Shown here in pieces: positions 1-64,000 of a stretch of 64,000 nt of DNA. The notes beneath the pieces were generated by a model. It saw only the letters and a program-made list of their open reading frames with translations, was not told where the DNA came from and searched no databases. Origin of the DNA: an uncultured Desulfuromonas sp. (GTDB lineage Bacteria; Desulfobacterota; Desulfuromonadia; Desulfuromonadales; Desulfuromonadaceae); assembly GCF_963678835.1 (NCBI RefSeq), contig NZ_OY787469.1, positions 1,116,001-1,180,000 of the forward strand, in the 5' to 3' direction. The translations under genes were made by a program, and so were the position numbers. Each line of letters begins with the position of its first letter. The stretch's first letter is position 1.

Positions 1-219
1 GCGGCAGTCAAGCGCAATTCCTGGGTCAAAGTGCGCTATGTGGATATGGACGGACAAACCGTTGAGCGTGAAGCGGACGGGTTGTTGGCCATCTGCTTTC
101 AGCATGAAATCGACCATCTTGACGGCAAGTTGTTCGTCGATCGGTTGTCCTCTCTGAAAAAGGGGATGTTTCGTAAAAAATATCCGAAAATTCTCGAACA
201 ACAGCAGGAGCAGCTGTGA
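1..219 (+). CDS. def: Peptide deformylase, C-terminal part
   Basis: This is the 3' end of a gene cut by the window edge; the reading frame is open from base 1. The product would remove the N-terminal formyl group from new proteins. The visible end carries the HEIDHLDG motif, which is the metal-binding HExxH motif of peptide deformylases, followed by a basic tail (SLKKGMFRKKYPK) typical of the family. It ends at a TGA that overlaps the GTG start of fmt, so def and fmt are translationally coupled, the arrangement found in most bacteria. The N-terminal motifs lie outside the window. Confidence 0.95.
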   Translation, partial: AAVKRNSWVKVRYVDMDGQTVEREADGLLAICFQHEIDHLDGKLFVDRLSSLKKGMFRKKYPKILEQQQEQL

Positions 220-1160
220 TTAATATTCAAACCATTCGTGTCGTTTTTATGGGAACTCCCGATTTTGCCCTGGAGACGTTACACGGGCTGATTGAATCCG
301 GGGTGCAGATGGTCGGTGTTTATACTCAGCCGGACCGTCCCAAGGGGCGGGGGAAAAAATTGGCCGCCCCGCCGGTCAAGGATCTGGCATTAGAGCACGA
401 TATCCCGGTTTTTCAGCCGCAGAAACTGCGTGACGAAGAAGCAGTCAAACAGCTGCGCAGCCTGTCACCGGATCTGATCGTGGTTGTGGCCTACGGCCAG
501 ATTCTTCCCCAGGCGGTTCTCGATATTCCCAAGTATGGCTGTATCAATGTCCATGCGTCGCTGTTGCCGCGCCACCGCGGGGCGGCACCGATCAATAAAG
601 CCATTGTTGATGGCGATCCCACGACCGGGGTGACCACCATGATGATGGATGTCGGCCTCGATACTGGCGACATGTTGGTGAAAAAATCGTTATCGATTCA
701 TCCCGATGAGACGGCCGGCCAGTTGCACGACCGGCTGGCCCCACTCGGGCGTGAGGCGATGGACGAGACCTTGGCTCGTCTGTGTGCCGGTACCCTGTCG
801 CGTGAAAAGCAGGATGACAGCCTGAGTACTTATGCGTCGATGATGAAGAAAGAGGACGGATGTATCGATTGGCGCAAGGAGGCGCGGCAAATTCATAATC
901 TGGTGCGCGGCCTTGATCCGTGGCCCGGAGCCTATACACTGCTTGACGGCCAGACCCTCAAACTGGCCAAAACGCGCTGTGTTGAGGGCCAAGGTGAACC
1001 GGGACAAGTCCTTGAAGCCTGCGGAGAAACGGTGATCGTGGCCTGCGGACAGGGGGCGCTGCAGTTGGGAGCGTTGCAGCTACCGGGCAAAAAGATGCTC
1101 AGTGCCGCTGATTTTCTGCGTGGACGTGGTCTGGAAAAAGGAAATGTTCTCGGCCGTTGA
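216..1160 (+). CDS. fmt: Methionyl-tRNA formyltransferase
   Basis: The 314-residue product formylates initiator Met-tRNA with 10-formyl-THF. The N-terminal formyltransferase fold starts with VVFMGTPDFALETL. The catalytic Asn and His are in NVHASLLPRHRGAAPI (about residues 109-124) and the catalytic Asp is in the following GLDTGD stretch. The C-terminal OB-like domain contains IDWRKEARQIHNLVRGLDPWPGA. I chose GTG at 216 because AGGAG lies about 5 bases upstream and it overlaps the def stop; the length is normal for the family. Confidence 0.97.
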   Translation: MINIQTIRVVFMGTPDFALETLHGLIESGVQMVGVYTQPDRPKGRGKKLAAPPVKDLALEHDIPVFQPQKLRDEEAVKQLRSLSPDLIVVVAYGQILPQAVLDIPKYGCINVHASLLPRHRGAAPINKAIVDGDPTTGVTTMMMDVGLDTGDMLVKKSLSIHPDETAGQLHDRLAPLGREAMDETLARLCAGTLSREKQDDSLSTYASMMKKEDGCIDWRKEARQIHNLVRGLDPWPGAYTLLDGQTLKLAKTRCVEGQGEPGQVLEACGETVIVACGQGALQLGALQLPGKKMLSAADFLRGRGLEKGNVLGR

Positions 1161-1204
1161 TGGTATACGGTTATTTGCACAGTTCGCTTCTGGGGACATC
1201 TCTC

Positions 1205-1233
1205 TTGAAAAGCGCTTTGGGGATGGTTAGATT
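1205..1233 (+). promoter_or_regulatory. Candidate sigma-70 promoter for htpX
   Basis: TTGAAA (1205-1210) and TAGATT (1228-1233) are separated by 17 bases and lie about 65 bases before the htpX start. HtpX is often heat-shock controlled, and CTTGAAA resembles the -35 of sigma-32 promoters, but no matching CCCCAT-type -10 follows. I therefore read it as sigma-70-like. This is pattern matching only. Confidence 0.35.
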
Positions 1234-1296
1234 ATCGCTCAAATGGGGCGATTGGCGCCGTACTTCTAACCGGACCTATCCAATAAAGAGGAAATA

Positions 1297-2136
1297 ATGC
1301 TGAACAATTTGAAGACCGTTGGCCTGATGGCCTTATTGACCATCATCCTGATGGTGATTGGTGGTGCAATTGGTGGCCGTGGCGGTGCCATTGTGGCACT
1401 TGTTCTGGCTGGTGTGATGAATATCGGCTCCTATTGGTTTTCCGATAAGATCGTCATCCGTATGTACAAAGGACAGGAAGTCAACAGCGGCATGCTTTAC
1501 GATGTCGTTCGTGAGCTGTGTGAGCGTAACAATCTGATTATGCCGCGCGTTTATATGATTCCGCAGGATACGCCTAACGCGTTTGCTACCGGACGTAATC
1601 CGCAACATGCTGTGGTGGCGGCCACTCAGGGAATTGTTTCCCTGCTCAGCCGTGAGGAATTGATGGGGGTGATGGCCCATGAACTCAGCCATGTCCGTCA
1701 TCGCGATATTCTCATTGGTTCTGTTGCCGCGACCATTGCCGGTGCGATCTCCTATCTGGCTCAGATGGGCCAGTGGGCCATGCTGTTCGGCATGGGTGGC
1801 AATGACGATGAAGACGGTGGTGGAAATATATTCGTTATGCTGATCACGATGATTTTTGCACCGATGGCGGCAATGCTGGTGCAGATGGCGGTGTCGCGAT
1901 CCCGTGAATATGCGGCGGACCGTGGCGGCGCTGAACTGTGTGGCAACCCGCATTACCTGGCCAGTGCCCTGCGTAAGCTGGAATTGGCCAACCAGCAGCG
2001 ACCGATGCACGATGTCAATGATGCGACAGCGCATATGTTTATTGTCAATCCACTCAGCGGTAAAGGGTTGCAGAGTCTGTTCTCCACCCATCCACCCATG
2101 GATGAGCGGGTACGGCGACTGGAAGCGATGGCGTAA
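1297..2136 (+). CDS. htpX: Membrane zinc metalloprotease HtpX
   Basis: The 279-residue inner-membrane M48 protease degrades damaged or misfolded membrane proteins. Two N-terminal hydrophobic segments (about residues 7-50) are followed by the zinc site HELSH in VMAHELSHVRHRD (about residue 127) and by the third ligand Glu in SREYAADRGGAEL. Another hydrophobic pair lies between them (about residues 145-200). Length and order match HtpX. AGAGGAA precedes the ATG at 1297. It has its own likely promoter and is followed by rsmB after 85 bases. Confidence 0.96.
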   Translation: MLNNLKTVGLMALLTIILMVIGGAIGGRGGAIVALVLAGVMNIGSYWFSDKIVIRMYKGQEVNSGMLYDVVRELCERNNLIMPRVYMIPQDTPNAFATGRNPQHAVVAATQGIVSLLSREELMGVMAHELSHVRHRDILIGSVAATIAGAISYLAQMGQWAMLFGMGGNDDEDGGGNIFVMLITMIFAPMAAMLVQMAVSRSREYAADRGGAELCGNPHYLASALRKLELANQQRPMHDVNDATAHMFIVNPLSGKGLQSLFSTHPPMDERVRRLEAMA

Positions 2137-2221
2137 CGCTGTCGTTACGAAGATAGAACGTTTCACGAAATGTGCGGGGGTGTGCCGAAAGCATACCCCC
2201 GCTTTGTTGTTCGAGGTGTGT

Positions 2222-3610
2222 GTGGCAAAAAAAGCAGAGCCAAACGTCAAAGATGCCCGGCGCATCGCTTTTGATGTGTTGACCCGGGTGGATGAGGGCG
2301 GTTATTCCGATCTGGTGTTGGATGCCGCACTTGAGGCGAATCCTGGCCTTGATCCGCGTGATCGTGCCTTGGCAACGGAGCTTGTTTATGGGGTGCTGCG
2401 CCGTCGCGGCAGCCTCGATTTTATCCTCAAAGCCTATAGTCGCCAGCCGTTGAAGAAGCTGCAACCCAAGGTGTTGCGCCTGCTGCGTCTGGGAGTTTAT
2501 CAATTGTGCTATCTTGATCGCATCCCGGATCGGGCCGTGGTTCACAGTATGGTGGAGCTGGCGCGGCGTTGCGGTCTGGAGCGAGTCAGCGGCCTGGTCA
2601 ATGGCGTGCTGCGCAGTTATCTGCGCGAGCCGCACCGGGTGGTGTGGCCTGATCCCGATGCGGATACTCAGGGCTGGCTGGAGCATGGTCTGTCATTGCC
2701 GCACTGGCTGGCGCGACGCTGGTTGGCGCAGTATGGCGCGGAAGGCGCAATGGCTCTGGCTGAGAGTCAGTTGACCGCAGCGCCTGTTACCGTGCGCGTC
2801 AACACCCTGAAGATGACGCGGGACGCGTTTCTTGACCAGCTTTCGCAATGCGATATTGCGGCCGAGTCGACCCGTTTTGCGCCGGAAGGTGTGATCCTGC
2901 CCCATGCCGGTGATCTGCAGCGGTTGCCCGGACGCGCCGAGGGCTGGTACCAAGTTCAAGATGAAGCCAGCATGCTCATGGCACATCTGTTGTCGGTCGA
3001 ACCCGGTCAACGCATTCTCGATGTCTGTGCGGCACCCGGTGGTAAGACTACCCATCTGGCCGCGTTGACCGACAATCGTTCTGAGATTGTCGCCCTTGAT
3101 CTTCATCCGCAACGGCTGGAGACTTTACAGCAGGGGGCCAAGCGTCTTGGGTGTGAACAGATCCGTACGCTGGCGTGCGATATGACCCAGCCGTGTGATT
3201 CTCTGCCGGCGGGAGGTTTTGATCGTGTTCTCGTTGATGCCCCGTGCAGCGGTTTAGGGGTGTTGCGGCGCAATCCGGAGTCGCGTTGGCGGCGTAAACA
3301 GACCGACATCAAGATGCTGGCCAAAATCCAGCGGCAAATTTTGCATCAGGCCGCAGAATTAGTTGTTCCCGGCGGTCTGTTGCTTTACTCTCTGTGTACC
3401 ACCACGCCGGAAGAATCTTCTGCGGTGGTGGCGGACTTTCTGACGGACCATCCCATGTATGCCCAAGTTGATCTGGCCAACCGAGCGCCGAAACACTGGC
3501 ATGGGTTGTTTGATGATGACGGACAACTTGTAACACGCACGGGTGAACATGGTGCGATGGACTGCTTTTTTGCCGCTGGTTTTTATCGCCGGCCAGAGTG
3601 CTCATTTTAA
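2222..3610 (+). CDS. rsmB: 16S rRNA (cytosine-967-C5)-methyltransferase
   Basis: The product of about 462 residues methylates C967 of 16S rRNA. An N-terminal NusB-like RNA-binding domain (RRIAFDVLTRVDEGGYSD onward) is followed by a Rossmann methyltransferase domain with SAM motif DVCAAPGGKTTHLA, the motif DAPCSGLGVLRRNPE and the catalytic Cys in LLYSLCTTTPEES. The frame is open much further upstream, overlapping htpX, but that extension is a shadow of htpX. GTG at 2222 begins VAKKAEPNVKDARR and has GAGG 5 bases before it. GTG at 2216 is a less likely alternative. Confidence 0.94.
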   Translation: MAKKAEPNVKDARRIAFDVLTRVDEGGYSDLVLDAALEANPGLDPRDRALATELVYGVLRRRGSLDFILKAYSRQPLKKLQPKVLRLLRLGVYQLCYLDRIPDRAVVHSMVELARRCGLERVSGLVNGVLRSYLREPHRVVWPDPDADTQGWLEHGLSLPHWLARRWLAQYGAEGAMALAESQLTAAPVTVRVNTLKMTRDAFLDQLSQCDIAAESTRFAPEGVILPHAGDLQRLPGRAEGWYQVQDEASMLMAHLLSVEPGQRILDVCAAPGGKTTHLAALTDNRSEIVALDLHPQRLETLQQGAKRLGCEQIRTLACDMTQPCDSLPAGGFDRVLVDAPCSGLGVLRRNPESRWRRKQTDIKMLAKIQRQILHQAAELVVPGGLLLYSLCTTTPEESSAVVADFLTDHPMYAQVDLANRAPKHWHGLFDDDGQLVTRTGEHGAMDCFFAAGFYRRPECSF

Positions 3611-3652
3611 CGTTTATCCTGAAACAGTTCCCGTAACGGGAAGGAGTGAACC

Positions 3653-4306
3653 ATGGTCAAGATTTCTCCCTCGATCCTTTCGGCGGATTTTGCCCGTCTT
3701 GGTGCGGAAATTCGCACCGTAGAACAGGCTGGAGCCGACTATATCCATGTTGATGTCATGGATGGCCACTTTGTGCCCAATATTACCATTGGTGCACCGG
3801 TGGTTGGTGCATTGCGCCAGGTGACTGAGTTGCCCCTTGATGTTCATCTGATGATCGAGAATCCCGATCTGTATATCCCCGACTTTGCCAAAGCCGGCTC
3901 CGATATTATTACTGTTCATCAGGAGGCTGTGCCGCATCTGCATCGGACCATTCAACTGATCCACAGCTTAGGTAAGAAAGCGGGCGTTTCGATTAATCCG
4001 GCGACACCGGCCGGGGTGCTGGAGGTCATTATGGCCGAAGTGGATCTGGTGCTGGTGATGACGGTGAATCCCGGTTTTGGTGGTCAGAGTTTTATTCCGG
4101 CAACACTGAATAAGATTACCCAACTGCGTGAGATGATCGATCGTACTGGTCGGGCGATTGAGCTGGAAGTGGATGGCGGCGTCAAGGCCGACAATATTGG
4201 CGAGATCGCTGCTGCCGGGGCCGATGTGTTTGTCGCCGGCAGTGCCGTATTTAATACTCCTGATTACACCCAGGCTATTCAGTCTCTGCGGGACAACGTC
4301 AAGTAA
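3653..4306 (+). CDS. rpe: Ribulose-phosphate 3-epimerase
   Basis: The 217-residue TIM-barrel enzyme interconverts ribulose 5-phosphate and xylulose 5-phosphate in the pentose phosphate pathway. Family signatures are [14 protein letters not shown] at the N terminus, [15 protein letters not shown] with catalytic Asp and metal ligands, the [12 protein letters not shown] loop and the phosphate-binding [18 protein letters not shown] precedes the ATG. It lies 42 bases after rsmB and directly before the methionine-synthesis gene; the rsmB-rpe neighbourhood is common in Desulfuromonadales and other bacteria. Confidence 0.97.
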
Positions 4307-4315
4307 AGGCGCGTG

Positions 4316-6163
4316 ATGAGTGTTTCCCCCTTGATACAACGTCTTCACGAGACGGTTCTGATCGGCGATGGGGCCATGGGTACCCAGCTTTACAGTCAGG
4401 GTGTGCCAGCGGACAGCTGTTTTGAGCGGTTGAATCTGACCCGGCCGGAATTGGTGGTTGCGGTACATGAGGCGTATGTCAAGGCGGGAGCTCAACTGCT
4501 GGAAACTAACACCTTTACGGCCAATGGTTTGCGGCTTGGCGGCATTGGCCTTGATGGGCAGGTGCGTCAGATCAACGAGGCCGGAGCCCGATTGGCCCGT
4601 CAGGCGATCGGGACCGATAAAAATTGCTTTGTGGCGGGTTCTGTCGGCCCACTGGGCAGCCGTGATCGCGAGGAAAATCTTTGCGCTACGGACCAGCAGA
4701 GTTTGTTTCGTGATCAGATGACCGGCCTGGTGGATGGCGGCGTAGATCTCTTGTTGCTGGAGACCTTTGCCAGTCTGGACGAATTGCAGTTGGCGGCTTC
4801 GGTCGCGGCAGAATTTGGCTTGCCGGTGGTTGCTCAGATGGCCTTCTTTGCCGAAGGGCGAACCCGTGAAGGGTTGGACGGTCGTCAGTTTGTCAAGGCC
4901 TTGACGAAGAATGTGGATGTCGTTGGAGCCAATTGTGGCGTCGGTCCCCATGAGATGCTGCAGTTGGTTCGCCAGATGACGGCCGCAACATCCGCGCCGG
5001 TTTCAGCGTTTGCCAATTCAGGCTTTCCCCAGTATGTCAATGGACGGCTCGTTTATCTGGCCACACCGGATTATTTTGCCAGCCGTGGCCTAGAGATGGT
5101 CGAAGCCGGTGCCGCTCTTGTCGGTGGCTGCTGCGGGACAACTCCAGAGCATATCGCCGCGTTATCTGCGCGGGTCCAAGGACTGAAGCCGAGTCGTGTT
5201 GCCGTGTCTTCTCGCCGAGTGGGTGACGAAAAACGCCCTGCTGTGCAGATTGAGGAACCCCGGTTGCCAGTGGTTTCTCCGTTGCTTGATCCAGCGCGTA
5301 AAGAAGTTCCGATCACGGTGGAGCTTGATCCGCCGCGAGGGTTGGATTGCTCGGTGACCATCGAACGGGCCAGGCTGCTGGCGCAGAGCGGTGTCGATGC
5401 CATTAATCTGGCGGAGAATCCGCTGGCACGCATCCGGATGGGCAATCTGGCTCTGGCCGCTAAGATTCAGGACGCTACCGGGATTCCGGTGATTGCTCAT
5501 GTTACCTGTCGTGACCGTAATCTGATTGGTTTGCACTCCGATTTGATGGGCGCGCATCTGCTAGGCTTGCGTCATATTCTTGCGGTGACTGGTGATCCGG
5601 TTTCCGTCGGTGAGTCCAGTGGCGCCACCAGCGTCTTTGATCTTAATTCCATCGGTCTGCTCGAATTGCTCAATGGTTTGAATCAGGGATGTAATATGCT
5701 TGGTGCTGATCTCGGTGCCGGGACCAGCTTTTGCCTGGGCGCAGCATTTAACCCCAATGTGACGCATCTGCAGGGTCAGGTGACTAAGTTACATAAAAAG
5801 CTCGCCGCCGGAGCCCGGTTTTTTCAGACGCAACCGGTTTATTCCGCAGCTGTTTTTCAGAGCATGGTGCAGGCTCTGCAGGATGTTTCCGCACCTGTTT
5901 TTCTCGGGGTGTTACCGTTGGTCAGCGAACGTAATGCGGAATTCCTTCATAACGAGGTGCCGGGAATTACGCTGCCCGACGAGGTGAGAAAAAGGATGCG
6001 TGGTACTGCCGGCGACAGCGGTGTCGCGGCAGGGATGGCGATTGCCTCCGAGCTGGTTCGCACCTGTGCACCACAAGCTGACGGTTATTATATCATGCCC
6101 CCTTTTGGCAAGGTCGATCTTGCCTTGCAACTGATTGAAATTATAAAGGCAACACCCGCCTGA
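4316..6163 (+). CDS. Fused homocysteine S-methyltransferase / methylenetetrahydrofolate reductase
   Basis: The product of about 615 residues joins two enzymes of methionine synthesis, as in the YitJ family. Residues 1-295 form a homocysteine methyltransferase barrel (GDGAMGTQLYSQG at the start; zinc-binding cysteines in ANCGVGP and VGGCCGTTPEHI). Residues about 335-615 form an MTHFR-type flavin barrel (ITVELDPPRGLD, HVTCRDRN, HILAVTGDP, QTQPVYS). It would reduce methylene-THF and pass the methyl group to homocysteine, possibly with a separate cobalamin or activation domain encoded elsewhere. The start is ATG 4316, with AAAGG 6 bases upstream; GTG 4313 is possible. It follows rpe by 9 bases. 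Confidence 0.9.
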   Translation: MSVSPLIQRLHETVLIGDGAMGTQLYSQGVPADSCFERLNLTRPELVVAVHEAYVKAGAQLLETNTFTANGLRLGGIGLDGQVRQINEAGARLARQAIGTDKNCFVAGSVGPLGSRDREENLCATDQQSLFRDQMTGLVDGGVDLLLLETFASLDELQLAASVAAEFGLPVVAQMAFFAEGRTREGLDGRQFVKALTKNVDVVGANCGVGPHEMLQLVRQMTAATSAPVSAFANSGFPQYVNGRLVYLATPDYFASRGLEMVEAGAALVGGCCGTTPEHIAALSARVQGLKPSRVAVSSRRVGDEKRPAVQIEEPRLPVVSPLLDPARKEVPITVELDPPRGLDCSVTIERARLLAQSGVDAINLAENPLARIRMGNLALAAKIQDATGIPVIAHVTCRDRNLIGLHSDLMGAHLLGLRHILAVTGDPVSVGESSGATSVFDLNSIGLLELLNGLNQGCNMLGADLGAGTSFCLGAAFNPNVTHLQGQVTKLHKKLAAGARFFQTQPVYSAAVFQSMVQALQDVSAPVFLGVLPLVSERNAEFLHNEVPGITLPDEVRKRMRGTAGDSGVAAGMAIASELVRTCAPQADGYYIMPPFGKVDLALQLIEIIKATPA

Positions 6164-6328
6164 TCTTTTTTTCATTTCCAGGGACTCCTGATCCCTGCCG
6201 GTTGTAGGATTTGTCGGCAATTGTTCACCTGGCTGGAGCCACCAGTCGGCTAAATTTATCCTTGATTTGCGACAGGCATTTGTGGTATTTAGCTGCATAC
6301 TGTATACAAAATGTCAGTGGTGATTTAC

Positions 6329-6360
6329 GACAAAAAGGGCGGCTAGTCGCTCTTTTTTGT
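6329..6360 (+). terminator. Hairpin with A and T arms between the MTHFR fusion and sfrB
   Basis: A stem of about 12 pairs (ACAAAAAGGGCG against CGCTCTTTTTTGT, one G-U pair, loop GCTAGT) ends in a T-run. It would stop transcripts from the upstream operon. It lies only about 55 bases before the sfrB start, so the sfrB promoter must be upstream of it (making it a possible attenuator) or packed into the short remaining stretch. Confidence 0.6.
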
Positions 6361-6413
6361 GCGGAATAAGGGCTCTCTTGCTGGCGAGGGCGTGTGTATA
6401 ACAGGAGGTCATA

Positions 6414-8369
6414 TTGTCTGATATAGTTTTTTCCAGCTGGGGAAGAGAAATCGTCGATAACCGTAACGGCGGTGAAGCCGATCTGGCTTCGTTGAAGCTG
6501 AAGCTTCCCACAGAGTATCTGGACGGTAAAGTCGGTGCCTTCATGGGCTGGGATGGTGTTGTTCTGCTCGACGGCGAAACCGATGTCGTGGCGATGGCCG
6601 CTGAATACATGAAGCGGGTTCAGGAAAAACACTGCTGTGGCAAGTGCACCCCCGGTAAAAAGGGAACACGTGTCATGCAGGACACGCTGGCTCGGATTCT
6701 CCAGGGCCACGGTGAAGAGCGTGATCTGGAAATTATTGAAAACCTGAAGTCATTGCTGGAGGGCTGCAAATGTACTCTGTGCATGACGTCGGCAATTCCT
6801 GTTCTTGACACGGTCAAATACTTCCGTGATGACTACATGGCCTACATCGGTGGCGGCAAAAAGCCAAAACTGGCGGCCAGTTATCACGATAAGCTGACTG
6901 CGCCCTGTATTGATCGGTGCCCGGCGCATATTGATATTCCCGCATACATCGAAGAGATTAAAAATTACCGCTTTGAAGATTCCTTGTCGGTGATTCGTGA
7001 GCGGATGGCAATTCCGGCGGTGTGTGGCCGTGTGTGTCCGCATCCTTGTGAGACGGCTTGTCGCCGTGCACTGGTCGACGAGCCGGTCAGCATCATGGTG
7101 ATGAAGCGCGTTGCATCTGACCATGAGTGGATGCACCATAAAACGCCGCCGATGCTCCCCGCGGCTCCGACCGGCAAAAAAGTGATCGTTGTCGGTGCTG
7201 GCCCCGCTGGTCTGACCTGTGCGTTTTATCTGGCTCAGAAAGGTCATAAAGTCAAAATTATCGACATGCTGTCCGAACCCGGCGGTACGGTTGCCGTTGG
7301 TATCCCGGATTACCGCATGCCGCGGCCGTTGCTGCGTCGTGAGGCGGAAATCGTTGAATCCCTTGGCGTTGAGATTGAGTACGGCGTCAAGCTGGGCCGC
7401 GATGTCTCGTTGCGTGAGCTTAAAGAGAACTATGATGCCGTGTTCCTCGGCACCGGTGCTTTCAAGTCGAAGCCAATGGGTGTTGAAGGTGAAGATGCCG
7501 GTTACGAAGGCTTCTCCGAGGGTGGTATTCACTACCTGCGTGCCGTTGCACTGGGCCAGGGCATGGTCACACCAAAGCGCGTTGTGGTTGTCGGTGGTGG
7601 TAATACGGCCATTGACTGTGTGCGTGTTGCGTTGCGTGAAGGCGCTGAAGAGTCGATTCTGGTTTATCGTCGTACCCGTAATGAGATGCCTGCTGAGTCT
7701 TACGAGGTCGATGATGCCGATGAGGAAAAAGTACGCTTTGAATTCCTCGTTAACCCGACCCGCCTGATTACCGAAAATAATAAGATTACCGGTGTTGAAG
7801 TGATCAAGATGGCTCTGGGTGAGCCGGACGAGTCTGGTCGTCGTCGTCCGCAACCGGTCGAAGGATCTGAATACGTCATCCCGTGTGACATGGTTATCCC
7901 GGCCATCGGTCAGGACCCGGATTTGAGCTATCTCGAAGATGGTGATTACGGCATCAAGCAGACCCGCTGGAACAGTATCGTCACCAATGGTGGAACCATG
8001 ATGACGGACGATGATGGAGTATTCGCCGGTGGTGACTGTGAATACGGGGCGATGACCGTTGTATTGGCCGTTGGCCATGGTAAGCGGGCCGCCAGCGTTA
8101 TGCATCGTTATCTGACGGAAGGCAAGTCCATCCTCGATGATGAAGAGGCCCTGGAAGATGTTGTCAACCGCCTTGGCGTTTTTGATGCTGATGAAAAGGT
8201 TCCCAATGTTGGTGGTTTGCATCGTGAGCACCAGCCCAAGGTCGACGGGGCGGAACGTGCCACCAACTACGAGGAAATTGAGTTGGCCATGCCTGAAAGT
8301 CAGGCGGTGGTTGAAGCAGATCGTTGTTTACGTTGCTACCGGGTGGCAATGGTTGCCGTCGAACAGTAG
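6414..8369 (+). CDS. sfrB: NADPH dehydrogenase / soluble Fe(III) reductase beta subunit (SfrB-like)
   Basis: The 651-residue product matches the SfrB architecture. Residues 1-125 resemble the Fe-S end of NuoF (CCGKCTPGKKG and CKCTLCM). Next comes a GltD-like Fe-S segment (CIDRCPAHIDIP, CGRVCPHPCETACRR). Two dinucleotide-binding folds follow (VIVVGAGPAGLTCAF for FAD, VVVVGGGNTAIDCVRVA for NADPH), and the protein ends DRCLRCYR. In Geobacter SfrAB oxidises NADPH and was first isolated as a soluble Fe(III) reductase. The start is TTG, supported by AGGAGGT 4 bases before it. sfrA follows 55 bases downstream. Confidence 0.88.
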   Translation: MSDIVFSSWGREIVDNRNGGEADLASLKLKLPTEYLDGKVGAFMGWDGVVLLDGETDVVAMAAEYMKRVQEKHCCGKCTPGKKGTRVMQDTLARILQGHGEERDLEIIENLKSLLEGCKCTLCMTSAIPVLDTVKYFRDDYMAYIGGGKKPKLAASYHDKLTAPCIDRCPAHIDIPAYIEEIKNYRFEDSLSVIRERMAIPAVCGRVCPHPCETACRRALVDEPVSIMVMKRVASDHEWMHHKTPPMLPAAPTGKKVIVVGAGPAGLTCAFYLAQKGHKVKIIDMLSEPGGTVAVGIPDYRMPRPLLRREAEIVESLGVEIEYGVKLGRDVSLRELKENYDAVFLGTGAFKSKPMGVEGEDAGYEGFSEGGIHYLRAVALGQGMVTPKRVVVVGGGNTAIDCVRVALREGAEESILVYRRTRNEMPAESYEVDDADEEKVRFEFLVNPTRLITENNKITGVEVIKMALGEPDESGRRRPQPVEGSEYVIPCDMVIPAIGQDPDLSYLEDGDYGIKQTRWNSIVTNGGTMMTDDDGVFAGGDCEYGAMTVVLAVGHGKRAASVMHRYLTEGKSILDDEEALEDVVNRLGVFDADEKVPNVGGLHREHQPKVDGAERATNYEEIELAMPESQAVVEADRCLRCYRVAMVAVEQ

Positions 8370-8448
8370 TCGGTATCAGACCTGCACAAGAGCGGAAAAC
8401 AGACACTAGCGTTAGGATTTCCATATGAGTCATAAAGGTGAAAAGTCA

Positions 8449-10953
8449 ATGGTCAACCTCACAATTGATGGTCAACAGGTTCAGGTAGAAGAAGGCCAAA
8501 CCATCATTGCTGCTGCAGAAAAACTCGGTATCAAAATCCCGACGATGTGCTACCTGAAAAAGGTATCCACGACCGGGGCATGCCGTGTCTGTCTGGTTAA
8601 TGTTGAAGGTGTTGATGGTCCGGTTACCGCCTGTAACACCGTGGCAACAGAAGGCATTGTGGTCACAACAACCGGCGAAGAGCTGGTGAACAAGCGCAAG
8701 GATATGATTCGGCTGATGCTGGTCAATCATCCGCTTGATTGCCCGGTCTGTGACGCTGCTGGCGAATGTGACTTGCAGGATATCTGTTTTGAGCACGGCA
8801 TTCTTGATCAGCCGTTCACAGCAGATGACGTTGCTGCGGCAAAAATCACTGATTGGCCGTTGATTGAAAATGTCCCCTCCCGCTGTGTTCTGTGTGAAAA
8901 ATGTGTCAAAGTCGGTTATGAGTTAACCGGCATTGGTGACTTTACCGTGGTTGAGCGTGGTGACATGGCCTACATTGGTCGTAAGCCGGGTAACGACATC
9001 GATCCCTATATTGAAGGGAATGCTGTCGATGTTTGTCCGGTCGGCGCCATGATCTCCAAGCCTTTTAAGCACTCTGCACGGAGCTGGACGCTGGATAAAG
9101 TTCCCTCCATTGGATATGCCGGTGGCAGCCTGGAGCAGGTTGACCTGAATGTCAAACAGGATAAGTTGTTCCGCATTACTTCTCAGGATGATGCCACCAT
9201 CAACAATGGTCTGCTCGGCTTCGATTCGAGCTTCGGTTATGGTTTTGTCAACTCAGAGAAACGTCTGCTCAAGCCGCTGATTAACGGCGAAGAGGCCACC
9301 ATGGCCGACGCCCTTAAAGCTGTTGCTGATAAAGCAACGGAATTCGGTGGAAGCGCTGTTGCCGGTTTGTCTTCAGCACGTTTGACCGTGGAAGAAAACT
9401 ACCTGTTCCAGAAGTTGTTCCGAACAGGATTCAAAAGTAACAATATTGACAGTGAAGCGCGGTTCGGTATGCAGCGTGCTTCCGATACGCTGGCGGAAGT
9501 TTTGGGACTGCGTGGCGCAAGTGCTGCAGCTCAGAACATTGCTGGTGCGGATGCTGTGCTGGTGTTTGGTTCCGACATCACGTCGGAACAACCGCAGATT
9601 AATTATTTGATCCAAAAGGCCTATCGCCAAAATGACGCTAAGCTGCTGGTTGCCAACATGCGTCAAGTACGCATCACCAAAGAGTCGCATTGCTTTTTGA
9701 ACTATACACCGGGGAGTGAAGCTGCTCTGGCCGCTGCTCTGGCAAAACTGATTGTTGAGAATGGTCAGGCTGATGACACCTTTCTCAAGAAGTATGTCAA
9801 GAACAGTGCGGATGTGAAAAAAGCTCTCGCCAAAGTGGATGTTGCTAAGGTGGCTGAAGCTTGCGGAATTGATGCTGCTTTGCTCGCTGAAGCATCTGAA
9901 CTCTTGGGTGCAGCAAAAAATGTGGCCATTGTTTTTGGTGGTGATGTCATCAAATCCGCCCTTTGTGAGGAGACGGTCAAAAGCCTTGCAAATCTGGCGA
10001 TGGTCAGTGGTGCCTTGGGCAGTGAAAGCGGTGGCCTGTATCCGGTTGATGAAAAACCGAATATGCAGGGGCTGCTCGATGCTGGTGTCGCTCCTGAGTA
10101 TCTGCCGGGTTATGTTGCCAACAGTGAAGCAGGCATGAACGCACAGCAGATTCTTGAAGGTATTGAATCCGGCGCAGTGAAGATGCTTTATGTTTCTGGA
10201 ACGAATCCTCTGGTCAGCTATCCGGACAGTGTCCGTTGGAAAGCCGCCCTTGAAAAGGTTGAGTTGCTGATTGTTCAGGATATCCTGGCATCTGAGCTGA
10301 CTGAAATGGCCAACGTTGTCCTGCCTGCTGCGGCCTATACCGAAAAATCAGGTACCTACATTGCTTGTGACCATACTGCGGGTGTTCTGACCAAGGCTGT
10401 AGCGCCGAAAGGGGACTCGCAAAGTGACAAAGCGATTTTTGCCCAACTGCTTGAGGCGATGACGGGGAGTGCTCAAACCCTGTGCAATGAAAAAATTCTC
10501 GCTGAAATGGCTGAAAGCTGCGATCTGTTTAGTGCCGTTGGTCTGTCTGGCGAGCGTTATCAGAGCAGTTGCACCAAGAAGGGCTATGTGCCGGCCGCAG
10601 CGGCATTGACTTTCTCGGATTGCGGTCATGTGGCTGAAGCCAAAGGATTGATCCTGATCGCCGGTAAAATGCATGCGCATACCGGTGTCACGTCAACTTT
10701 CGCTTCTGGGGCACTGGAAATCGCTCCCGAAGGATACATTGAAATCAGCACTGCGGATGCCGATAAGATCGGCATTACTGACGGTGCTGTTGTTACCGTG
10801 AAGACGGCGCAAGGTGCGGCACAGGGTAAGGCTCGCATCAGCAGCTATGTTCCTCAGGGAGTCTTATTTGCTCCGTATCATTTTGCTGAACTGAATATTC
10901 AGCAAGTGATGCCTTGTGGGACAAACTATACCAGCGTTGAAGTCAGCAAATAG
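8449..10953 (+). CDS. sfrA: NADPH dehydrogenase / soluble Fe(III) reductase alpha subunit (SfrA-like, NuoG-type)
   Basis: The product of about 834 residues resembles NuoG. It has an N-terminal [2Fe-2S] ferredoxin domain (GACRVCLVN, CNTVATEG), a His/Cys cluster (HPLDCPVCDAAGECDLQD), a further Cys motif (SRCVLCEKCVKVG) and a molybdopterin-oxidoreductase-like body with a C-terminal Mo-bis-MGD-like fold. It would be the electron-transfer partner of SfrB. AAGGTG sits 8 bases before ATG 8449; an in-frame ATG at 8425 has a poorer site. A strong terminator follows, so sfrB-sfrA forms a two-gene unit. Confidence 0.87.
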   Translation: MVNLTIDGQQVQVEEGQTIIAAAEKLGIKIPTMCYLKKVSTTGACRVCLVNVEGVDGPVTACNTVATEGIVVTTTGEELVNKRKDMIRLMLVNHPLDCPVCDAAGECDLQDICFEHGILDQPFTADDVAAAKITDWPLIENVPSRCVLCEKCVKVGYELTGIGDFTVVERGDMAYIGRKPGNDIDPYIEGNAVDVCPVGAMISKPFKHSARSWTLDKVPSIGYAGGSLEQVDLNVKQDKLFRITSQDDATINNGLLGFDSSFGYGFVNSEKRLLKPLINGEEATMADALKAVADKATEFGGSAVAGLSSARLTVEENYLFQKLFRTGFKSNNIDSEARFGMQRASDTLAEVLGLRGASAAAQNIAGADAVLVFGSDITSEQPQINYLIQKAYRQNDAKLLVANMRQVRITKESHCFLNYTPGSEAALAAALAKLIVENGQADDTFLKKYVKNSADVKKALAKVDVAKVAEACGIDAALLAEASELLGAAKNVAIVFGGDVIKSALCEETVKSLANLAMVSGALGSESGGLYPVDEKPNMQGLLDAGVAPEYLPGYVANSEAGMNAQQILEGIESGAVKMLYVSGTNPLVSYPDSVRWKAALEKVELLIVQDILASELTEMANVVLPAAAYTEKSGTYIACDHTAGVLTKAVAPKGDSQSDKAIFAQLLEAMTGSAQTLCNEKILAEMAESCDLFSAVGLSGERYQSSCTKKGYVPAAAALTFSDCGHVAEAKGLILIAGKMHAHTGVTSTFASGALEIAPEGYIEISTADADKIGITDGAVVTVKTAQGAAQGKARISSYVPQGVLFAPYHFAELNIQQVMPCGTNYTSVEVSK

Positions 10954-10974
10954 TTGACGATACGTGACTAATTT

Positions 10975-11008
10975 AAAAGCCCCGGCGCAATGCGTCGGGG
11001 CTTTTTTG
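10975..11008 (+). terminator. Intrinsic terminator of sfrBA
   Basis: AAAAGCCCCGGCG and CGTCGGGGCTTTTTT form a G+C-rich stem with loop CAATG followed by six Ts, 22 bases after the sfrA stop. Confidence 0.92.
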
Positions 11009-11023
11009 GTTGAATTCGTTGTT

Positions 11024-11165
11024 TAGCAGGCTGCTGAAAAACAGCCTGCGGAGCCCATGGACAGGCGCGTAAAATCAAGGACCGTTTTCAAGTCCTTGAT
11101 TGTGTAAGTAAGACAGAAATCGCATTTTCGGCTTGCGCTGCTGAAAAGCTCCCTGGATGGGAAGT
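11024..11165. repeat. Dispersed intergenic inverted-repeat element, copy 1
   Basis: This segment begins TAGCAGGCTGCTGAAAAA and contains CAGCCTGCGGAGCCCATGG, an imperfect internal hairpin around TCAAGGAC/GTCCTTGA, and the block AAATCGCATTTTCGGC. It lines up along its length with segments at 12371-12490 and 46719-46876. The left end is conserved; the right end is divergent here. No coding potential is apparent. It resembles a miniature non-autonomous element. Confidence 0.75.
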
Positions 11166-11190
11166 ACGTCAGTATATTTGAAATTGTGCA

Positions 11191-11275
11191 TTGTAGGAGC
11201 GGCTTCAGCCGCAAATGCCCATCATAAAAAGGATCAATGACCAGAACAATTCGCGAATAAATTCGCTCCTACAGA
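11191..11275. repeat. REP-like pair of GTAGGAGCG palindromes
   Basis: TTGTAGGAGCGGCTTCAGCC (11191-11210) faces GCGAATAAATTCGCTCCTAC further on (to about 11272). Each half is itself a short palindrome (GCGGCTTCAGCCGC and TTCGCGAATAAATTCG). The TGTAGGAGCG head is the known form of REP/BIME elements moved by RAYT-type TnpA(REP) transposases in many proteobacteria. No such transposase gene is in the window. Confidence 0.7.
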
Positions 11276-11332
11276 TGCTCTTTCCGATGGCAAAATTGAG
11301 TGTGTCCGAGCACTCGTGCATGTTGGCTGCGA

Positions 11333-11728
11333 TTAGTGTTCGTGGTAATGCAAAACCACCAGCAGGCAACTGCCGTCGGCAATGACATTGATACCGTTTT
11401 CCTTGCATAGAGCAACAGCTTCATCGCTTTCGGCGCCGGGTTGCATCCAGATGTTTTTAATTCCTTTGGCAATCGCCGATTTTACCACCTCTGTAGTGAT
11501 CTTGGGCGGTGTGATAATGGACAGGCTCTCCACATTATCGTCAAGATCGGCAACGCTGGAGGCACAGGGCAACCCCTCAATCGTTTCAGCGCGTGGGTTG
11601 ATCGGTGTGACCTGTTTGTTGTTTTGTTGATAACAGCGCAAGACCTTGTTGCCATATTTATCTCGGTTCGTCGATGCGCCGGCAACAGCATAATGGTTCG
11701 CGGATAGAAAAGTTTGAATCGGGTCCAT
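11333..11728 (-). CDS. CoA-binding protein, YccU family
   Basis: This 131-residue protein is a single Rossmann-like CoA-binding domain, as in YccU and the N-terminal part of acyl-CoA synthetases. Signatures are YAVAGASTNRDKYGNKVLR at the N terminus (nucleotide-binding glycines), INPRAETIEGLPC and IWMQPGAESDEAV. The family binds CoA, but its role is unknown. AAGGAGAG precedes the ATG. The gene lies 22 bases after rnhA on the same strand, so the two are probably co-transcribed. Confidence 0.85.
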   Translation of the reverse strand: MDPIQTFLSANHYAVAGASTNRDKYGNKVLRCYQQNNKQVTPINPRAETIEGLPCASSVADLDDNVESLSIITPPKITTEVVKSAIAKGIKNIWMQPGAESDEAVALCKENGINVIADGSCLLVVLHYHEH

Positions 11729-11750
11729 AATCTCTCCTTGATCAATTCAT

Positions 11751-12194
11751 TTATTCAGCCAGGTCTATAGCAGTCCGGGCAAGTTCATCGCAGCGCTCGT
11801 TCTCTTCGTGACCAGCATGGCCTTTAACCCACTGCCAAGTGACTTCGTGGTTTTGAGCAGCACGCTCAAGGCGCTCCCAGAGGTCGCGGTTAAGAACGTC
11901 CTTTTTCTGAGAGTTTTTCCAGCCCTTTTTTTTCCAGCCGGAAAGCCATTGTGTCATGCCCTTGTAGACATATTGAGAATCTGTCGTCAGGGTGACAATA
12001 CAAGGCTTTTTCAACGCTTCCAATCCAGCAATAGCCCCAAGCAGTTCCATGCGGTTGTTGGTGGTGTGAGCTTCATAACCGCTGAGTTCCTTGATGTGGC
12101 TGCCACAGCGTAACAGGGTGCCATAACCGCCAGGGCCGGGGTTGCCACGACAGGCACCATCACTATAAATTTCGACATGTTGTTTTTGAGACAT
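11751..12194 (-). CDS. rnhA: Ribonuclease HI
   Basis: The 147-residue enzyme cuts the RNA strand of RNA-DNA hybrids. All four carboxylate active-site positions are visible: Asp in [15 protein letters not shown], Glu in [10 protein letters not shown], Asp in TDSQYVYKG and Asp in [10 protein letters not shown], with the flexible His in GHAGHEENE. The basic handle ([16 protein letters not shown]) is present, so this is the full bacterial RNase HI form. The length is normal. Confidence 0.97.
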
Positions 12195-12370
12195 GTCCGT
12201 ATCATAGCAATGTCACGTTAACAGGGCCAGTAATGTTTAAGGGTTTTCGCTGAATGGTGTGAATACTTGGTGGGTGATATTTCCCTGATGGCCCCGACCG
12301 TGGGGAATACCAAGCGGTGGAGTATACGACGCTGGTTGTGTTCAGTCTCTGTGATGACAGTGATAAACGT
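12195..12370. other. Non-coding region upstream of rnhA
   Basis: This is the first part of a 532-base gap between the divergently oriented rnhA and diguanylate cyclase genes. It must hold the rnhA promoter. I see no convincing gene here. The middle of the gap is repeat copy 2, and the rest (12491-12726) should hold the promoter of the diguanylate cyclase. Confidence 0.5.
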
Positions 12371-12490
12371 TAGCACGCTGTTAAGAAACAGCCTATGGAG
12401 CCCATGAACGGGCGACAAAAATCAACAACAGGTCTTCACGTGATTGATTTTGTAAACAAGAAGCAAATCGAATTTTCAACAGCCTGTTAG
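12371..12490. repeat. Dispersed intergenic inverted-repeat element, copy 2
   Basis: It aligns with copies 1 and 3 from GCTGTTAAGAAACAGCCTAT through the shared core (GGTCTTCACGTGATTGATT) to AATCGAATTTTCAACAGCC. The ends are inverted repeats: the right end TTTTCAACAGCCTGTTA is the complement of the left end of copy 3 (GGCTGTTGAAAA) and reads TAACAGGCTGTTGAAAA. It is shorter than copy 3 because a segment of about 36 bases before the right end is absent. Confidence 0.75.
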
Positions 12491-12726
12491 AGATATCGTC
12501 GCGATTTATGGCCTTGTTCAGCTTGTTGATAAGCTGGTTCTTTTGTCCTTTGATTATCGGATTTCAGGAATTTTGTACGGGGGTTGCTTTGTGAAATGGT
12601 TCAGAGTTTAGGCCAATGGCACGGTTTTTATAATAATTGCCACTGAAAAATGAAAAAACCATCAAGAGTGTTATTTTAGAAGAGAGTACGATCCGTTCCG
12701 AATGTTTTATGAGGAGAGGGTTCTGA

Positions 12727-14307
12727 ATGTCAATCCGTGGCCGCATAATCAGTATGGTATTGCTATTGGAAATTGTTCTGATGGTGACGGCAGCGCTGTT
12801 GTTTTTCAATGAACACCAGAAAAGGGAATATGAGACCCTGTTTTATATCGGCAACAGTCTTAAAAATCATTTTGAGGGCAATGCCAGAGAGGCTGAGCAG
12901 CGCTATTCGAGTCGTGTAGCCGGTTTTGTCAAATCTAATCCAGCTATTATTGATGCCTTTATCGGAAAAGATTCCGCGCACATTGAACGATTGTTGGAGA
13001 AAAAAATTCAAACACTGCATAAGGAGGATGATTTCTTCTGCTGCATTACCTTCGTCTTTCGAGATGGCACTGTTTTTTATCATAGTCAAAATGCACAACA
13101 AATCGGCCAGAACGTTGCTTCTGTCCCGTTTGCTAAAGAAAGCTTTGAGAGCCAAGAGCCTGTCTCAGGGCTTGTGCTGTCTTTGGCTGGGTTGGCGTAT
13201 CGCTACAGCTATCCAGTTTTTGATAAGAAGCGTTATGTGGGCATGGTCGTTCTAGTTGTCAGGCCGACGCGGGCAATGACCATGCTTGCCGATGATTTCA
13301 ATGCGGAGTGCGGCATCTTTGTCGATCGAAAATATGTTGCCCGATATGAAGATGAGAATGTCCGCTACATTAGCGACAAGGCGCTCGTTGCTTGGCAGGG
13401 AGAGTCCTTCTCTGATACCGGTTTTGTTGAAGCGTTGCTTGAAGGTGACGCTCTGGAGCGTTTTGAATTCTGTGGCCAGGCATATCGAAAGTTTGCACCG
13501 CTGACAATACGAAATTATCGGGATGAAAAGATAGGTCAAGTGTTTACCGTCCTCAATACAACGAAGCAATTCGACGAGTTTCGAGCGTCGTTGATACAGG
13601 CGGGCGGTCTCTTTTGCGGTGTCTTTATCCTGACACTTATGAGTCTGTTTTGGGGAACAGGTTTTTTTCTCAAGCAGGTACAGTCTCTTCAGCAAAGTCT
13701 TGAACTTAAGGTTGCAAAAAGAACCTCAGCTCTTCAGGCATTAAATGAGACGTTGTCATTGGAGATACAAGAACGTAAGAAGGCTCAGAGGGCTCTGAAA
13801 GAGCTGAGTGAAAAAGATGTTTTGACCGGGATTTACAATCGGCGGAAATTCAATAGCTACTATGAAACGGAGTGGAGTGCCGCGAGGCGCGAAGGGCGCG
13901 TGTTGTCACTGTTGATGATCGATATTGATCTGTTCAAGATCTACAATGATCGTTACGGCCATCTTGCGGGTGACCAGGCCCTTCATCAGGTTGCCGTTAC
14001 GTTGAATCAAACGGTTTCGAGACCGCGTGACTTTGTTGCCCGTTATGGTGGTGAAGAGTTTATCTGTCTATTGCCGGAAACCTCGCAGCAAGCTGCTGTG
14101 CAACTGGCGGAAGCAATGAGGCGGCATGTCGAAGATTTGCATTATATCCATGAGTTCTCCGATGCCGCCAACGTGATTACGGTTAGTATCGGCGTGGCAA
14201 GTATGATTCCCGGGAAAAAACAGGCGAAAGAGGAGTTGATTGACCTGGCGGACAAGGCCCTGTATCTGGCTAAAAATGACGGAAAAAATTGTACTCGTGT
14301 GGCCTGA
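12727..14307 (+). CDS. Membrane-bound diguanylate cyclase with periplasmic sensor domain
   Basis: This 526-residue protein would make c-di-GMP in response to an external signal. A transmembrane segment (about residues 8-28) is followed by a periplasmic region of about 250 residues resembling a Cache-type sensor, a second hydrophobic segment (about 285-312) and a short coiled coil (QSLELKVAKRTSALQALNE). The C-terminal GGDEF domain has DIDLFKIYNDRYGHLAGD and the active motif RYGGEEF. No RxxD inhibitory site stands out. The gene converges on the PAS-GGDEF-EAL gene with only 38 bases between stops. Confidence 0.9.
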   Translation: MSIRGRIISMVLLLEIVLMVTAALLFFNEHQKREYETLFYIGNSLKNHFEGNAREAEQRYSSRVAGFVKSNPAIIDAFIGKDSAHIERLLEKKIQTLHKEDDFFCCITFVFRDGTVFYHSQNAQQIGQNVASVPFAKESFESQEPVSGLVLSLAGLAYRYSYPVFDKKRYVGMVVLVVRPTRAMTMLADDFNAECGIFVDRKYVARYEDENVRYISDKALVAWQGESFSDTGFVEALLEGDALERFEFCGQAYRKFAPLTIRNYRDEKIGQVFTVLNTTKQFDEFRASLIQAGGLFCGVFILTLMSLFWGTGFFLKQVQSLQQSLELKVAKRTSALQALNETLSLEIQERKKAQRALKELSEKDVLTGIYNRRKFNSYYETEWSAARREGRVLSLLMIDIDLFKIYNDRYGHLAGDQALHQVAVTLNQTVSRPRDFVARYGGEEFICLLPETSQQAAVQLAEAMRRHVEDLHYIHEFSDAANVITVSIGVASMIPGKKQAKEELIDLADKALYLAKNDGKNCTRVA

Positions 14308-14345
14308 TGGTGGGTGAGTAAAAACGTTCTGTTCAGGTGTTTTTG

Positions 14346-16718
14346 TTATTCACGGTTGTCAGGTTTCTCGTCCATGAAAAAAGAATCAAAGGACTCTTTG
14401 GCCACAGGAGGGCTGTACAGGTACCCTTGTCCCACTTCACAGCCTTTTTCCTTGAGAAAAAGGAGCTGTTCTTGTGTTTCAATCCCCTCAGCAACGACCT
14501 TGAGATTCATACTGTGGGCCAGTGCGATAACGGCTTTTGTAATTGAGGCGTCATTGCCGTCTGTTGTGATATCACGGATAAAGGACCGATCAATTTTTAA
14601 ACGAGAAAGCGGAAAGCGTTTTAAATAGCTCAAAGAAGAGTATCCCGTACCAAAATCATCGATAGCAAGGTGGATTCCCTTTTCCTTAAGACATTTCAGA
14701 ATGTTGATGGCCGAATCAATATCTTTCATGAGAATGCTTTCCGTTATCTCAAGTTCAAGCCATTCGGGGCTAAGCGCGGTTGTCTGAACAACGCGCTCGA
14801 TCATTTCGAGAAAGCCGGGCTCTCTGAATTGGCGGGCTGAAATATTGACGGCCATGCGGATGGGACTGTGGCCGGCTTGCTGCCATTTTTTATTCTGCCG
14901 GCAGGCGTCCTGTAAGACCCATTCTCCGATCTCAATGATCACTCCGGTTTCTTCAGCGAGTGGAATGAAATCGTGGGGTAAGATCGTGCCTATTTCCGGA
15001 TGTTGCCAGCGAAGCAACGCTTCGCACCCAACAAGATTACCCGTTTGTATGTCGAATTGTGGTTGATAGTAGAGGGTAAACTGGTTTTGATTTACCGCTT
15101 TACGTAGATAGCTTTCTAACTCAATGCGTTTTTTTGCACGGCTATTCATTTCGGCTGTATAAAATTGATATTTGTTGCCTCCCAGCCCTTTGGCCTGATA
15201 CATGGCAATTTCGGCAAAGGCCAGCAGCTCTTTGGGGTGCAGGGCGTCGGTCGGCGCAAGGCTGATCCCCATGCTGGGGGTGATAAATAATTCATGACCG
15301 TCAATTGTATATGGAGGCCGAATCGTCTCCATAAAATTCTTGGCCACTGTGCTGACATGAGAGAGCTCCTTGATCTCTTCAATGATGATGAGAAATTCGT
15401 CGCCACCCATGCGGGCGAGGGTATCTGTTTTGCGCACCGAGGTGCTCAGGCGTTTGGCAACCTCTTGAAGCAGTTGATCTCCGATCTCATGGCCCAGAGA
15501 ATCGTTGATGTGTTTAAAGCGGTCCAGGTCGATAAACAACAGTGCTGTAAATAGAGTCGAGCGTAGGGTTTTGAACGTTGCTCGCTGTAAACGGTCAAAA
15601 AATAATTCTTTATTTGGCAGGTGGGTCAGCTGATCGTGGGTTGTAACAAAGTGGAGATGTTGTGTTTTCTCATTGAGTTCAGCTTCTGAGTTTAGAATGT
15701 CCGTAAGGTCTCGGGATGTTTCGATAATGCCACAGATTGAATGGTCTTCATTGTACAGTGGCGAAGCTTTAATTTCGTAGGTCCTTTTCTCTCGACCTGC
15801 CCGTAAGTGCTCGTGGATTTCGCGGGCTTCTTTGCCTGTTTTTAAAACTTGGGAAAGTGGGCATTTATGGTTGTTGTCCGTGCAGGGCGAGTCTGACCCG
15901 TGAGAAAGTTGGTAGCATAAGGTCGGTCCAGGCTGCAGTGCTCGTTCGGGGAAAGCCTCCCTGGCTGCTCGGTTGGCCAGGATGACATGGTGGTCAGTTG
16001 AAATTGCCATAATCGGGTCTGCAACGCCGTCGATAACTGTTTGCAGAAATTCCCGCTCTTTTAACACCGCCTGGTCGGCATTTTTGTGTTCGGTAATATC
16101 CTGAACCAGAGCGACGGCGTAGATGGAATCATCATCATTGACAATCCATTTGCCGGTAAAGTGGCCGATACAGGTGGAGCCGTTCTTACCAAGATAGGTT
16201 TTCTCGAAATTGTACGGCTCATTTAATTTTTTACGAAACTGGGCCAAGCGGTTTAATGTTTCGTTACGCTCCTGTGGCAAAGTAATGTCAAGGATCGTCA
16301 TGGTTTTTAATTCTTGCTCAGAATAACCAATCATTGAACAAAACGCAGGGTTGGCATTGAGGATGTGGCCTGTTGTGTCATAGGAATACATGCCCGCTCC
16401 ACCGTGCTGAAAGAACGCATAAAACTGCTCTGGGTGTTTGAACGGTTGTCTGATTCTGTTTTGAGGGGCTTTGCGAGAATGATAGAGCCTGATGACCCCA
16501 AAGAGAAAAAGAACAGACAGGAGCAGACTTGACAGGCTGATTGTCGCTGCTGGCAGGTGACGTTTTTGTATTAGACCCAAGCCGAGAGCGGCCAAGAGCG
16601 TTGTTACAGAAAGGACCCTGATGCCGGTCTTGTCGTTCGTCTGACGCGCAACCATCCACAGAAGATAAGAACAGAGGATGAGTAGGAACGATGTCAGTAG
16701 AGCCATTGTCGTGGCCAT
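14346..16718 (-). CDS. PAS-PAS-GGDEF-EAL signalling protein
   Basis: This 790-residue protein has two N-terminal transmembrane segments (about residues 1-75), a PAS domain (GAGMYSYDTTGHILNANPAF), a second PAS domain (IDGVADPIMAISTDHHVILANRAA) with a Cys-rich insertion (CYQLSHGSDSPCTDNNHKC), then GGDEF and EAL domains. The GGDEF motif is intact (RMGGDEFLII). EAL residues are intact (GCEALLRWQHPE, MAVNISARQF, LEITESILM, IDDFGTGYSSL), so the protein could make or break c-di-GMP. The Cys-rich segment might bind metal or sense redox; that is inference. Confidence 0.9.
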   Translation of the reverse strand: MATTMALLTSFLLILCSYLLWMVARQTNDKTGIRVLSVTTLLAALGLGLIQKRHLPAATISLSSLLLSVLFLFGVIRLYHSRKAPQNRIRQPFKHPEQFYAFFQHGGAGMYSYDTTGHILNANPAFCSMIGYSEQELKTMTILDITLPQERNETLNRLAQFRKKLNEPYNFEKTYLGKNGSTCIGHFTGKWIVNDDDSIYAVALVQDITEHKNADQAVLKEREFLQTVIDGVADPIMAISTDHHVILANRAAREAFPERALQPGPTLCYQLSHGSDSPCTDNNHKCPLSQVLKTGKEAREIHEHLRAGREKRTYEIKASPLYNEDHSICGIIETSRDLTDILNSEAELNEKTQHLHFVTTHDQLTHLPNKELFFDRLQRATFKTLRSTLFTALLFIDLDRFKHINDSLGHEIGDQLLQEVAKRLSTSVRKTDTLARMGGDEFLIIIEEIKELSHVSTVAKNFMETIRPPYTIDGHELFITPSMGISLAPTDALHPKELLAFAEIAMYQAKGLGGNKYQFYTAEMNSRAKKRIELESYLRKAVNQNQFTLYYQPQFDIQTGNLVGCEALLRWQHPEIGTILPHDFIPLAEETGVIIEIGEWVLQDACRQNKKWQQAGHSPIRMAVNISARQFREPGFLEMIERVVQTTALSPEWLELEITESILMKDIDSAINILKCLKEKGIHLAIDDFGTGYSSLSYLKRFPLSRLKIDRSFIRDITTDGNDASITKAVIALAHSMNLKVVAEGIETQEQLLFLKEKGCEVGQGYLYSPPVAKESFDSFFMDEKPDNRE

Positions 16719-17041
16719 AAAGATGCCTATATCCAGACCTTTAAATGTTTTGTCAAGTTTGACCTAAAGGTAACAATGTCATTAGTTAATTCTAGCAAAG
16801 ATATGATGATTTCAGACAATTTAATTTTTTTCTTACCACAGGCTGGGTTCTCAAGTGAACATAGCCTGTTGCTGCAGGCTGAAAAACGAGAGGTTTGGTG
16901 AAAAGGAGGAAGGACTTTTTTTTGCTATCCCTCAAAGAAGGGGGGACAGGGTAGATTCTGTTGTCGTTGAGAGGTTTTCCGGCACGTCTGTAAACGCGTA
17001 TGCGGTAAAACGTGTATCTGTGAAGGGCTGTTTAATGATTG
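16719..17041. other. Intergenic region before the ISL3 remnant
   Basis: This A+T-rich stretch should hold the promoter of the PAS-GGDEF-EAL gene on the minus strand. A small palindrome, AGCCTGTTGCTGCAGGCT, lies near 16863-16880. Open frames exist but none looks like a gene. I see no 5' part of the barrel gene whose 3' end survives at 17691-17847. Confidence 0.45.
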
Positions 17042-17690
17042 GGCTCTCCCTTAAAGAAAGGGGAGGCTTTAAATCTTCCATGAAAAAAGGCATAGCAAAC
17101 AATTTTGGTCTACCTCATAAATTGATCAAATTTCCGACCAAAGAAAGGAGATCAATTTATGCAAAGATTATTAACCGAGCGGGTGGATTTTACAATCGGA
17201 AAGGTCCTGGGCTTACGTCCCATTCGTCTTGAAGTTGCCTATAGTAAAGAAGCACTGTGTCCTGAATGTGCAGGGACAGAGAACAGGATCAAATCAAGCT
17301 TCTGGTGAGAGATCAAAAGCATTCCGCAGCAGGGACACCCTGTCACATTGCTGGTTCACTGTCATAAATATCACTGCAAAAACTGTGGGCGGTATTACAA
17401 CACACGCATGACTGGCGTTAAAAAATGGAGTCGCTCTACCGAACCATTAAAACACAGCATTTTGATGCTTGCCGCAAGGGCTATACGAACAAGGATGTGG
17501 CCTTTGAGCGCGGTATTCGTGTGGCAACCGTTGAACGGTTTTATCACCAGATGGTCGCGCTGAAGATCAAACACCAACAAAGCCGGCAGTGCCCGAGAAT
17601 CCAGGGGATAGTTGAGCATCGATTCAGCAGGAAGACAGGATTTGTCACAACCTTCTGCGATCTTGAAAAACACAGTGTTTTCGATGTGGC
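17042..17690 (+). mobile_element. Truncated ISL3-family insertion sequence
   Basis: The left end appears to be near GGCTCTCCCTTAAAG (17042 onward), in keeping with the GGCTCT-type ends of ISL3 elements. The element then runs into its transposase gene and stops abruptly about one third of the way through it, at about 17690, where barrel-protein sequence begins. No right end was found. The family assignment rests on the transposase fragment. Confidence 0.6.
17159..17690 (+). pseudogene. ISL3-type transposase fragment with nonsense codon and frameshift
   Basis: ATG 17159 (AAAGGAG upstream) starts MQRLLTERVDFTIGKVLGL. Zinc-finger pairs typical of the ISL3 N terminus follow (ALCPECAGT, KYHCKNCGRYYNTR), then a helix-turn-helix region (YTNKDVAFERGIRVATVERFY) and the start of the DDE domain (FSRKTGFVTTFCDLEKHS). 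Three lesions are visible: an in-frame TGA at about 17306 after SSFW (probably Arg originally), a one-base shift near 17470, and loss of the C-terminal two thirds. It cannot encode an active transposase. Confidence 0.75.
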
Positions 17691-17847
17691 CCATAATTAC
17701 GAATTAAGTTGTGCAATGGATTATGCTGTGAGTGAGCAGGTTACCGTCGGAGTTTCATTTCTGTTTTCTGAAGGTTTAAGCGACGAAGCACATGATGCGA
17801 TTGATTCGGAAATGCTCTCTGGAGCAACAGTAACTTTTGCGTTTTAA
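17691..17847 (+). pseudogene. 3' remnant of an outer-membrane beta-barrel protein gene
   Basis: The last 50 or so codons are fused in frame to the transposase fragment. They read NYELSCAMDYAVSEQVTVGV, then FLFSEGLSDE, and end SGATVTFAF. Alternating polar/hydrophobic strands and a terminal Phe are the signature of an outer-membrane barrel, perhaps FadL/OmpP1-like. The original terminator follows immediately, so the 3' end of the old gene is intact while its 5' part was lost in the insertion or deletion. The family name is inference. Confidence 0.55.
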
Positions 17848-17869
17848 AAAAATTAGAAGATGGATTGAT

Positions 17870-17906
17870 AACGTGCCCGACAATTACCATGTCGGGCACG
17901 TTTTAT
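17870..17906 (+). terminator. Intrinsic terminator after the barrel remnant
   Basis: AACGTGCCCGAC and GTCGGGCACGTT form a perfect 12-bp stem with loop AATTACCAT, followed by TTATTTT. It lies 23 bases after the stop of the barrel remnant and is presumably its original terminator. Confidence 0.9.
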
Positions 17907-18179
17907 TTTGGTGGACGCAGTTAACAGCCCGATCAAGCGGCAAGTCATATTAAATTCAGTCGACCTTTTTCAGCCGCAACATATTCCCTCCGCCCTGTTG
18001 TCTGTTTTTTGTTCATAGCCCGAAAGCAGTGCCGCCACCACTAACATCGATAGCCTTAATTGTGACGAATTTTCTGAGTATAGGACGATGGGGTCTCTAG
18101 GGGGGATGGCAAGGTGCTACGACATTTTACGTTGTATCTTTTGATGTGGACCAGACAGTTGAGACACTCTAAAAAAAAA
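17907..18179. other. Intergenic region with no recognised gene
   Basis: This stretch separates the barrel-gene terminator from the terminator of the tRNA pair. It includes TGGACCAGACAGTTGAGACA (about 18147-18166) next to a run of nine As, which looks like the sort of end an insertion sequence leaves, but no partner end was seen. No gene is supported. Confidence 0.4.
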
Positions 18180-18215
18180 GTAAAAAGCCCTGCCGATCAG
18201 TGATCAGCAGGGCTA
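18180..18215 (-). terminator. Terminator of the purA-tRNA transcript
   Basis: On the minus strand, AGCCCTGC pairs with GCAGGGCT around GATCACTGATCG and is followed by a T-rich tail (complement of the A-run at about 18172-18185). It lies just after tRNA-Glu. Confidence 0.85.
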
Positions 18216-18222
18216 TATGCTT

Positions 18223-18300
18223 TGGCGTCCCCAGGGGGATTCGAACCCCCGTCGCCGCCGTGAAAGGGCGGTGTCCTGGGCCAGGCTAGACGATAGGGAC
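18223..18300 (-). tRNA. tRNA-Glu (anticodon TTC)
   Basis: Read on the minus strand, the gene starts GTCCCTATCGTCTAGCCTGG and ends GGGGACGCCA with encoded CCA. The acceptor stem GTCCCTA/TGGGGAC has a standard form. The anticodon arm CCGCC-CTTTCAC-GGCGG gives TTC, and the T arm is GGGGGTTCGAATCCCCC. It is preceded by tRNA-Lys on the same strand after 13 bases. Confidence 0.95.
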
Positions 18301-18313
18301 TTATGTATAAAAA

Positions 18314-18389
18314 TGGTGAGCCGGGGGGGGATCGAACCCACGACCATCTGATTAAAAGTCAGATGCTCTACCAACTGAGCTACCGGCTC
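18314..18389 (-). tRNA. tRNA-Lys (anticodon TTT)
   Basis: On the minus strand, GAGCCGGTAGCTCAGTTGG starts the gene and GGCTCACCA ends it, with encoded CCA. The anticodon arm TCTGA-CTTTTAA-TCAGA gives TTT. The T arm is unusual: GTGGG faces CCCCC, so the second pair is U-C instead of the usual U-A, and the region contains eight consecutive Gs on the plus strand. The tRNA is otherwise complete. It lies downstream of purA and upstream of tRNA-Glu. Confidence 0.93.
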
Positions 18390-18454
18390 ACAACGAGGAG
18401 TGTTATACGTGATGACCTTATCGAAGTCAACCCTTTTTTCTAACCTAAAATAAA

Positions 18455-19768
<1,314 letters not shown>

Positions 19769-21049
19769 CTACAGCTTAATTTGACCACTGGTCAGCTCGG
19801 CCATCGATATGGTGGTGTTCTGGCCATCGCTCAGCTTTTTTACTTCGATTTGGTCCGAAGTTGCTGTAACGGTCATTAAATATGTAAAGTTCATTTTTTT
19901 GGCGTATGTTTGCGCTTGTTCCAACGTCCGAGGGATGTCGATACAGACCGAACGGCCTTGGGCTCTTAACTGGCGTGCGACGCTGTGGGCTTGAGCTGTT
20001 TCGTTGTCGCAGCAGTGGATGAGGATTTCCGTTGCCGGCTGGATAGTTCGGCTCAACTCGTCAGACATGGAAAACAGCAGATTGAGCAGGTTGAACGCAA
20101 ATCCGGTTGCCGGTGCTTGCAATCCATATCCCGCGGTCAAGTTGTCGTAGCGGCCACCGAGGCAAACCGCCTGACCGTAACCACTCAGAAAGCCTTGGAA
20201 CGTGATGCCTGTATAGTAGTCAAGACCGCGCAGTTCGCCTAAGTCAACGGTAATGTGCTGATCAACACCATAAATCTCCAGTGTTTTCAGAACGCTGTGC
20301 AGGTCGTCCAGAGCCCGTTTTGAGCGATCGTTGGTAGCGACGCTTGCTGCCTGATCCAGAATACTGCGGTTGCCAAACAGACGAGGTAAGGCAAGGATTT
20401 CATCTTTTTGTGCGTCACTGATTTTCAGCGTTTCGAGATGTTGCTTCAGGCTTGAACTGTCTTTGCGCAGAATATCCTGCTGAACGGCGCAAAGGTCCTG
20501 CGGGGGAAGGTTGAGGGTGTTGAGCGCGCCGCGGTAAAATTCAACCTGACCAATATCAATGGTGTAGTGCGGTGCGGCAAGACGGTCAAAGCATTCCAGC
20601 GCCATGGCGATCATTTCAGCATCTGCTTGAGGGCCGTTATGGCCGATCAGTTCAACACCGGATTGAAAAACTTCCCGATCTTTTCCGGCCTGCTCTTCGG
20701 TGTGACGCAATACCCGGCACGAATAGCACAAACGCTGCGGGAGCGGAGCTTCTTTGAGTCGGGTGGCGAAAATCCGCGCGACCTGTGGTGTGATATCAGG
20801 AGGGAACGCCAGCAGTTTTCCACTCTGACGGTCATCAAACCGTAGCGTGCACTCTTTAATATCATTGCCGAGACCCTGTTCCAAAACATCGAGAAATTCG
20901 AGAGACGGTGGTGTGATCGGTTGGAAACCCCATTGCTTGAAAACGTCGTGCAGGCAGCTTTTAAGATGCTCAATCTTAACGGAATTGAGGGGCAGAAAGT
21001 CTTTTACCCCCTTGGGGATCATTGCTTCAATGGTTGCGGTTGGTTTCAT
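19769..21049 (-). CDS. hisZ: ATP phosphoribosyltransferase regulatory subunit
   Basis: The 426-residue product is a class II aaRS-like paralogue of HisRS that activates the short form of HisG in histidine synthesis. It starts near IPKGVKDFLPLNSVKIE and shows the motif-2-like region TPQVARIFATRL and RLCYSCRVLRHTEEQAGKDRE, then GQVEFYRGAL and ELRGLDYYTGITFQGFLSGYGQAV. The C-terminal anticodon-like region is short and divergent. I chose ATG 21049 over the upstream in-frame start at 21073 because AGAGAG precedes it. It lies between the serA-like gene and purA. Confidence 0.9.
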   Translation of the reverse strand: MKPTATIEAMIPKGVKDFLPLNSVKIEHLKSCLHDVFKQWGFQPITPPSLEFLDVLEQGLGNDIKECTLRFDDRQSGKLLAFPPDITPQVARIFATRLKEAPLPQRLCYSCRVLRHTEEQAGKDREVFQSGVELIGHNGPQADAEMIAMALECFDRLAAPHYTIDIGQVEFYRGALNTLNLPPQDLCAVQQDILRKDSSSLKQHLETLKISDAQKDEILALPRLFGNRSILDQAASVATNDRSKRALDDLHSVLKTLEIYGVDQHITVDLGELRGLDYYTGITFQGFLSGYGQAVCLGGRYDNLTAGYGLQAPATGFAFNLLNLLFSMSDELSRTIQPATEILIHCCDNETAQAHSVARQLRAQGRSVCIDIPRTLEQAQTYAKKMNFTYLMTVTATSDQIEVKKLSDGQNTTISMAELTSGQIKL

Positions 21050-21118
21050 GATGCTCTCTTCTTGTGGCCGCACGGCCGCCTTATGGGGCTAAATAGTAAA
21101 TGAACCGTATCGAATGGC

Positions 21119-22705
21119 TTATGGGAGGTCAATCTGAACGGCGGAGAGAATGCTATTGTGTTGACGCAATTCTTCCATGACCTGCTCCGGGATCTTCTGA
21201 TCCACAGTGACCAGGCTCATGGCATCCCCGGTAGACTTCTGTCGCGATAAATTCATCATCGCGACGTTGACCTCAGCTTCTGCCAATAAGCGTCCGAGTA
21301 GGGCGATTACGCCGGGGCGGTCCAGGTTACGGACCACTAGAAGGTGTCCGGTCGGAATCGTCTCGATGGCATAATCATCCACACCGATAATGCGGCACTC
21401 ACGGTTGTTAAAGATGGCGCCACGTACCGATTGGCTTCCCTGTTCTCCCGAAACGATCAACTCTATCATGTTCGAGAAGCCGTCGGCAACATTTCTGCGC
21501 GTTTCAGTGACAGTTATTCCCCGTTCCCGTACAACATGGGGAGCGTTGACGTAGTTAATCCGGTTGCCGATGATTGGAGTGAGAAAGCCCTTGAGCAGCG
21601 TCATTGTCATCGGCTCCATCGGGTGACTGGTGAGATCGCCGCTATATTCAATAGTGATGGCATTAAACGGCATATGCAATAGTTGGGCGAGAAACAGTCC
21701 CATTCGTTCCGCCATGTCAAGATAGGGGCGCATGGCTTCAAGGTGGTCAATGCTGATGGATGGAACGTTCAAGGCGTTGCGAACGGTTTCATTGGTGAGA
21801 AAATCAATCACTTGGCGGGCCGCCTGAACCGTTACGTTGATCTGGGCATCCACTGTCGCTGCCCGCAGATGTGGCGTGCAGATGACATTATCCATGTGCA
21901 ACAGCGGATTATCCGGTGCCGGAGGTTCTGTTGCAAAAGTATCGAGGGCTGCACCGGCAAGGGTCCCATCGGTCAGTGCGTTGACCAGATCGTCTTCATT
22001 GACCAAGCCACCGAGAGCGCAGTTGATCAAACGACAGCCGGGTTTAACCATGGCAAAGGTTTCGGCGTTAAGGATCTGTTCCGTCTCCAGGGTCAACGGC
22101 AGGTGGAGCGAGATAAAATCTGCTGTTGATAAAAGCCCTTCAAGTGAAACCTTGCTGGCACCCAGTCGCGTAATCACCTCTTCAGAAAGATAGGGATCGT
22201 AAAGGTTGACATGCATGTGCAGGCCGCGAGCGTATTCAATGACACGACGACCGATTTTTCCGCCGCCGATCACGCCCAGTGTTTTATCGTTGATGTCCGA
22301 ACCGAGAAACTCTGCTGACTGCCATTTTCCTAGGCTCATTGATTTATGGGCTTGAGGAATCAACCGAGCCAGAGACATCATCATGGCGACGGCATGTTCG
22401 GCTATTGTTGTGGTGCTGCCCAATGGGGTGTTGGTGACAACGATCCCTTTTACGTTGGCCGCGTCCATGGCGATGTTTTCAACGCCGATGCCGGCGCGAG
22501 CGATGATTTTCAGCCGCTTGGCGGCAAAGATCAGTTCTTCGCTGACCGTTGTGCCTCCGCGAACGATCAGGGCATCATAGTTGTTGATGATTTTTAGAAG
22601 ATTTTCGTGGGTGATACCGGGCTGATAGTCTGCAGTGATCCCTTCAGCCTCATCGAAAAGCTTTAAGCCGGCAGAGGAAAAGTTGTCTGAAATGAGAACT
22701 TGCAA
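21119..22705 (-). CDS. serA: D-3-phosphoglycerate dehydrogenase-like protein with altered active site
   Basis: The 528-residue product has the full SerA layout: substrate/NAD catalytic domain (1-310) with GVIGGGKIGRR, an intervening domain, and a C-terminal ACT domain (LVVRNLDRPGVIALLGRLLAE). It would oxidise 3-phosphoglycerate for serine synthesis. However, the catalytic NxARGG motif reads INCALGGLVNED, so the essential Arg is Leu (codon CTC). The His motif reads TPHLRAATVDA, with Arg in place of the usual Gly. Glu in DTFATEPP is kept. The start is TTG 22705 with GAGGTGA upstream. Activity is uncertain. Confidence 0.82.
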   Translation of the reverse strand: MQVLISDNFSSAGLKLFDEAEGITADYQPGITHENLLKIINNYDALIVRGGTTVSEELIFAAKRLKIIARAGIGVENIAMDAANVKGIVVTNTPLGSTTTIAEHAVAMMMSLARLIPQAHKSMSLGKWQSAEFLGSDINDKTLGVIGGGKIGRRVIEYARGLHMHVNLYDPYLSEEVITRLGASKVSLEGLLSTADFISLHLPLTLETEQILNAETFAMVKPGCRLINCALGGLVNEDDLVNALTDGTLAGAALDTFATEPPAPDNPLLHMDNVICTPHLRAATVDAQINVTVQAARQVIDFLTNETVRNALNVPSISIDHLEAMRPYLDMAERMGLFLAQLLHMPFNAITIEYSGDLTSHPMEPMTMTLLKGFLTPIIGNRINYVNAPHVVRERGITVTETRRNVADGFSNMIELIVSGEQGSQSVRGAIFNNRECRIIGVDDYAIETIPTGHLLVVRNLDRPGVIALLGRLLAEAEVNVAMMNLSRQKSTGDAMSLVTVDQKIPEQVMEELRQHNSILSAVQIDLP

Positions 22706-22830
22706 GAGGTCACCTCGACGCAAGGTCGATCATCTATCGGGAGGTTTAAAGTGTAAACAATTTGACCATAAGCAACCTAACAACAGCCCGGAGAGGTGTC
22801 AAGGTCAAAGAGAGGATGGGAAATGACCGC

Positions 22831-22869
22831 AATAAAAAAGGCCCTACCAACTAGTTGGTAGGGCCTTTG
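22831..22869 (-). terminator. Terminator of the cold-shock gene
   Basis: A 30-base palindrome (AAGGCCCTACCAACT and its complement) follows the cold-shock gene stop by about 20 bases. On the minus strand it ends in CTTTTTTATT. The symmetry makes it usable from both sides. Confidence 0.9.
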
Positions 22870-22889
22870 TAATTTTTTAATTCGAGTTT

Positions 22890-23090
22890 TTACAGCTTGA
22901 CAACATTTGCTGCCTGAGGACCTTTCTGGCCATCAGTGATTTCGAATTCGACGCGATCGCCTTCCGCAAGGGATTTGAAACCATCGCCTTGGATCGCTGA
23001 GAAGTGAACAAATACATCCGGACCACCGTCTTGCTCAATGAAACCAAAGCCTTTTGCGTCATTGAACCATTTTACTGAACCTTGTGCCAT
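22890..23090 (-). CDS. Cold-shock protein, CspA family
   Basis: The 66-residue single-domain nucleic-acid chaperone carries both RNA-binding motifs: [10 protein letters not shown] (RNP1) and VFVHFSAI (RNP2), starting [14 protein letters not shown]. Such proteins melt secondary structure in mRNA. AAGGAG lies before the ATG. The gap of about 260 bases between it and the ferredoxin gene leaves room for the long leader common to csp genes. It stands alone between terminators. Confidence 0.96.
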
Positions 23091-23297
23091 TGTGAACTAC
23101 TCCTTTTTAAGCCGGCAGCGCCGGTCTGTCAGTGTGCCGACAGCCGGAATTCTGTGGTGCGCTATTTCGTACCGTAAATCAAAAGAAATTCCGTACTAAA
23201 CTGCAGGCATAAGATTACGCTAACATGACGCGAAGTGGCTCGGCAAGAAAAAAGTGCCCGAATTACGTGTAAGATATTAAATCTACTCAGTAAAAAA

Positions 23298-23335
23298 TAA
23301 AAAAGCGCCGACGTTACCGCCGACGCTTTTTTATT
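23298..23335 (-). terminator. Terminator of the ferredoxin gene
   Basis: On the minus strand, AAAAAAGCGTCGGCG and CGTCGGCGCTTTTTT form a stem around GTAA followed by a T-run, 16 bases after the ferredoxin stop. Confidence 0.88.
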
Positions 23336-23350
23336 GGAACCGTTTGCCGA

Positions 23351-23521
23351 TTAGCCTTCGACGATTGCGCCTACCGGGCAAGCATCAGCACAGGCACCAC
23401 AGTCGGTACATTTGTCAGCGTCGATAACGTACTTGTCAGTATCCTCGCAGATAGCCTCTACCGGGCAGCTGTCTTCACATGCACCGCAGCTGGTGCAATC
23501 TTTAGTGATTTCGTAAGCCAT
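23351..23521 (-). CDS. 2[4Fe-4S] ferredoxin
   Basis: This 56-residue low-potential electron carrier starts MAYEITKDCTSCGACEDSCP and has two complete cluster motifs, CTSCGACEDSCP and CTDCGACADACP, in the classic clostridial-type CxxCxxC..CP arrangement. AAAGGAG precedes the ATG by 8 bases. It is flanked by its own terminator and by feoB with 160 bases between. It probably serves ferredoxin-linked oxidoreductases of an anaerobe. Confidence 0.95.
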   Translation of the reverse strand: MAYEITKDCTSCGACEDSCPVEAICEDTDKYVIDADKCTDCGACADACPVGAIVEG

Positions 23522-23681
23522 TTGTAAATCTCCTTTAGCATGGTTTAATCGTGGGCTGTCTAACCAACCCGATTATATAAACTGACTCTCAATATACAGA
23601 GTTTTCTTGTCATGTCTAGCAAAAAAAAAATAGCTCGATCTGTAACCCGCCAACGGCCTGTTTATGGATGTTTCCGAGTTG

Positions 23682-25865
23682 TTAGATCAGAGAAAGACGC
23701 AGACCTATCTGATAAACCAGAGTGGCTAGACCAAAGGCGATGGAGGTATTGAAAAACAGAGCAAAACAAGCCCAGCGCCATGTGGTCTCACGCGCCATGA
23801 CAACAATCGTGACAAAACAGGGGGCGTAAAGTAGAACAAACAGAATGGCACTGATGGCGCTGATGCGGTTCCAATCGTCGTCCTTGGCAATGCGCTCAAT
23901 CAGGCTGGCGGGCTCATCGGTGTTGACGTCACCAAGAGAGTAGGCTGTTCCCAACGTTGAAACGATTACTTCTTTTGCGGCGACACCACCGATCAGGGCG
24001 ATGTTGGTTCGCCAGTTGAATCCGGCCCATGAGCTGACCGGCTCAAGCATTTTTCCCAATTGGCCGGCGGCAGAGGATTTGAGGGCTTCAAGACTCTGCC
24101 GGTGTGAAGTCTCTGTGAGTTGCTTTTTGATGTCGGCAATCTTCTCTGGTGAGGACGCTGTGGCCAGTTGCTGTTGCAGTTGGCTTCTCTGAAGGTTGAA
24201 GGCTTCCGTTTGGCTGTGGTCAGGACGAGGAAAGGTCATCGCCAGCCAAAGCAAGATGGAGATGGCCAGAATGACGGTGCCAGCTTTTTTTATGTATTCC
24301 CAAGTGCGTTCCCACGTATGGATAAAGATGCCCTGCACTGTCGGCCAACGGTAAGGGGGCAGTTCCATGACAAACGGCGTTGACTCGCCGCGGATTAGGG
24401 TGGAACGCAGCAGACGCGCCACCAGCAATGCCATGATCCAAGCCGTCAGCGTGATTCCGAACATAATCAGAGGTCGGTATTCGGAAAAGAATGCGCCGAT
24501 CAACAATAGAAAAACCGGAATTTTGGCACCGCAGGGCATAAATGGAGCGGTGAGGATGGTCGCAAGTTTCTCCCGGGGACTGCGCAGGGTGCGTGCCGCC
24601 ATAACACCTGGAACCGCACAGCCGCCGGCAATGCCGCCGGAGATGATAAACGGCATGACTGAACTGCCATGCAGGCCGAAGGTGCGGAAAACCTTATCCA
24701 TCATGTAGGCCACCCGGGCCATGTAGCCACAATCCTCTAAAAACGCGATCATGATGAACATGATGACAATGAGCGGCACAAAGCTCAGCACGCCGCCGAC
24801 ACCGTCGATAATCCCGGAGACGACAAGCGACTGCAGATAGCCACCGTCCGGCAACCACCCGCCAACAGTTCTGCCCAGCCACGAAAAGAGAAATTCGAGG
24901 GCTTGAAGAGGGTAATCCCCCAAGGTAAATGTGATTTGAAACATCAGGTAGAGCAGAGACATCATCAGGGTGGGGCCGAAAATTTTGTGGGTCAGAACCT
25001 TGTCCAGGTTGTCGGTCAGGTCCATTCGTTGGACCTCTTCAGGGTAGGTGACAATGCCCCGTTTGAGTAAGGAGTGGATAAAGCCGTAACGGTAGTCGGC
25101 AATGATTGCTTCAGGAAACGAGTTGAGCGTTTTTGCACAGTGATCACGTAAATTGTCGACGATGTTGCTCAGTTCGTCGGCAATGGCTACGTTTTCTTTA
25201 CGCCCCTGTTCAATAATCTGCTCATCATCTTCGAGGTATTTGATGGCCAGCCATCGCGAGGGGTAGCGCTGGGTCAGAAACTGGTGCTGCTCGATTTTCG
25301 CGATGAGTGTTTCCAGTACTGGATCAATGTCCGGGCCGTAGGAGATCTGCAGTGGCTGCCAGGTGGTCGTGTCTTCCGCCGCTTCTGTAATGCGATCCAG
25401 CAGTTCCGGTTTGCCCTCACCGCTGCGTGCCACGGTACCCACCACCGGACAGCCTAAGCCTTTGGCCAGCTTTTTCAGGTCAATGGACATCCCCTTGTTG
25501 CGGACATCGTCCATCATGTTCAAAGCCAGGAGAATTGGGACTCCAAGTTCCATAAACTGGATAGTCAGGTAAAGGTGCCGTTCAAGTTTGGTGGCATCAA
25601 CAACGTTGACCACCAGCTCCGGGCGCTCCTCTACCAGGACTTGCCGAGCAACCAGTTCCTCCTGGGTATAGGCTGTTAATGAGTAGCATCCGGGCAGATC
25701 GACGATATTTAGCTCGGTTTGCTGATGAATCAGGCGCCCTTCTTTGCGTTCGACGGTGATGCCGGGGTAGTTGCCGACATGTTGTCGGGAGCCGGTGACA
25801 TTATTAAATAAGGTCGTTTTGCCGGCATTTGGATTGCCGGCAAATGCGACGTGGCAGGATTGCAT
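23682..25865 (-). CDS. feoB: Ferrous iron transporter FeoB
   Basis: The 727-residue inner-membrane protein imports Fe(II). Its N-terminal G domain has G1 GNPNAGKTTLFN, switch I VGNYPGITVERKEG, G3 DLPGCYSL and G4 NMMD. A helical insert follows, then two Gate membrane repeats (VPLIVIMFIMIAFLEDCGYM and the C-terminal SAILFVLLYAPCFVTIV). A charged loop of about 60 residues (QTEAFNLQRSQLQQQL onward) lies between the membrane halves. The ATG overlaps the feoA stop as TGATG, so the two are translationally coupled. Confidence 0.96.
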   Translation of the reverse strand: MQSCHVAFAGNPNAGKTTLFNNVTGSRQHVGNYPGITVERKEGRLIHQQTELNIVDLPGCYSLTAYTQEELVARQVLVEERPELVVNVVDATKLERHLYLTIQFMELGVPILLALNMMDDVRNKGMSIDLKKLAKGLGCPVVGTVARSGEGKPELLDRITEAAEDTTTWQPLQISYGPDIDPVLETLIAKIEQHQFLTQRYPSRWLAIKYLEDDEQIIEQGRKENVAIADELSNIVDNLRDHCAKTLNSFPEAIIADYRYGFIHSLLKRGIVTYPEEVQRMDLTDNLDKVLTHKIFGPTLMMSLLYLMFQITFTLGDYPLQALEFLFSWLGRTVGGWLPDGGYLQSLVVSGIIDGVGGVLSFVPLIVIMFIMIAFLEDCGYMARVAYMMDKVFRTFGLHGSSVMPFIISGGIAGGCAVPGVMAARTLRSPREKLATILTAPFMPCGAKIPVFLLLIGAFFSEYRPLIMFGITLTAWIMALLVARLLRSTLIRGESTPFVMELPPYRWPTVQGIFIHTWERTWEYIKKAGTVILAISILLWLAMTFPRPDHSQTEAFNLQRSQLQQQLATASSPEKIADIKKQLTETSHRQSLEALKSSAAGQLGKMLEPVSSWAGFNWRTNIALIGGVAAKEVIVSTLGTAYSLGDVNTDEPASLIERIAKDDDWNRISAISAILFVLLYAPCFVTIVVMARETTWRWACFALFFNTSIAFGLATLVYQIGLRLSLI

Positions 25866-26104
25866 CAGTTGGAATCTTTCTTGGTGACATGGATAAAGTC
25901 GGCCTCGTTGTTACGTAGTGTCAGAGTGAAGCCGCGTAAGCGTAAGGCGACAGGGTCCTTCAGCGGTGCGCGTCCGATAATTTCAATTTCAGTACCGGGC
26001 ACCAATCCCATATCGCGCAGACGACGACCCATCTCTCCCGGGGCGGTTACTGCGGTGATGGTTGCTTTATCGTGAACATTTAACAGGCGGATAGATGAAC
26101 TCAT
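25865..26104 (-). CDS. feoA: Ferrous iron transport accessory protein FeoA
   Basis: The 79-residue SH3-like protein works with FeoB. The typical region is GRRLRDMGLVPGTEIEIIGRAPLKDPVALRLRG in two halves. No good Shine-Dalgarno site is visible before ATG 26104. It is the first gene of the feoAB unit and a Fur-box-like palindrome lies about 40 bases upstream. Confidence 0.93.
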   Translation of the reverse strand: MSSSIRLLNVHDKATITAVTAPGEMGRRLRDMGLVPGTEIEIIGRAPLKDPVALRLRGFTLTLRNNEADFIHVTKKDSN

Positions 26105-26143
26105 AAGGGTACCGTGCCGAATAAAATGGATATTCTTTGATTT

Positions 26144-26158
26144 TGAAAGTGTATTTCA
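26144..26158. promoter_or_regulatory. Fur-box-like palindrome upstream of feoA
   Basis: TGAAAGTGTATTTCA is an inverted repeat (TGAAA-N5-TTTCA) in the A+T-rich feoA upstream region, resembling the 7-1-7 Fur consensus. Fur control of feoAB is widely known; its operation here is inference. Confidence 0.4.
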
Positions 26159-26319
26159 TTATAGGTTCACCGGAGTTTGAGTCAAGGACAAACGCATGTT
26201 GCGCTGTTAATGTTATACCGTGTCTGCCGAGTGGTGGTGTTGTTGCACTCCCGTGGTACGATTCAATGTATGGCTGCATTGGGTGACTTTAAATATTCAA
26301 CCTTTTCAGGAGAAAAAAC

Positions 26320-26988
26320 ATGGGCGGACGCCTTATTTTATTTCCCGGTCTGGCAGCGGATGAACGGATGTATGCAGGGATCACTTGCTCGTGTTGCGAG
26401 CTTGTGACTCCGCGCCTTCTAATTCCTCAACAGAGTGAACCCATGGCCAATTATGCCCGTCGCCATATTGACGCATTGGCCCTTGATGTGGATGACCTGA
26501 TCGGGGGGTGTTCCTTTGGTAGCCTCGTGGCCAGCGAGATTGTTCGCCAGCAGCCGTGTCGAGGGCTTGTGCTGCTCAGCGGTGCAGTGTCTTCTCGGGC
26601 GATGGTGCATCAGGCTCAACTGTTAAGCCGGTGGTCAAAGGGGATTCCTTATGCTGTGATTCGCTGGGGGTTAACTCGTCGTTGGTTTCTGCAGCGTGTG
26701 TTCGGTGGTGGCACTGAAGCGCAGTTGGCACTGGGAAAGGTTATGATTGAAGAGGCGCCTGCGCCATTGGTTCGAGAAGGGGGGCGGCTGGCTGTCAGTT
26801 ACTTTCCAGAGGAGGATATTGTGATTCCGGTGTTCGCTCTGCATGGCACACAGGACCGGGTGATTCGGCCACCACAGGTGCCTGGGGTGGAACTTCTTGA
26901 CGATGCTGGCCATGGGATGGTGGTGAGTCATGCGGGTAGAGTGTCGCAATTTCTTGAAAATGTTACAGGTAATTGTTTTAACGGGTGA
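26320..26988 (+). CDS. Alpha/beta hydrolase
   Basis: This 222-residue protein begins LILFPGLAADERMY with an oxyanion-loop-like segment. The nucleophile elbow is GGCSFGSLVA (Ser at about residue 67), the acid is in HGTQDRVI and the His is in DAGHGMVV, so the triad looks complete. The cap is small. The substrate is unknown; it could be an esterase or thioesterase-like enzyme. AGGAG lies before the ATG. It is a single gene convergent with the barrel-cytochrome unit. Confidence 0.8.
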   Translation: MGGRLILFPGLAADERMYAGITCSCCELVTPRLLIPQQSEPMANYARRHIDALALDVDDLIGGCSFGSLVASEIVRQQPCRGLVLLSGAVSSRAMVHQAQLLSRWSKGIPYAVIRWGLTRRWFLQRVFGGGTEAQLALGKVMIEEAPAPLVREGGRLAVSYFPEEDIVIPVFALHGTQDRVIRPPQVPGVELLDDAGHGMVVSHAGRVSQFLENVTGNCFNG

Positions 26989-27105
26989 GAGCCGTTGTTG
27001 CTCCAGTTTGTTCAAGTTGTCTTTTTCCTCTTCGGCACGGTTCTTTTTTGTTGTTTTTCCATTGTTTATTCCGGTTGATTTCAAATTCAAAAAGTGGTGT
27101 AGCCA

Positions 27106-27138
27106 TAAAAAAGCCCGGCTGCTATTGCAGCCGGGCTG
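27106..27138 (-). terminator. Terminator of the cytochrome-barrel operon
   Basis: AGCCCGGCTGC and GCAGCCGGGCT form a perfect 11-bp stem around four bases, followed on the minus strand by TTTTTTAT. It lies about 30 bases after the TAA at 27166, which supports 27166 as the original end of the barrel gene. Confidence 0.92.
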
Positions 27139-27165
27139 AAGTACGTCAATGCATTTATTTGTATC

Positions 27166-29559
27166 TTAGAATTTGTATCCAAAGGCAACGTAGCCGCTAA
27201 TGGCGTCACCATCTTCGTCGCCGTAGACATATTCCTCATCTGATTCAAAGATGTCGTAGGTTGCAGAAGCTGTTGTGTAGAATGCCTCGCTGAAGCTGTA
27301 AGTACCACCTAAGGTGAATTGGAATTGCTCGTAAGAGAGGTCAGAGTATTCATCCAGAAGGTTGTTTTGCTCCCACGTGGTGTACAAACCGTTGCCAGCG
27401 CCAATGTTGTAGGCACTGCGATCAGCGAAATCCATGTCCCACTCGCTCTCAGCAAGGTTGTAGGTGAAGCTGGCATCCAATGCCAATTTTTTAGTAGCTT
27501 GATAGTTTGCACTCAGAGACAGGGTGTGAACAGTTGATTCGTACTCAGCGATATCACAGACCGACCCAAACTGGGCCGAAGAAACTGAGTTCGCTCAGCC
27601 ATGGTACCAACCGACGCACATTTTGTTCTCTGTTTCCTGCAGGTTAAAGTTGTACGCCATTGTGAGGTTCAGGTTGTTCGTCGGTGCAAACCAGAACGTG
27701 ACGCCGGGAACGTAAGTGTTTTGCTCGTAATCCACTTCGTCGTTTTCTTCAAAGCGTGCACGGATATAAGCCGTCAGAGACATGTTGGTAGCAACGTTCC
27801 ATGTCGTGCTTAGCTTGGTTTCGTAAACCTCATCCGGCTGGTTGGTTGATTCCAGACTACGGCTCGGGTAAACAGCGGACCAGTAGTATGCATTATCATT
27901 GGTTGGATCGCTGTCAGTTCTGTCGTAATAGTCGCTGGTGTTAACAACCGCAATCGGCTGCCAGTTGTCAGCATCTTGTCCGATACCAATGTGAGCACCT
28001 TTGAAAGGCTCGTCAATGTCCTGATACTCAAAGCTGCCGCGAACTTTCAGGCTGTCTCCAACACGGGTGTTGGCAGAGAGTTTGTAACTTTGGGTTTCGG
28101 TAGAGCCCAGCTCTTCTTCTTCATCACGCTCGATGTCTTCATACTCATAACCGAAACGCACAGTGGTGTAACGTGCCAGACGGTATACAGCGTCGAAACC
28201 GAATTCCTGAACTTCACGGCTTTCCGCCGTGGCGTCATGAACTTGATATGCTGAGAGATTGTGGTTCTGGCCATTGTACGTGTCGTAAAGATAGCTTCCC
28301 GCACCGATATCTGCGGTGTCTTTAACCAAAACATTGTCATTTTCAAGTTCGGGGAAGTACGTAGTGTATGTATCTGTGTCGATTTCGTACTGACTTCCAC
28401 GTACAGACAGGCGCAGATCGCCAAGACGGGTTGCGCCTTTGATGGCAAACGACTCAAACTCGCTGACCAACTCATCCGTATCCGTCAAGGTGTAGCTATG
28501 AGTTTCTACGGACGCATCCTTGTCAGCCTCGATTTCGGCTTTAACATAGGTGGCAGTAATTGAGGAGTTTTTGGGTAAATCAAGACGAGCCTTGATCAGG
28601 TGGCTGTCCTTGTCGGAGTCCGGAGTGCTGCAGTATTCGAGATCTTCAGCGCCGGCTCCGTAGAGCAGCTGATCGTCATCGACAACGTTACCGTGGACAG
28701 TATTGCTGCCGGTGTAATCTTCGTAGGGATTCGCGCCATTTTCCTCAAAACTGCGATTGAGGTATTCGTACTCAATCGTCAAGAGACCGAATTTACCAAC
28801 AGCACCTAAGGTAAATTCTTCAGTGCGCTCATCGATTTCCTTGGCGTCTGCGGAAACGTGGCAGTTGTTACACTTGCTGGTTGTGATGGCTTGTTTCAGG
28901 CCTTCACGCTCTTCAATGCGCATGCCGGCATGAAAAGTCACGTTTGGCAGCATGGGAAGAGTGAGTTCCGCTTCGTTTTTCCACTCACGACGCGTGATAA
29001 TGTAGTCGTTGTCCAGCTCTTGTTGATACTGCTCATGAGCGGCATCAATCGCATCAGTGACCGGTTGGTTAACCCCGTATTCTACGGTTGGGCCGTAGAT
29101 TTTTGAGTTCTCAGGGTTGCCGATGGTTGCCGGGGTGGTTACACGCGGCTGGTTGCCAAAAATGTCACCAAACGCGGTGGCACCGAGGTGGCTCAAAGTG
29201 TCATGGTCGTAATGATGCTCCATGACGCTTAATTCAGACCCCAGTTTAAAGACGCGTCCAGCGTCTAATTCCAGAGCATGTTCCTGGTCGCGTGGACCCA
29301 TGGTTTCGCTCTCAACTTCCAGCATGAAACTGCCGGCTTCTAACTCAAGATCAAGTTTAGGGGCCAAAGATACGCCATCTTCGGCACGGATTGAACCGTA
29401 TTCATTTACACGTGCTGCATTGTCTTTTGTATTGATGCCACTCATTCCCAGTTCCCAAGAACCGCTCAAGTGGGCACCGCCTTCATTTGCTGTGGCCGTC
29501 GTGACCGTCAGCAACAAGACGGAGAGCAATGCAAGCAGCCATAATTGGCTTTGCTTCAT
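27166..29559 (-). CDS. MtrB/PioB-family outer-membrane beta-barrel with an in-frame TGA
   Basis: A signal peptide (about residues 1-24) precedes a long series of amphipathic strands typical of MtrB/PioB, which sheathe a decaheme cytochrome in the outer membrane. The frame reads 654 codons to a TGA at 27597-27595, then stays open and in the same frame to a TAA at 27166, ending GYVAFGYKF with the terminal Phe needed for barrel assembly. The whole would be 797 residues. The TGA is either a nonsense mutation, a sequence error or a recoded codon. Residues 230-234 read CNNCH, a possible haem motif. The decaheme gene lies 21 bases upstream. Confidence 0.75.
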
Positions 29560-29580
29560 AGTATGTGCCTCCTCTACTGA

Positions 29581-30729
29581 TTAACGAGTCAACCCGCCAC
29601 CGCTAAGTGGCTGAGACGGAAAATCACTGCCGTGTACAACTTGGTGACAGGTTGTACACTTGGTGCCGAATGACATTTGGAAACCTTCATGACCGTTGGG
29701 GTTAGCCATGTCCGTAATGATTGCGCCGTTGGCAACAACGGGCTTTTTCGTCAGGGTTGTTCCGCTGCCGTCCGGGTTTGGAGCATCTTTGCTTACTCCG
29801 GTGTTTACACCGTCAGTTGTTGTCAGGTAGCGACCACCGTTAGCATTGTCGGCACTCAATGTGTCGGTTTCGGCGTCAAAACCACGACGTAAGATATGGA
29901 AGTGACCTTCATGGCATTGCAGGCACAGGAATGGCTCGTTTTGCGCCAGGAGGTTGTTGGCAACACTGCCGTGGGGGTCATGGCAGATAGTGCAGTCATC
30001 TTCAACCGGGGCATGGCCGAAAACAAACGGACCCTGGTAGCGGGTGTGGCAGTTCAGGCACAGGTCGTTCAAACGCTCATCCGTGTTCAAAGCTTCGCCG
30101 ATTGCACCGTGGACATTGTGGCAGCTGGAGCAATTCATTTTACCGGCTTCGATTGGATGGCTTGACGGGAAGTGGGTTTTGGCCTGTTCTTCCTGGTGAC
30201 AGCTGTAGCACAGCTCAGGATCTTCCATTTTCAGGCTGAACTTACCTTCACCGTCATGGATGCTGTGACAATCCGCACAGCCGACATCGCTCAGAGCGTG
30301 AGCACTGTGGGTATAGTCCATCAGGTGGCCATCGGTGTGACATTTGACACAGATGGCAGACGCCTGGTCAGAAACAAGTTCCGTCGGGCGCAGAATGTAT
30401 TCCGTGTCACCGTCATTGTCCACGTGCTGGCTGCCCGGTCCGTGGCAGGATTCGCAGCCTTTTTCCGCACCCATCAGCTCCCAGGTGGCCAAACGACCGT
30501 GAATGGTCTTGGCGAAGCCTTCAGCTGATGTAGAGGTGGCGAACATGTCGCCGGCCATGTCGTCGTGGCAGTCTGCGCAAGTCTCTTGACCGACGTAGCA
30601 TGCACCTTCGATCACAGGCAGGGTCAGTACTTTTTCCCGGATACTTCCCGTGGCGCAAGCGCCCAGGATGAGTAGCAGGGGAAGAGCCTTCACCAGCCAT
30701 GAGGCCTTGGTGTTGAACTTCCTTCGCAT
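29581..30729 (-). CDS. Decaheme c-type cytochrome lipoprotein, MtrA/DmsE-like
   Basis: The 382-residue product has ten CxxCH motifs (CADCH, CESCH, CVKCH, CADCH, CYSCH, CSSCH, CLNCH, CTICH, CLQCH, CTTCH). It starts with a lipoprotein signal, LLLILGAC with Cys at about residue 25, so it should be anchored in a membrane. MtrA-type decaheme proteins sit inside an MtrB-type barrel and move electrons across the outer membrane. The barrel gene follows directly. The region after haem 9 (about residues 285-345) is a Gly/Asn/Thr-rich insert not typical of MtrA. Its promoter region is shared with a divergent LysR gene. Confidence 0.9.
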   Translation of the reverse strand: MRRKFNTKASWLVKALPLLLILGACATGSIREKVLTLPVIEGACYVGQETCADCHDDMAGDMFATSTSAEGFAKTIHGRLATWELMGAEKGCESCHGPGSQHVDNDGDTEYILRPTELVSDQASAICVKCHTDGHLMDYTHSAHALSDVGCADCHSIHDGEGKFSLKMEDPELCYSCHQEEQAKTHFPSSHPIEAGKMNCSSCHNVHGAIGEALNTDERLNDLCLNCHTRYQGPFVFGHAPVEDDCTICHDPHGSVANNLLAQNEPFLCLQCHEGHFHILRRGFDAETDTLSADNANGGRYLTTTDGVNTGVSKDAPNPDGSGTTLTKKPVVANGAIITDMANPNGHEGFQMSFGTKCTTCHQVVHGSDFPSQPLSGGGLTR

Positions 30730-30852
30730 GTTTTCTCCTTTCGTTCTTCCTCCAATGATGTGCCCTGACCTTGGTTCCGTCCCGTGTTTCCATTAACGCT
30801 GTGTTGTTGGCGGGACGATAAAGGCCAAGAAAAAACAGAGAGTTATGAATCC

Positions 30853-30870
30853 TATGATTGTTCGATCATA
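30853..30870. promoter_or_regulatory. Palindrome in the cytochrome/LysR divergent promoter region (1)
   Basis: TATGAT-N6-ATCATA is a perfect inverted repeat about 125 bases upstream of the cytochrome start. It may be an operator for the adjacent LysR regulator or another factor. Only the symmetry is observed. Confidence 0.35.
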
Positions 30871-30954
30871 TTTATACATAACACCCACGTTTGATATCAC
30901 TGTGTACAATACTTTTACGAGCTGGTAGTGTAAAACGAATCATTTTAATGGCTG

Positions 30955-30971
30955 TATAAGTTTGACTTATA
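30955..30971. promoter_or_regulatory. Palindrome in the cytochrome/LysR divergent promoter region (2)
   Basis: TATAAG-TTTGA-CTTATA is a 17-bp inverted repeat ending 29 bases before the likely LysR start. LysR proteins usually bind T-N11-A type dyads near their own promoter, so this is a candidate autoregulatory site. Confidence 0.4.
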
Positions 30972-31000
30972 GAATCCTTTTTTTATATTTGGAATTTCCT

Positions 31001-31909
31001 ATGGAAACACAATATCTAAAGACATTGCTTATCGCTGCAGAGGAGGGAAGTTTCTCTCGGGCGGCTGCCAAGCTGCATTTAACCCAATCCGCTGTTTCAC
31101 AGCGGACCAAGAGCCTTGAGGCGTGCTGCGGCATGCAGCTTCTTGATCGTTCCGGTGCTGTGCTGGAGCCGACGGCTGCCGGTCGCATTGTTCTCGAAGG
31201 GGCGCGGCGTATTCTTGATATGGAAGAGCAGATGATGCAGGATCTGCGCTCACTGACGGATCGACAGCACCTTTATATCTGTTGTACACCGGCGTTCGGC
31301 ATGGCGCATCTGCCGCAAATTCTTAAACGCTTTATGCAAGAATACGGTGAAGTGGAAGACCTTAAGTTTCTGTTTGGTGCTCCGTTGCAAGCTCTGGACG
31401 GCGTGAAGAACGGTGAATTTGATGTGGCGGTGATAGAGCATCTTGCCGATATGGATTTCGGCACCATGCGTCATATGGACCTGCCTCAGGATGAGATGAT
31501 CTTTGTCAGCTCTCCGACCTATGGTCCGACAGCTCACGATATCACCCTTGCAGATATTCAGGAGTGCAACTTTATTACCCGGCGTGATGGCTGCAGTTGT
31601 CGCGACTTGCTGAGTTTTAATTTAAAGGGTACCGGGGGGAATATGGCGGACTTCCGTCGCGTCATGGTGCTGGATGATTTCAGCCTGATTATCAAAGAAG
31701 TTCTCGCCGGCCAAGGGGTGACGTTTATTTCCCGTTCTGCGGTGCAGGAATATCTTGATGAAGGGCGCCTGCTTGAGCATCATGTCCCTGGGTTTCACTG
31801 CTATCGGCATCGCAGTATTGTTGCCAGAGAGTGTGAGACGTCGGCGTCGTTAAAGCAGGTGTTCATGCGGTGTGTCTGTCATTATTTTGATCTTGAACCC
31901 GGCGAATAA
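31001..31909 (+). CDS. LysR-family transcriptional regulator
   Basis: The 302-residue protein has an N-terminal winged helix-turn-helix (LLIAAEEGSFSRAAAKLHLTQ continuing into SAVSQRTKSLE) and a periplasmic-binding-protein-like effector domain (about residues 90-290). ATG 31001 gives the usual LysR start; a TTG at 30962 would add 13 residues and lacks support. It is divergent from the decaheme/barrel operon, so that operon is the natural candidate target, but the effector is unknown. The gene ends TAATG, overlapping the next start. Confidence 0.9.
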   Translation: METQYLKTLLIAAEEGSFSRAAAKLHLTQSAVSQRTKSLEACCGMQLLDRSGAVLEPTAAGRIVLEGARRILDMEEQMMQDLRSLTDRQHLYICCTPAFGMAHLPQILKRFMQEYGEVEDLKFLFGAPLQALDGVKNGEFDVAVIEHLADMDFGTMRHMDLPQDEMIFVSSPTYGPTAHDITLADIQECNFITRRDGCSCRDLLSFNLKGTGGNMADFRRVMVLDDFSLIIKEVLAGQGVTFISRSAVQEYLDEGRLLEHHVPGFHCYRHRSIVARECETSASLKQVFMRCVCHYFDLEPGE

Positions 31910-32571
31910 TGGTACGACCCACTTTGACCGTTGTCTTTGAGCTGTTGCTTGAGCGGTTTGGGCCGCAGTTCTGGTGGCCCGCCGAGGATACGTTTGAGAT
32001 GATGGTGGGGGCGGTTTTGACTCAGAATACCGCCTGGCGCAATGTGGAATTGTCCATTGCTGTCCTCAAAGAGGCTCGGGTGCTGACGCCTAAGGCGCTG
32101 CATCGAATATCAGAGGTTAAACTGCAGGAGCTGATTCGCAGCTCTGGATTCTTTCAACGTAAGAGTCAGTGTTTGAAAAATCTTGCCGCCGTGATCTGCC
32201 GAGACTATCAAGGCGCGGCGGCGTCTTTTCTCGATGGCGACCTGCACACTGTCCGTCAGCGGCTTCTCGCCCAGCCCGGTATCGGTCCGGAAACCGCTGA
32301 TTGCATGGTGCTGTATGGGGCCGGTCTACCCATTTTTGTCGTTGATGCCTATACTCGCCGAATCTTCTCACGATTGGGGTTGCTTGACGCCAAAGCACGT
32401 TACGACATGATCCAGCGCTATGCGATGCAGCACCTTCCTGCTGACACCTCGCTATTCAATGAATTCCATGCCTTATTGGTTGAGCTGGGTAAGGTCTGCT
32501 GCCGTAGTCGCAATCCCCGTTGTGAGGCTTGCCCGTTAAATCAGCATTGCCGGAGCGCCTTCAGTCTCTAA
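31909..32571 (+). CDS. HhH-GPD DNA glycosylase, endonuclease III-related, without the catalytic Lys
   Basis: The 220-residue protein has the helix-hairpin-helix glycosylase fold. The catalytic Asp is present in FVVDAYTRR, and a [4Fe-4S] loop has the C-x6-C-x2-C-x5-C spacing (CRSRNPRCEACPLNQHC). The hairpin reads QPGIGPETAD where Nth has PGVGRKTA, so the lyase Lys is Glu. This suggests a monofunctional glycosylase, as in MagIII-like 3-methyladenine glycosylases. Its ATG overlaps the LysR stop. Confidence 0.85.
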   Translation: MVRPTLTVVFELLLERFGPQFWWPAEDTFEMMVGAVLTQNTAWRNVELSIAVLKEARVLTPKALHRISEVKLQELIRSSGFFQRKSQCLKNLAAVICRDYQGAAASFLDGDLHTVRQRLLAQPGIGPETADCMVLYGAGLPIFVVDAYTRRIFSRLGLLDAKARYDMIQRYAMQHLPADTSLFNEFHALLVELGKVCCRSRNPRCEACPLNQHCRSAFSL

Positions 32572-32914
32572 CCTTGCCAGGAATAAATTGTTAGCGATGT
32601 TGGCTCGCGAATTTCTCACAAGTGCTTTTCTGGATAGTCGGCCTCACGAATAAATACCTTGATCGTGTCTGACGCCACCTGCAATCTTCTATTTGTCAGG
32701 ATGAAAACCTGACGAAGGTTTGATCGGTTGAAATGCACTCCAATCAAATTTTTTCTTTTGTCTGAGTTTGATCCTGTCACGCCCTGTTTTGCTGTTTGCG
32801 CTTTCAGGCCGTTGTCTGCATCGGTTTGTGGCAATAAACGAAAGAAAATCTTTCCCTGGTCTTTTCTCAGGACTGCTCTTTAGACGTTAACCGGGGTTAT
32901 ATCCGCCGTTTTTC
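32572..32914. other. Long non-coding region upstream of ileS
   Basis: About 470 bases separate the glycosylase and ileS. The last part holds a promoter-like sequence. The rest has weak frames only, including a 72-codon minus-strand frame without a family match. I looked for a T-box-like leader and saw no convincing specifier or antiterminator. GTCAGGATGAAAACCTGAC (about 32695-32713) forms a small hairpin. Confidence 0.45.
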
Positions 32915-32942
32915 TTGACTTCCCAGGCTATTCTGATAACTT
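32915..32942 (+). promoter_or_regulatory. Candidate sigma-70 promoter for ileS-lspA
   Basis: TTGACT, then 16 bases, then TAACTT, about 100 bases before the ileS ATG. The -35 is close to consensus; the -10 is weak. Confidence 0.4.
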
Positions 32943-33044
32943 GATTTGCTTATTTTCAACCTGTTTTTCCGCACCGAAAAACTGTCGGGCGGGAGCTTGC
33001 TATATATAATAAATATATATGAATCAGTCAAAGGCGAGGACACC

Positions 33045-35837
33045 ATGGACTACAAAGAAACCTTGAATCTGCCGAAAACAGACTTCCCCATGCGCGGCAA
33101 TCTGCCCAAGCGGGAACCTGAAATGCTGCAACAGTGGGAGAAGATGGACCTCAACGGCGAGATCCGCAAAGCCACTGCCGGACGGCCCCGTTTTACATTA
33201 CATGACGGCCCTCCGTATGCCAACGGTCATACCCATATCGGCCACGCACTGAACAAGATTCTCAAGGATATTGTCCTCAAAAGCCGTCGTATGCAAGGCT
33301 TTGACGTGCCTTATGTTCCGGGCTGGGATTGCCACGGCCTGCCCATCGAACTGATGGTGGATAAAAAACTCGGCAAGAAAAAGCGCGACATGACGAAGGC
33401 TGAAATTCGCCGTGAGTGCCGCAATTATGCCACTGAATGGGTGGACACCCAGGCCAGTGAATTTAAACGGCTGGGGATCTTTGGTGAATGGGACGATCCC
33501 TATCTAACCATGCACGACAGCTATGAAGCGGCCACCGCCCGAGAATTGGCACGCTTCGCTGAACGTGGTGGTCTGTACAAAGGCAAGAAGCCGGTGCACT
33601 GGTGTTCCTCCTGTGTGACCGCCCTGGCGGAAGCCGAGGTGGAATACGCCGATCACGTCTCACCGTCCATCTTTGTTAAGTTTCCCTATGTGGATACGTT
33701 GCCCGCCGAACTGAACGCTCTCGAAGGCAAGCCGCTTTATTTTGTCATCTGGACGACGACACCGTGGACCATTCCCGCCAACCTGGGCATCTGTCTTAAT
33801 CCTGAACTGGACTATGTCGCGGTGGAAGTGGCTGGTGGTGATGTGCTGGTTCTGGCCGAAGGATTGTATCAGGGCGTGCTCAAGGAGTTGGAGCTCGAAG
33901 GGCAGGTCATTGCCAGCTTCAAAGCACCGCTGTTTGAAAACAAGCGGTGCCGTCATCCGTTCTATGAGCGTGATTCCCTGGTTATTCTTGGCGACCATGT
34001 CACTCTGGAAGCCGGTACCGGCTGTGTTCATACCGCTCCCGGTCATGGTCACGATGACTATGTTGTTGGTCTGAAGTACGGTCTGGATATTTACAATCCG
34101 GTCGATGATTACGGCCGTTACCGTAAAGATGTCGAACTGTTTGGCGGCATGAAGCTGGCCGAGGCCAACGATGCTGTGTGCGACAAGCTGACCGAGGTGG
34201 GCGCGTTGCTCAAGGTCAGCAAGGTGGAGCACAGTTATCCGCACTGCTGGCGCTGTAAAAAACCGGTCATTTTCCGGGCGACGGCACAGTGGTTTATCTC
34301 CATGGAGAAAAACGACCTGCGGCAGCAGGCGCTTAAACATATCAACGATGTGCAGTGGATCCCCGGCTGGGGGCGTGAGCGCATCTACGGCATGATTGAG
34401 AAGCGTCCCGACTGGTGTATCAGTCGTCAGCGGACCTGGGGTGTGCCGATTACGGTCTTCTATTGTGCCGAGTGTGGAGAGGCGTTGGCCGACGGCAAGA
34501 CCATGCATCATGTCGCCGATCTGTTTGAGGACGGCGGGAGTGATCAGTGGTACGAAAAAGAGGCCAGTGAATTGCTGCCCGAAGGGACCGTGTGCCCCTC
34601 CTGCGGCCACGACCACTTTACCAAAGAGTCCGATATTCTTGATGTCTGGTTCGATTCCGGTGTTTCACACGCTGCCGTGGTTGAAAATCGCGATTATCTC
34701 GACTCACCGGCCGATCTCTATCTCGAAGGCAGTGATCAGCATCGTGGTTGGTTCCATTCCAGCCTGTTGGCTGCGGTGGGTACACGTGGTGTTGCGCCTT
34801 ACAAAGCCGTATTAACGCACGGCTTTGTTGTGGATGGCAATGGCCGCAAGATGTCCAAGTCGCAGGGCAATGTTGTTGCTCCCGATGCCGTGATCAGCAA
34901 GTTTGGTGCCGAAGTGCTGCGCCTGTGGGTGGCGGCTCAGGATTATCAGGACGATATCCGGATCAGTCAGGAGATTCTTCAGCGTCTCTCCGATGCTTAT
35001 CGACGGATTCGCAATACGGCACGCTACATCCTCAGCAATATTTACGATTTTGACCCAGCAACGGACAGTGTTGCCGATGACGATCTGTTGGAGCTCGATC
35101 GCTGGGCGTTGTCACGCCTGGAAAGTCTGGTTGGCCGAGTGGAAAAAGCCTACAATGATTACGAATTCCACATGCTGTATCATGCCGTCCATAATTTCTG
35201 CAGCGTTGAATTAAGTTCCATCTACCTGGATATCCTCAAAGATCGCGTCTACACCGCTGCACCCAACAGTGTGGCGCGACGCAGTGCTCAGACAGCCATG
35301 TATCGTATTCTTGATGCCTTGACCCGCCTGATTGCACCGGTGCTGTCGTTTACAGCGGATGAAATCTGGGCACAAATGCCGGGTGAGCGTGAAGCCAGTG
35401 TTCACTTGGCTGGATTCCCCCGCTTTGAAACCAGCCTGCTCGACAGCGGACTTGATGATCTTTATCAGCAACTGTGGACCGTGCGCTCCGAAGTGTCCAA
35501 AGCACTGGAGCTGGCACGAGATGCCAAGCTGATCGGTAATTCTCTGGAAGCCAAAGTTACGGTTGCCGTCAGTGATGACGCCTGCCGTACATTGCTAGAG
35601 AAATATGCCGAGCAATTGCCAACCCTGTGGATTGTGTCTCAGACTGACCTGGCGGAGTCCGTTGCCGATGGGTACGCGTCCGAGAAGATTGACGGTCTGA
35701 AGATTCTGGTTGAAAAAGCCGCTGGTGACAAATGCGAACGGTGTTGGAATTACTCAACTCAGCTCGGTGAAGACAGCGACCATCCCCAGGCCTGCCCGAA
35801 ATGTCTTGCTGCTCTGAAAGAGCGGGGTCAAGCCTGA
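33045..35837 (+). CDS. ileS: Isoleucyl-tRNA synthetase
   Basis: The 930-residue class I synthetase charges tRNA-Ile. It has the HIGH-type motif [18 protein letters not shown], an editing domain ([14 protein letters not shown] and [16 protein letters not shown]), the WFDSGVSH region, the KMSKS motif ([11 protein letters not shown]) and the C-terminal zinc-binding cysteines (CERCWNY and CPKC). I chose ATG 33045 (GGCGAGGA upstream, start [12 protein letters not shown]) over an upstream in-frame start. lspA begins 3 bases after its stop. Confidence 0.98.
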
Positions 35838-35839
35838 CG

Positions 35840-36328
35840 ATGGCGCAGCGCTATCGTCTCCTGATTCTGGCCACGCTGGTTGTGCTGGTGGGCGATCAAT
35901 GGAGTAAGTGGTATATTGATCACACCATGACATTGCACCAGAGCCGTACGGTGATTGAGCACTTTTTTAACATCACCTATGTTCACAACAGTGGTGCGGC
36001 TTTCGGTATCCTGGCCAACAGCCAGCTGCGCCTGCCGCTTTTGTCAGGTGTTGCCCTGATCGCTTGTGGCGTGATCGGTTGGATGTTTTGTAAGCTGCCG
36101 TTAACGGCATTCTGGCAACGTTTTGGTCTGGCGCTGGTTTTTTCCGGAGCGCTTGGTAATCTGATTGACCGGGTGCGTCTTGGTGTGGTGATTGATTTTC
36201 TCGATGTCCACTGGTATCACCACCATTGGCCGGCATTCAACGTTGCTGATTCGGCCATCACCGTCGGAGTTGGTCTGTTGCTGGTCGATTTGTGGCAGGA
36301 AGAACGACGCAAACGGAAACACGCCTGA
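35840..36328 (+). CDS. lspA: Lipoprotein signal peptidase
   Basis: The 162-residue inner-membrane aspartyl peptidase removes signal peptides from prolipoproteins. Four hydrophobic segments are visible, with the conserved DQWSKWYI, NSGAAFGIL, the catalytic Asp in GNLIDRVRLG and the second catalytic Asp in FNVADSAITVG. ATG 35840 lies 3 bases after ileS, and the ileS-lspA pair is common. It would process the decaheme cytochrome and the small lipoproteins nearby. Confidence 0.97.
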   Translation: MAQRYRLLILATLVVLVGDQWSKWYIDHTMTLHQSRTVIEHFFNITYVHNSGAAFGILANSQLRLPLLSGVALIACGVIGWMFCKLPLTAFWQRFGLALVFSGALGNLIDRVRLGVVIDFLDVHWYHHHWPAFNVADSAITVGVGLLLVDLWQEERRKRKHA

Positions 36329-36347
36329 TCATGACAAAGGAGGTCGA

Positions 36348-36485
36348 ATGAAGACTTTGATCGCGTCATTATTGTTGATCCTTGTGTTGACACTGACCGG
36401 ATGCGAGTGTATCGGCGGCCTGGGCCGTGATATCCAGTACGCAGGACACTGGTTGGAAGATACCTCCGAAAGCGTACGAAAATAA
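36348..36485 (+). CDS. Entericidin-like small lipoprotein
   Basis: This 45-residue protein starts [20 protein letters not shown], giving a lipoprotein signal with lipobox LTGC, followed by a short mature part, [19 protein letters not shown]. The RDIQxAG pattern matches the entericidin EcnA/EcnB family. AAAGGAGGTCGA precedes the ATG. It lies directly after lspA, whose product would process it. The cellular role in this organism is not known. Confidence 0.8.
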
Positions 36486-36570
36486 TTTCTTTTCCGAGGT
36501 GAAAATTCGGTGAAACCTCTTGCCTTTTTCTAAACCTCGTGGTACTACATTGAGCCGTTGAAAATGATGT

Positions 36571-36647
36571 CGGGGCGTAGCGCAGCCTGGTAGCGCACCT
36601 GCTTCGGGAGCAGGGGGCCGGAGGTTCAAATCCTCTCGCCCCGACCA
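36571..36647 (+). tRNA. tRNA-Pro (anticodon CGG)
   Basis: CGGGGCGTAGCGCAGCCTGG starts the gene and CGCCCCGACCA ends it, with encoded CCA. The anticodon arm CTGCTTCGGGAGCAG gives CGG. All arms pair well. Its 3' half is repeated exactly at 37969, which marks it as the integration target of the insert downstream. Confidence 0.96.
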
Positions 36648-36656
36648 TTAATTTTC
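36603..36656 (+). repeat. 54-bp direct repeat, left copy (attL-like), in the tRNA-Pro 3' half
   Basis: From TTCGGGAGCAGGG through the CCA end and on to ATTAATTTTC the sequence is identical to 37969-38022. Such repeats of a tRNA 3' end are the usual scar of tyrosine-recombinase integration. Both copies are followed by similar, but not identical, terminators. Confidence 0.85.
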
Positions 36657-36672
36657 GATTGATTTCATCTGC

Positions 36673-36709
36673 TTAGCCCTACTTCATGCTCTGAGGTAGG
36701 GCTTTTCAT
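36673..36709 (+). terminator. Terminator of tRNA-Pro
   Basis: AGCCCTAC and GTAGGGCT form a stem around TTCATGCTCTGAG with TTTTC following. A homologous hairpin follows the second att copy at 38040. Confidence 0.75.
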
Positions 36710-37148
36710 TTTTGGTCTCCGGTCCACGACCATTTTCCCCTTTGTCTAATTGGGATTTCTTCGTTGATTCGCCCGTTACACCATTGGATGCGCTCTGTAT
36801 CAATTTTTTCAATTCAACCTCCGGGATGAGCGGGAAGTCCATGCACTTAACAGCGCTGTTTTCCGGTCCTTTTGTGACATGGTGCCCTGATCCTTGTGGT
36901 TTTCGCCATGTTTGCTCAAAGAAATTGTTGTGCCTCTGCACTTCTCAAATGGGGTGACCTGAACCGAACATACCATTGATGGCCATGGACTCCCTGGGCT
37001 TGCACAAAGAATTCCCAGGACTGTGCATTCTGATCACCTCTGGCTTCGGTCTTTAAATCCTTGGACACGGTCATACTATATGAAACAGATTAGAAAACTA
37101 GAATTGATCATTGTTTACTGTAAGATGTGTCGGCAATGTTTTTTTATG
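36710..37148. other. Island sequence without a recognised gene
   Basis: The minus strand has an 85-codon frame ending at 36684 next to the att repeat. Reading further upstream in the same frame crosses a TGA at 36945-36947. It might be the worn-out end of a recombinase, as its position beside the tRNA would suit, but I recognise no motif. CTGGG..CCCAG-type inverted repeats occur near 36990-37022. Confidence 0.35.
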
Positions 37149-37160
37149 AAGGAGGGAGTT

Positions 37161-37616
37161 TTGTCGTTGTCATTTTTTAAGTTTTTCGCTGTTGGAGTTC
37201 TGGTTTTTCTTGTGGGGTGTACATCTGTGAATGTTCGGCCTTTTAAGTCTGATAGTGGTATTCGACACGTCTGTATTAAAGAAAATCCCAAGGTGACAGT
37301 CCCAAGATTTTTGACTGTGATTGAGGATGGATTTGAAGAGCATGGGCTCACAACGGAAATATTCCATGGTTATAAGGCTCCTGAGCATTGCCAAGCCGTT
37401 TTGACGTACACTGCCTTGAGGTCATGGGATGTAGCAACCTACCTTTCTCACGCCGAATTGCGGTTGCGTGACCCAAAAGGCAAGACGCTTGGCTATGCCG
37501 AGTATCATTTGAATGGAAAAGGCGGACTGTCACTTATGAAATGGGCTGGTGTTAAAAGTAAGATGGAACCAGTCATTGACGAACTGCTCTCTGATTTTCC
37601 TGTGGCCGGGAACTGA
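37161..37616 (+). CDS. Sbal_3080-family lipoprotein
   Basis: This protein of about 151 residues has a signal sequence ending in the lipobox FLVGC and the family features HVCIKENPKV, VIEDGFEEHG, LTYTALRSWDVATYLSHAEL and YAEYHLNGKGGLSLMKW. The function is unknown; it should be a membrane-anchored periplasmic protein. I chose TTG 37161 because AAGGAGGG lies 5 bases before it; ATG 37146 within that Shine-Dalgarno site is less likely. It is the only clear cargo of the tRNA-Pro insert. Confidence 0.75.
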   Translation: MSLSFFKFFAVGVLVFLVGCTSVNVRPFKSDSGIRHVCIKENPKVTVPRFLTVIEDGFEEHGLTTEIFHGYKAPEHCQAVLTYTALRSWDVATYLSHAELRLRDPKGKTLGYAEYHLNGKGGLSLMKWAGVKSKMEPVIDELLSDFPVAGN

Positions 37617-37968
37617 TGCTCATTTGAGAGCTGATTGTTGAAAAAAAATACAAGGACATTCCGGTCCTTCTCCGCTCCGGTTTGTTGCGAAACAATTGTG
37701 TGGCAAGGGCGAGATTGGTCGGTTTTTGTAGTGGATCTTTCTTGAAAATGATGTAGGGAATGATGGATTTGTATCACCAGGCTGGGTTTTTAACGATGGA
37801 AGGCAACGGTGTTGCTGGCGACAGGGGTGCGAATTGTGTCAGGTTTTTCCTGGGGCTGCTCTGAAGGTGGAGAAAGCTGTTGGATTCTTAGATGCTCTTG
37901 ATGGAATTTGTTGTCAGAATTGCTTTTTGTGTGGCGTAGGTCACTGTGATTACATCTATTATGCTGGA
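37617..37968. other. Island sequence between the lipoprotein gene and the right repeat
   Basis: About 350 bases with no supported gene. AAGGACATTCCGGTCCTT (about 37652-37669) could form a hairpin but has no T-run. Nothing else is recognised. Confidence 0.4.
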
Positions 37969-38022
37969 TTCGGGAGCAGGGGGCCGGAGGTTCAAATCCT
38001 CTCGCCCCGACCATTAATTTTC
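37969..38022 (+). repeat. 54-bp direct repeat, right copy (attR-like)
   Basis: It is identical to 36603-36656 and comprises the tRNA-Pro 3' half with CCA plus 7 to 10 bases beyond. The upstream half of a tRNA is absent, so this copy is not a functional tRNA gene. Confidence 0.85.
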
Positions 38023-38039
38023 AATCGATTCTGTGATCA

Positions 38040-38076
38040 TAGCCCTACTTCAATATGTGAAGTAGGGCTTTTTGTT
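38040..38076 (+). terminator. Second copy of the tRNA-Pro terminator
   Basis: AGCCCTACTTCA and TGAAGTAGGGCT form a longer and cleaner stem than the copy at 36673, followed by TTTTTG. The similarity continues the att duplication past the exact repeat. Confidence 0.75.
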
Positions 38077-38108
38077 TTTTGCCGTCCACGCGACGCATTT
38101 CCTTCCCG

Positions 38109-39638
38109 TTACGCCAACTGATCAACCGCCACCCGATAGCGTGGATCTTCAATCACGTTGACCTCAATCATACTGCCCGCATTGGCCAGCAATGAGCGGC
38201 ATTCAGGGCTGAGATGCTTGAGACGCAACTTCTTTCCCTGGCAGAGATAGCGTTCGGTCAAACTGTTGACCGCCTCCAGACCTGAATGATCACAGACGCG
38301 TGAGTCGCGGAAGTCGATCACCACTTCGTCGGGGTCTTTGCTCGGGGTGAATTGTTCGTTAAAAGAGCGTACTGAGCCGAAAAAAAGCGGCCCGATCAAG
38401 TGGTATGTTTTAACGCCGTCGTTATCAAGAGAGGTTTCTGAATCGATCCGACGGGCACTTTGCCAGGCAAAAACCAGCGCTGAAACAATCACTCCAGTCG
38501 CCACGGCAATTGCCAGGTCGGTGAAAACCGTGACCGCGGAAACCAGTACCAATACCAAAGCGTCAGAGAACGGAATTTTGTGCAGGATGCGCAGGCTCGA
38601 CCAGGCAAAGGTGCCGATCACCACCGTAAACATCACACCGATTAGCGCAGCCAATGGGATCATCTCAATCAGGCTGGAGGCAAAAACAATAAAACACATG
38701 AGCGCTAAGGCAGCTGTGATTCCTGACAGACGTCCGCGGCCACCGGAGTTGATATTGATGATGCTCTGGCCAATCATGGCGCAACCACCCATGCCACCGA
38801 AAAACCCCGTAATGATATTGGCGACGCCCTGACCGATGCACTCCCGGTTGCCACGCCCGCGGGTTTCGGTGATTTCATCGATCAGTGTCAATGTCATCAA
38901 CGATTCGATCAGACCGATCGCCGCGAGGATCACCGCGTAGGGAAGGATAATCGTCAGGGTATCAAGGCCCGGCGAGACCATGGGCAGGTGAAAAGAAGGC
39001 AATGCACCGGACACGGAAGCCAGGTCGCCAACCGTGCGGGTGTCCAGGTTGAAGATGTGCACCAGTCCGCTGACCACTAAAATAGCCGCGAGTGCCGAGG
39101 GGAAGGCCAGGGTCAGCTTGGGAAGCAGGAAGATAATTGCCATTGTAATCGCAACCAGTCCGAGCATCAGGTAGAGGGACTGGCCATGGAGCCAGTGAAG
39201 TTTTCCTGTTGTATCAGCGACCTTGAACTGACCGAGTTGAGCGAGGAATATGACGATGGCAAGGCCATTGACGAACCCGAGCATCACCGGATGGGGAATC
39301 AGGCGGACGAATTTGCCGAGTCGCAATACTCCGGCCGCGACTTGAAAGGTCCCCATCAGCACCACTGTGGCAAAGAGATATTCAATGCCGTGCCCAGCAA
39401 CAAGATCGACCATGACGACAGCCAGGGCGCCGGTGGCCCCGGAGATCATTCCTGGACGTCCACCGATAATGGCAGTAATCAGGCCGATCATAAAGGCGGC
39501 ATAAAGGCCAACCAGTGGCGCGACTCCGGCGACAAAAGCAAAGGCCACGGCTTCGGGAACGAGTGCTAAAGAGACGGTAAGACCGGACAGAATGTCGGCT
39601 TTGGCATTCGCGGATTTTCTGACAATAAAATCAAACAT
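38109..39638 (-). CDS. SulP-family anion transporter with STAS domain
   Basis: The 509-residue inner-membrane protein has about 10-14 membrane segments with the SulP signature near the N terminus ([20 protein letters not shown]) and the [10 protein letters not shown] region. A cytoplasmic STAS domain forms the C terminus (about residues 410-509; [19 protein letters not shown]). Family members carry sulfate, bicarbonate or dicarboxylates, and the substrate cannot be read from sequence. It lies just outside the tRNA-Pro island. A second SulP gene is at 51078. Confidence 0.9.
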
Positions 39639-39851
39639 CGTTTTCCTTAAATAGTTGAATTTGCATTGTAATTGGGAAAAAGACGCAGATTGTATTGGTT
39701 TAGCAACAAGGAGGCAAGTTAGTTTTTTGCCATGTCGTGGGGGGTATTTTCTAGACGCATTTCACGTGGTTGTGAAGTGCGATGCTGGTCTGGCGATGGT
39801 TCAAGGATGATGTGGTTGGAGCGGTTTTATCCAGAACGTGTTAGGTGTCCG

Positions 39852-39876
39852 TAAAAAAATCGCCAAGGATATGGCG
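39852..39876 (-). terminator. Possible terminator of the DUF4124-like gene
   Basis: A short stem, CGCC-AAGGATAT-GGCG, is followed on the minus strand by ATTTTTTT. The stem is weak. Confidence 0.5.
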
Positions 39877-39883
39877 GCATGAC

Positions 39884-40366
39884 TTAGTAGCGCGTTTCCC
39901 GCATAAAATATTCTTCCGGATCGCGGTTTAAAAGTTTCAGCTTCTGCTCATACATTTTTTGTTTTGAATCGCAGTATTTGCGGTTGTTGTTTTTTTGGCA
40001 ATCCCACTGGTAATAGTGGATTCTCTCTTTGAGCATGTCTTCTTCAACGTCGACTGTTTTTTTGAATCTGCGTTTTTCAATAGCTCTCTTCATCTCATTA
40101 CCGTCATTGGGTTTGGCATATTTATGTGAATTGACAGCATCTAATTGCTGGTGAACCCGACGTTGAAATGTTTCAGACGGTTGTCTTTGCGCATGGCTCT
40201 CCTGGCTGTATTCTCGAACAATAACGTCTTCTTTGCTCACACCCGAAGGTTCTTTGTTTGTGACGTGCAGTTGTCCATCGTCATCTTTCCAGGTGTAGAA
40301 GTCGGCTGACGCCAACGAGGTCAAAGAGGTAAGAAATATGGTCACTGTCAGGATGGTTTTTTTCAC
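39884..40366 (-). CDS. Secreted DUF4124-domain protein
   Basis: This 160-residue protein has a signal peptide (about residues 1-21, ending LASADF). The DUF4124 signature follows at once, FYTWKDDDGQLHVTNKEP. The rest is charged and helical with a basic middle (KRAIEKRRFKKT) and two Cys (YYQWDCQKNN and KYCDSK) that might form a disulfide. It starts with GTG, with AAGGAG 6 bases before it. The function is unknown; it should be periplasmic. Confidence 0.75.
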   Translation of the reverse strand: MKKTILTVTIFLTSLTSLASADFYTWKDDDGQLHVTNKEPSGVSKEDVIVREYSQESHAQRQPSETFQRRVHQQLDAVNSHKYAKPNDGNEMKRAIEKRRFKKTVDVEEDMLKERIHYYQWDCQKNNNRKYCDSKQKMYEQKLKLLNRDPEEYFMRETRY

Positions 40367-41073
<707 letters not shown>

Positions 41074-41103
41074 ACCCACGCGATGATTTCAAGGAGGTAA
41101 AGT

Positions 41104-42504
41104 ATGAAACGGTTACTTTCACTTATTTTGGTCGGGGCATTTCTGGCCCTGCCGGTTTTTGCTCTGGCGGATGAAGCTGCGCCGATTACGCCGGACGATG
41201 TTCAGAACAATCTCAACTTTGTCTGGACTCTTGTTGCCGCCTTTCTCGTGTTTCTCATGCAGGCCGGTTTTGCCATGGTTGAGGCCGGATTCACTCGTGC
41301 CAAAAATGCCTGCAACATTATGATGAAAAATATGATGGATTTTTCTGTCGGCGCTTTGGCATTCTGGGCCATTGGTTTTGGTCTGATGTTCGGGACTACC
41401 AACGGTTTTTTTGGTACCAGTGATTTCTTTTTCAGCGGTGCCAGCGGTGACGGAGAGGCTTGGAACTATGCTTTCTGGATGTTCCAGGTGGTTTTTGCGG
41501 CGACCGCAGCAACGATTATCTCCGGTGCCGTAGCTGAACGAACCAAGTTCAGTGCCTACCTGGTATATTCATTCTTCGTTTCCGCATTGATCTATCCGGT
41601 GTTTGGTTCCTGGGCCTGGGGCAGCTTGTTTCATGGCGCCGGCTGGCTTGAAGGGATGGGCTTCATCGACTTTGCCGGTTCAACGGTTGTTCACTCCGTG
41701 GGCGGCTGGTTGGCGTTGGCCGGTGCGATTGTTGTCGGTCCCCGCCTTGGCAAATATACCAAAGAGGGCAAGGTTAAGCCCATTCCCGGTCACAATATTC
41801 CCGTCGCATCTCTTGGTGTTTTTCTCCTCTGGTTTGGCTGGTATGGGTTTAATCCCGGCTCAACAACTACCGGTGATACCTCGATCGCCCTTATTGCCGT
41901 AACCACGACCCTGGCGGCTGCAGCGGGTGCCGTTGCCGCCATGTTGTTTACTTGGGTGAAGTTTGGCAAAAGCGATATCGGTATGACGTTGAATGGTGCG
42001 TTGGCCGGTCTGGTCGGGATCACAGCTGGGTGCGCCAATGTCTCAGTGCCCTCATCCGTAGTGATTGGTTTGATTGCCGGTGTCCTGGTGGTCCTGTCTG
42101 TTTTGTTCTTTGATAAAATTAAAGTGGATGATCCTGTTGGTGCGATTTCTGTTCATGGTGTTTGCGGTGCCTGGGGAACCTTGGCGGCAGGCCTGTTTGA
42201 CAGCGCGGGTTTCTCGATACACACCATTGGAGTTCAACTGATTGGTATTGCCGCCTGCTTTATCTGGGCTCTCGGTGCCGGTTTGGTGTTGTTTAAAGCG
42301 ATTGACCTTGTTATCGGCATGCGCGTGACGGCTGAAGAAGAGATGACCGGTCTCGACTTCTCCGAACATGGTGCCAGTGCTTACCCTGATTTTCATACGG
42401 TTCACTTAGGCAGTGGTGGTATGCCGGGTGGCCCAGGTGGGTCGACGGGGCAACCTGCTGCTGCATCTGAAGCCGTAACGGGTAAACCGATCACCCAAGT
42501 TTAA
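41104..42504 (+). CDS. amtB: Ammonium transporter
   Basis: This 466-residue membrane protein conducts ammonium. A cleavable signal peptide (about residues 1-22) precedes eleven membrane helices. Key residues are visible: DFAGSTVVHSVGGW with the first pore His and the conserved Asp, and SVHGVCGAWGTLAAGLF with the second pore His. The cytoplasmic tail ends in a Gly/Pro-rich stretch. The glnK-amtB pair is conserved in bacteria, GlnK blocking the channel under nitrogen excess. AAGGAGG precedes the ATG. Confidence 0.97.
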   Translation: MKRLLSLILVGAFLALPVFALADEAAPITPDDVQNNLNFVWTLVAAFLVFLMQAGFAMVEAGFTRAKNACNIMMKNMMDFSVGALAFWAIGFGLMFGTTNGFFGTSDFFFSGASGDGEAWNYAFWMFQVVFAATAATIISGAVAERTKFSAYLVYSFFVSALIYPVFGSWAWGSLFHGAGWLEGMGFIDFAGSTVVHSVGGWLALAGAIVVGPRLGKYTKEGKVKPIPGHNIPVASLGVFLLWFGWYGFNPGSTTTGDTSIALIAVTTTLAAAAGAVAAMLFTWVKFGKSDIGMTLNGALAGLVGITAGCANVSVPSSVVIGLIAGVLVVLSVLFFDKIKVDDPVGAISVHGVCGAWGTLAAGLFDSAGFSIHTIGVQLIGIAACFIWALGAGLVLFKAIDLVIGMRVTAEEEMTGLDFSEHGASAYPDFHTVHLGSGGMPGGPGGSTGQPAAASEAVTGKPITQV

Positions 42505-42548
42505 CCCGTTAATCGGTCAACATGAATGTCTTGACCGGTGTACTGTTG

Positions 42549-42594
42549 ACAAACACCCTCCGCATGCTGCATTTCGGAGGGTGTTTGTCTTTTG
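42549..42594 (+). terminator. Terminator of glnK-amtB
   Basis: ACAAACACCCTCCG and CGGAGGGTGTTTGT form a perfect 14-bp stem, followed by CTTTTG. Confidence 0.9.
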
Positions 42595-42752
42595 TCTGAA
42601 CAGGTGGCGTGGTTGTGTGAGCGAATCGTTAAATTGATTGCTATTAAAAAAAGATCATGTTATCTAATTTGAGTGTAAGGGATGCATGGCGTAAAGTCTG
42701 TCGTGTAAATTAATTAGAAATAGAAACACATTAACTATTTAACGTTGGCCTG

Positions 42753-44768
42753 ATGGATGTATCGGGCAATCGGATGTTCAGGTGGGCGATTGATGTGATC
42801 GAAAATAAACTAACATCCTCAACACGAACCCATAAATTGTTTCGCCATTGGCGCAGTTTTGTGGCGCCTTTTATCGGTGCAGCCCTGGTTTGTGTCATCT
42901 CTTATATTCAAAAAGTCAAATGGGGTGGTGATCTTCCTTATGATCTGGAAGGCTACGCGACACCGGCTTTGGTCGGGTGGGTGGCGGGCTCCCTTGTCAG
43001 TGTCGGTATCTGGCGTTCTCGGGAATTGATGTTTCGGCTGCAGCACACCTCCATGGCCTTGAAAGAACAGGCGGAAAAAAAGAGTCACATCCTCAATGCG
43101 GTGGGTGTGGGGATCTGTGAATTCGATGTGGATGGCCTTTGTTGTTATGCTAATCGCGAAGCGTGCCGGATGCTCGGGTACAGCTCTGTTGAAATGAGCG
43201 GTAAAAATATTTTAGCTCTGTTTCGTTATCATGATCGTTCTGGGCAGGATGTGACCCTTGAGCCCCTGTGGGCCCACCGAAAGTCCGATAACCAGTCGCG
43301 CGATACCCTCTATAAAGAAATTCTTTGGCAAAGAGAGCATGAGATGATCGCCACGGAAATTTGTATTTATCCGGCATTGAATGTAAAAGATGGCGGGATT
43401 CTGGTTTTTCGTGACACGTCAGTACGCCGGGCAATGCAGTCTAAAATTAATTTTCTGGAGAGTTGCGATCCTCTTACCCAACTCAACAACAAAAAGACCT
43501 TTATGTCCGAGTTGTCCACGATGATTGACCGGGTCCGTAACCAAAATGTAAGATATGCCCTGTTTCTGGTTGATATTGACCGTTTTCAAACGCTCTACGA
43601 TACGTTGGGAAGCTATGCAAGCGATCAGTTGCTGATTCAGTTTGCCTATTTTTTACAGGGAACCGTTTCTGACCAGGATGTCGTTGCGCGAATCGGTGGT
43701 GATCGCTTTGCTGTGCTGAAAAAGGTGTCTGCCGAACAGGAAGCACGTTGTTTTGCGCAATGGCTGGTTACCGAATCCCAGTCTTTTGAGTTACCTTGGC
43801 ATCTCGAAAATGTGACTTTGACCGTCAGTATCGGGGTGAAAATTATTGAACCCGGCGATGAGTCTGTCGACGATGTGTTCCTTGGTGCAGAGAAATCGTG
43901 TGGGCAGGCCAAAGCGGAGGGGCGCAGTCGCTTCAAAGTATACAATCCCCTTGCCCCGGTGTATCGCAAGCTGAATCGCCAGATCCGTGCGTTGCCGTTT
44001 ATCCGTGAAGCCCTGCAGGATGATCTGTTTTTTCTGCGACGACAAAAAATCTGCCCCATCGGTAATGTCGCGACTCACGATGATTGTTATGAAGTGTTAT
44101 TGTCGATGCAATTGGCCGATGGCAGCAGTCTGGCCCCGGAAGAGTTTTTGACCGCTGCCGAACGCTATGATTTGATGCCGTCGATTGATCGTTGGGTGAT
44201 AAATCATTGTTTTGACTGGCTTGAAGAGGATGATGAACGTTGGCAGTCTCTTGATTTTATGGCGATTAACCTGTCGGGGAAAAGTTTCAACGACCCGACT
44301 TTCCTGGCGTATCTGGAAGCGAAATTACAACGTGCGAAGTTCCCTGCGCAAAAGATCTGTTTTGAAATTACCGAAACCGCTGCAGTGGAGAATGAAGCGC
44401 GCAGTGTCGCCTTTATCCATCGTATTAAACGGTTTGGCTGCCGTTTCGCTCTGGACGATTTCGGCAGTGGCATGTCGTCGTTTCGCTATTTGAAAAACTT
44501 TCCTGTTGATTTGATCAAGATAGACGGCAGCTTTGTCGTCGATATGGTAGAAAATGAGCTGTCACGGGAAATTGTTACCTCCATTCATAATATTGCCTCA
44601 GCCCTTGGGCTGAAGACCGTCGCTGAACATGCCGAGAATCAACAGACCCTGCACGCGTTGGAGGAGATCGGGGTTGATTTTGTCCAAGGCTTTGTGATCG
44701 AAAAGCCCACAGTGTTTTGTGTCGGCCAAGCTGTCGATTCCCCCGAGCCCTTGGCTCACTGCCACTAA
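42753..44768 (+). CDS. PAS-GGDEF-EAL protein with degenerate GGDEF site
   Basis: The 671-residue protein has two N-terminal hydrophobic segments (about residues 30-90), a PAS domain (ILNAVGVGICEFDVDGLCCYANREA in two parts), a GGDEF domain and an EAL domain. The GGDEF motif reads RIGGDRF, so the catalytic Glu is Arg and cyclase activity is probably lost. The EAL motif reads YEVLLSM, with Glu kept but Arg replaced. Other EAL residues are present (INLSGKSF, FEITETAAV, LDDFGSGMSSF). It may be a phosphodiesterase or a c-di-GMP receptor. The Shine-Dalgarno site is weak and ATG 42774 is possible. Confidence 0.85.
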   Translation: MDVSGNRMFRWAIDVIENKLTSSTRTHKLFRHWRSFVAPFIGAALVCVISYIQKVKWGGDLPYDLEGYATPALVGWVAGSLVSVGIWRSRELMFRLQHTSMALKEQAEKKSHILNAVGVGICEFDVDGLCCYANREACRMLGYSSVEMSGKNILALFRYHDRSGQDVTLEPLWAHRKSDNQSRDTLYKEILWQREHEMIATEICIYPALNVKDGGILVFRDTSVRRAMQSKINFLESCDPLTQLNNKKTFMSELSTMIDRVRNQNVRYALFLVDIDRFQTLYDTLGSYASDQLLIQFAYFLQGTVSDQDVVARIGGDRFAVLKKVSAEQEARCFAQWLVTESQSFELPWHLENVTLTVSIGVKIIEPGDESVDDVFLGAEKSCGQAKAEGRSRFKVYNPLAPVYRKLNRQIRALPFIREALQDDLFFLRRQKICPIGNVATHDDCYEVLLSMQLADGSSLAPEEFLTAAERYDLMPSIDRWVINHCFDWLEEDDERWQSLDFMAINLSGKSFNDPTFLAYLEAKLQRAKFPAQKICFEITETAAVENEARSVAFIHRIKRFGCRFALDDFGSGMSSFRYLKNFPVDLIKIDGSFVVDMVENELSREIVTSIHNIASALGLKTVAEHAENQQTLHALEEIGVDFVQGFVIEKPTVFCVGQAVDSPEPLAHCH

Positions 44769-44779
44769 TCCATGTCGAT

Positions 44780-44808
44780 TTGACCCGCCCGAATAGCTAT
44801 GTTAGCAT
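44780..44808 (+). promoter_or_regulatory. Sigma-70 promoter for the structured RNA
   Basis: TTGACC, exactly 17 bases, then TAGCAT, so a start near 44815 is expected. No coding sequence follows for 370 bases. Confidence 0.55.
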
Positions 44809-44814
44809 CGTAAA

Positions 44815-45000
44815 CATATGGCGGCGTTCTCTCCGGGCGCTCCGACCATAGACCCGCTCATGAGGTGGACCGTTCAGGCCAGGTCTGTTCGGGACGAACC
44901 CTCTGTCTTAGGGGCAGCACTGGTTTGAGGCGAGCCGCTTCAACACCGGGTGCGGGTGGCCCCGTTGCTTTCAAAATTCCCAAAGATGTACGCTTCTCCA
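44815..45000 (+). ncRNA. Candidate structured non-coding RNA (6S-like not excluded)
   Basis: The G+C-rich stretch after a good promoter shows many nested complementary blocks: GCGGC (44821) with GCCGC (44934), GACC with GGTC, GTTCGGGACGAAC as a hairpin, and CCCT..AGGG. Codon-like structure is lacking on the plus strand. Size (about 180 bases) and position in a free-standing transcript would suit 6S RNA, but I could not identify the 6S central bubble with confidence. It could also be a long leader of rpsU. Confidence 0.4.
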
Positions 45001-45181
45001 GGTCGTATTGAGACGAATTGTTTGTCGTTTTGTCGGCCATCCTCTGTTGTCGCAAGCCCTTCATTGCTGTTTGAGTGATCTCCTGTGGTTTTTGCGCCGC
45101 CCGTCTCTTCCCGGCACCCTGTTGTGGTGTATGTCTCATGATGATGTAGTCAATGAACAATCCGTGAAAGGAGGGGAGACC

Positions 45182-45379
45182 GTGGAACTCAAGGTGGTTG
45201 ATGGCAATCTGACCAAAGCCATGCGTTTGATGAAATGAAAACTGCAACAGGAAGGGTTATTTCGTGAAATGAAGAAAAGGCGCTATTACGAAAAACCCAG
45301 TGCCAGACGAAAGCGCAAGCAAAAAGAGTCCCTGCAACGTGAACGGAAACGGCAACGTAAACTCGGCCGGCTCGATTAA
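45182..45379 (+). pseudogene. rpsU: Ribosomal protein S21 gene with in-frame TGA
   Basis: GTG 45182 has the strong Shine-Dalgarno site AGGAGGGGAG. The translation starts MELKVVDGNLTKAMRLMK, then has TGA at codon 19 (45236-45238), then continues in the same frame as KLQQEGLFREMKKRRYYEKP and a highly basic tail to TAA. The whole aligns with S21 (the RRxxYEKPS block is diagnostic), and the TGA stands where other S21 proteins have Arg or Lys. Translation would give only 18 residues unless the codon is read through. A second rpsU elsewhere in the genome is likely if this one is dead. Confidence 0.75.
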
Positions 45380-45410
45380 CGGAATCGATAGGTACAAAAG
45401 AGGACATACC

Positions 45411-46592
45411 ATGACACCTAAGACCGCTGCTCTGAAAAATGACTTGCTAACCGATTGGATGGCTCTTGACTGGCAAAAAGAACTTGGCAACAACATCACG
45501 TCTGTCGATGAATTGAAGACCTATCTTCCTCTGAGTTACGACGAAGAGGCGGACGTGCGTACCGTGACAGAAGCCCATCCGATGAATATCCCGCGTTATT
45601 ATCTCAGCCTGATAGATCCCAACGCTCCGCACGACCCGATTCGTAAACTGGCAGTTCCGGCTGCAGAAGAATTGGTTGTGGCTGGTGCTATGGGTGAAAC
45701 AACCAAAGATCCTTACGGTGACGACAAACACGATAAAGGCAACGGTATTCTGCATAAGTATTCCTACACCGCGTTGGTGGTGGCCACAGAATACTGCTCC
45801 ATGTACTGCCGACATTGTTTTCGCAAACGGATGGTCGGATTGCCCAACCACCAAACCGTGGAAAATTTTCATAATGCGGCAAAATACATTGCCGCGCATC
45901 CTGAAATCACCAATGTCGTCATTTCCGGTGGCGATCCGCTGTTACTGCCGACCCATGTTATTCGCAAAATGTTGGCCGCTCTGGAGGAGATCCCTCACCT
46001 CAATTTTGTCCGCATCGGGTCACGCGCCCCGGTGGTCTATCCGATTCGATTTGCCGATGACGAACTGATGGACGTGTTGCGGGATTTTGGTCGCAAGAAA
46101 ACTCTGCAAATGCCGACCCATTTCAATCATCCCGCAGAATTAACCGCCGAAGCGGCTGAGGCGATCCGACGAGTTCGCGAAGCGGGGGTCACCGTGAATA
46201 ATCAGGCGGTCTTCTTAAGCGGGGTTAACGATGATGTTGAAACGCTGACCGCATTGATGAACGGATTGTTGCGTATTGGAGTGAATCCGTACTATTTGTA
46301 CCAGTGTATGCCCGTAGCGCGCGTGCGCCATCATTTTCAGGTACCGTTGAAGCGCGGTGTTGATATTGTCGATGAGGCGCGCAGGCGCATGGATGGCTAC
46401 GCCAAACGGTTCAAATTCATCATCGGTCACGATATGGGTAAATTGGAAATTTGTGGTCGCAGTGGCGATACCCTGGTGCTGAAACAGATCCACGCTCGCC
46501 AGGAAGCACCTAGAGAATGCTCGCGGCTGCTGTTTCGTCGGCTCAATGATACCGGAGGCTGGTTGGATGATCTTGAGGAGATTCGTCTCTGA
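45411..46592 (+). CDS. KamA-family radical SAM enzyme (lysine 2,3-aminomutase-like)
   Basis: The 393-residue product has the radical SAM motif CSMYCRHCFRKR (CxxxCxxC), SAM-binding VVISGGDPLLLPT, and the KamA-type PLP region in the C-terminal half (GHDMGKLEICGRSGD). It would use SAM and PLP to make beta-lysine or modify a related substrate; lysine 2,3-aminomutase for osmolyte synthesis and EF-P-type lysine modification are both possible, and no partner gene is adjacent. ATG 45411 (AGAGGAC upstream) is preferred to the open frame that runs back through rpsU. Confidence 0.85.
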   Translation: MTPKTAALKNDLLTDWMALDWQKELGNNITSVDELKTYLPLSYDEEADVRTVTEAHPMNIPRYYLSLIDPNAPHDPIRKLAVPAAEELVVAGAMGETTKDPYGDDKHDKGNGILHKYSYTALVVATEYCSMYCRHCFRKRMVGLPNHQTVENFHNAAKYIAAHPEITNVVISGGDPLLLPTHVIRKMLAALEEIPHLNFVRIGSRAPVVYPIRFADDELMDVLRDFGRKKTLQMPTHFNHPAELTAEAAEAIRRVREAGVTVNNQAVFLSGVNDDVETLTALMNGLLRIGVNPYYLYQCMPVARVRHHFQVPLKRGVDIVDEARRRMDGYAKRFKFIIGHDMGKLEICGRSGDTLVLKQIHARQEAPRECSRLLFRRLNDTGGWLDDLEEIRL

Positions 46593-46642
46593 TGGGGCAT
46601 TGAAACCGGGTTCATCAAAGTGATTTTTGTTCTGTTACCATA

Positions 46643-46687
46643 AAACAAACAAGCCGTCCGCACGCGTGGGCGGCTTGTTTGTTTTTG
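46643..46687 (+). terminator. Terminator of the KamA-family gene
   Basis: AAACAAACAAGCCGTCCG and the matching TGGGCGGCTTGTTTGTTT form a long stem around CACGCG, running into TTTTT. Confidence 0.9.
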
Positions 46688-46718
46688 CGGGAGCTGGATC
46701 TGTTGGTGGTTGGGGAAA

Positions 46719-46876
46719 CTGGCTGTTGAAAAACAGCCTATGGCGCCCATGGACGGGCGACCAAAATCAAGAACAGGTCTTCACGTGATTGATTATTGTA
46801 AGCAAGTCGGAAATCGAATTTTCGGCCTACGCCGTTGAAAAGGCCCCGGATGGGACTTTTCCAACAACCTGTTAAA
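46719..46876. repeat. Dispersed intergenic inverted-repeat element, copy 3 (longest)
   Basis: It runs from ACTGGCTGTTGAAAAACAGC to TTCCAACAACCTGTTAAAG. The ends are imperfect inverted repeats of one another. The core GGTCTTCACGTGATTGATT is identical to copy 2, and the block GGCCTACGCCGTTGAAAAGG matches copy 1 rather than copy 2. It reaches into the 3' end of the antiporter gene and supplies its TAA stop. Confidence 0.78.
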
Positions 46877-48836
46877 GGGGGTGACCATGAAGCAGTTCAC
46901 ACACCTGCGCGACTTCGTCATCACGGCCGAGCAGCATCAGGGTGTCACCTTTCGCAAGGCGAAAAGAGCCTGACGGGCTGTAGATGGTTTGATTCTGGCG
47001 GATAATTCCAACCACGGTGACACCGGTCTGGTTGCGCAGATCCATTTCAGCCAGACTGCGGTCGAGACAGGGGGAATCGTCGGGAACCGCCTGGTACTGC
47101 AGGCGTCCTCCCTTAAGAACCGACAGCCCTTCAGTCGGGATTTCAGCATCAACCATGGACGTGTAATGTTCTTTGCGCAGTTTGGCGATAACATGGAGAA
47201 TATGGCCTTCACTGAACTGAAAGCGATGCATTAAGTTGGCGCCGAGTTGCAGGCTGGCTTCAAATTCATCAGGAACCACTTCGTTGGCTCCCAGAGCGCA
47301 CAGATGTTCTAATTCTGCAACATAGCGAGTGCGGGCCAGGATGTACAGATCCGGGTTGTGATGGCGCGCCGTCGGGATAGCCCGAGCCAGGGCCGCCGGA
47401 TCATTGATCGACAACACCAGTGCTTTGGCCCGGTGAATACCGAGTTCATGGAGCACGTCACCTGACGTGGCATCACCGTAGATGACAAAATCTCCCTTTT
47501 GACGCCCCTTGTGAACGCTGTCACCGTTAAGTTCCACATAAATATGCGGAATATGAAAATGACGTAGAATACGGCCGATGTTCCGCCCAGACAGACCGTA
47601 ACCGGCGATGATTACATGGCCGGTGAGATTACCGGTCTGCTCCTGAATCTCTGGATGAATCTCGGTGCGTGGTTTGCCGAGCAGACCGGCTAGAGCTGCG
47701 GCCCATCGTTCGGCCTGGCCAGCGATAAGCGGTGTCAGGATCATGGTCAAGGCAATCACCGCCAGGGTGATCTGATACACCTGATCGTCAATGAGCTGCA
47801 GGGACGTGGCCGCTTTCATGAACACAAAAGAGAATTCACCGGCCTGAAACAACAGAAAGCCGGTCAGTAAGACAATGCGCAACGGAAACCGGCACAATGC
47901 CGTCGCCAGCGCTGCGGCAAAAAACTTAATGGCAAACACCACCAGGGTCGCCGAAAGCACAATGGTCCAATTGTCGAGCACCAGATCCAGATTGACCAGC
48001 ATGCCGATGGAGACAAAGAAGATCGCCAGAAACGTGTCACGAAACGGCAGGATATCCGACAACGCCTGATGGGCATAGGGGGACTCGGCTAACGCCAGGC
48101 CGGCAAGGAACGCTCCAAGCTCCAGCGATAGTCCCACCGCACTGGTCAGCCAGGCCGTAACCAGAATCAAGGCGAGGATGGTTAAGCGAAACAGTTCCTG
48201 TGAACGGGTCTTGAGGATGGCCAGCAGGAACGGTTGAAGCAGAAAGCGCGAAAAGATCAACAAGCCGATCATCAACAACGCAACTTTGCCGATCTCCTTG
48301 ATGGAAAAGGTTAAGTCCTGTCCGGCCAGCAGCGGCAGGGCGACGAGAAAAAACACCACAGCCAAATCCTGCGCGAGCAGAATCCCCAACGACATGCGAC
48401 CATGGCTGGTGTCGATCTCTCCACGTTCACTGAGCAGTTTAAGGACAATGGCCGTGGAGGAAAGGGCTAACGCCATGGCCAGGGGCAGGCTGGTTGTCAG
48501 AGAGAGGCCGAACAGGCCGCCAACACCGGTGAACAGGGCCCCGCACAACAGAATTTGTGACAGGCCGCCCGCCAGCAGCAGCTTTTTGAGACGCAACAGC
48601 CGTGAGATTGAGAACTCGAGACCAATGGTGAACAGCAACAGGATGACGCCGAATTCGGCAATCACCTCAACTTCGTGAATGTTCTTGATCAGGTAAAAGC
48701 CGTAAGGCCCGGCAATGATCCCTGAAATCAGATAGCCGATGATCGGAGACAGCTTGAGTCGTATAAAGATCAGTGCACTGCCCAGGGCCAGAGCCAATAA
48801 AATCAACAAGTCCAACAAAAATAGATGGTCGGGCAT
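46872..48836 (-). CDS. CPA2-family cation/proton antiporter with TrkA domains
   Basis: The 654-residue protein has about twelve membrane segments of the Na+/H+ exchanger fold (about residues 1-380), then a TrkA-N Rossmann domain (HVIIAGYGLSGRNIGRILRHF) and a TrkA-C domain at the end (GVTVVGIIRQNQTIYSPSGS). This is the KefB/KefC-like layout, so potassium or sodium efflux coupled to protons with nucleotide control is likely. The stop codon falls inside the end of repeat copy 3, so the last residues may differ from relatives. The Shine-Dalgarno site is weak. Confidence 0.9.
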   Translation of the reverse strand: MPDHLFLLDLLILLALALGSALIFIRLKLSPIIGYLISGIIAGPYGFYLIKNIHEVEVIAEFGVILLLFTIGLEFSISRLLRLKKLLLAGGLSQILLCGALFTGVGGLFGLSLTTSLPLAMALALSSTAIVLKLLSERGEIDTSHGRMSLGILLAQDLAVVFFLVALPLLAGQDLTFSIKEIGKVALLMIGLLIFSRFLLQPFLLAILKTRSQELFRLTILALILVTAWLTSAVGLSLELGAFLAGLALAESPYAHQALSDILPFRDTFLAIFFVSIGMLVNLDLVLDNWTIVLSATLVVFAIKFFAAALATALCRFPLRIVLLTGFLLFQAGEFSFVFMKAATSLQLIDDQVYQITLAVIALTMILTPLIAGQAERWAAALAGLLGKPRTEIHPEIQEQTGNLTGHVIIAGYGLSGRNIGRILRHFHIPHIYVELNGDSVHKGRQKGDFVIYGDATSGDVLHELGIHRAKALVLSINDPAALARAIPTARHHNPDLYILARTRYVAELEHLCALGANEVVPDEFEASLQLGANLMHRFQFSEGHILHVIAKLRKEHYTSMVDAEIPTEGLSVLKGGRLQYQAVPDDSPCLDRSLAEMDLRNQTGVTVVGIIRQNQTIYSPSGSFRLAKGDTLMLLGRDDEVAQVCELLHGHPL

Positions 48837-49162
48837 CGGTGGTTGCTTTCTTTCTTTCGTTGTTTGTCGCAGCCATCTGGCTGAGATGAAGACACTATCG
48901 GGTGCCTTGAAATGACGGTAAAACAGCTGTGTGTGGCTTTTGAAAAAGTTTCATATATTCTGGCATATACCGCATGGCCAGGCAATCATTACCGACGATA
49001 ATCTCTGCTCGAATTCTGGTGTTTTACACGGGTGAGCCGGGAGATAACGGTTCTGTTTCAGGGCAAATTGTGGTATTAAACCCAGACGAAAAACCATATC
49101 TGTGAACCGGAGAAACAGCCAGGGCGCAACCTGTTTTTTCAAAAAAGAAAAGGGTCGAAATC
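48837..49162. other. Divergent promoter region between the antiporter and plsY
   Basis: About 325 bases between divergent genes. Promoters for both must lie here. No RNA gene, repeat or further coding sequence was recognised. Confidence 0.4.
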
Positions 49163-49753
49163 ATGATGGAGCTGACCGTCATCCTGCTGGTGTCTTATCT
49201 GATCGGGGCTATTCCCAGCGGTGTGGTGTTAACACGTTTGAGTGGGGCCACCGATGTCCGTAAAGCCGGTAGTGGCAACATCGGGGCAACCAATGTCTAT
49301 CGTGTGGCGGGAAAGCGACTGGGGATTCTGACCCTGTTGGCAGATATGCTCAAAGGTGTGATGCCGCTGTTGGCAGTGCAATGGTTGTACAGTGCTGACC
49401 CCAAGGTGCTGGCATGGGTTGCCGTGGCATTGTTCGTTGGTCATTGTTATCCGATCTATCTGATGTTCAAAGGGGGCAAAGGGGTGGCCACGGCCCTGGG
49501 GATTTATCTGGTGTTGTCGCCGGCCTCAGTGGGGATTGCCTTGCTGGTTTTTGCTTTTGTCCTGTGGCGCTGGCGTTACGTGTCACTGGCGTCGATCAGT
49601 GCGGCTGCGGTTATTCCGGCCCTGGTGTATGGTTTTGAACGCTCTTTACCGATTTTTATCGCCACGCTGGTGATCGCTGCCGGTGTTATTTATCGTCACC
49701 GTAGCAATATTGCCCGTTTGCTTGATGGAAGCGAAAACCGTTTCAAAGGATAA
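49163..49753 (+). CDS. plsY: Acyl-phosphate:glycerol-3-phosphate acyltransferase
   Basis: The 196-residue inner-membrane enzyme makes lysophosphatidic acid from acyl-phosphate. Its three conserved loops are visible: GAIPSGVVL, the glycerol-3-phosphate region RKAGSGNIGATNVYR, and FKGGKGVATALG. Five hydrophobic segments are present. Two adjacent ATGs (49163, 49166) are possible starts, with AAGGGTCG upstream. It is followed at 4 bases by mltG. Confidence 0.95.
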   Translation: MMELTVILLVSYLIGAIPSGVVLTRLSGATDVRKAGSGNIGATNVYRVAGKRLGILTLLADMLKGVMPLLAVQWLYSADPKVLAWVAVALFVGHCYPIYLMFKGGKGVATALGIYLVLSPASVGIALLVFAFVLWRWRYVSLASISAAAVIPALVYGFERSLPIFIATLVIAAGVIYRHRSNIARLLDGSENRFKG

Positions 49754-49757
49754 CCGT

Positions 49758-50789
49758 GTGGCCGACTTTTCCCGCTCCAGCGAACCGCCTGCATTGCCAG
49801 AAAAGCGGCGCGTTATTAAGAGACTGTTTGCCGTCGGTATGCTTGGCGGTCTCGCTCTTCTGGTGTTCGGTGCCTATGCCCTGCGCCCTTGTCAGATTGA
49901 CCGGGATCTGTTTTTCACCGTATCCAGTGGTCAATCGCTGGCGGCTGTGGCGCAGACGCTTCACCGCGATGGACTGATTGCTGATCCCCTTGCCTTTCGG
50001 GTTCTGGCACGCTGGCATGGTCAGGGACGAAAGATTCAGGCGGGCAGTTATCGGTTTGCCGCCGGTCGTTATCAGCCGGGAGCGGTGCTGAAGGTTCTGG
50101 TTGAAGGACGGGTGGAATTGGTCCAATGTACACTGCCGGAGGGAATGACAGCCCTTGAGGTGGTGCGTCGGTGCAGCGCGGCCGGGATTGGACAGGTTGA
50201 GCGCTACCGTGTCCTGTTTTCAGATCGTGACTTCCTCAATGCGCTGGGCGTGGACGCCCTGGAAGGCTATCTGTTCCCGGAAACCTACCGTTTCGCCCCC
50301 GGTGTCAGTGAATCCTCCGTGTTGACCACCATGGTCACAGAGATGCGTCGTCATCTTGACAACTCCCTGCTGACCGCCGCTGCAGAGCAGGGATTAAACG
50401 AATTGCAGTTGCTGACTCTCGCCTCAATCATTCAGAAAGAGGCGGGTAACGTTGACGAGATGTCGCTGATTTCAGCGGTGTTTCATAACCGCCTTAAACG
50501 CGGTATGTTGCTGCAGGCTGATCCGACGGTGATCTATGGCCTGGGCAATTTTGACGGCAACCTGACTCGCACCCACTTGCGCACGCCGACGCCTTATAAC
50601 ACCTATGTTCATCGCGGCTTGCCCCCAGGGCCGATCGCCAACCCCGGCCTTGATGCTCTCAGGGCGGCGGCTTATCCGGCGGATGAAAGCTATCTGTATT
50701 TTGTCGCCACCGGCAATGGTGCCCATTACTTTTCCAAGACGCTCAAAGAACACAACCAAGCCGTGCGTCGCTACCAGCTGCGCCGCTAA
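49758..50789 (+). CDS. mltG: Endolytic peptidoglycan transglycosylase
   Basis: This inner-membrane enzyme of about 343 residues cuts glycan strands during synthesis. An N-terminal transmembrane segment (about residues 22-42) is followed by a LysM-like domain (VSSGQSLAAVAQTLHRDGLI) and the YceG/MltG catalytic domain with ASIIQKEAGNVDEM (catalytic Glu), YLFPETYRF and YNTYVHRGLPPGPIANPG. GTG 49758 has AAAGGA 7 bases upstream and lies just after plsY; the earlier in-frame ATG falls inside plsY. Confidence 0.93.
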   Translation: MADFSRSSEPPALPEKRRVIKRLFAVGMLGGLALLVFGAYALRPCQIDRDLFFTVSSGQSLAAVAQTLHRDGLIADPLAFRVLARWHGQGRKIQAGSYRFAAGRYQPGAVLKVLVEGRVELVQCTLPEGMTALEVVRRCSAAGIGQVERYRVLFSDRDFLNALGVDALEGYLFPETYRFAPGVSESSVLTTMVTEMRRHLDNSLLTAAAEQGLNELQLLTLASIIQKEAGNVDEMSLISAVFHNRLKRGMLLQADPTVIYGLGNFDGNLTRTHLRTPTPYNTYVHRGLPPGPIANPGLDALRAAAYPADESYLYFVATGNGAHYFSKTLKEHNQAVRRYQLRR

Positions 50790-51077
50790 AATGTGAATAT
50801 TTGCGAGATGTTGTCTCTCGCGCCCCCCATTTACGTCTTTTTTTTGATCCTGCCTTGCATCGCCTTGCGAAAAGCCTTAGAGTAGCGACCTGCCAGACGG
50901 TGTCCGTGGTGGACATCGCCTAACGAGACTTGGGCCTGATGCGTTTTTTTTCAGGTTGAAATTGAAGATTCGTAAGGTACCTATCACCTGGCCCCGCCTT
51001 TACCCTGTCCCGTGTCTCGTGTAAAGACCATGACCATCTGATATCTACCTGACGACGAACTTATCAGGAGGATGCTG

Positions 51078-52751
51078 ATGACTTCGCGTTTGGTACCAGA
51101 GCTGTGGTGTTGCCTCAAAGAGGGCTACACCCGTCAGCGGCTGGTGGAAGATTTATTGTCCGGCATGATCGTCGGGATTGTTGCTTTACCGTTGGCCATT
51201 GCCTTTGCGATTGCTTCAGGCGTTAAACCGGAGCAGGGGCTTTATACCGCAGTGATTGCCGGTTTTCTCATCTCATTGCTCAGTGGCAGTCGGGTGCAGA
51301 TCGGTGGCCCCACCGGGGCGTTTATCGTCGTGGTATTTTCCATTGTTCAGCAGTATGGCTATGGCGGATTGGCGGTTGCCACCATCATGGCCGGTGCTTT
51401 GTTGATCGTAATGGGGATATGTCGCCTTGGCGGGGCGATTAAATTTATTCCCTATCCGATGACCATCGGCTTTACCAGCGGTATTGCCCTGATTATTGCC
51501 ATCACGCAAGGCAAGGACCTGTTTGGTCTGACCCTGAGTCGTTCGGCAGAGGGGATTGTTGACCGGATCACCTTGTACGCTGAAGCGATTGATACGCTCA
51601 ACATGCATGCCGTAATCATTGCCGGACTGGCCATGGTGATTCTGCTGTTTTGGCCGAAGGTGACCAAAAAGGTTCCCGGCTCCATTGTCGCCCTGCTGGT
51701 AACCACGGTCCTGGTTCATCTGATGGACTGGCCGGTGGCAACCATTGGCAGTGCCTTTGGTGATGTTCCTTCCACGCTGCCCATGCCGCATCTGCCCACA
51801 GTCGATCTGGCGATGATTCCACAATTGATTTCACCGGCTCTGACCATTGCCCTGTTGGCTGCTATTGAGTCGTTGTTGTCCGCTGTGGTGGCGGATGGGA
51901 TGACCGGGCGGCGGCATAAGTCGAATATGGAACTTGTCGCTCAAGGCGTGGCTAATATGGTGTCCCCCCTGTTCGGCGGTATTCCGGCCACCGGAGCGAT
52001 CGCCCGCACCGCAACCAATGTGAAAAGCGGTGGAACCTCGCCGGTGTCGGGCATTGTTCATGCCCTGACATTGCTGTTGATCATGATGTTGTTTGGGCGC
52101 TGGGCGCGTTTGATTCCCATGGCAACACTGGCGGCGATCCTGTTGATTGTTGCCTATCACATGAGTGAGTGGCGGCACTTTATCAAGTTGTTCCGTTCGC
52201 CACGCAACGACATTGTCGTTATGCTGACCACTTTTGTGCTGACGGTGTTTGTTGATTTGACCGTGGCTATTGAGACGGGCGTGGTTTTGTCAGCGCTGTT
52301 GTTTATGCAGCGCATGGCCAATGCTACCGAAGTCCGGCATATCAGCCGTGAAATCAATGATGAAGAGGATGAGGAGGATGATCAGCCGATTTGTGGTCGC
52401 CAGATCCCTTCATGTGTGGAAGTTTTTGAAATTCACGGACCGTTTTTTTTCGGTGCGACCAATCAGTTTAAAGATACACTGAGCCTTATCAAAGAACCGC
52501 CGCAGATTCTGATTTTGCGTATGCGCCATATTTTCACCATTGATGCCACGGCGATTCGGGTGCTGGAAGATGTTCTGGAGAAAACCCAGCGCGATGGGAC
52601 GCAACTGATGTTGTCGGGAGTTCGACCGCATCTGCTGAAGAAACTCCAGAAAACCCATCTTTACGATGAAATTGGTGAGGATAGTATCTTTTCCGAGATC
52701 GATGCTGCGCTTACTGTTGCGCGAGGCCTGTGCCGTAAAATAGATGAATAA
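51078..52751 (+). CDS. SulP-family anion transporter with STAS domain (second copy)
   Basis: This 557-residue protein is only distantly related to the SulP at 38109. It has the SulP N-terminal signature (LLSGMIVGIVALPLAIAFAI), the GGPTGAFIVV region, about 12 membrane segments, and a C-terminal STAS domain (ILILRMRHIFTIDATAIRVLE). An acidic linker (NDEEDEEDDQPI) separates the two parts. AGGAGG is 6 bases before ATG 51078. The substrate is undetermined; sulfate or bicarbonate is typical. A terminator follows. Confidence 0.9.
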   Translation: MTSRLVPELWCCLKEGYTRQRLVEDLLSGMIVGIVALPLAIAFAIASGVKPEQGLYTAVIAGFLISLLSGSRVQIGGPTGAFIVVVFSIVQQYGYGGLAVATIMAGALLIVMGICRLGGAIKFIPYPMTIGFTSGIALIIAITQGKDLFGLTLSRSAEGIVDRITLYAEAIDTLNMHAVIIAGLAMVILLFWPKVTKKVPGSIVALLVTTVLVHLMDWPVATIGSAFGDVPSTLPMPHLPTVDLAMIPQLISPALTIALLAAIESLLSAVVADGMTGRRHKSNMELVAQGVANMVSPLFGGIPATGAIARTATNVKSGGTSPVSGIVHALTLLLIMMLFGRWARLIPMATLAAILLIVAYHMSEWRHFIKLFRSPRNDIVVMLTTFVLTVFVDLTVAIETGVVLSALLFMQRMANATEVRHISREINDEEDEEDDQPICGRQIPSCVEVFEIHGPFFFGATNQFKDTLSLIKEPPQILILRMRHIFTIDATAIRVLEDVLEKTQRDGTQLMLSGVRPHLLKKLQKTHLYDEIGEDSIFSEIDAALTVARGLCRKIDE

Positions 52752-52774
52752 AGAAACAGATTTCAGAGTAAGAA

Positions 52775-52808
52775 AGGGCGACGGGGCCGATCCTGTCGCC
52801 TTTTTTTG
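52775..52808 (+). terminator. Terminator of the second SulP gene
   Basis: GGGCGAC and GTCGCC form a stem around GGGGCCGATCCT, followed by seven Ts, about 25 bases after the stop. Confidence 0.85.
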
Positions 52809-52888
52809 TGGAAAATCGTTCTATGAAGGTCCGTCGGGCGTTTTTAAAACCGTGAAGCGACGATGAAATTGTAAGGAACAACGGGTAA

Positions 52889-52928
52889 GGAACAACGGCA
52901 CCAGGAGAATCTGATGCCGTTGTTTTTT
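52889..52928 (+). terminator. Second hairpin between the convergent SulP and DASS genes
   Basis: AACAACGGCA and TGCCGTTGTT form a 10-bp stem followed by TTTTTT on the plus strand. It sits just after the DASS gene stop on the other strand, so it may act as a backup or two-sided terminator. Confidence 0.6.
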
Positions 52929-52946
52929 CGATGACTTGGTCGAAAC

Positions 52947-54668
52947 CTATTTGACCCATAGCGGCAACGTGCCAATGACAATGTTAAACACCGGGATAAC
53001 CAACAGGTAAGTGATGATTGTTGTGAAGATGATGCCGATGACATTGAGACCAAATCCACTGCGAACCATCTGCGGGATGGTGACATAGCCGGAACCGAAA
53101 ACGATCGCGTTGGGCGGTGTTGCGACCGGTAGCATGAACGCGCAGGAGGCGGCGATTGCTGCCGGGATGACCAACAACAGCGGACTTTGGTTAATGCCGA
53201 TGGCGACAGCGCTGAGAATTGGCATAACCATGGCCGCGGTTGCGGTGTTGGAGGTCAGCTCAGTCAGGAAGATGATCAGTGCGGTGACCGCTACAATCAG
53301 AACCAGAATCGGGGCATTGTTGAGCAGACTCACCTGAGAACCGATCCAGGTGGCCAGGCCGGTTTGCTTGAATCCGGCCGCCATAGCCAGTCCGCCGCCG
53401 AAAAGCAGCAGAACACCCCAGGGCATTTTTGACGCCCAGTGCCAGTCCATGACGAAAATATTTTTCTTCATGTTGACGGGAATCATAAACAACACCAGCG
53501 CACCCGTCATGGCAATAGCGGCATCGGTAACCAGGGTCGGGTCAGGAAATAAAAAGCCGAGTTGTTTGCGGAAAATCCAGCCCAGTGCGGTAAGACCAAA
53601 GACGATAGCAGTCCATTTTTCGCCGCTTGACATACGCCCCATCTGTTTCAATTCGTCGAGGATCATTTCGCGACCACCGGGAACTTTCTTCAGCTTCATC
53701 GGGTTGGCAACCCGGGTTAGCCACAGCCAGCAAATGGGCAGCATGACGGCAACCAGAGGGACACCGACTTTCAGCCAATCAACATAGCTGATTTCAAAGC
53801 CATAGGTTTTATTCAAATAGCCGGCGAGAACCGTATTCGGGGGAGTGCCGATCAGGGTGGCCATGCCACCGATGGATGCGGCATAAGCAATGCCAAGCAT
53901 CAGATTGAGACCGAAAGAGAAATGCTCAGGAGAGAAGTCGATCTCCTTGTCGAGACCCTCTTTTTTCCCCTCGTCGATAACATGGCTGATGATGGCCAGA
54001 CCGATGGGCATCATCATAACAGCGGTCGCCGTGTTGGAAACAAAGGCAGACAGGGTGGCGGTGGCTGCCATGAAGCCGAAAATCAGCCGACTGGGAGAAA
54101 AACCGACCAGCTTGACGATGGTCATGGCGATGCGGCGGTGGAGATCCCAGCGTTGCATGGAAAGGGCAATGATAAAGCCGCCCATGAACAGAAAGATCAG
54201 ATGGCTGGCGTACGGCGCTGCGGCACTTTTGGTGTGCATGATGCCGAGCAGTGGAAACAGCATCAATGGCAGCAGGCTGGTCGCCGGGATGGGGATGGAT
54301 TCACACATCCACCAGGTGGCCATAAGCAGGGCCACAGCGGCCATTTTCTGCGCCGAAGGTTCCATACCGGCCGGGGTGGGGATCAGCAGCATGGTGATGA
54401 ACAGCAGAGGGCCTAACCACAGACCGGCTTTCTGGCGTGTGGAATAACTGCCCGGGTCCTCTTCGTGCATTCCCTCTGGGGAGGTACGCAAACGGTCCAG
54501 ATGCTCTGCTGGAGCGTCCTCGATTTCATGAACAAGGTCCGCGTCCTTTTCCTGCAGGCCCTCTTTAAAGTGAAGATGCTTTTTAATGGTGTCTTTCGGA
54601 TTGAACAACGTGAGAGATTTCACCTCATCGTGCATCTCCCAAAGGCGGTTCCAGACTGCAGTGATCAT
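52947..54668 (-). CDS. DASS-family sodium-coupled carboxylate transporter
   Basis: This protein of about 573 residues belongs to the DASS/SLC13 group. It has an unusually long cytoplasmic N terminus (about 100 residues, acidic, with KKHLHFKEGLQEKDADLVHE) before about eleven membrane segments. The two SNT motifs that bind sodium and carboxylate are present (FVSNTATAVMMMP and LTSNTATAAMVMP), each followed by a Pro-rich turn. Dicarboxylates such as succinate or malate are likely, but sulfate is possible. ATG 54668 follows GGGGAA; an upstream start at 54731 would add 21 residues. Confidence 0.88.
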   Translation of the reverse strand: MITAVWNRLWEMHDEVKSLTLFNPKDTIKKHLHFKEGLQEKDADLVHEIEDAPAEHLDRLRTSPEGMHEEDPGSYSTRQKAGLWLGPLLFITMLLIPTPAGMEPSAQKMAAVALLMATWWMCESIPIPATSLLPLMLFPLLGIMHTKSAAAPYASHLIFLFMGGFIIALSMQRWDLHRRIAMTIVKLVGFSPSRLIFGFMAATATLSAFVSNTATAVMMMPIGLAIISHVIDEGKKEGLDKEIDFSPEHFSFGLNLMLGIAYAASIGGMATLIGTPPNTVLAGYLNKTYGFEISYVDWLKVGVPLVAVMLPICWLWLTRVANPMKLKKVPGGREMILDELKQMGRMSSGEKWTAIVFGLTALGWIFRKQLGFLFPDPTLVTDAAIAMTGALVLFMIPVNMKKNIFVMDWHWASKMPWGVLLLFGGGLAMAAGFKQTGLATWIGSQVSLLNNAPILVLIVAVTALIIFLTELTSNTATAAMVMPILSAVAIGINQSPLLLVIPAAIAASCAFMLPVATPPNAIVFGSGYVTIPQMVRSGFGLNVIGIIFTTIITYLLVIPVFNIVIGTLPLWVK

Positions 54669-54811
54669 AAGAAAAATTCCCCTTTCAAGCTTAAATGGCT
54701 GTCGGGTAGAAAAGAGCAACCTTAGTGCCAACTTTGCGTTGAAGAAAACGACTTATTTTATTCTACAGAACGTTGTTATTTCATGCTTTTTCCGTTTACG
54801 GTTCTTAGAAT

Positions 54812-54854
54812 AAAAAAAGGCCAAAATCTGCAGGTGGCGGATTTCGGCCTTTAG
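54812..54854 (-). terminator. Terminator after the response regulator
   Basis: AAAGGCCGAAATC and GATTTTGGCCTTT form a stem around a G+C-rich loop; on the minus strand it runs into TTTTATT. Confidence 0.85.
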
Positions 54855-54882
54855 TGGCGAGAAATGGACAGAATATTTGCTG

Positions 54883-55641
54883 TCAGTCGTTGATTTTGTG
54901 TCGTTGTTTGAACTGCACCAGCCATTTTTGCAGCTCTTTTTCTTCGTGCTCCAGTTCAAAGGAATTGATTAAGCCACGGTGAATGGCAACGGAAACAGCT
55001 CGGTTGCGCGGGTTAAATGCTTCGCCGACTTTTTCGGCCTGAAACTGCTCCTGATCGATACTGAGTTTGTTGTACAGCGAATTGAGGCGACTCTGTACGC
55101 CGCGCCGCGACAGGTAACGCCGCTGAGCGATAAGGTTATCGGTCAAGCCCAGCGAGATATCAATCAAGGCTTCAAATTCGATGTCGGACAGTGCGGTCTG
55201 ACTGTGACCGGTGCGCCCCTGGACTTTGCGTACTTCAGGATCTATCCAACATTGTTCATCGATGAGAACCGTGACCACGGCACCGGCAATTCGCTCTTTG
55301 GTGTTGGATTTGAGAATGTAGCCGTAAACCGTTTCCGGCGGTACGATGCGCAGCAAAGAGCGGACATACATCTCGTCTTTGAACTGACTCCAGAAGATGA
55401 TTCGCGCCTGTGGTTTTTTGTCCCATAGCGACTTGGCAAAATCAATGCCGTTCATGCCGGGCATTTGAATGTCACTGATGACCAGGGGTTGCTCACTGTC
55501 CAGAGCCATTTTTAACGCATCTTCGCCGTTGTTGGCACGGGAAACCTGAAAGGACTGCTGCAAGTGTTCCGCCAGCAGGTGCTCAAGAAATTCAAAGTCC
55601 TTGGGGTTGTCTTCTGCGATGATAATTTGAACGGGATCCAT
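54883..55641 (-). CDS. Response regulator, receiver plus LuxR-like output
   Basis: This 252-residue protein has a receiver domain with acidic pair IAEDN, phospho-acceptor Asp in ISDIQMPGMNG (about residue 57) and Lys in ILKSN. The C-terminal half holds a LuxR-like helix-turn-helix (TALSDIEFEALIDISLGLTD onward), somewhat diverged. It probably binds DNA when phosphorylated by the kinase encoded just upstream (42 bases). GAGGAGA precedes the ATG. Confidence 0.85.
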   Translation of the reverse strand: MDPVQIIIAEDNPKDFEFLEHLLAEHLQQSFQVSRANNGEDALKMALDSEQPLVISDIQMPGMNGIDFAKSLWDKKPQARIIFWSQFKDEMYVRSLLRIVPPETVYGYILKSNTKERIAGAVVTVLIDEQCWIDPEVRKVQGRTGHSQTALSDIEFEALIDISLGLTDNLIAQRRYLSRRGVQSRLNSLYNKLSIDQEQFQAEKVGEAFNPRNRAVSVAIHRGLINSFELEHEEKELQKWLVQFKQRHKIND

Positions 55642-55683
55642 GACCTGTTTCTCCTCTATCCTCTTGCGAGGCAGTAGCGGTGT

Positions 55684-57072
55684 TTATGCCGCCTTGTCGT
55701 TGTGTTGAGACCTTTTCGCAACCGGCATGGTTAGCTCAAAACGGGTGCCACTTGAAAAGCGTGAAGGTTTCCAGGCCACCGTGGCACCAATGGTTCTGGC
55801 ACGCTCTTGTATGTTATGCAGACCGCGTCCCAGCATTTCTTGGCCAGGGGTGAAGCCGTTGCCGTTGTCTTCAACCGAGATCATCACCTGATCATTGCAA
55901 AAATCAAAATTTACTTCATAACGGGTGGCTCTGGAATGTTTATACACATTGTGCACAGCTTCGACAACGATGCGGTACAGGTGAAGTTGTTGTGATTTAG
56001 ACAGGGTTAAATCTTCGGCGGCTTCAGAGGCATAGTAGTGAGTTTCCATCTGTTTGCCGTTATTGCTGTTGCGATGGGTTTCGATATGTGATTGCAGGGC
56101 GGCATTCAGGCCGAGCACATCCAATGTTTGTGGATGCAGGTCGTCCATAACCGCGCGCAGATTGTTGATGGCGCTTTGTAATTCTTCCTCCAATCTGTTC
56201 GCGACGTCCGCACAACTGCCGTTTTTCAACTCTTGAATGTCACGCAGAACAGAAGAGAGGTCGGACAGGGTCTGGTCGTGAAGATCGCGGGCAATGCGCC
56301 GCCGTTCCTCTTCGCCGCCTTCGAGCAGTTTTTCCGCGCCAACCACCCGGACCAGTTTGTCGGCCATATTGAACAGAGAGACGGTCAGGTCGTCCAGTTC
56401 ATCACTGATGGTCTCCGGGGCGCTGACTAAATCACGTTCTCCGCGCACCAGACTGCTGGCGCCATTGGAGATACGCTGGATGCGGCGCAGAATGCGCCGG
56501 GAGAAAAACAGCGACAGCAGGATGCCCAAAACGATGGCCGCGCTGAGGACGATCAACGACACCAGCGCGGTGCGGGCGACCAGTTCGTCCATGTATTCAT
56601 TTTTGAGATTATTCAGTTTGCCGCGCTGGCTGCGCGCGGTTTCAATCAGGGTGATCAATTGCGGACGCAGGATCGACAGAGATTCGATAAAGCGTTCCGT
56701 ATCAATGCCGTCGGCCGGATCGAGATCGGCAACAGCCTGATTAAGAACCGTGACGGTTTCTTTGGGAACTTCCAGATAGAGCAGGGTGCGATCAATGGCA
56801 CTGGAAAGATGCTCGTAAAGCTGGTCCATCTCCTCCAGCTTGGGTGCGTTGAGAATAAAATTGCGCCGCAGTGCGGTGGACAGGGCGTGAATCCGTTTGG
56901 CCGCCAAGTCTGCTTCCGCCAGCGAAATAAACACCTTGCCCAAGTTCGCTGCCTGGCGTCGTTCGACAGACAGGTCCCAGTAGGTGTATTGAAGAAAGAC
57001 CAACAGCAGGCTCATAATCAGCAAAACCGCTGCCGGTGCCATCAGTATTTGGTGTTTAAGTTTTATGCGCAT
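55684..57072 (-). CDS. Sensor histidine kinase, NarX/HisKA_3 type
   Basis: This 462-residue membrane kinase has transmembrane segments near residues 10-30 and 170-195 flanking a periplasmic helical sensor, then a HAMP domain (RRIQRISNGASSLVRGERDL), a HisKA_3 dimerisation region with the phospho-acceptor His in RRRIARDLHDQTLSDL, and an ATPase domain (VEDNGNGFTPGQ, LGRGLHNI). Cognate to the downstream response regulator, with which it forms a two-gene unit. The signal is unknown. Confidence 0.9.
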   Translation of the reverse strand: MRIKLKHQILMAPAAVLLIMSLLLVFLQYTYWDLSVERRQAANLGKVFISLAEADLAAKRIHALSTALRRNFILNAPKLEEMDQLYEHLSSAIDRTLLYLEVPKETVTVLNQAVADLDPADGIDTERFIESLSILRPQLITLIETARSQRGKLNNLKNEYMDELVARTALVSLIVLSAAIVLGILLSLFFSRRILRRIQRISNGASSLVRGERDLVSAPETISDELDDLTVSLFNMADKLVRVVGAEKLLEGGEEERRRIARDLHDQTLSDLSSVLRDIQELKNGSCADVANRLEEELQSAINNLRAVMDDLHPQTLDVLGLNAALQSHIETHRNSNNGKQMETHYYASEAAEDLTLSKSQQLHLYRIVVEAVHNVYKHSRATRYEVNFDFCNDQVMISVEDNGNGFTPGQEMLGRGLHNIQERARTIGATVAWKPSRFSSGTRFELTMPVAKRSQHNDKAA

Positions 57073-57272
57073 ATGATTAAAGCTAGCATAGCACCCTGGC
57101 TAAAACACTGTGCAAATGCACAGAAGCATGATCTCCCGCCACCGGAAAACCGCGTGTCGTAACTGCGTGGTGCGGCGACGACACGCGGTGGTGGCAGCTC
57201 GTGCTCTGACAACACGAAATCTTCGAGTATTTATCCCGGTTTTCAGGGGAGGCGACTGTGATGCCCAGCACG

Positions 57273-58652
57273 TTATTTTTCTGTCTTAATTGCGATAAAG
57301 AACAGTCCTTTACCGCGTTGGATTAACAGCCGTTGGATGGTTTTGTTGGCTGATTTTTCCAGAGCCACTTTGAATTCCTGCGGTGTGGCGATCTCCTGAT
57401 TGTTGAATTCAATGATCACATCGCCGGGACGCAGCCCCGATTCCGCAGATGCGCTGTTCGGCTCGACTGCGGTGATGACGACACCTTGCTTGGCCTGAAT
57501 GTTCAGACGACGGCGCAACTCCGGGGAGATCTCCATGACCGTTAGCCCAAGAACGTTGGTGCGGCTGGTCACTTTGACCGGACTGCCATCATCACTCATT
57601 TTGCCGACTTCAACCTCAAATGTTTTTTCTTCGCCGTGGCGAAAAACAGTCACGTCAGCGTTTTCTCCAACCGGGATCTCTGCGACCAACCGGGGCAGGT
57701 CGGTCATTGTGGTAATTTTTTGGTCGTTGAGGCGCAGGATGATGTCACCGCGTTGCAGACCGGCTTTTTCTGCCGGAGAGTTGCTGGCGACGGATGAAAC
57801 CAGTGCCCCTTCTGCCGTGTCGAGACCAAAAGAATCGGCCAGTTCTTCCGAAACATGCTGAATGGTAACGCCTAACCAGCCGCGTGTGACATGACCGGTT
57901 TCCTTGAGTTGAGGCAAGATGTTTTTGGCCGCGTTGATGGGGATGGCGAAGCCGATCCCCTGCCCTCCGGCGACAATGGCGGTATTGATACCGACCACTT
58001 CGCCGCGGGTGTTGAACAGAGGACCACCGGAGTTGCCGGGATTGATTGAGGCGTCGGTTTGAATAAAGTTATCGTAAGGACCGGCGCCGATGACGCGTCC
58101 CTTGGCTGAAACAATGCCGACGGTGACGGTTTGTTCCAGGCCAAACGGGTTGCCGATAGCCATCACCCATTCGCCGATTTCGAGGCGGTCGCTATTGCCG
58201 AGTTTGACGGTCGGCAGTGTCTCGTCACTGTCGATTTTCAACAGAGCCAGGTCCAGTTTCTGGTCAATGCCTTTGACCGTTGCCGGGTAGGTTTTACCGC
58301 CGGCCAGCTGAACCGTAATCTCGTCGGCATCGTCGACCACATGGTCGTTGGTGAGGATATAACCGTCAGAAGAGATGATGAATCCGGAACCGAGCGATTT
58401 TTGTTTGTGCTGTGGCATTTCGCGGCCCTGGAAGAAGTTTTCAAAAAATTCTTCAAAAAAATCGCGATGGCGCGAATCGAACTGGTTGAGCATGGAACTG
58501 TGGGCATCAGCGGTTTTTGAAGAACTGATATTGACAACCGCCGGTTTAAGTTCCTTGGTCAGTTTGACAAAGTCAGGTGTGTTTCCCCAACACAGCAGGG
58601 GAACGAGGAGCATGCTTGTCAAAGTTATAAAGGCGCAGGTTAAACGCTTCAT
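57273..58652 (-). CDS. htrA: Periplasmic serine protease of the HtrA/Deg family
   Basis: The 459-residue secreted protease acts in envelope quality control. A signal peptide (about residues 1-23, ending CWGN) precedes a trypsin-like domain with His in ILTNDHVVDDA, Asp in LDLALLKID and Ser in NPGNSGGPLF. Two PDZ domains follow (WLGVTIQHV onward; VVITAVEPNSASAESGLRPG). ATG 58652 has GGAGGT upstream; the frame upstream is not protein-like. It lies downstream of a two-component pair on the same strand, which fits stress-regulated expression. Confidence 0.94.
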   Translation of the reverse strand: MKRLTCAFITLTSMLLVPLLCWGNTPDFVKLTKELKPAVVNISSSKTADAHSSMLNQFDSRHRDFFEEFFENFFQGREMPQHKQKSLGSGFIISSDGYILTNDHVVDDADEITVQLAGGKTYPATVKGIDQKLDLALLKIDSDETLPTVKLGNSDRLEIGEWVMAIGNPFGLEQTVTVGIVSAKGRVIGAGPYDNFIQTDASINPGNSGGPLFNTRGEVVGINTAIVAGGQGIGFAIPINAAKNILPQLKETGHVTRGWLGVTIQHVSEELADSFGLDTAEGALVSSVASNSPAEKAGLQRGDIILRLNDQKITTMTDLPRLVAEIPVGENADVTVFRHGEEKTFEVEVGKMSDDGSPVKVTSRTNVLGLTVMEISPELRRRLNIQAKQGVVITAVEPNSASAESGLRPGDVIIEFNNQEIATPQEFKVALEKSANKTIQRLLIQRGKGLFFIAIKTEK

Positions 58653-58855
58653 GTGGGTACCTCCATACAGTCTGACGTGAAACGGAATCAATGGTGTCAC
58701 CGATTGACAACGTAAATTCGGCTGGATCAAAAAATGCGGCTTTTTTCAAATGACTATGGTGCATTCTAAGGGCAGTAGAGATCAAGATGAAAGGCGTGTT
58801 TCATGGTTTTTTCAAGAACAATTTATGAGAAGTGCGACTGTGCTTTTGCACAGGG

Positions 58856-59923
58856 TCAGTTTTTGTCCTTCGACTCTTCACCAAGTGTTGGTCCGGCAAG
58901 GGGCAGGCACACTTCAAAACGGCTGCCCTCGTTGACGGTTGAAGTGACACGGATGGTCCCGTCATGGGCTTCGGTGATCCATTTAACGATGGCCAGCCCC
59001 AATCCCGTGCCGCCATGGGCGCGGTTACGCGCTTCATCGGTGCGGTAAAAGCGCTCAAAGATATGCGGCAGATGTTCCGGCGCAATACCGATGCCACTGT
59101 CGATCACCGCAACGGTTACGGTATCGTCATGACGGGAGATATCAATATCCACCCGACCTCCTTCAGTGGTGTAGCGGATGGCGTTGCTTAGCAAATTGAG
59201 AAACAGCTGGCGCAGTCGTAGATCATCGCCGCGAATGGAGACTTCCGAGTCGGCACCATGGTGCAGTGAGACTGTAATGTCCTTGCCTTCGGCCAGGGTT
59301 CTGCCCTGAATGTAAAGTTCCTGAACCAGATCGCTGAGACTGAGTTGGCCGATGGAGAGAGGCAGTTCGCCCGACTCGCTTTTGGCCAAAGTGAGCAGAT
59401 CCTCAAGAATGCGGCCCATCCGGTCGATCTCTTCCATGTTGGATTGCAGCGCAGCGCGAAATTCTTCCGGTGTTTTGGCCCAGTGCAGAGTGACTTCCGT
59501 TTCGCCTCGCAAAATGGTCAACGGTGTACGCAACTCATGGGAGGCATCCCCGGAAAACTGGCGCACCCGTTGTACGGCACTCTCCAATCGTTCAAGCATG
59601 GCGTTATATTCGTCACGTAGAATGGCCAGTTCAACACAGCTGGTAGAAAAGTCAGCCCGCGTCGACAGGTGGTCGATCGACATGTCTTGGAAGTTTTCGA
59701 CCAGTTGCATCAGGGTGCGGCGGTGGATGTTAAGGGCGAGGCGGAAGCCCAGAGTGAATAGAGCGATTATCGGGATAAAGCAAACGACAATAGTCAGCAG
59801 GCGCACGTTTGCCGACCAGTCAGTGGCACGAACCAGACAGGTAACGCCAGCACTGACGGCCATAGCCACCGCCAGTGCCAGCGCGACAATCAGAGTAAGA
59901 CGACTTTTTGCCGTACTCAGCAA
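58856..59923 (-). CDS. Sensor histidine kinase, HisKA type
   Basis: The 355-residue kinase has two transmembrane segments (about residues 9-29 and 41-63) with almost no periplasmic loop between them, then a HAMP-like linker, the H-box in SGDASHELRTPLTILRGE, the N-box NLLSNAIRYT, and G-boxes DSGIGIAPEHLPHIF and GGTGLGLAIVK. The short loop suggests sensing inside the membrane. It starts at TTG 59923 with AAGGAGGA upstream and directly follows its response regulator. Confidence 0.92.
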   Translation of the reverse strand: MLSTAKSRLTLIVALALAVAMAVSAGVTCLVRATDWSANVRLLTIVVCFIPIIALFTLGFRLALNIHRRTLMQLVENFQDMSIDHLSTRADFSTSCVELAILRDEYNAMLERLESAVQRVRQFSGDASHELRTPLTILRGETEVTLHWAKTPEEFRAALQSNMEEIDRMGRILEDLLTLAKSESGELPLSIGQLSLSDLVQELYIQGRTLAEGKDITVSLHHGADSEVSIRGDDLRLRQLFLNLLSNAIRYTTEGGRVDIDISRHDDTVTVAVIDSGIGIAPEHLPHIFERFYRTDEARNRAHGGTGLGLAIVKWITEAHDGTIRVTSTVNEGSRFEVCLPLAGPTLGEESKDKN

Positions 59924-60595
59924 TTAGTCCTCCTTGAGAACGTAACCGACACCACGAATGGTGTGAATCAGTTTTTTGCTGTAATCCTTGTCGATTTTTT
60001 TACGCAGATAGTTGACATAGACATCGATGATGTTGGTGAACGAGTCGAAGGTGTAATCCCAGACATGTTCGGCAATCATCGTTCGCGTCAATACTTGGTT
60101 GGGGTTGCGCATAAAATATTCGAGCAGGCCGTATTCCTTGGCCGTCAGATCGATCTCTTTGTCAGCACGCCATACCTTGTGGGTGACCGGGTCGAGGCGC
60201 AGATCGGCAAAATAAATCTCTGCACCGCGGTCTTTGGCACCACGACGGACCAGCGCTTTAACGCGGGCCAGCAACTCGGCAAAAGCAAACGGCTTGGTCA
60301 GGTAATCGTCGCTGCCGCTGTCAAGTCCGGCGACAATATCTTCGACACTGTCTTTGGCGGTCAGGCACAGTACCGGTGTGGTCACTTCTTTGCTGCGCAG
60401 TTCCTTGATGACCGTCAGGCCGTCTTTTTTCGGCAGCATAATGTCCATCAGGATCAGGTCATAATGGTTGCTTTCCGCCATATAAAGACCTTCTTCGCCG
60501 TTTGCAGCGATATCGACTGTAAAGTTTTCCTCTTCGAGGCCACGCTTGATAAAGCTGGCGACTTTTTTCTCATCTTCAACAACGAGAATTTTCAT
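59924..60595 (-). CDS. OmpR-family response regulator
   Basis: The 223-residue protein has a receiver domain (VVEDEKKVASFIKRGLEEEN; phospho-Asp in ILMDIMLPKKDG; Lys in YLTKPFAFAELLARV) and a C-terminal winged helix (EYGLLEYFMRNPNQVLTRTM, and IDVYVNYLRKKID). It forms a pair with the kinase that follows with no gap; the downstream htrA is a plausible target. AAAGGAG precedes the ATG. Confidence 0.95.
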   Translation of the reverse strand: MKILVVEDEKKVASFIKRGLEEENFTVDIAANGEEGLYMAESNHYDLILMDIMLPKKDGLTVIKELRSKEVTTPVLCLTAKDSVEDIVAGLDSGSDDYLTKPFAFAELLARVKALVRRGAKDRGAEIYFADLRLDPVTHKVWRADKEIDLTAKEYGLLEYFMRNPNQVLTRTMIAEHVWDYTFDSFTNIIDVYVNYLRKKIDKDYSKKLIHTIRGVGYVLKED

Positions 60596-60665
60596 GGTTA
60601 ATCTCCTTTATTTTTACTGTGGTGCAGCAATAACTGCTTCGTTCAAATCAGCCTGAAGCTGAAGG

Positions 60666-61472
60666 TTATTTGAGTTTTAGTTTGACCAGAACCTCGTTGG
60701 CGGTTTCCTCAACGGCTTTGCCGGTGACATTGACCGTGGCCCACTTCTGACGGCGGAAAAAGTTCCGTGCCTGTTTTAGTTCCAGTTCAATCTGTTCAAA
60801 ATCGGCGTAGGCTGTTTTGGGATCCTGGCCGAGGTTGCGTAACCGTGATGCGCGCAGTTCCACCAAGCGTTCAGGATTGATCAATAGGCCAACCACCCGT
60901 TTGTGGTCCATTTTTAACAGTTCTTTTGGCGGATCAATTCCATGCACCAGCGGAATGTTGGCCACCTTCCAGCCGCGGTGCGCCAGGTAGATGGACAGTG
61001 GGGTTTTGCTGGTGCGGGACACGCCAACCAGAACGATGTCCGCATTGTTGAGAAAGCGAACTTCCTGGCCGTCGTCGTTGCGGACGGTGAATTCGACCGC
61101 TTCAATCCGTCTAAAATATTCTTCATCCACGCTGTGTAGCAAGCCCGGTGTCTCATTCGGCGTCGCGCCGAAAAATTCCGAGCATTTCATCAGTAACGGC
61201 GTCATGATGTCCAGACTCGTCAAGCCAAGGGCTTCACACTCATCATGAACCAGGCGCGATAACTCACAATTGACCATGGTGTAAATCACCATGGCGCGGC
61301 GTTCTGCAGCCGCATCCAGAGCTTCGTAAACCTGATTTTTCGTGCGAACGTTGCTGATTCTGTTAATCTGTACTGACTGCCCTTTGAACTGGGTTAATGC
61401 CGCCGTAACAATATTCTCAGCTGTTTCACCGGTGGCGTCAGAAAGCAGAAAGACTGTCAGGTTGTGTGTCAT
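60666..61472 (-). CDS. ppsR: PEP synthase / PPDK regulatory protein (kinase-phosphorylase)
   Basis: The 268-residue DUF299 protein switches PEP synthase or pyruvate phosphate dikinase by ADP-dependent phosphorylation and reversal. Signatures are [15 protein letters not shown] at the start, [20 protein letters not shown] with the P-loop-like motif, [11 protein letters not shown] and [10 protein letters not shown]. The length is normal. The target enzyme is not in the window, so PpsR versus PDRP cannot be decided. Confidence 0.93.
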
Positions 61473-61692
61473 AAGCGATTCATTAGACCTCTGTTATGGT
61501 TTATATCAGGTCTTACTTGTTCCGCAAGTACAATCTGTGCGTCTCTCATAAAAAAACATTTTTAAATGATGGTATTCTTATGCTTTATCTGGTATGAGCT
61601 TCATTAGCTGAGGGTAAAATTTAAACGTACCGGTTGGGGGTCTGTCAAGGTTTTTTATTGCCTTTAACAGGCAGCTTTGCTACATAAGCGAA

Positions 61693-62616
61693 ATGACTGA
61701 TAAATGGATGGAAATCAAGGTCTGTGTTCCTGTGCCCTGTGCCGATGTGTTGTGTCATGAGCTTTATGAGCTTGGCAGCGTCGGTGTTGTGGTTGAGGAA
61801 AGACAGTTGGATACGTTTGTCCCGCCGGACCCGGATGAGACAGACAGTGACATATTTACAATTAAAGCCTATTTTGACGCAGATCTGCCGGCAGCGCAGT
61901 GCGTTGCTTCGGTTGAGGACTGTTTGAAGCGTCTGGCTGAATTTTTTCCTGGTCTGGATGCGGTGGATGTCAGTGTCGCGGATGTCGGTCAGCAGGACTG
62001 GGCGGAAGGGTGGAAGCAGCACTTTCAGGCGACGCGAATCGGGACGCGATTAGTGATCAAACCCAGCTGGGAAGCGTTTTCCGGCCAAGATGATGATGTG
62101 GTGGTTACGCTTGATCCAGGCATGGCATTTGGAACCGGCACCCACGGCACGACCCGCTTGTGCCTGGAGACGCTGGCTGCGTTGTTCGATGACGGTGAGC
62201 CGATTCATGATGTTCTTGATGTGGGTACCGGTTCCGGTATCCTGGCCATTGCTGCCGCTGCCCTCGGCGCCGAACAAGTTGTTGCCTGCGATATTGACCC
62301 CATCGCCTGTGAAACAGCGCGCGAAAACTGTGTCCTGAATGAGACAACGGATCGTGTTGAGGTCACGGATACGTTGCTCGAAGAGTTAACGGGAATGTAT
62401 GACGTGGTGCTGGCCAATATTCTCGCGGAAGAAAATATTCGCCTGGCTCAGGCTCTGATTGATCGTGTTCGTCCTGGCGGCGTGTTAATTCTGTCCGGTA
62501 TTCTTGACGAGAAGGTGCCGTTGGTGACCACAGCCTTTTCAACTTTGGGGTTGAATGCCCCTGACCTGTTCTATGATGAGGAATGGGCGTGTATCCAGTA
62601 TCGACTCGGTGGCTGA
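61693..62616 (+). CDS. prmA: Ribosomal protein L11 methyltransferase
   Basis: The 307-residue protein methylates L11. An N-terminal substrate-recognition domain (about residues 1-95) precedes the SAM domain: DPGMAFGTGTHGTTRLCLE, VLDVGTGSGILAIAAAALG, CDIDPIACE and the catalytic loop VLANILAEENIR. The Shine-Dalgarno site before ATG 61693 is weak. The stop overlaps the rsmE start as TGATG, so the two are coupled. Confidence 0.95.
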   Translation: MTDKWMEIKVCVPVPCADVLCHELYELGSVGVVVEERQLDTFVPPDPDETDSDIFTIKAYFDADLPAAQCVASVEDCLKRLAEFFPGLDAVDVSVADVGQQDWAEGWKQHFQATRIGTRLVIKPSWEAFSGQDDDVVVTLDPGMAFGTGTHGTTRLCLETLAALFDDGEPIHDVLDVGTGSGILAIAAAALGAEQVVACDIDPIACETARENCVLNETTDRVEVTDTLLEELTGMYDVVLANILAEENIRLAQALIDRVRPGGVLILSGILDEKVPLVTTAFSTLGLNAPDLFYDEEWACIQYRLGG

Positions 62617-63374
62617 TGCGGCGCTTTTTTACTCCTCAGATAACATTTACCCACACCAGTGCAGACCTCCCGCGCGATGTCGCTCATCACATTAGCACCG
62701 TGTTGCGATTGCGTACGGATGACCGGATTGTTTTGTGTGATGGCCGTGGTGGCTGTACCGAGTGCCGAATCGACGAAATTTCACCAAAACGTTGTCGTGT
62801 GACGCGGCTTCGTCACTGGCTGGAACAGGAAACGGCTCTGCCGGTGACTCTGATTCAGGGGCTGCCGCACAGTGACAAGTTGGATCTGATTCTGCAGAAA
62901 ACCACAGAACTTGGCGTCCAGCAGGTGGTGCCGGTGCGCTGTCGGCGCTGTCAATACCCCATTGCTCCGGCCAAAGCCGCCCGCAAACTCGAACGGTGGC
63001 AGAAAATTGTTACCGAGGCCGCCCGCCAGTCGGAACGTTCCTGGTTGCCCGAAGTTACGGCTCTGTGCTGTTTTGACGAAGCGTTACGGCTCTGCGATGC
63101 CGATGTGAAACTGGTGTTGTGGGAGCAGGCGGACCAGCCGCTGCAACACGTGCTGCCGGAAATCTCTCCCGACCGAGTTGCTGTGGTGGTGGGGCCGGAA
63201 GGGGGGCTGACGGAAGAGGAGGTTGCTCTGGCGGTTGAGCACGGCTTTGTGGCTGTAGGTCTTGGACCGCGTATTTTGAGGACGGAAACCGCCGGGATGG
63301 CATTGATGGCCATCTTGCAATATCAGTATGGTGATCTGAACCGTATCCCGCGCCAACAACTTGTTTCGGAATGA
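62616..63374 (+). CDS. rsmE: 16S rRNA (uracil-1498-N3)-methyltransferase
   Basis: The 252-residue SPOUT enzyme methylates U1498. It begins MRRFFTPQITFTHTSADLPR with a PUA-like domain, includes HHISTVLRLRTDDRIVLCDG, and has the SPOUT knot with VVVGPEGGLTEEEV and GLGPRILRTETAGMALMAIL. ATG 62616 overlaps the prmA stop; an upstream in-frame start would lie inside prmA. Confidence 0.95.
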   Translation: MRRFFTPQITFTHTSADLPRDVAHHISTVLRLRTDDRIVLCDGRGGCTECRIDEISPKRCRVTRLRHWLEQETALPVTLIQGLPHSDKLDLILQKTTELGVQQVVPVRCRRCQYPIAPAKAARKLERWQKIVTEAARQSERSWLPEVTALCCFDEALRLCDADVKLVLWEQADQPLQHVLPEISPDRVAVVVGPEGGLTEEEVALAVEHGFVAVGLGPRILRTETAGMALMAILQYQYGDLNRIPRQQLVSE

Positions 63375-63379
63375 GATAG

Positions 63380-64000
63380 ATGCGTTGTCCCCAGTGTGGT
63401 TATTGCAGCTTCGACGAATTGAGCGCCTGTAAAAAGTGTGGCCAGCCATTGCTGGCCCGCCATGCTGCGGGAAAGTCTGACGTGCCTGGCGAGGGGCTGC
63501 TGTTCAGCCCCGAAGAGTTGAAAAAGCGCGCGGAAATTTTTTCCACGCCGGTGAAGGCTCTGTCCGGAATGTCGCCGTTACGTGCCGTTGAAAAACAACG
63601 CAAAGGTGCATCGAACAATGCGTCGTGTGCTGAACAGATGGCGCTGCCCTCTTTTTTGCTTGATGATCCCCATGAAACAACGAATAACTGGGAAGGGTGG
63701 TGCGCGGCTGAGCCGCAAGAGCGACCCGTCCAGCTGATGTGGCGTCGAGTCCTGGCAACACTGGTCGATCTGCTCGCCCTGGTCGGATTGCTGGCCCTGT
63801 TTGCTGTGGTGGCCTGGCATCTACAAGGCTGGACTCAGGGGCAATGGCTTGAACACGTGCGCCAGGATGCACTGTTGCGACTGGCCTGTTATCTGTTGAT
63901 CGTTTTGATGGCGTTTCTTTATTTTTTTCTCGGTCATTACCTTACGGGGCAAACGTTGGGGAAAGTCCTCTTTGCCGTGCGGGTGGTCAGCGACAATGGG
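63380..64000 (+). CDS. Zinc-ribbon and RDD-domain membrane protein, N-terminal part
   Basis: The frame is open to the window edge (207 codons). It begins MRCPQCGYCSFDELSACKKCG, a zinc-ribbon with four Cys in CxxC pairs (residues 3-6 and 17-20). A polar linker of about 110 residues follows, then an RDD domain: VLATLVDLLALVGLLALF as a first membrane helix, a second helix near residue 175, and GQTLGKVLFAVRVV. The function of RDD proteins is mostly unknown. It starts 5 bases after rsmE. The C terminus is outside the window. Confidence 0.75.
   Translation, partial: MRCPQCGYCSFDELSACKKCGQPLLARHAAGKSDVPGEGLLFSPEELKKRAEIFSTPVKALSGMSPLRAVEKQRKGASNNASCAEQMALPSFLLDDPHETTNNWEGWCAAEPQERPVQLMWRRVLATLVDLLALVGLLALFAVVAWHLQGWTQGQWLEHVRQDALLRLACYLLIVLMAFLYFFLGHYLTGQTLGKVLFAVRVVSDNG

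What the first reader, a model, noticed from the sequence alone, without database searches (positions are those of the whole stretch)
27575..27620. In-frame TGA in the MtrB-like barrel, with a possible bacterial SECIS
The barrel gene has a single TGA (27597-27595, minus strand) after which the same frame stays open for 142 codons to a proper barrel C terminus ending in Phe, followed by the operon terminator. Reading continues without a shift. Starting 17 bases after the TGA, GGCCCA-GTT-TGGGTC can form a hairpin whose loop begins with G about 23 bases from the TGA. That fits the loose bacterial SECIS rule (loop 16-37 bases downstream, G in the first two loop positions). Cys residues lie nearby on both sides (MCVGWYHG and GSVCD), so Sec for Cys is conceivable. 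A CTGAG-CGAA-CTCAG hairpin also overlaps the TGA. A plain nonsense mutation or a sequence error remains the simplest explanation.
Basis: partly seen in the sequence, partly recalled or inferred. Interest (0 to 1): 0.72.

Follow-up and report, generated by a model that had tools for sequence, protein, structure and literature searches.

The report
Selenocysteine in an electron-conduit barrel
The apparent stop codon inside this outer-membrane barrel gene is most likely read as the rare amino acid selenocysteine, a feature kept in relatives across the bacterial phylum and predicted to sit at the outer mouth of a protein wire that carries electrons out of the cell; the family is already catalogued as a selenoprotein, but no role for its selenium was found.

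Summary
The TGA is almost certainly a selenocysteine (Sec) codon, not a nonsense mutation or sequence error. In-frame TGA stands at this codon in 81 of 111 aligned rows of relatives; 8 rows have Cys (one clade nested in the Sec family), 17 are gapped or cut short, 5 distant rows have other residues. The genome has selA, selB, selD and tRNA-Sec. NCBIfam already has the family (NF041027) and a 2026 review lists it: a new member of a known kind. Added here: Sec looks ancestral and was replaced by Cys once; the nearby Cys are not generally conserved; the predicted fold is a 26-strand MtrB barrel with Sec in an extracellular loop; the partner MtrA-like decaheme carries an extra His after haem motif 9 in 82 of 82 systems of the Sec/Cys groups and 0 of 8 others. 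Best functional guess: a redox or metal-binding site at the conduit's outer exit (inferred).

The parts
27166..29559 (-). MtrB/PioB-type outer-membrane barrel, 797 aa with Sec655 (GSU2204 family selenoprotein)
   Evidence: NCBIfam NF041027 551.9 bits, cut-off 350; Pfam MtrB_PioB 59.5 bits, cut-off 23; AF2 model read as 26 strands; best PDB fold 6r2q_B
27595..27597 (-). TGA, codon 655, selenocysteine
   Evidence: TGA at this column in 81 of 111 aligned rows, Cys codon in 8
27561..27579 (-). bacterial SECIS apical hairpin (8 pairs, loop GTT)
   Evidence: Covariation 0.353 vs 0.115 +- 0.016 in shuffles, 0 of 500; synonymous resampling; fold z -3.64
28858..28872 (-). CXXCH motif, residues 230-234 (CNNCH), predicted extracellular turn between strands 7 and 8
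   Evidence: C230, C233, H234 invariant in 70 of 70 rows of A2; topology inferred
29215..29217 (-). His115, invariant, at the outer end of strand 5; candidate second ligand of a CXXCH haem (inferred)
   Evidence: 70 of 70 rows of A2
27616..27618 (-). Cys648, before the Sec loop
   Evidence: C in 69 of 81 Sec rows
27556..27558 (-). Cys668, after the Sec loop, cross-strand from Cys648 if the predicted hairpin is right (inferred)
   Evidence: C in 44 of 81 Sec rows; strand limits
29581..30729 (-). MtrA-like decaheme c-type cytochrome with lipoprotein-like start (by eye), first gene of the pair (GSU2203 family)
   Evidence: NCBIfam NF041028 460.5 bits, cut-off 325; 10 CXXCH; best PDB sequence hit 6r2q_A, E 4.5e-41
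29896..29898 (-). His278 of the decaheme, an extra His after the ninth haem motif (CLQCHEGHFH)
   Evidence: H in 74 of 74 partners in the Sec group and 8 of 8 in the Cys group, 0 of 8 of barrels without; the Sec site was seen in the same locus for 72 of the 74
27112..27137 (-). terminator-like hairpin after the barrel gene
   Evidence: 11-pair stem, 9 G-C, then T run (consensus match)

Best explanation
The TGA encodes selenocysteine, put in by the normal bacterial route (SelB with Sec-tRNA, guided by the SECIS hairpin at 27561-27579). The product is a full-length 26-strand MtrB-type barrel. It most likely sheathes the decaheme cytochrome encoded just upstream, as MtrB sheathes MtrA, and so carries electrons across the outer membrane (inferred from family and fold). 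Sec655 lies in a predicted extracellular loop at the barrel mouth. Inferred, not shown: the selenolate is a redox or metal-binding site at the outer exit of the haem wire, working with the extra His278 of the decaheme near its outer end and perhaps with a rim haem on the invariant CXXCH. It would pass electrons to an outside acceptor or partner. A Sec-Cys bridge with C648 or C668 may add to this in the Desulfuromonadales but cannot be the general mechanism. My confidence is 0.95 or more for Sec coding, about 0.85 for an outer-membrane electron conduit, and about 0.35 for the exit-site role; the figure below is for the first two steps.
For: All 12 family genomes with a match (of 14 searched) hold a match with an in-frame TGA, in most with the flank CVGWYHG-U-A. 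Across the sampled phylum the column is TGA in 81 of 111 aligned rows and Cys in 8. G654 and Sec/Cys655 are kept in 62 of 62 rows of A2 outside the eight rows of the groups without Sec. The Cys clade (7 rows in the tree) is nested inside the Sec family, SH-aLRT 99, 3 changes of state in all. SECIS covariation, synonymous-codon resampling, single-sequence fold. The hairpin is decayed in Cys members: all 5 inner pairs in 1 of 7, against 67 of 80 Sec sites. selB, tRNA-Sec, selA and a selD with a TGA inside. NF041027 and the review entry. Best PDB fold: MtrB of the Mtr complex, E 3.2e-24. A gene with 9 or more CXXCH ends within 150 nt upstream in 90 of 90 distinct barrels with at least 900 nt of upstream sequence. 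UGA is an ordinary stop elsewhere in the window: 3 of 10 genes checked end in TGA.
Against: No protein evidence for Sec was available. The Sec loop has pLDDT under 50 and no coordinates were returned, so no distance was measured. In strand order, Sec (between strands 21 and 22) and CXXCH (between 7 and 8) lie about half a barrel apart, which argues against Sec as ligand of a CXXCH haem. The decaheme has ten further invariant His beside the ten of CXXCH, so it does not need Sec as a ligand. The His278 link is a contrast between the family and 8 outgroup-like systems and may only be ancestry. 13 of 80 Sec sites lack at least one inner pair of the hairpin in both registers. The tRNA-Sec family also reaches its cut-off in 5 of 14 control genomes and at a second, weaker place in this genome (47.9 bits, cut-off 47), so that match alone is weak.
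Confidence: 0.9

Rival explanations
1. Nonsense mutation or sequencing error; the gene is a pseudogene or the protein ends at residue 654.
For: The window alone cannot exclude it. A hit in G086 has several TGA and TAA, so broken copies may exist.
Against: Same codon at the same place in 81 aligned rows; downstream protein conserved; RNA hairpin under selection; Cys in the paralogues.
Confidence: 0.02
2. Regulated stop or programmed read-through that makes a short and a long form, with an ordinary amino acid at the TGA.
For: SECIS decoding competes with termination (general knowledge), so some 654-residue product is expected.
Against: Within the family the only replacement seen is Cys, in one clade. 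The hairpin lies at the SECIS distance and the machinery is present. A barrel lacking its last five predicted strands should not insert (inference).
Confidence: 0.03
3. Sec acts mainly by a local Sec-S bridge with Cys648 or Cys668, a thiol switch that locks the outer loop.
For: Both Cys are present in the window and in the close relatives of A1 with Sec; 648 and 668 would be cross-strand neighbours in the predicted hairpin.
Against: C648 is missing in 12 of 81 and C668 in 37 of 81 Sec rows; L092, L093, L097, L104, L105, L110, L113 and L114 have neither at these columns; the Cys-type rows lack both.
Confidence: 0.15
4. Sec (or Cys) is a direct axial ligand of a c-type haem attached at CXXCH in the barrel.
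For: CXXCH is invariant in A2 and Sec/Cys is invariant in the family; six sister-group barrels without Sec have an invariant Lys and His in the matching region.
Against: The two sites are about 14 of 26 strands apart in order. His115, two strands from the CXXCH turn and invariant in 70 of 70, is a better candidate. CXXCH stays in the 8 A2 rows without Sec/Cys.
Confidence: 0.07

Closest known systems
NCBIfam NF041027, GSU2204 family CXXCH-containing (seleno)protein
   Same: Same family: 551.9 bits (cut-off 350), with the match to the model ending at residue 654, just before Sec. The AEM 2026 review PMC13188914 lists it as a selenoprotein with no motif given (passage).
   Different: Nothing essential.
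MtrAB of Shewanella (PDB 6R2Q) and PioAB
   Same: 26-strand barrel (as read from the model) next to an MtrA-like decaheme; 6r2q_B is the best fold hit and 6r2q_A the best sequence hit of the decaheme (where the deposited molecule name is another; that chain A is MtrA is recalled).
   Different: Sequence far apart (12% in the fold alignment). That MtrB of 6R2Q has no CXXCH and no Sec is recalled and was not checked here. By eye, the ORF list shows no third cytochrome gene next to the pair in the window; I made no search for one.
OmcK/OmcL conduit (GSU2203/GSU2204; HotSeep-1 partners of methane-oxidising archaea)
   Same: GSU2203 is named OmcK in PMC4070692, and GSU2203/GSU2204 rise with hematite and magnetite (table passage). 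PMC10553843 describes a porin and cytochrome homologous to OmcL and OmcK in HotSeep-1, expressed 4-fold above OetABI (passages).
   Different: The main text of PMC10553843 does not hold the words selenocysteine or selenoprotein. That its porin (OmcL) is this Sec family is inferred because it cites the hematite/magnetite result; it was not tested.
ExtKL, proposed selenocysteine cytochrome of Geobacter
   Same: Another predicted selenoprotein in a Geobacter gene cluster for outer electron transfer (passages of PMC5877670; review table).
   Different: Described there as a five-haem cytochrome, not a barrel. Homology was not tested here.

Membership tests
Bacterial selenoprotein | In-frame TGA conserved at the same column in homologues | tested here: met
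   81 of 111 aligned rows TGA; 8 Cys; 17 gap or truncated; 5 other residues in outgroup-like rows
Bacterial selenoprotein | Cys-containing homologues at the Sec position | tested here: met
   TGC or TGT in 8 rows, 7 of them in the tree as one clade
Bacterial selenoprotein | bSECIS: hairpin with its loop 16-37 nt downstream and G in the first two loop positions (rule as the finding states it) | tested here: met
   Window loop starts 24 nt after the TGA with G; all five inner pairs form in 67 of 80 Sec sites in one of two registers
Bacterial selenoprotein | selA, selB, selC, selD in the genome | tested here: met
   each has a match over the curated cut-off
Bacterial selenoprotein | Sec found in the protein | not testable with these tools
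   Needs mass spectrometry or 75Se labelling
NF041027 (GSU2204 family) | Score above the curated cut-off | tested here: met
   551.9 bits vs 350
MtrB/PioB barrel | Pfam PF11854 above gathering score and MtrB fold | tested here: met
   59.5 bits vs 23; 6r2q_B E 3.2e-24
MtrB/PioB barrel | Curated NCBIfam subfamily TIGR03509 above cut-off | tested here: not met
   37.4 bits vs 240.05: related to the MtrB/PioB subfamily but not a member of that model
c-type haem protein (barrel CXXCH) | Haem actually attached at CXXCH | not testable with these tools
   Motif invariant in 70 of 70 rows of A2; attachment unknown

The most novel reading that the evidence does not exclude
The conduit ends in a new kind of surface site: a selenolate on the barrel rim, an extra histidine of the inserted decaheme wire and a barrel-borne haem together form an outer electron-delivery or metal centre, so that selenium tunes the last step of electron transfer to minerals or partner cells, including the partners of methane-oxidising archaea.
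Probability: 0.15. Interest if true: 0.85.

Novelty: new member of a known kind. Interest (0 to 1): 0.5.

Why it matters
Sec is costly and rare, and usually sits in enzymes (general knowledge). Here it sits in a membrane barrel that probably sheathes an electron wire, and among the 88 sequences of the tree it was replaced by Cys only once. The family is catalogued, but the passages I saw give its selenium no role and no motif. If the Sec loop is the delivery site, electron transfer to minerals, electrodes or syntrophic partners would depend on selenium supply. Practical point: annotation that stops at the TGA loses the last 142 residues of this barrel and so misjudges conduit gene sets.

Tried and rejected
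Rfam: six weak matches (E 0.044 to 5.9, all under the gathering scores) in 25000-31000; five fall on the terminator region and one elsewhere. The CTGAG hairpin over the TGA: not conserved, 5 of 5 pairs in 1 of 80. Sec as ligand of the decaheme: disfavoured, since ten further His are invariant. Sec as ligand of the CXXCH haem: disfavoured by strand order. Local Sec-Cys bridge as the general mechanism: rejected by the lack of both Cys in a Sec clade. selA presence as a test: weak, because 114 of 136 genomes of the order have it over the cut-off; of 50 genomes that I counted by hand with a TGA-holding hit (the broken G086 hit left out; G038 also has a TAG), 48 have it, the exceptions G053 and G092 being 81% and 84% complete. 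The TGA position was checked only for fetched loci, not for all 50. Stop reassignment: rejected, ileS and lspA (named by eye) end in TGA.

Rows dropped: the tree used 88 of 111 rows, leaving out fragments and distant MtrB rows. The SECIS pair count used 62 of 80 sites: I left out eight of the clade whose hairpin is shifted by one base and ten others, some near-copies and some only for brevity; one search used all 80. In one search two of the five measures were reached by a few shuffles (1 and 2 of 500), the other three by none. In the decaheme count, two of the 74 in the Sec group (L018, L082) come from loci cut before the site, and two pairs of rows are near-copies. In one search one row (L133) was put in the Sec group by mistake; one search corrects it. 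An earlier count said 11 of 12 genomes; the right count is 12 of 12 with a match (of 14). The entry calls KTYH invariant in the sister group; only its Lys and His are. The Haft 2023 and 2025 papers are not in the library, so what they say of this family is unknown to me. PMC12013277 and PMC5029168 do not hold the terms I tried in their main text. Passages of PMC12133095, PMC13194489, PMC3495685 and PMC2725144 added nothing on this Sec. The second structure job was not used.

Full report
OBSERVATION. The minus-strand gene 29559-27166 encodes a barrel with one in-frame TGA at codon 655 (27597-27595), then 142 sense codons to a C-terminal Phe and TAA, and a terminator-like hairpin at 27137-27112. 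The 3' hairpin is real: 8 pairs, 27579-27572 with 27568-27561, loop GTT. The surrounding 61 nt fold at -25.3 kcal/mol, z -3.64 against 200 shuffles, none as good. The second hairpin proposed over the TGA pairs fully in 1 of 80 homologous sites, the window's own.

IDENTITY. NCBIfam NF041027, 'GSU2204 family CXXCH-containing (seleno)protein', matches at 551.9 bits (cut-off 350), and the match ends at residue 654 with the last model position. Pfam MtrB_PioB also matches above its gathering score; the narrower NCBIfam model TIGR03509 for MtrB/PioB is not met (37.4 bits vs 240.05). The upstream gene is a decaheme of NF041028 (GSU2203 family) with ten CXXCH. Among 90 distinct barrels with at least 900 nt of upstream sequence, 90 have a gene with nine or more CXXCH ending within 150 nt upstream, 89 of them with exactly ten.

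CONSERVATION OF THE TGA. Of 14 genomes in the family, 12 have a match and all 12 hold an in-frame TGA in it. In the order, 63 of 136 genomes match, 50 of them with a TGA-holding hit by my hand count. In a sample of 394 genomes of the phylum, 38 exceed the NF041027 cut-off. From the fetched loci I aligned 111 non-redundant rows (some genes give two pieces): TGA at the Sec column in 81, Cys codon in 8, gap or truncation in 17, other residues in 5 distant rows, two of them Arg. Gly654 and Sec/Cys655 are kept in 62 of 62 rows of A2 outside the eight rows of the groups without Sec. In the tree of 88 rows (73 Sec, 7 Cys, 8 neither) the Cys members form one clade (SH-aLRT 99) nested among Sec members; three state changes suffice. 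Sec is therefore most likely ancestral in the family, with one Sec-to-Cys replacement. The tree is a quick one without bootstrap and warns of long branches; two of the rows without Sec (L123, L126) fall near the Sec family on such branches.

SECIS. In 80 distinct Sec sites a hairpin stands at about the same place; all five inner pairs form in 67 of 80 in one of two registers one base apart. Mean pairing is 7.06 of 8, against 4.34 +- 0.11 (maximum 4.64 of 500) when codons are resampled synonymously, so the structure is selected beyond the protein. On 62 of the 80 sites, pair changes on both sides occur in 55 cells against 17.4 +- 3.1 in shuffles; the covariation score is 0.353 against 0.115 +- 0.016 (0 of 500 for both), and slid partners score 0.032-0.119. 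Related sequences can exceed shuffles for reasons of ancestry, so the slid control and the resampling carry the weight. In two members (L050, L053) the protein after Sec has diverged while the stem is kept by compensatory changes. In the Cys clade the hairpin has decayed: all five inner pairs in 1 of 7.

MACHINERY. The window's genome has selA and selB side by side, a selD next to them with a TGA inside, and a tRNA-Sec at 71 bits (gathering score 47), all over the curated cut-offs. The tRNA match alone is weak support: a second place reaches 47.9 bits and 5 of 14 control genomes pass the cut-off. UGA is an ordinary stop for other genes of the window, for example ileS and lspA (named by eye).

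STRUCTURE. AlphaFold2 on 70 aligned sequences gives mean pLDDT 79.2 and strands that I read as 26 alternating ones. The closest solved fold is 6r2q_B of the Mtr complex, E 3.2e-24, TM 0.77 by the target. With both ends periplasmic (established for outer-membrane barrels; applied here by inference), the Sec loop 652-664 and the CXXCH turn 229-232 are both extracellular and sit on the long hairpins s21/s22 and s7/s8. The Sec loop is poorly predicted (pLDDT under 50). By strand order the two sites face each other across the mouth. His115, invariant in 70 of 70, lies two strands from CXXCH and could be its second haem ligand. No coordinates were available, so no distance was measured.

WHAT THE SEC MIGHT DO. 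The nearby Cys are not general: C648 in 69 and C668 in 44 of 81 Sec rows, and one Sec clade has neither. The partner decaheme has ten proximal and ten further His invariant in all groups, so its haems can all be served. One extra His, H278, right after the ninth haem motif, is present in 74 of 74 partners in the Sec group and 8 of 8 in the Cys group, and in 0 of 8 partners of barrels without Sec/Cys; for 72 of the 74 the Sec site itself was seen in the same locus. Six of those eight barrels have an invariant Lys and His near the matching region instead. This suggests, without proving, that Sec/Cys and H278 work together near the outer end of the wire (that the ninth haem lies near the outer end is recalled from the Mtr structure); common ancestry could give the same pattern.

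LITERATURE. A full-text search for GSU2204 found 2 papers. PMC13188914 (AEM 2026, passages) lists the family in its selenoprotein table with no Sec motif. PMC4070692 (Table 2 passage) shows GSU2203 (OmcK) and GSU2204 up 1.5-2.7 fold with hematite or magnetite. PMC10553843 (passages) describes an OmcK/OmcL conduit in bacterial partners of methane-oxidising archaea and does not hold the words selenocysteine or selenoprotein in its main text. PMC5877670 (passages) proposes ExtKL as a Sec cytochrome. Searches for selenocysteine with extracellular electron transfer (24 papers, 15 listed) and for selenoprotein with Geobacter, outer membrane and cytochrome (6 papers) listed no title on the role of this Sec. 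I read only passages, and most subscription papers are not held.

VERDICT. The recoding is as good as certain by comparative evidence. The system is a new member of a catalogued selenoprotein family for whose selenium I found no assigned role; the exit-site mechanism is an inference that the listed experiments could settle.

Noticed in passing
G000:C1:2120469-2122883 (-), locus L024: The window's genome holds a second barrel of the family, 27% identical, with Cys instead of Sec and its own ten-CXXCH partner upstream. Sec and Cys versions of the conduit coexist in one genome.
   Followed up: partly
loci L128-L133 (about 610 aa): A sister group of shorter CXXCH barrels without Sec or Cys, with an invariant Lys and His (KTYH in 4 of 6) near the Sec region; 4 of the 5 listed have a further gene with three or more CXXCH upstream.
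   Followed up: partly
L050 and L053, sites after the TGA: The protein after Sec (QFGSIC in many others) has changed while the SECIS stem is kept by compensatory changes: a natural separation of RNA and protein constraint.
   Followed up: partly
G086:C110:73861-76215: A relative whose hits hold several TGA and TAA: probably a decayed copy.
   Followed up: no
L124 (G177:C87): A Cys-type member with a TGA at another place, where the Cys-type relatives in A1 have Arg; likely a nonsense change or assembly error.
   Followed up: no
L086 and L089: TGA members in records titled Deltaproteobacteria and Proteobacteria, possibly outside the window's phylum; the tree tool places L086 in Myxococcota by its title.
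   Followed up: no
window 30962-31909 (+): A divergent gene that looks like a LysR-type regulator, back to back with the decaheme-barrel pair; a possible regulator (name by eye).
   Followed up: no
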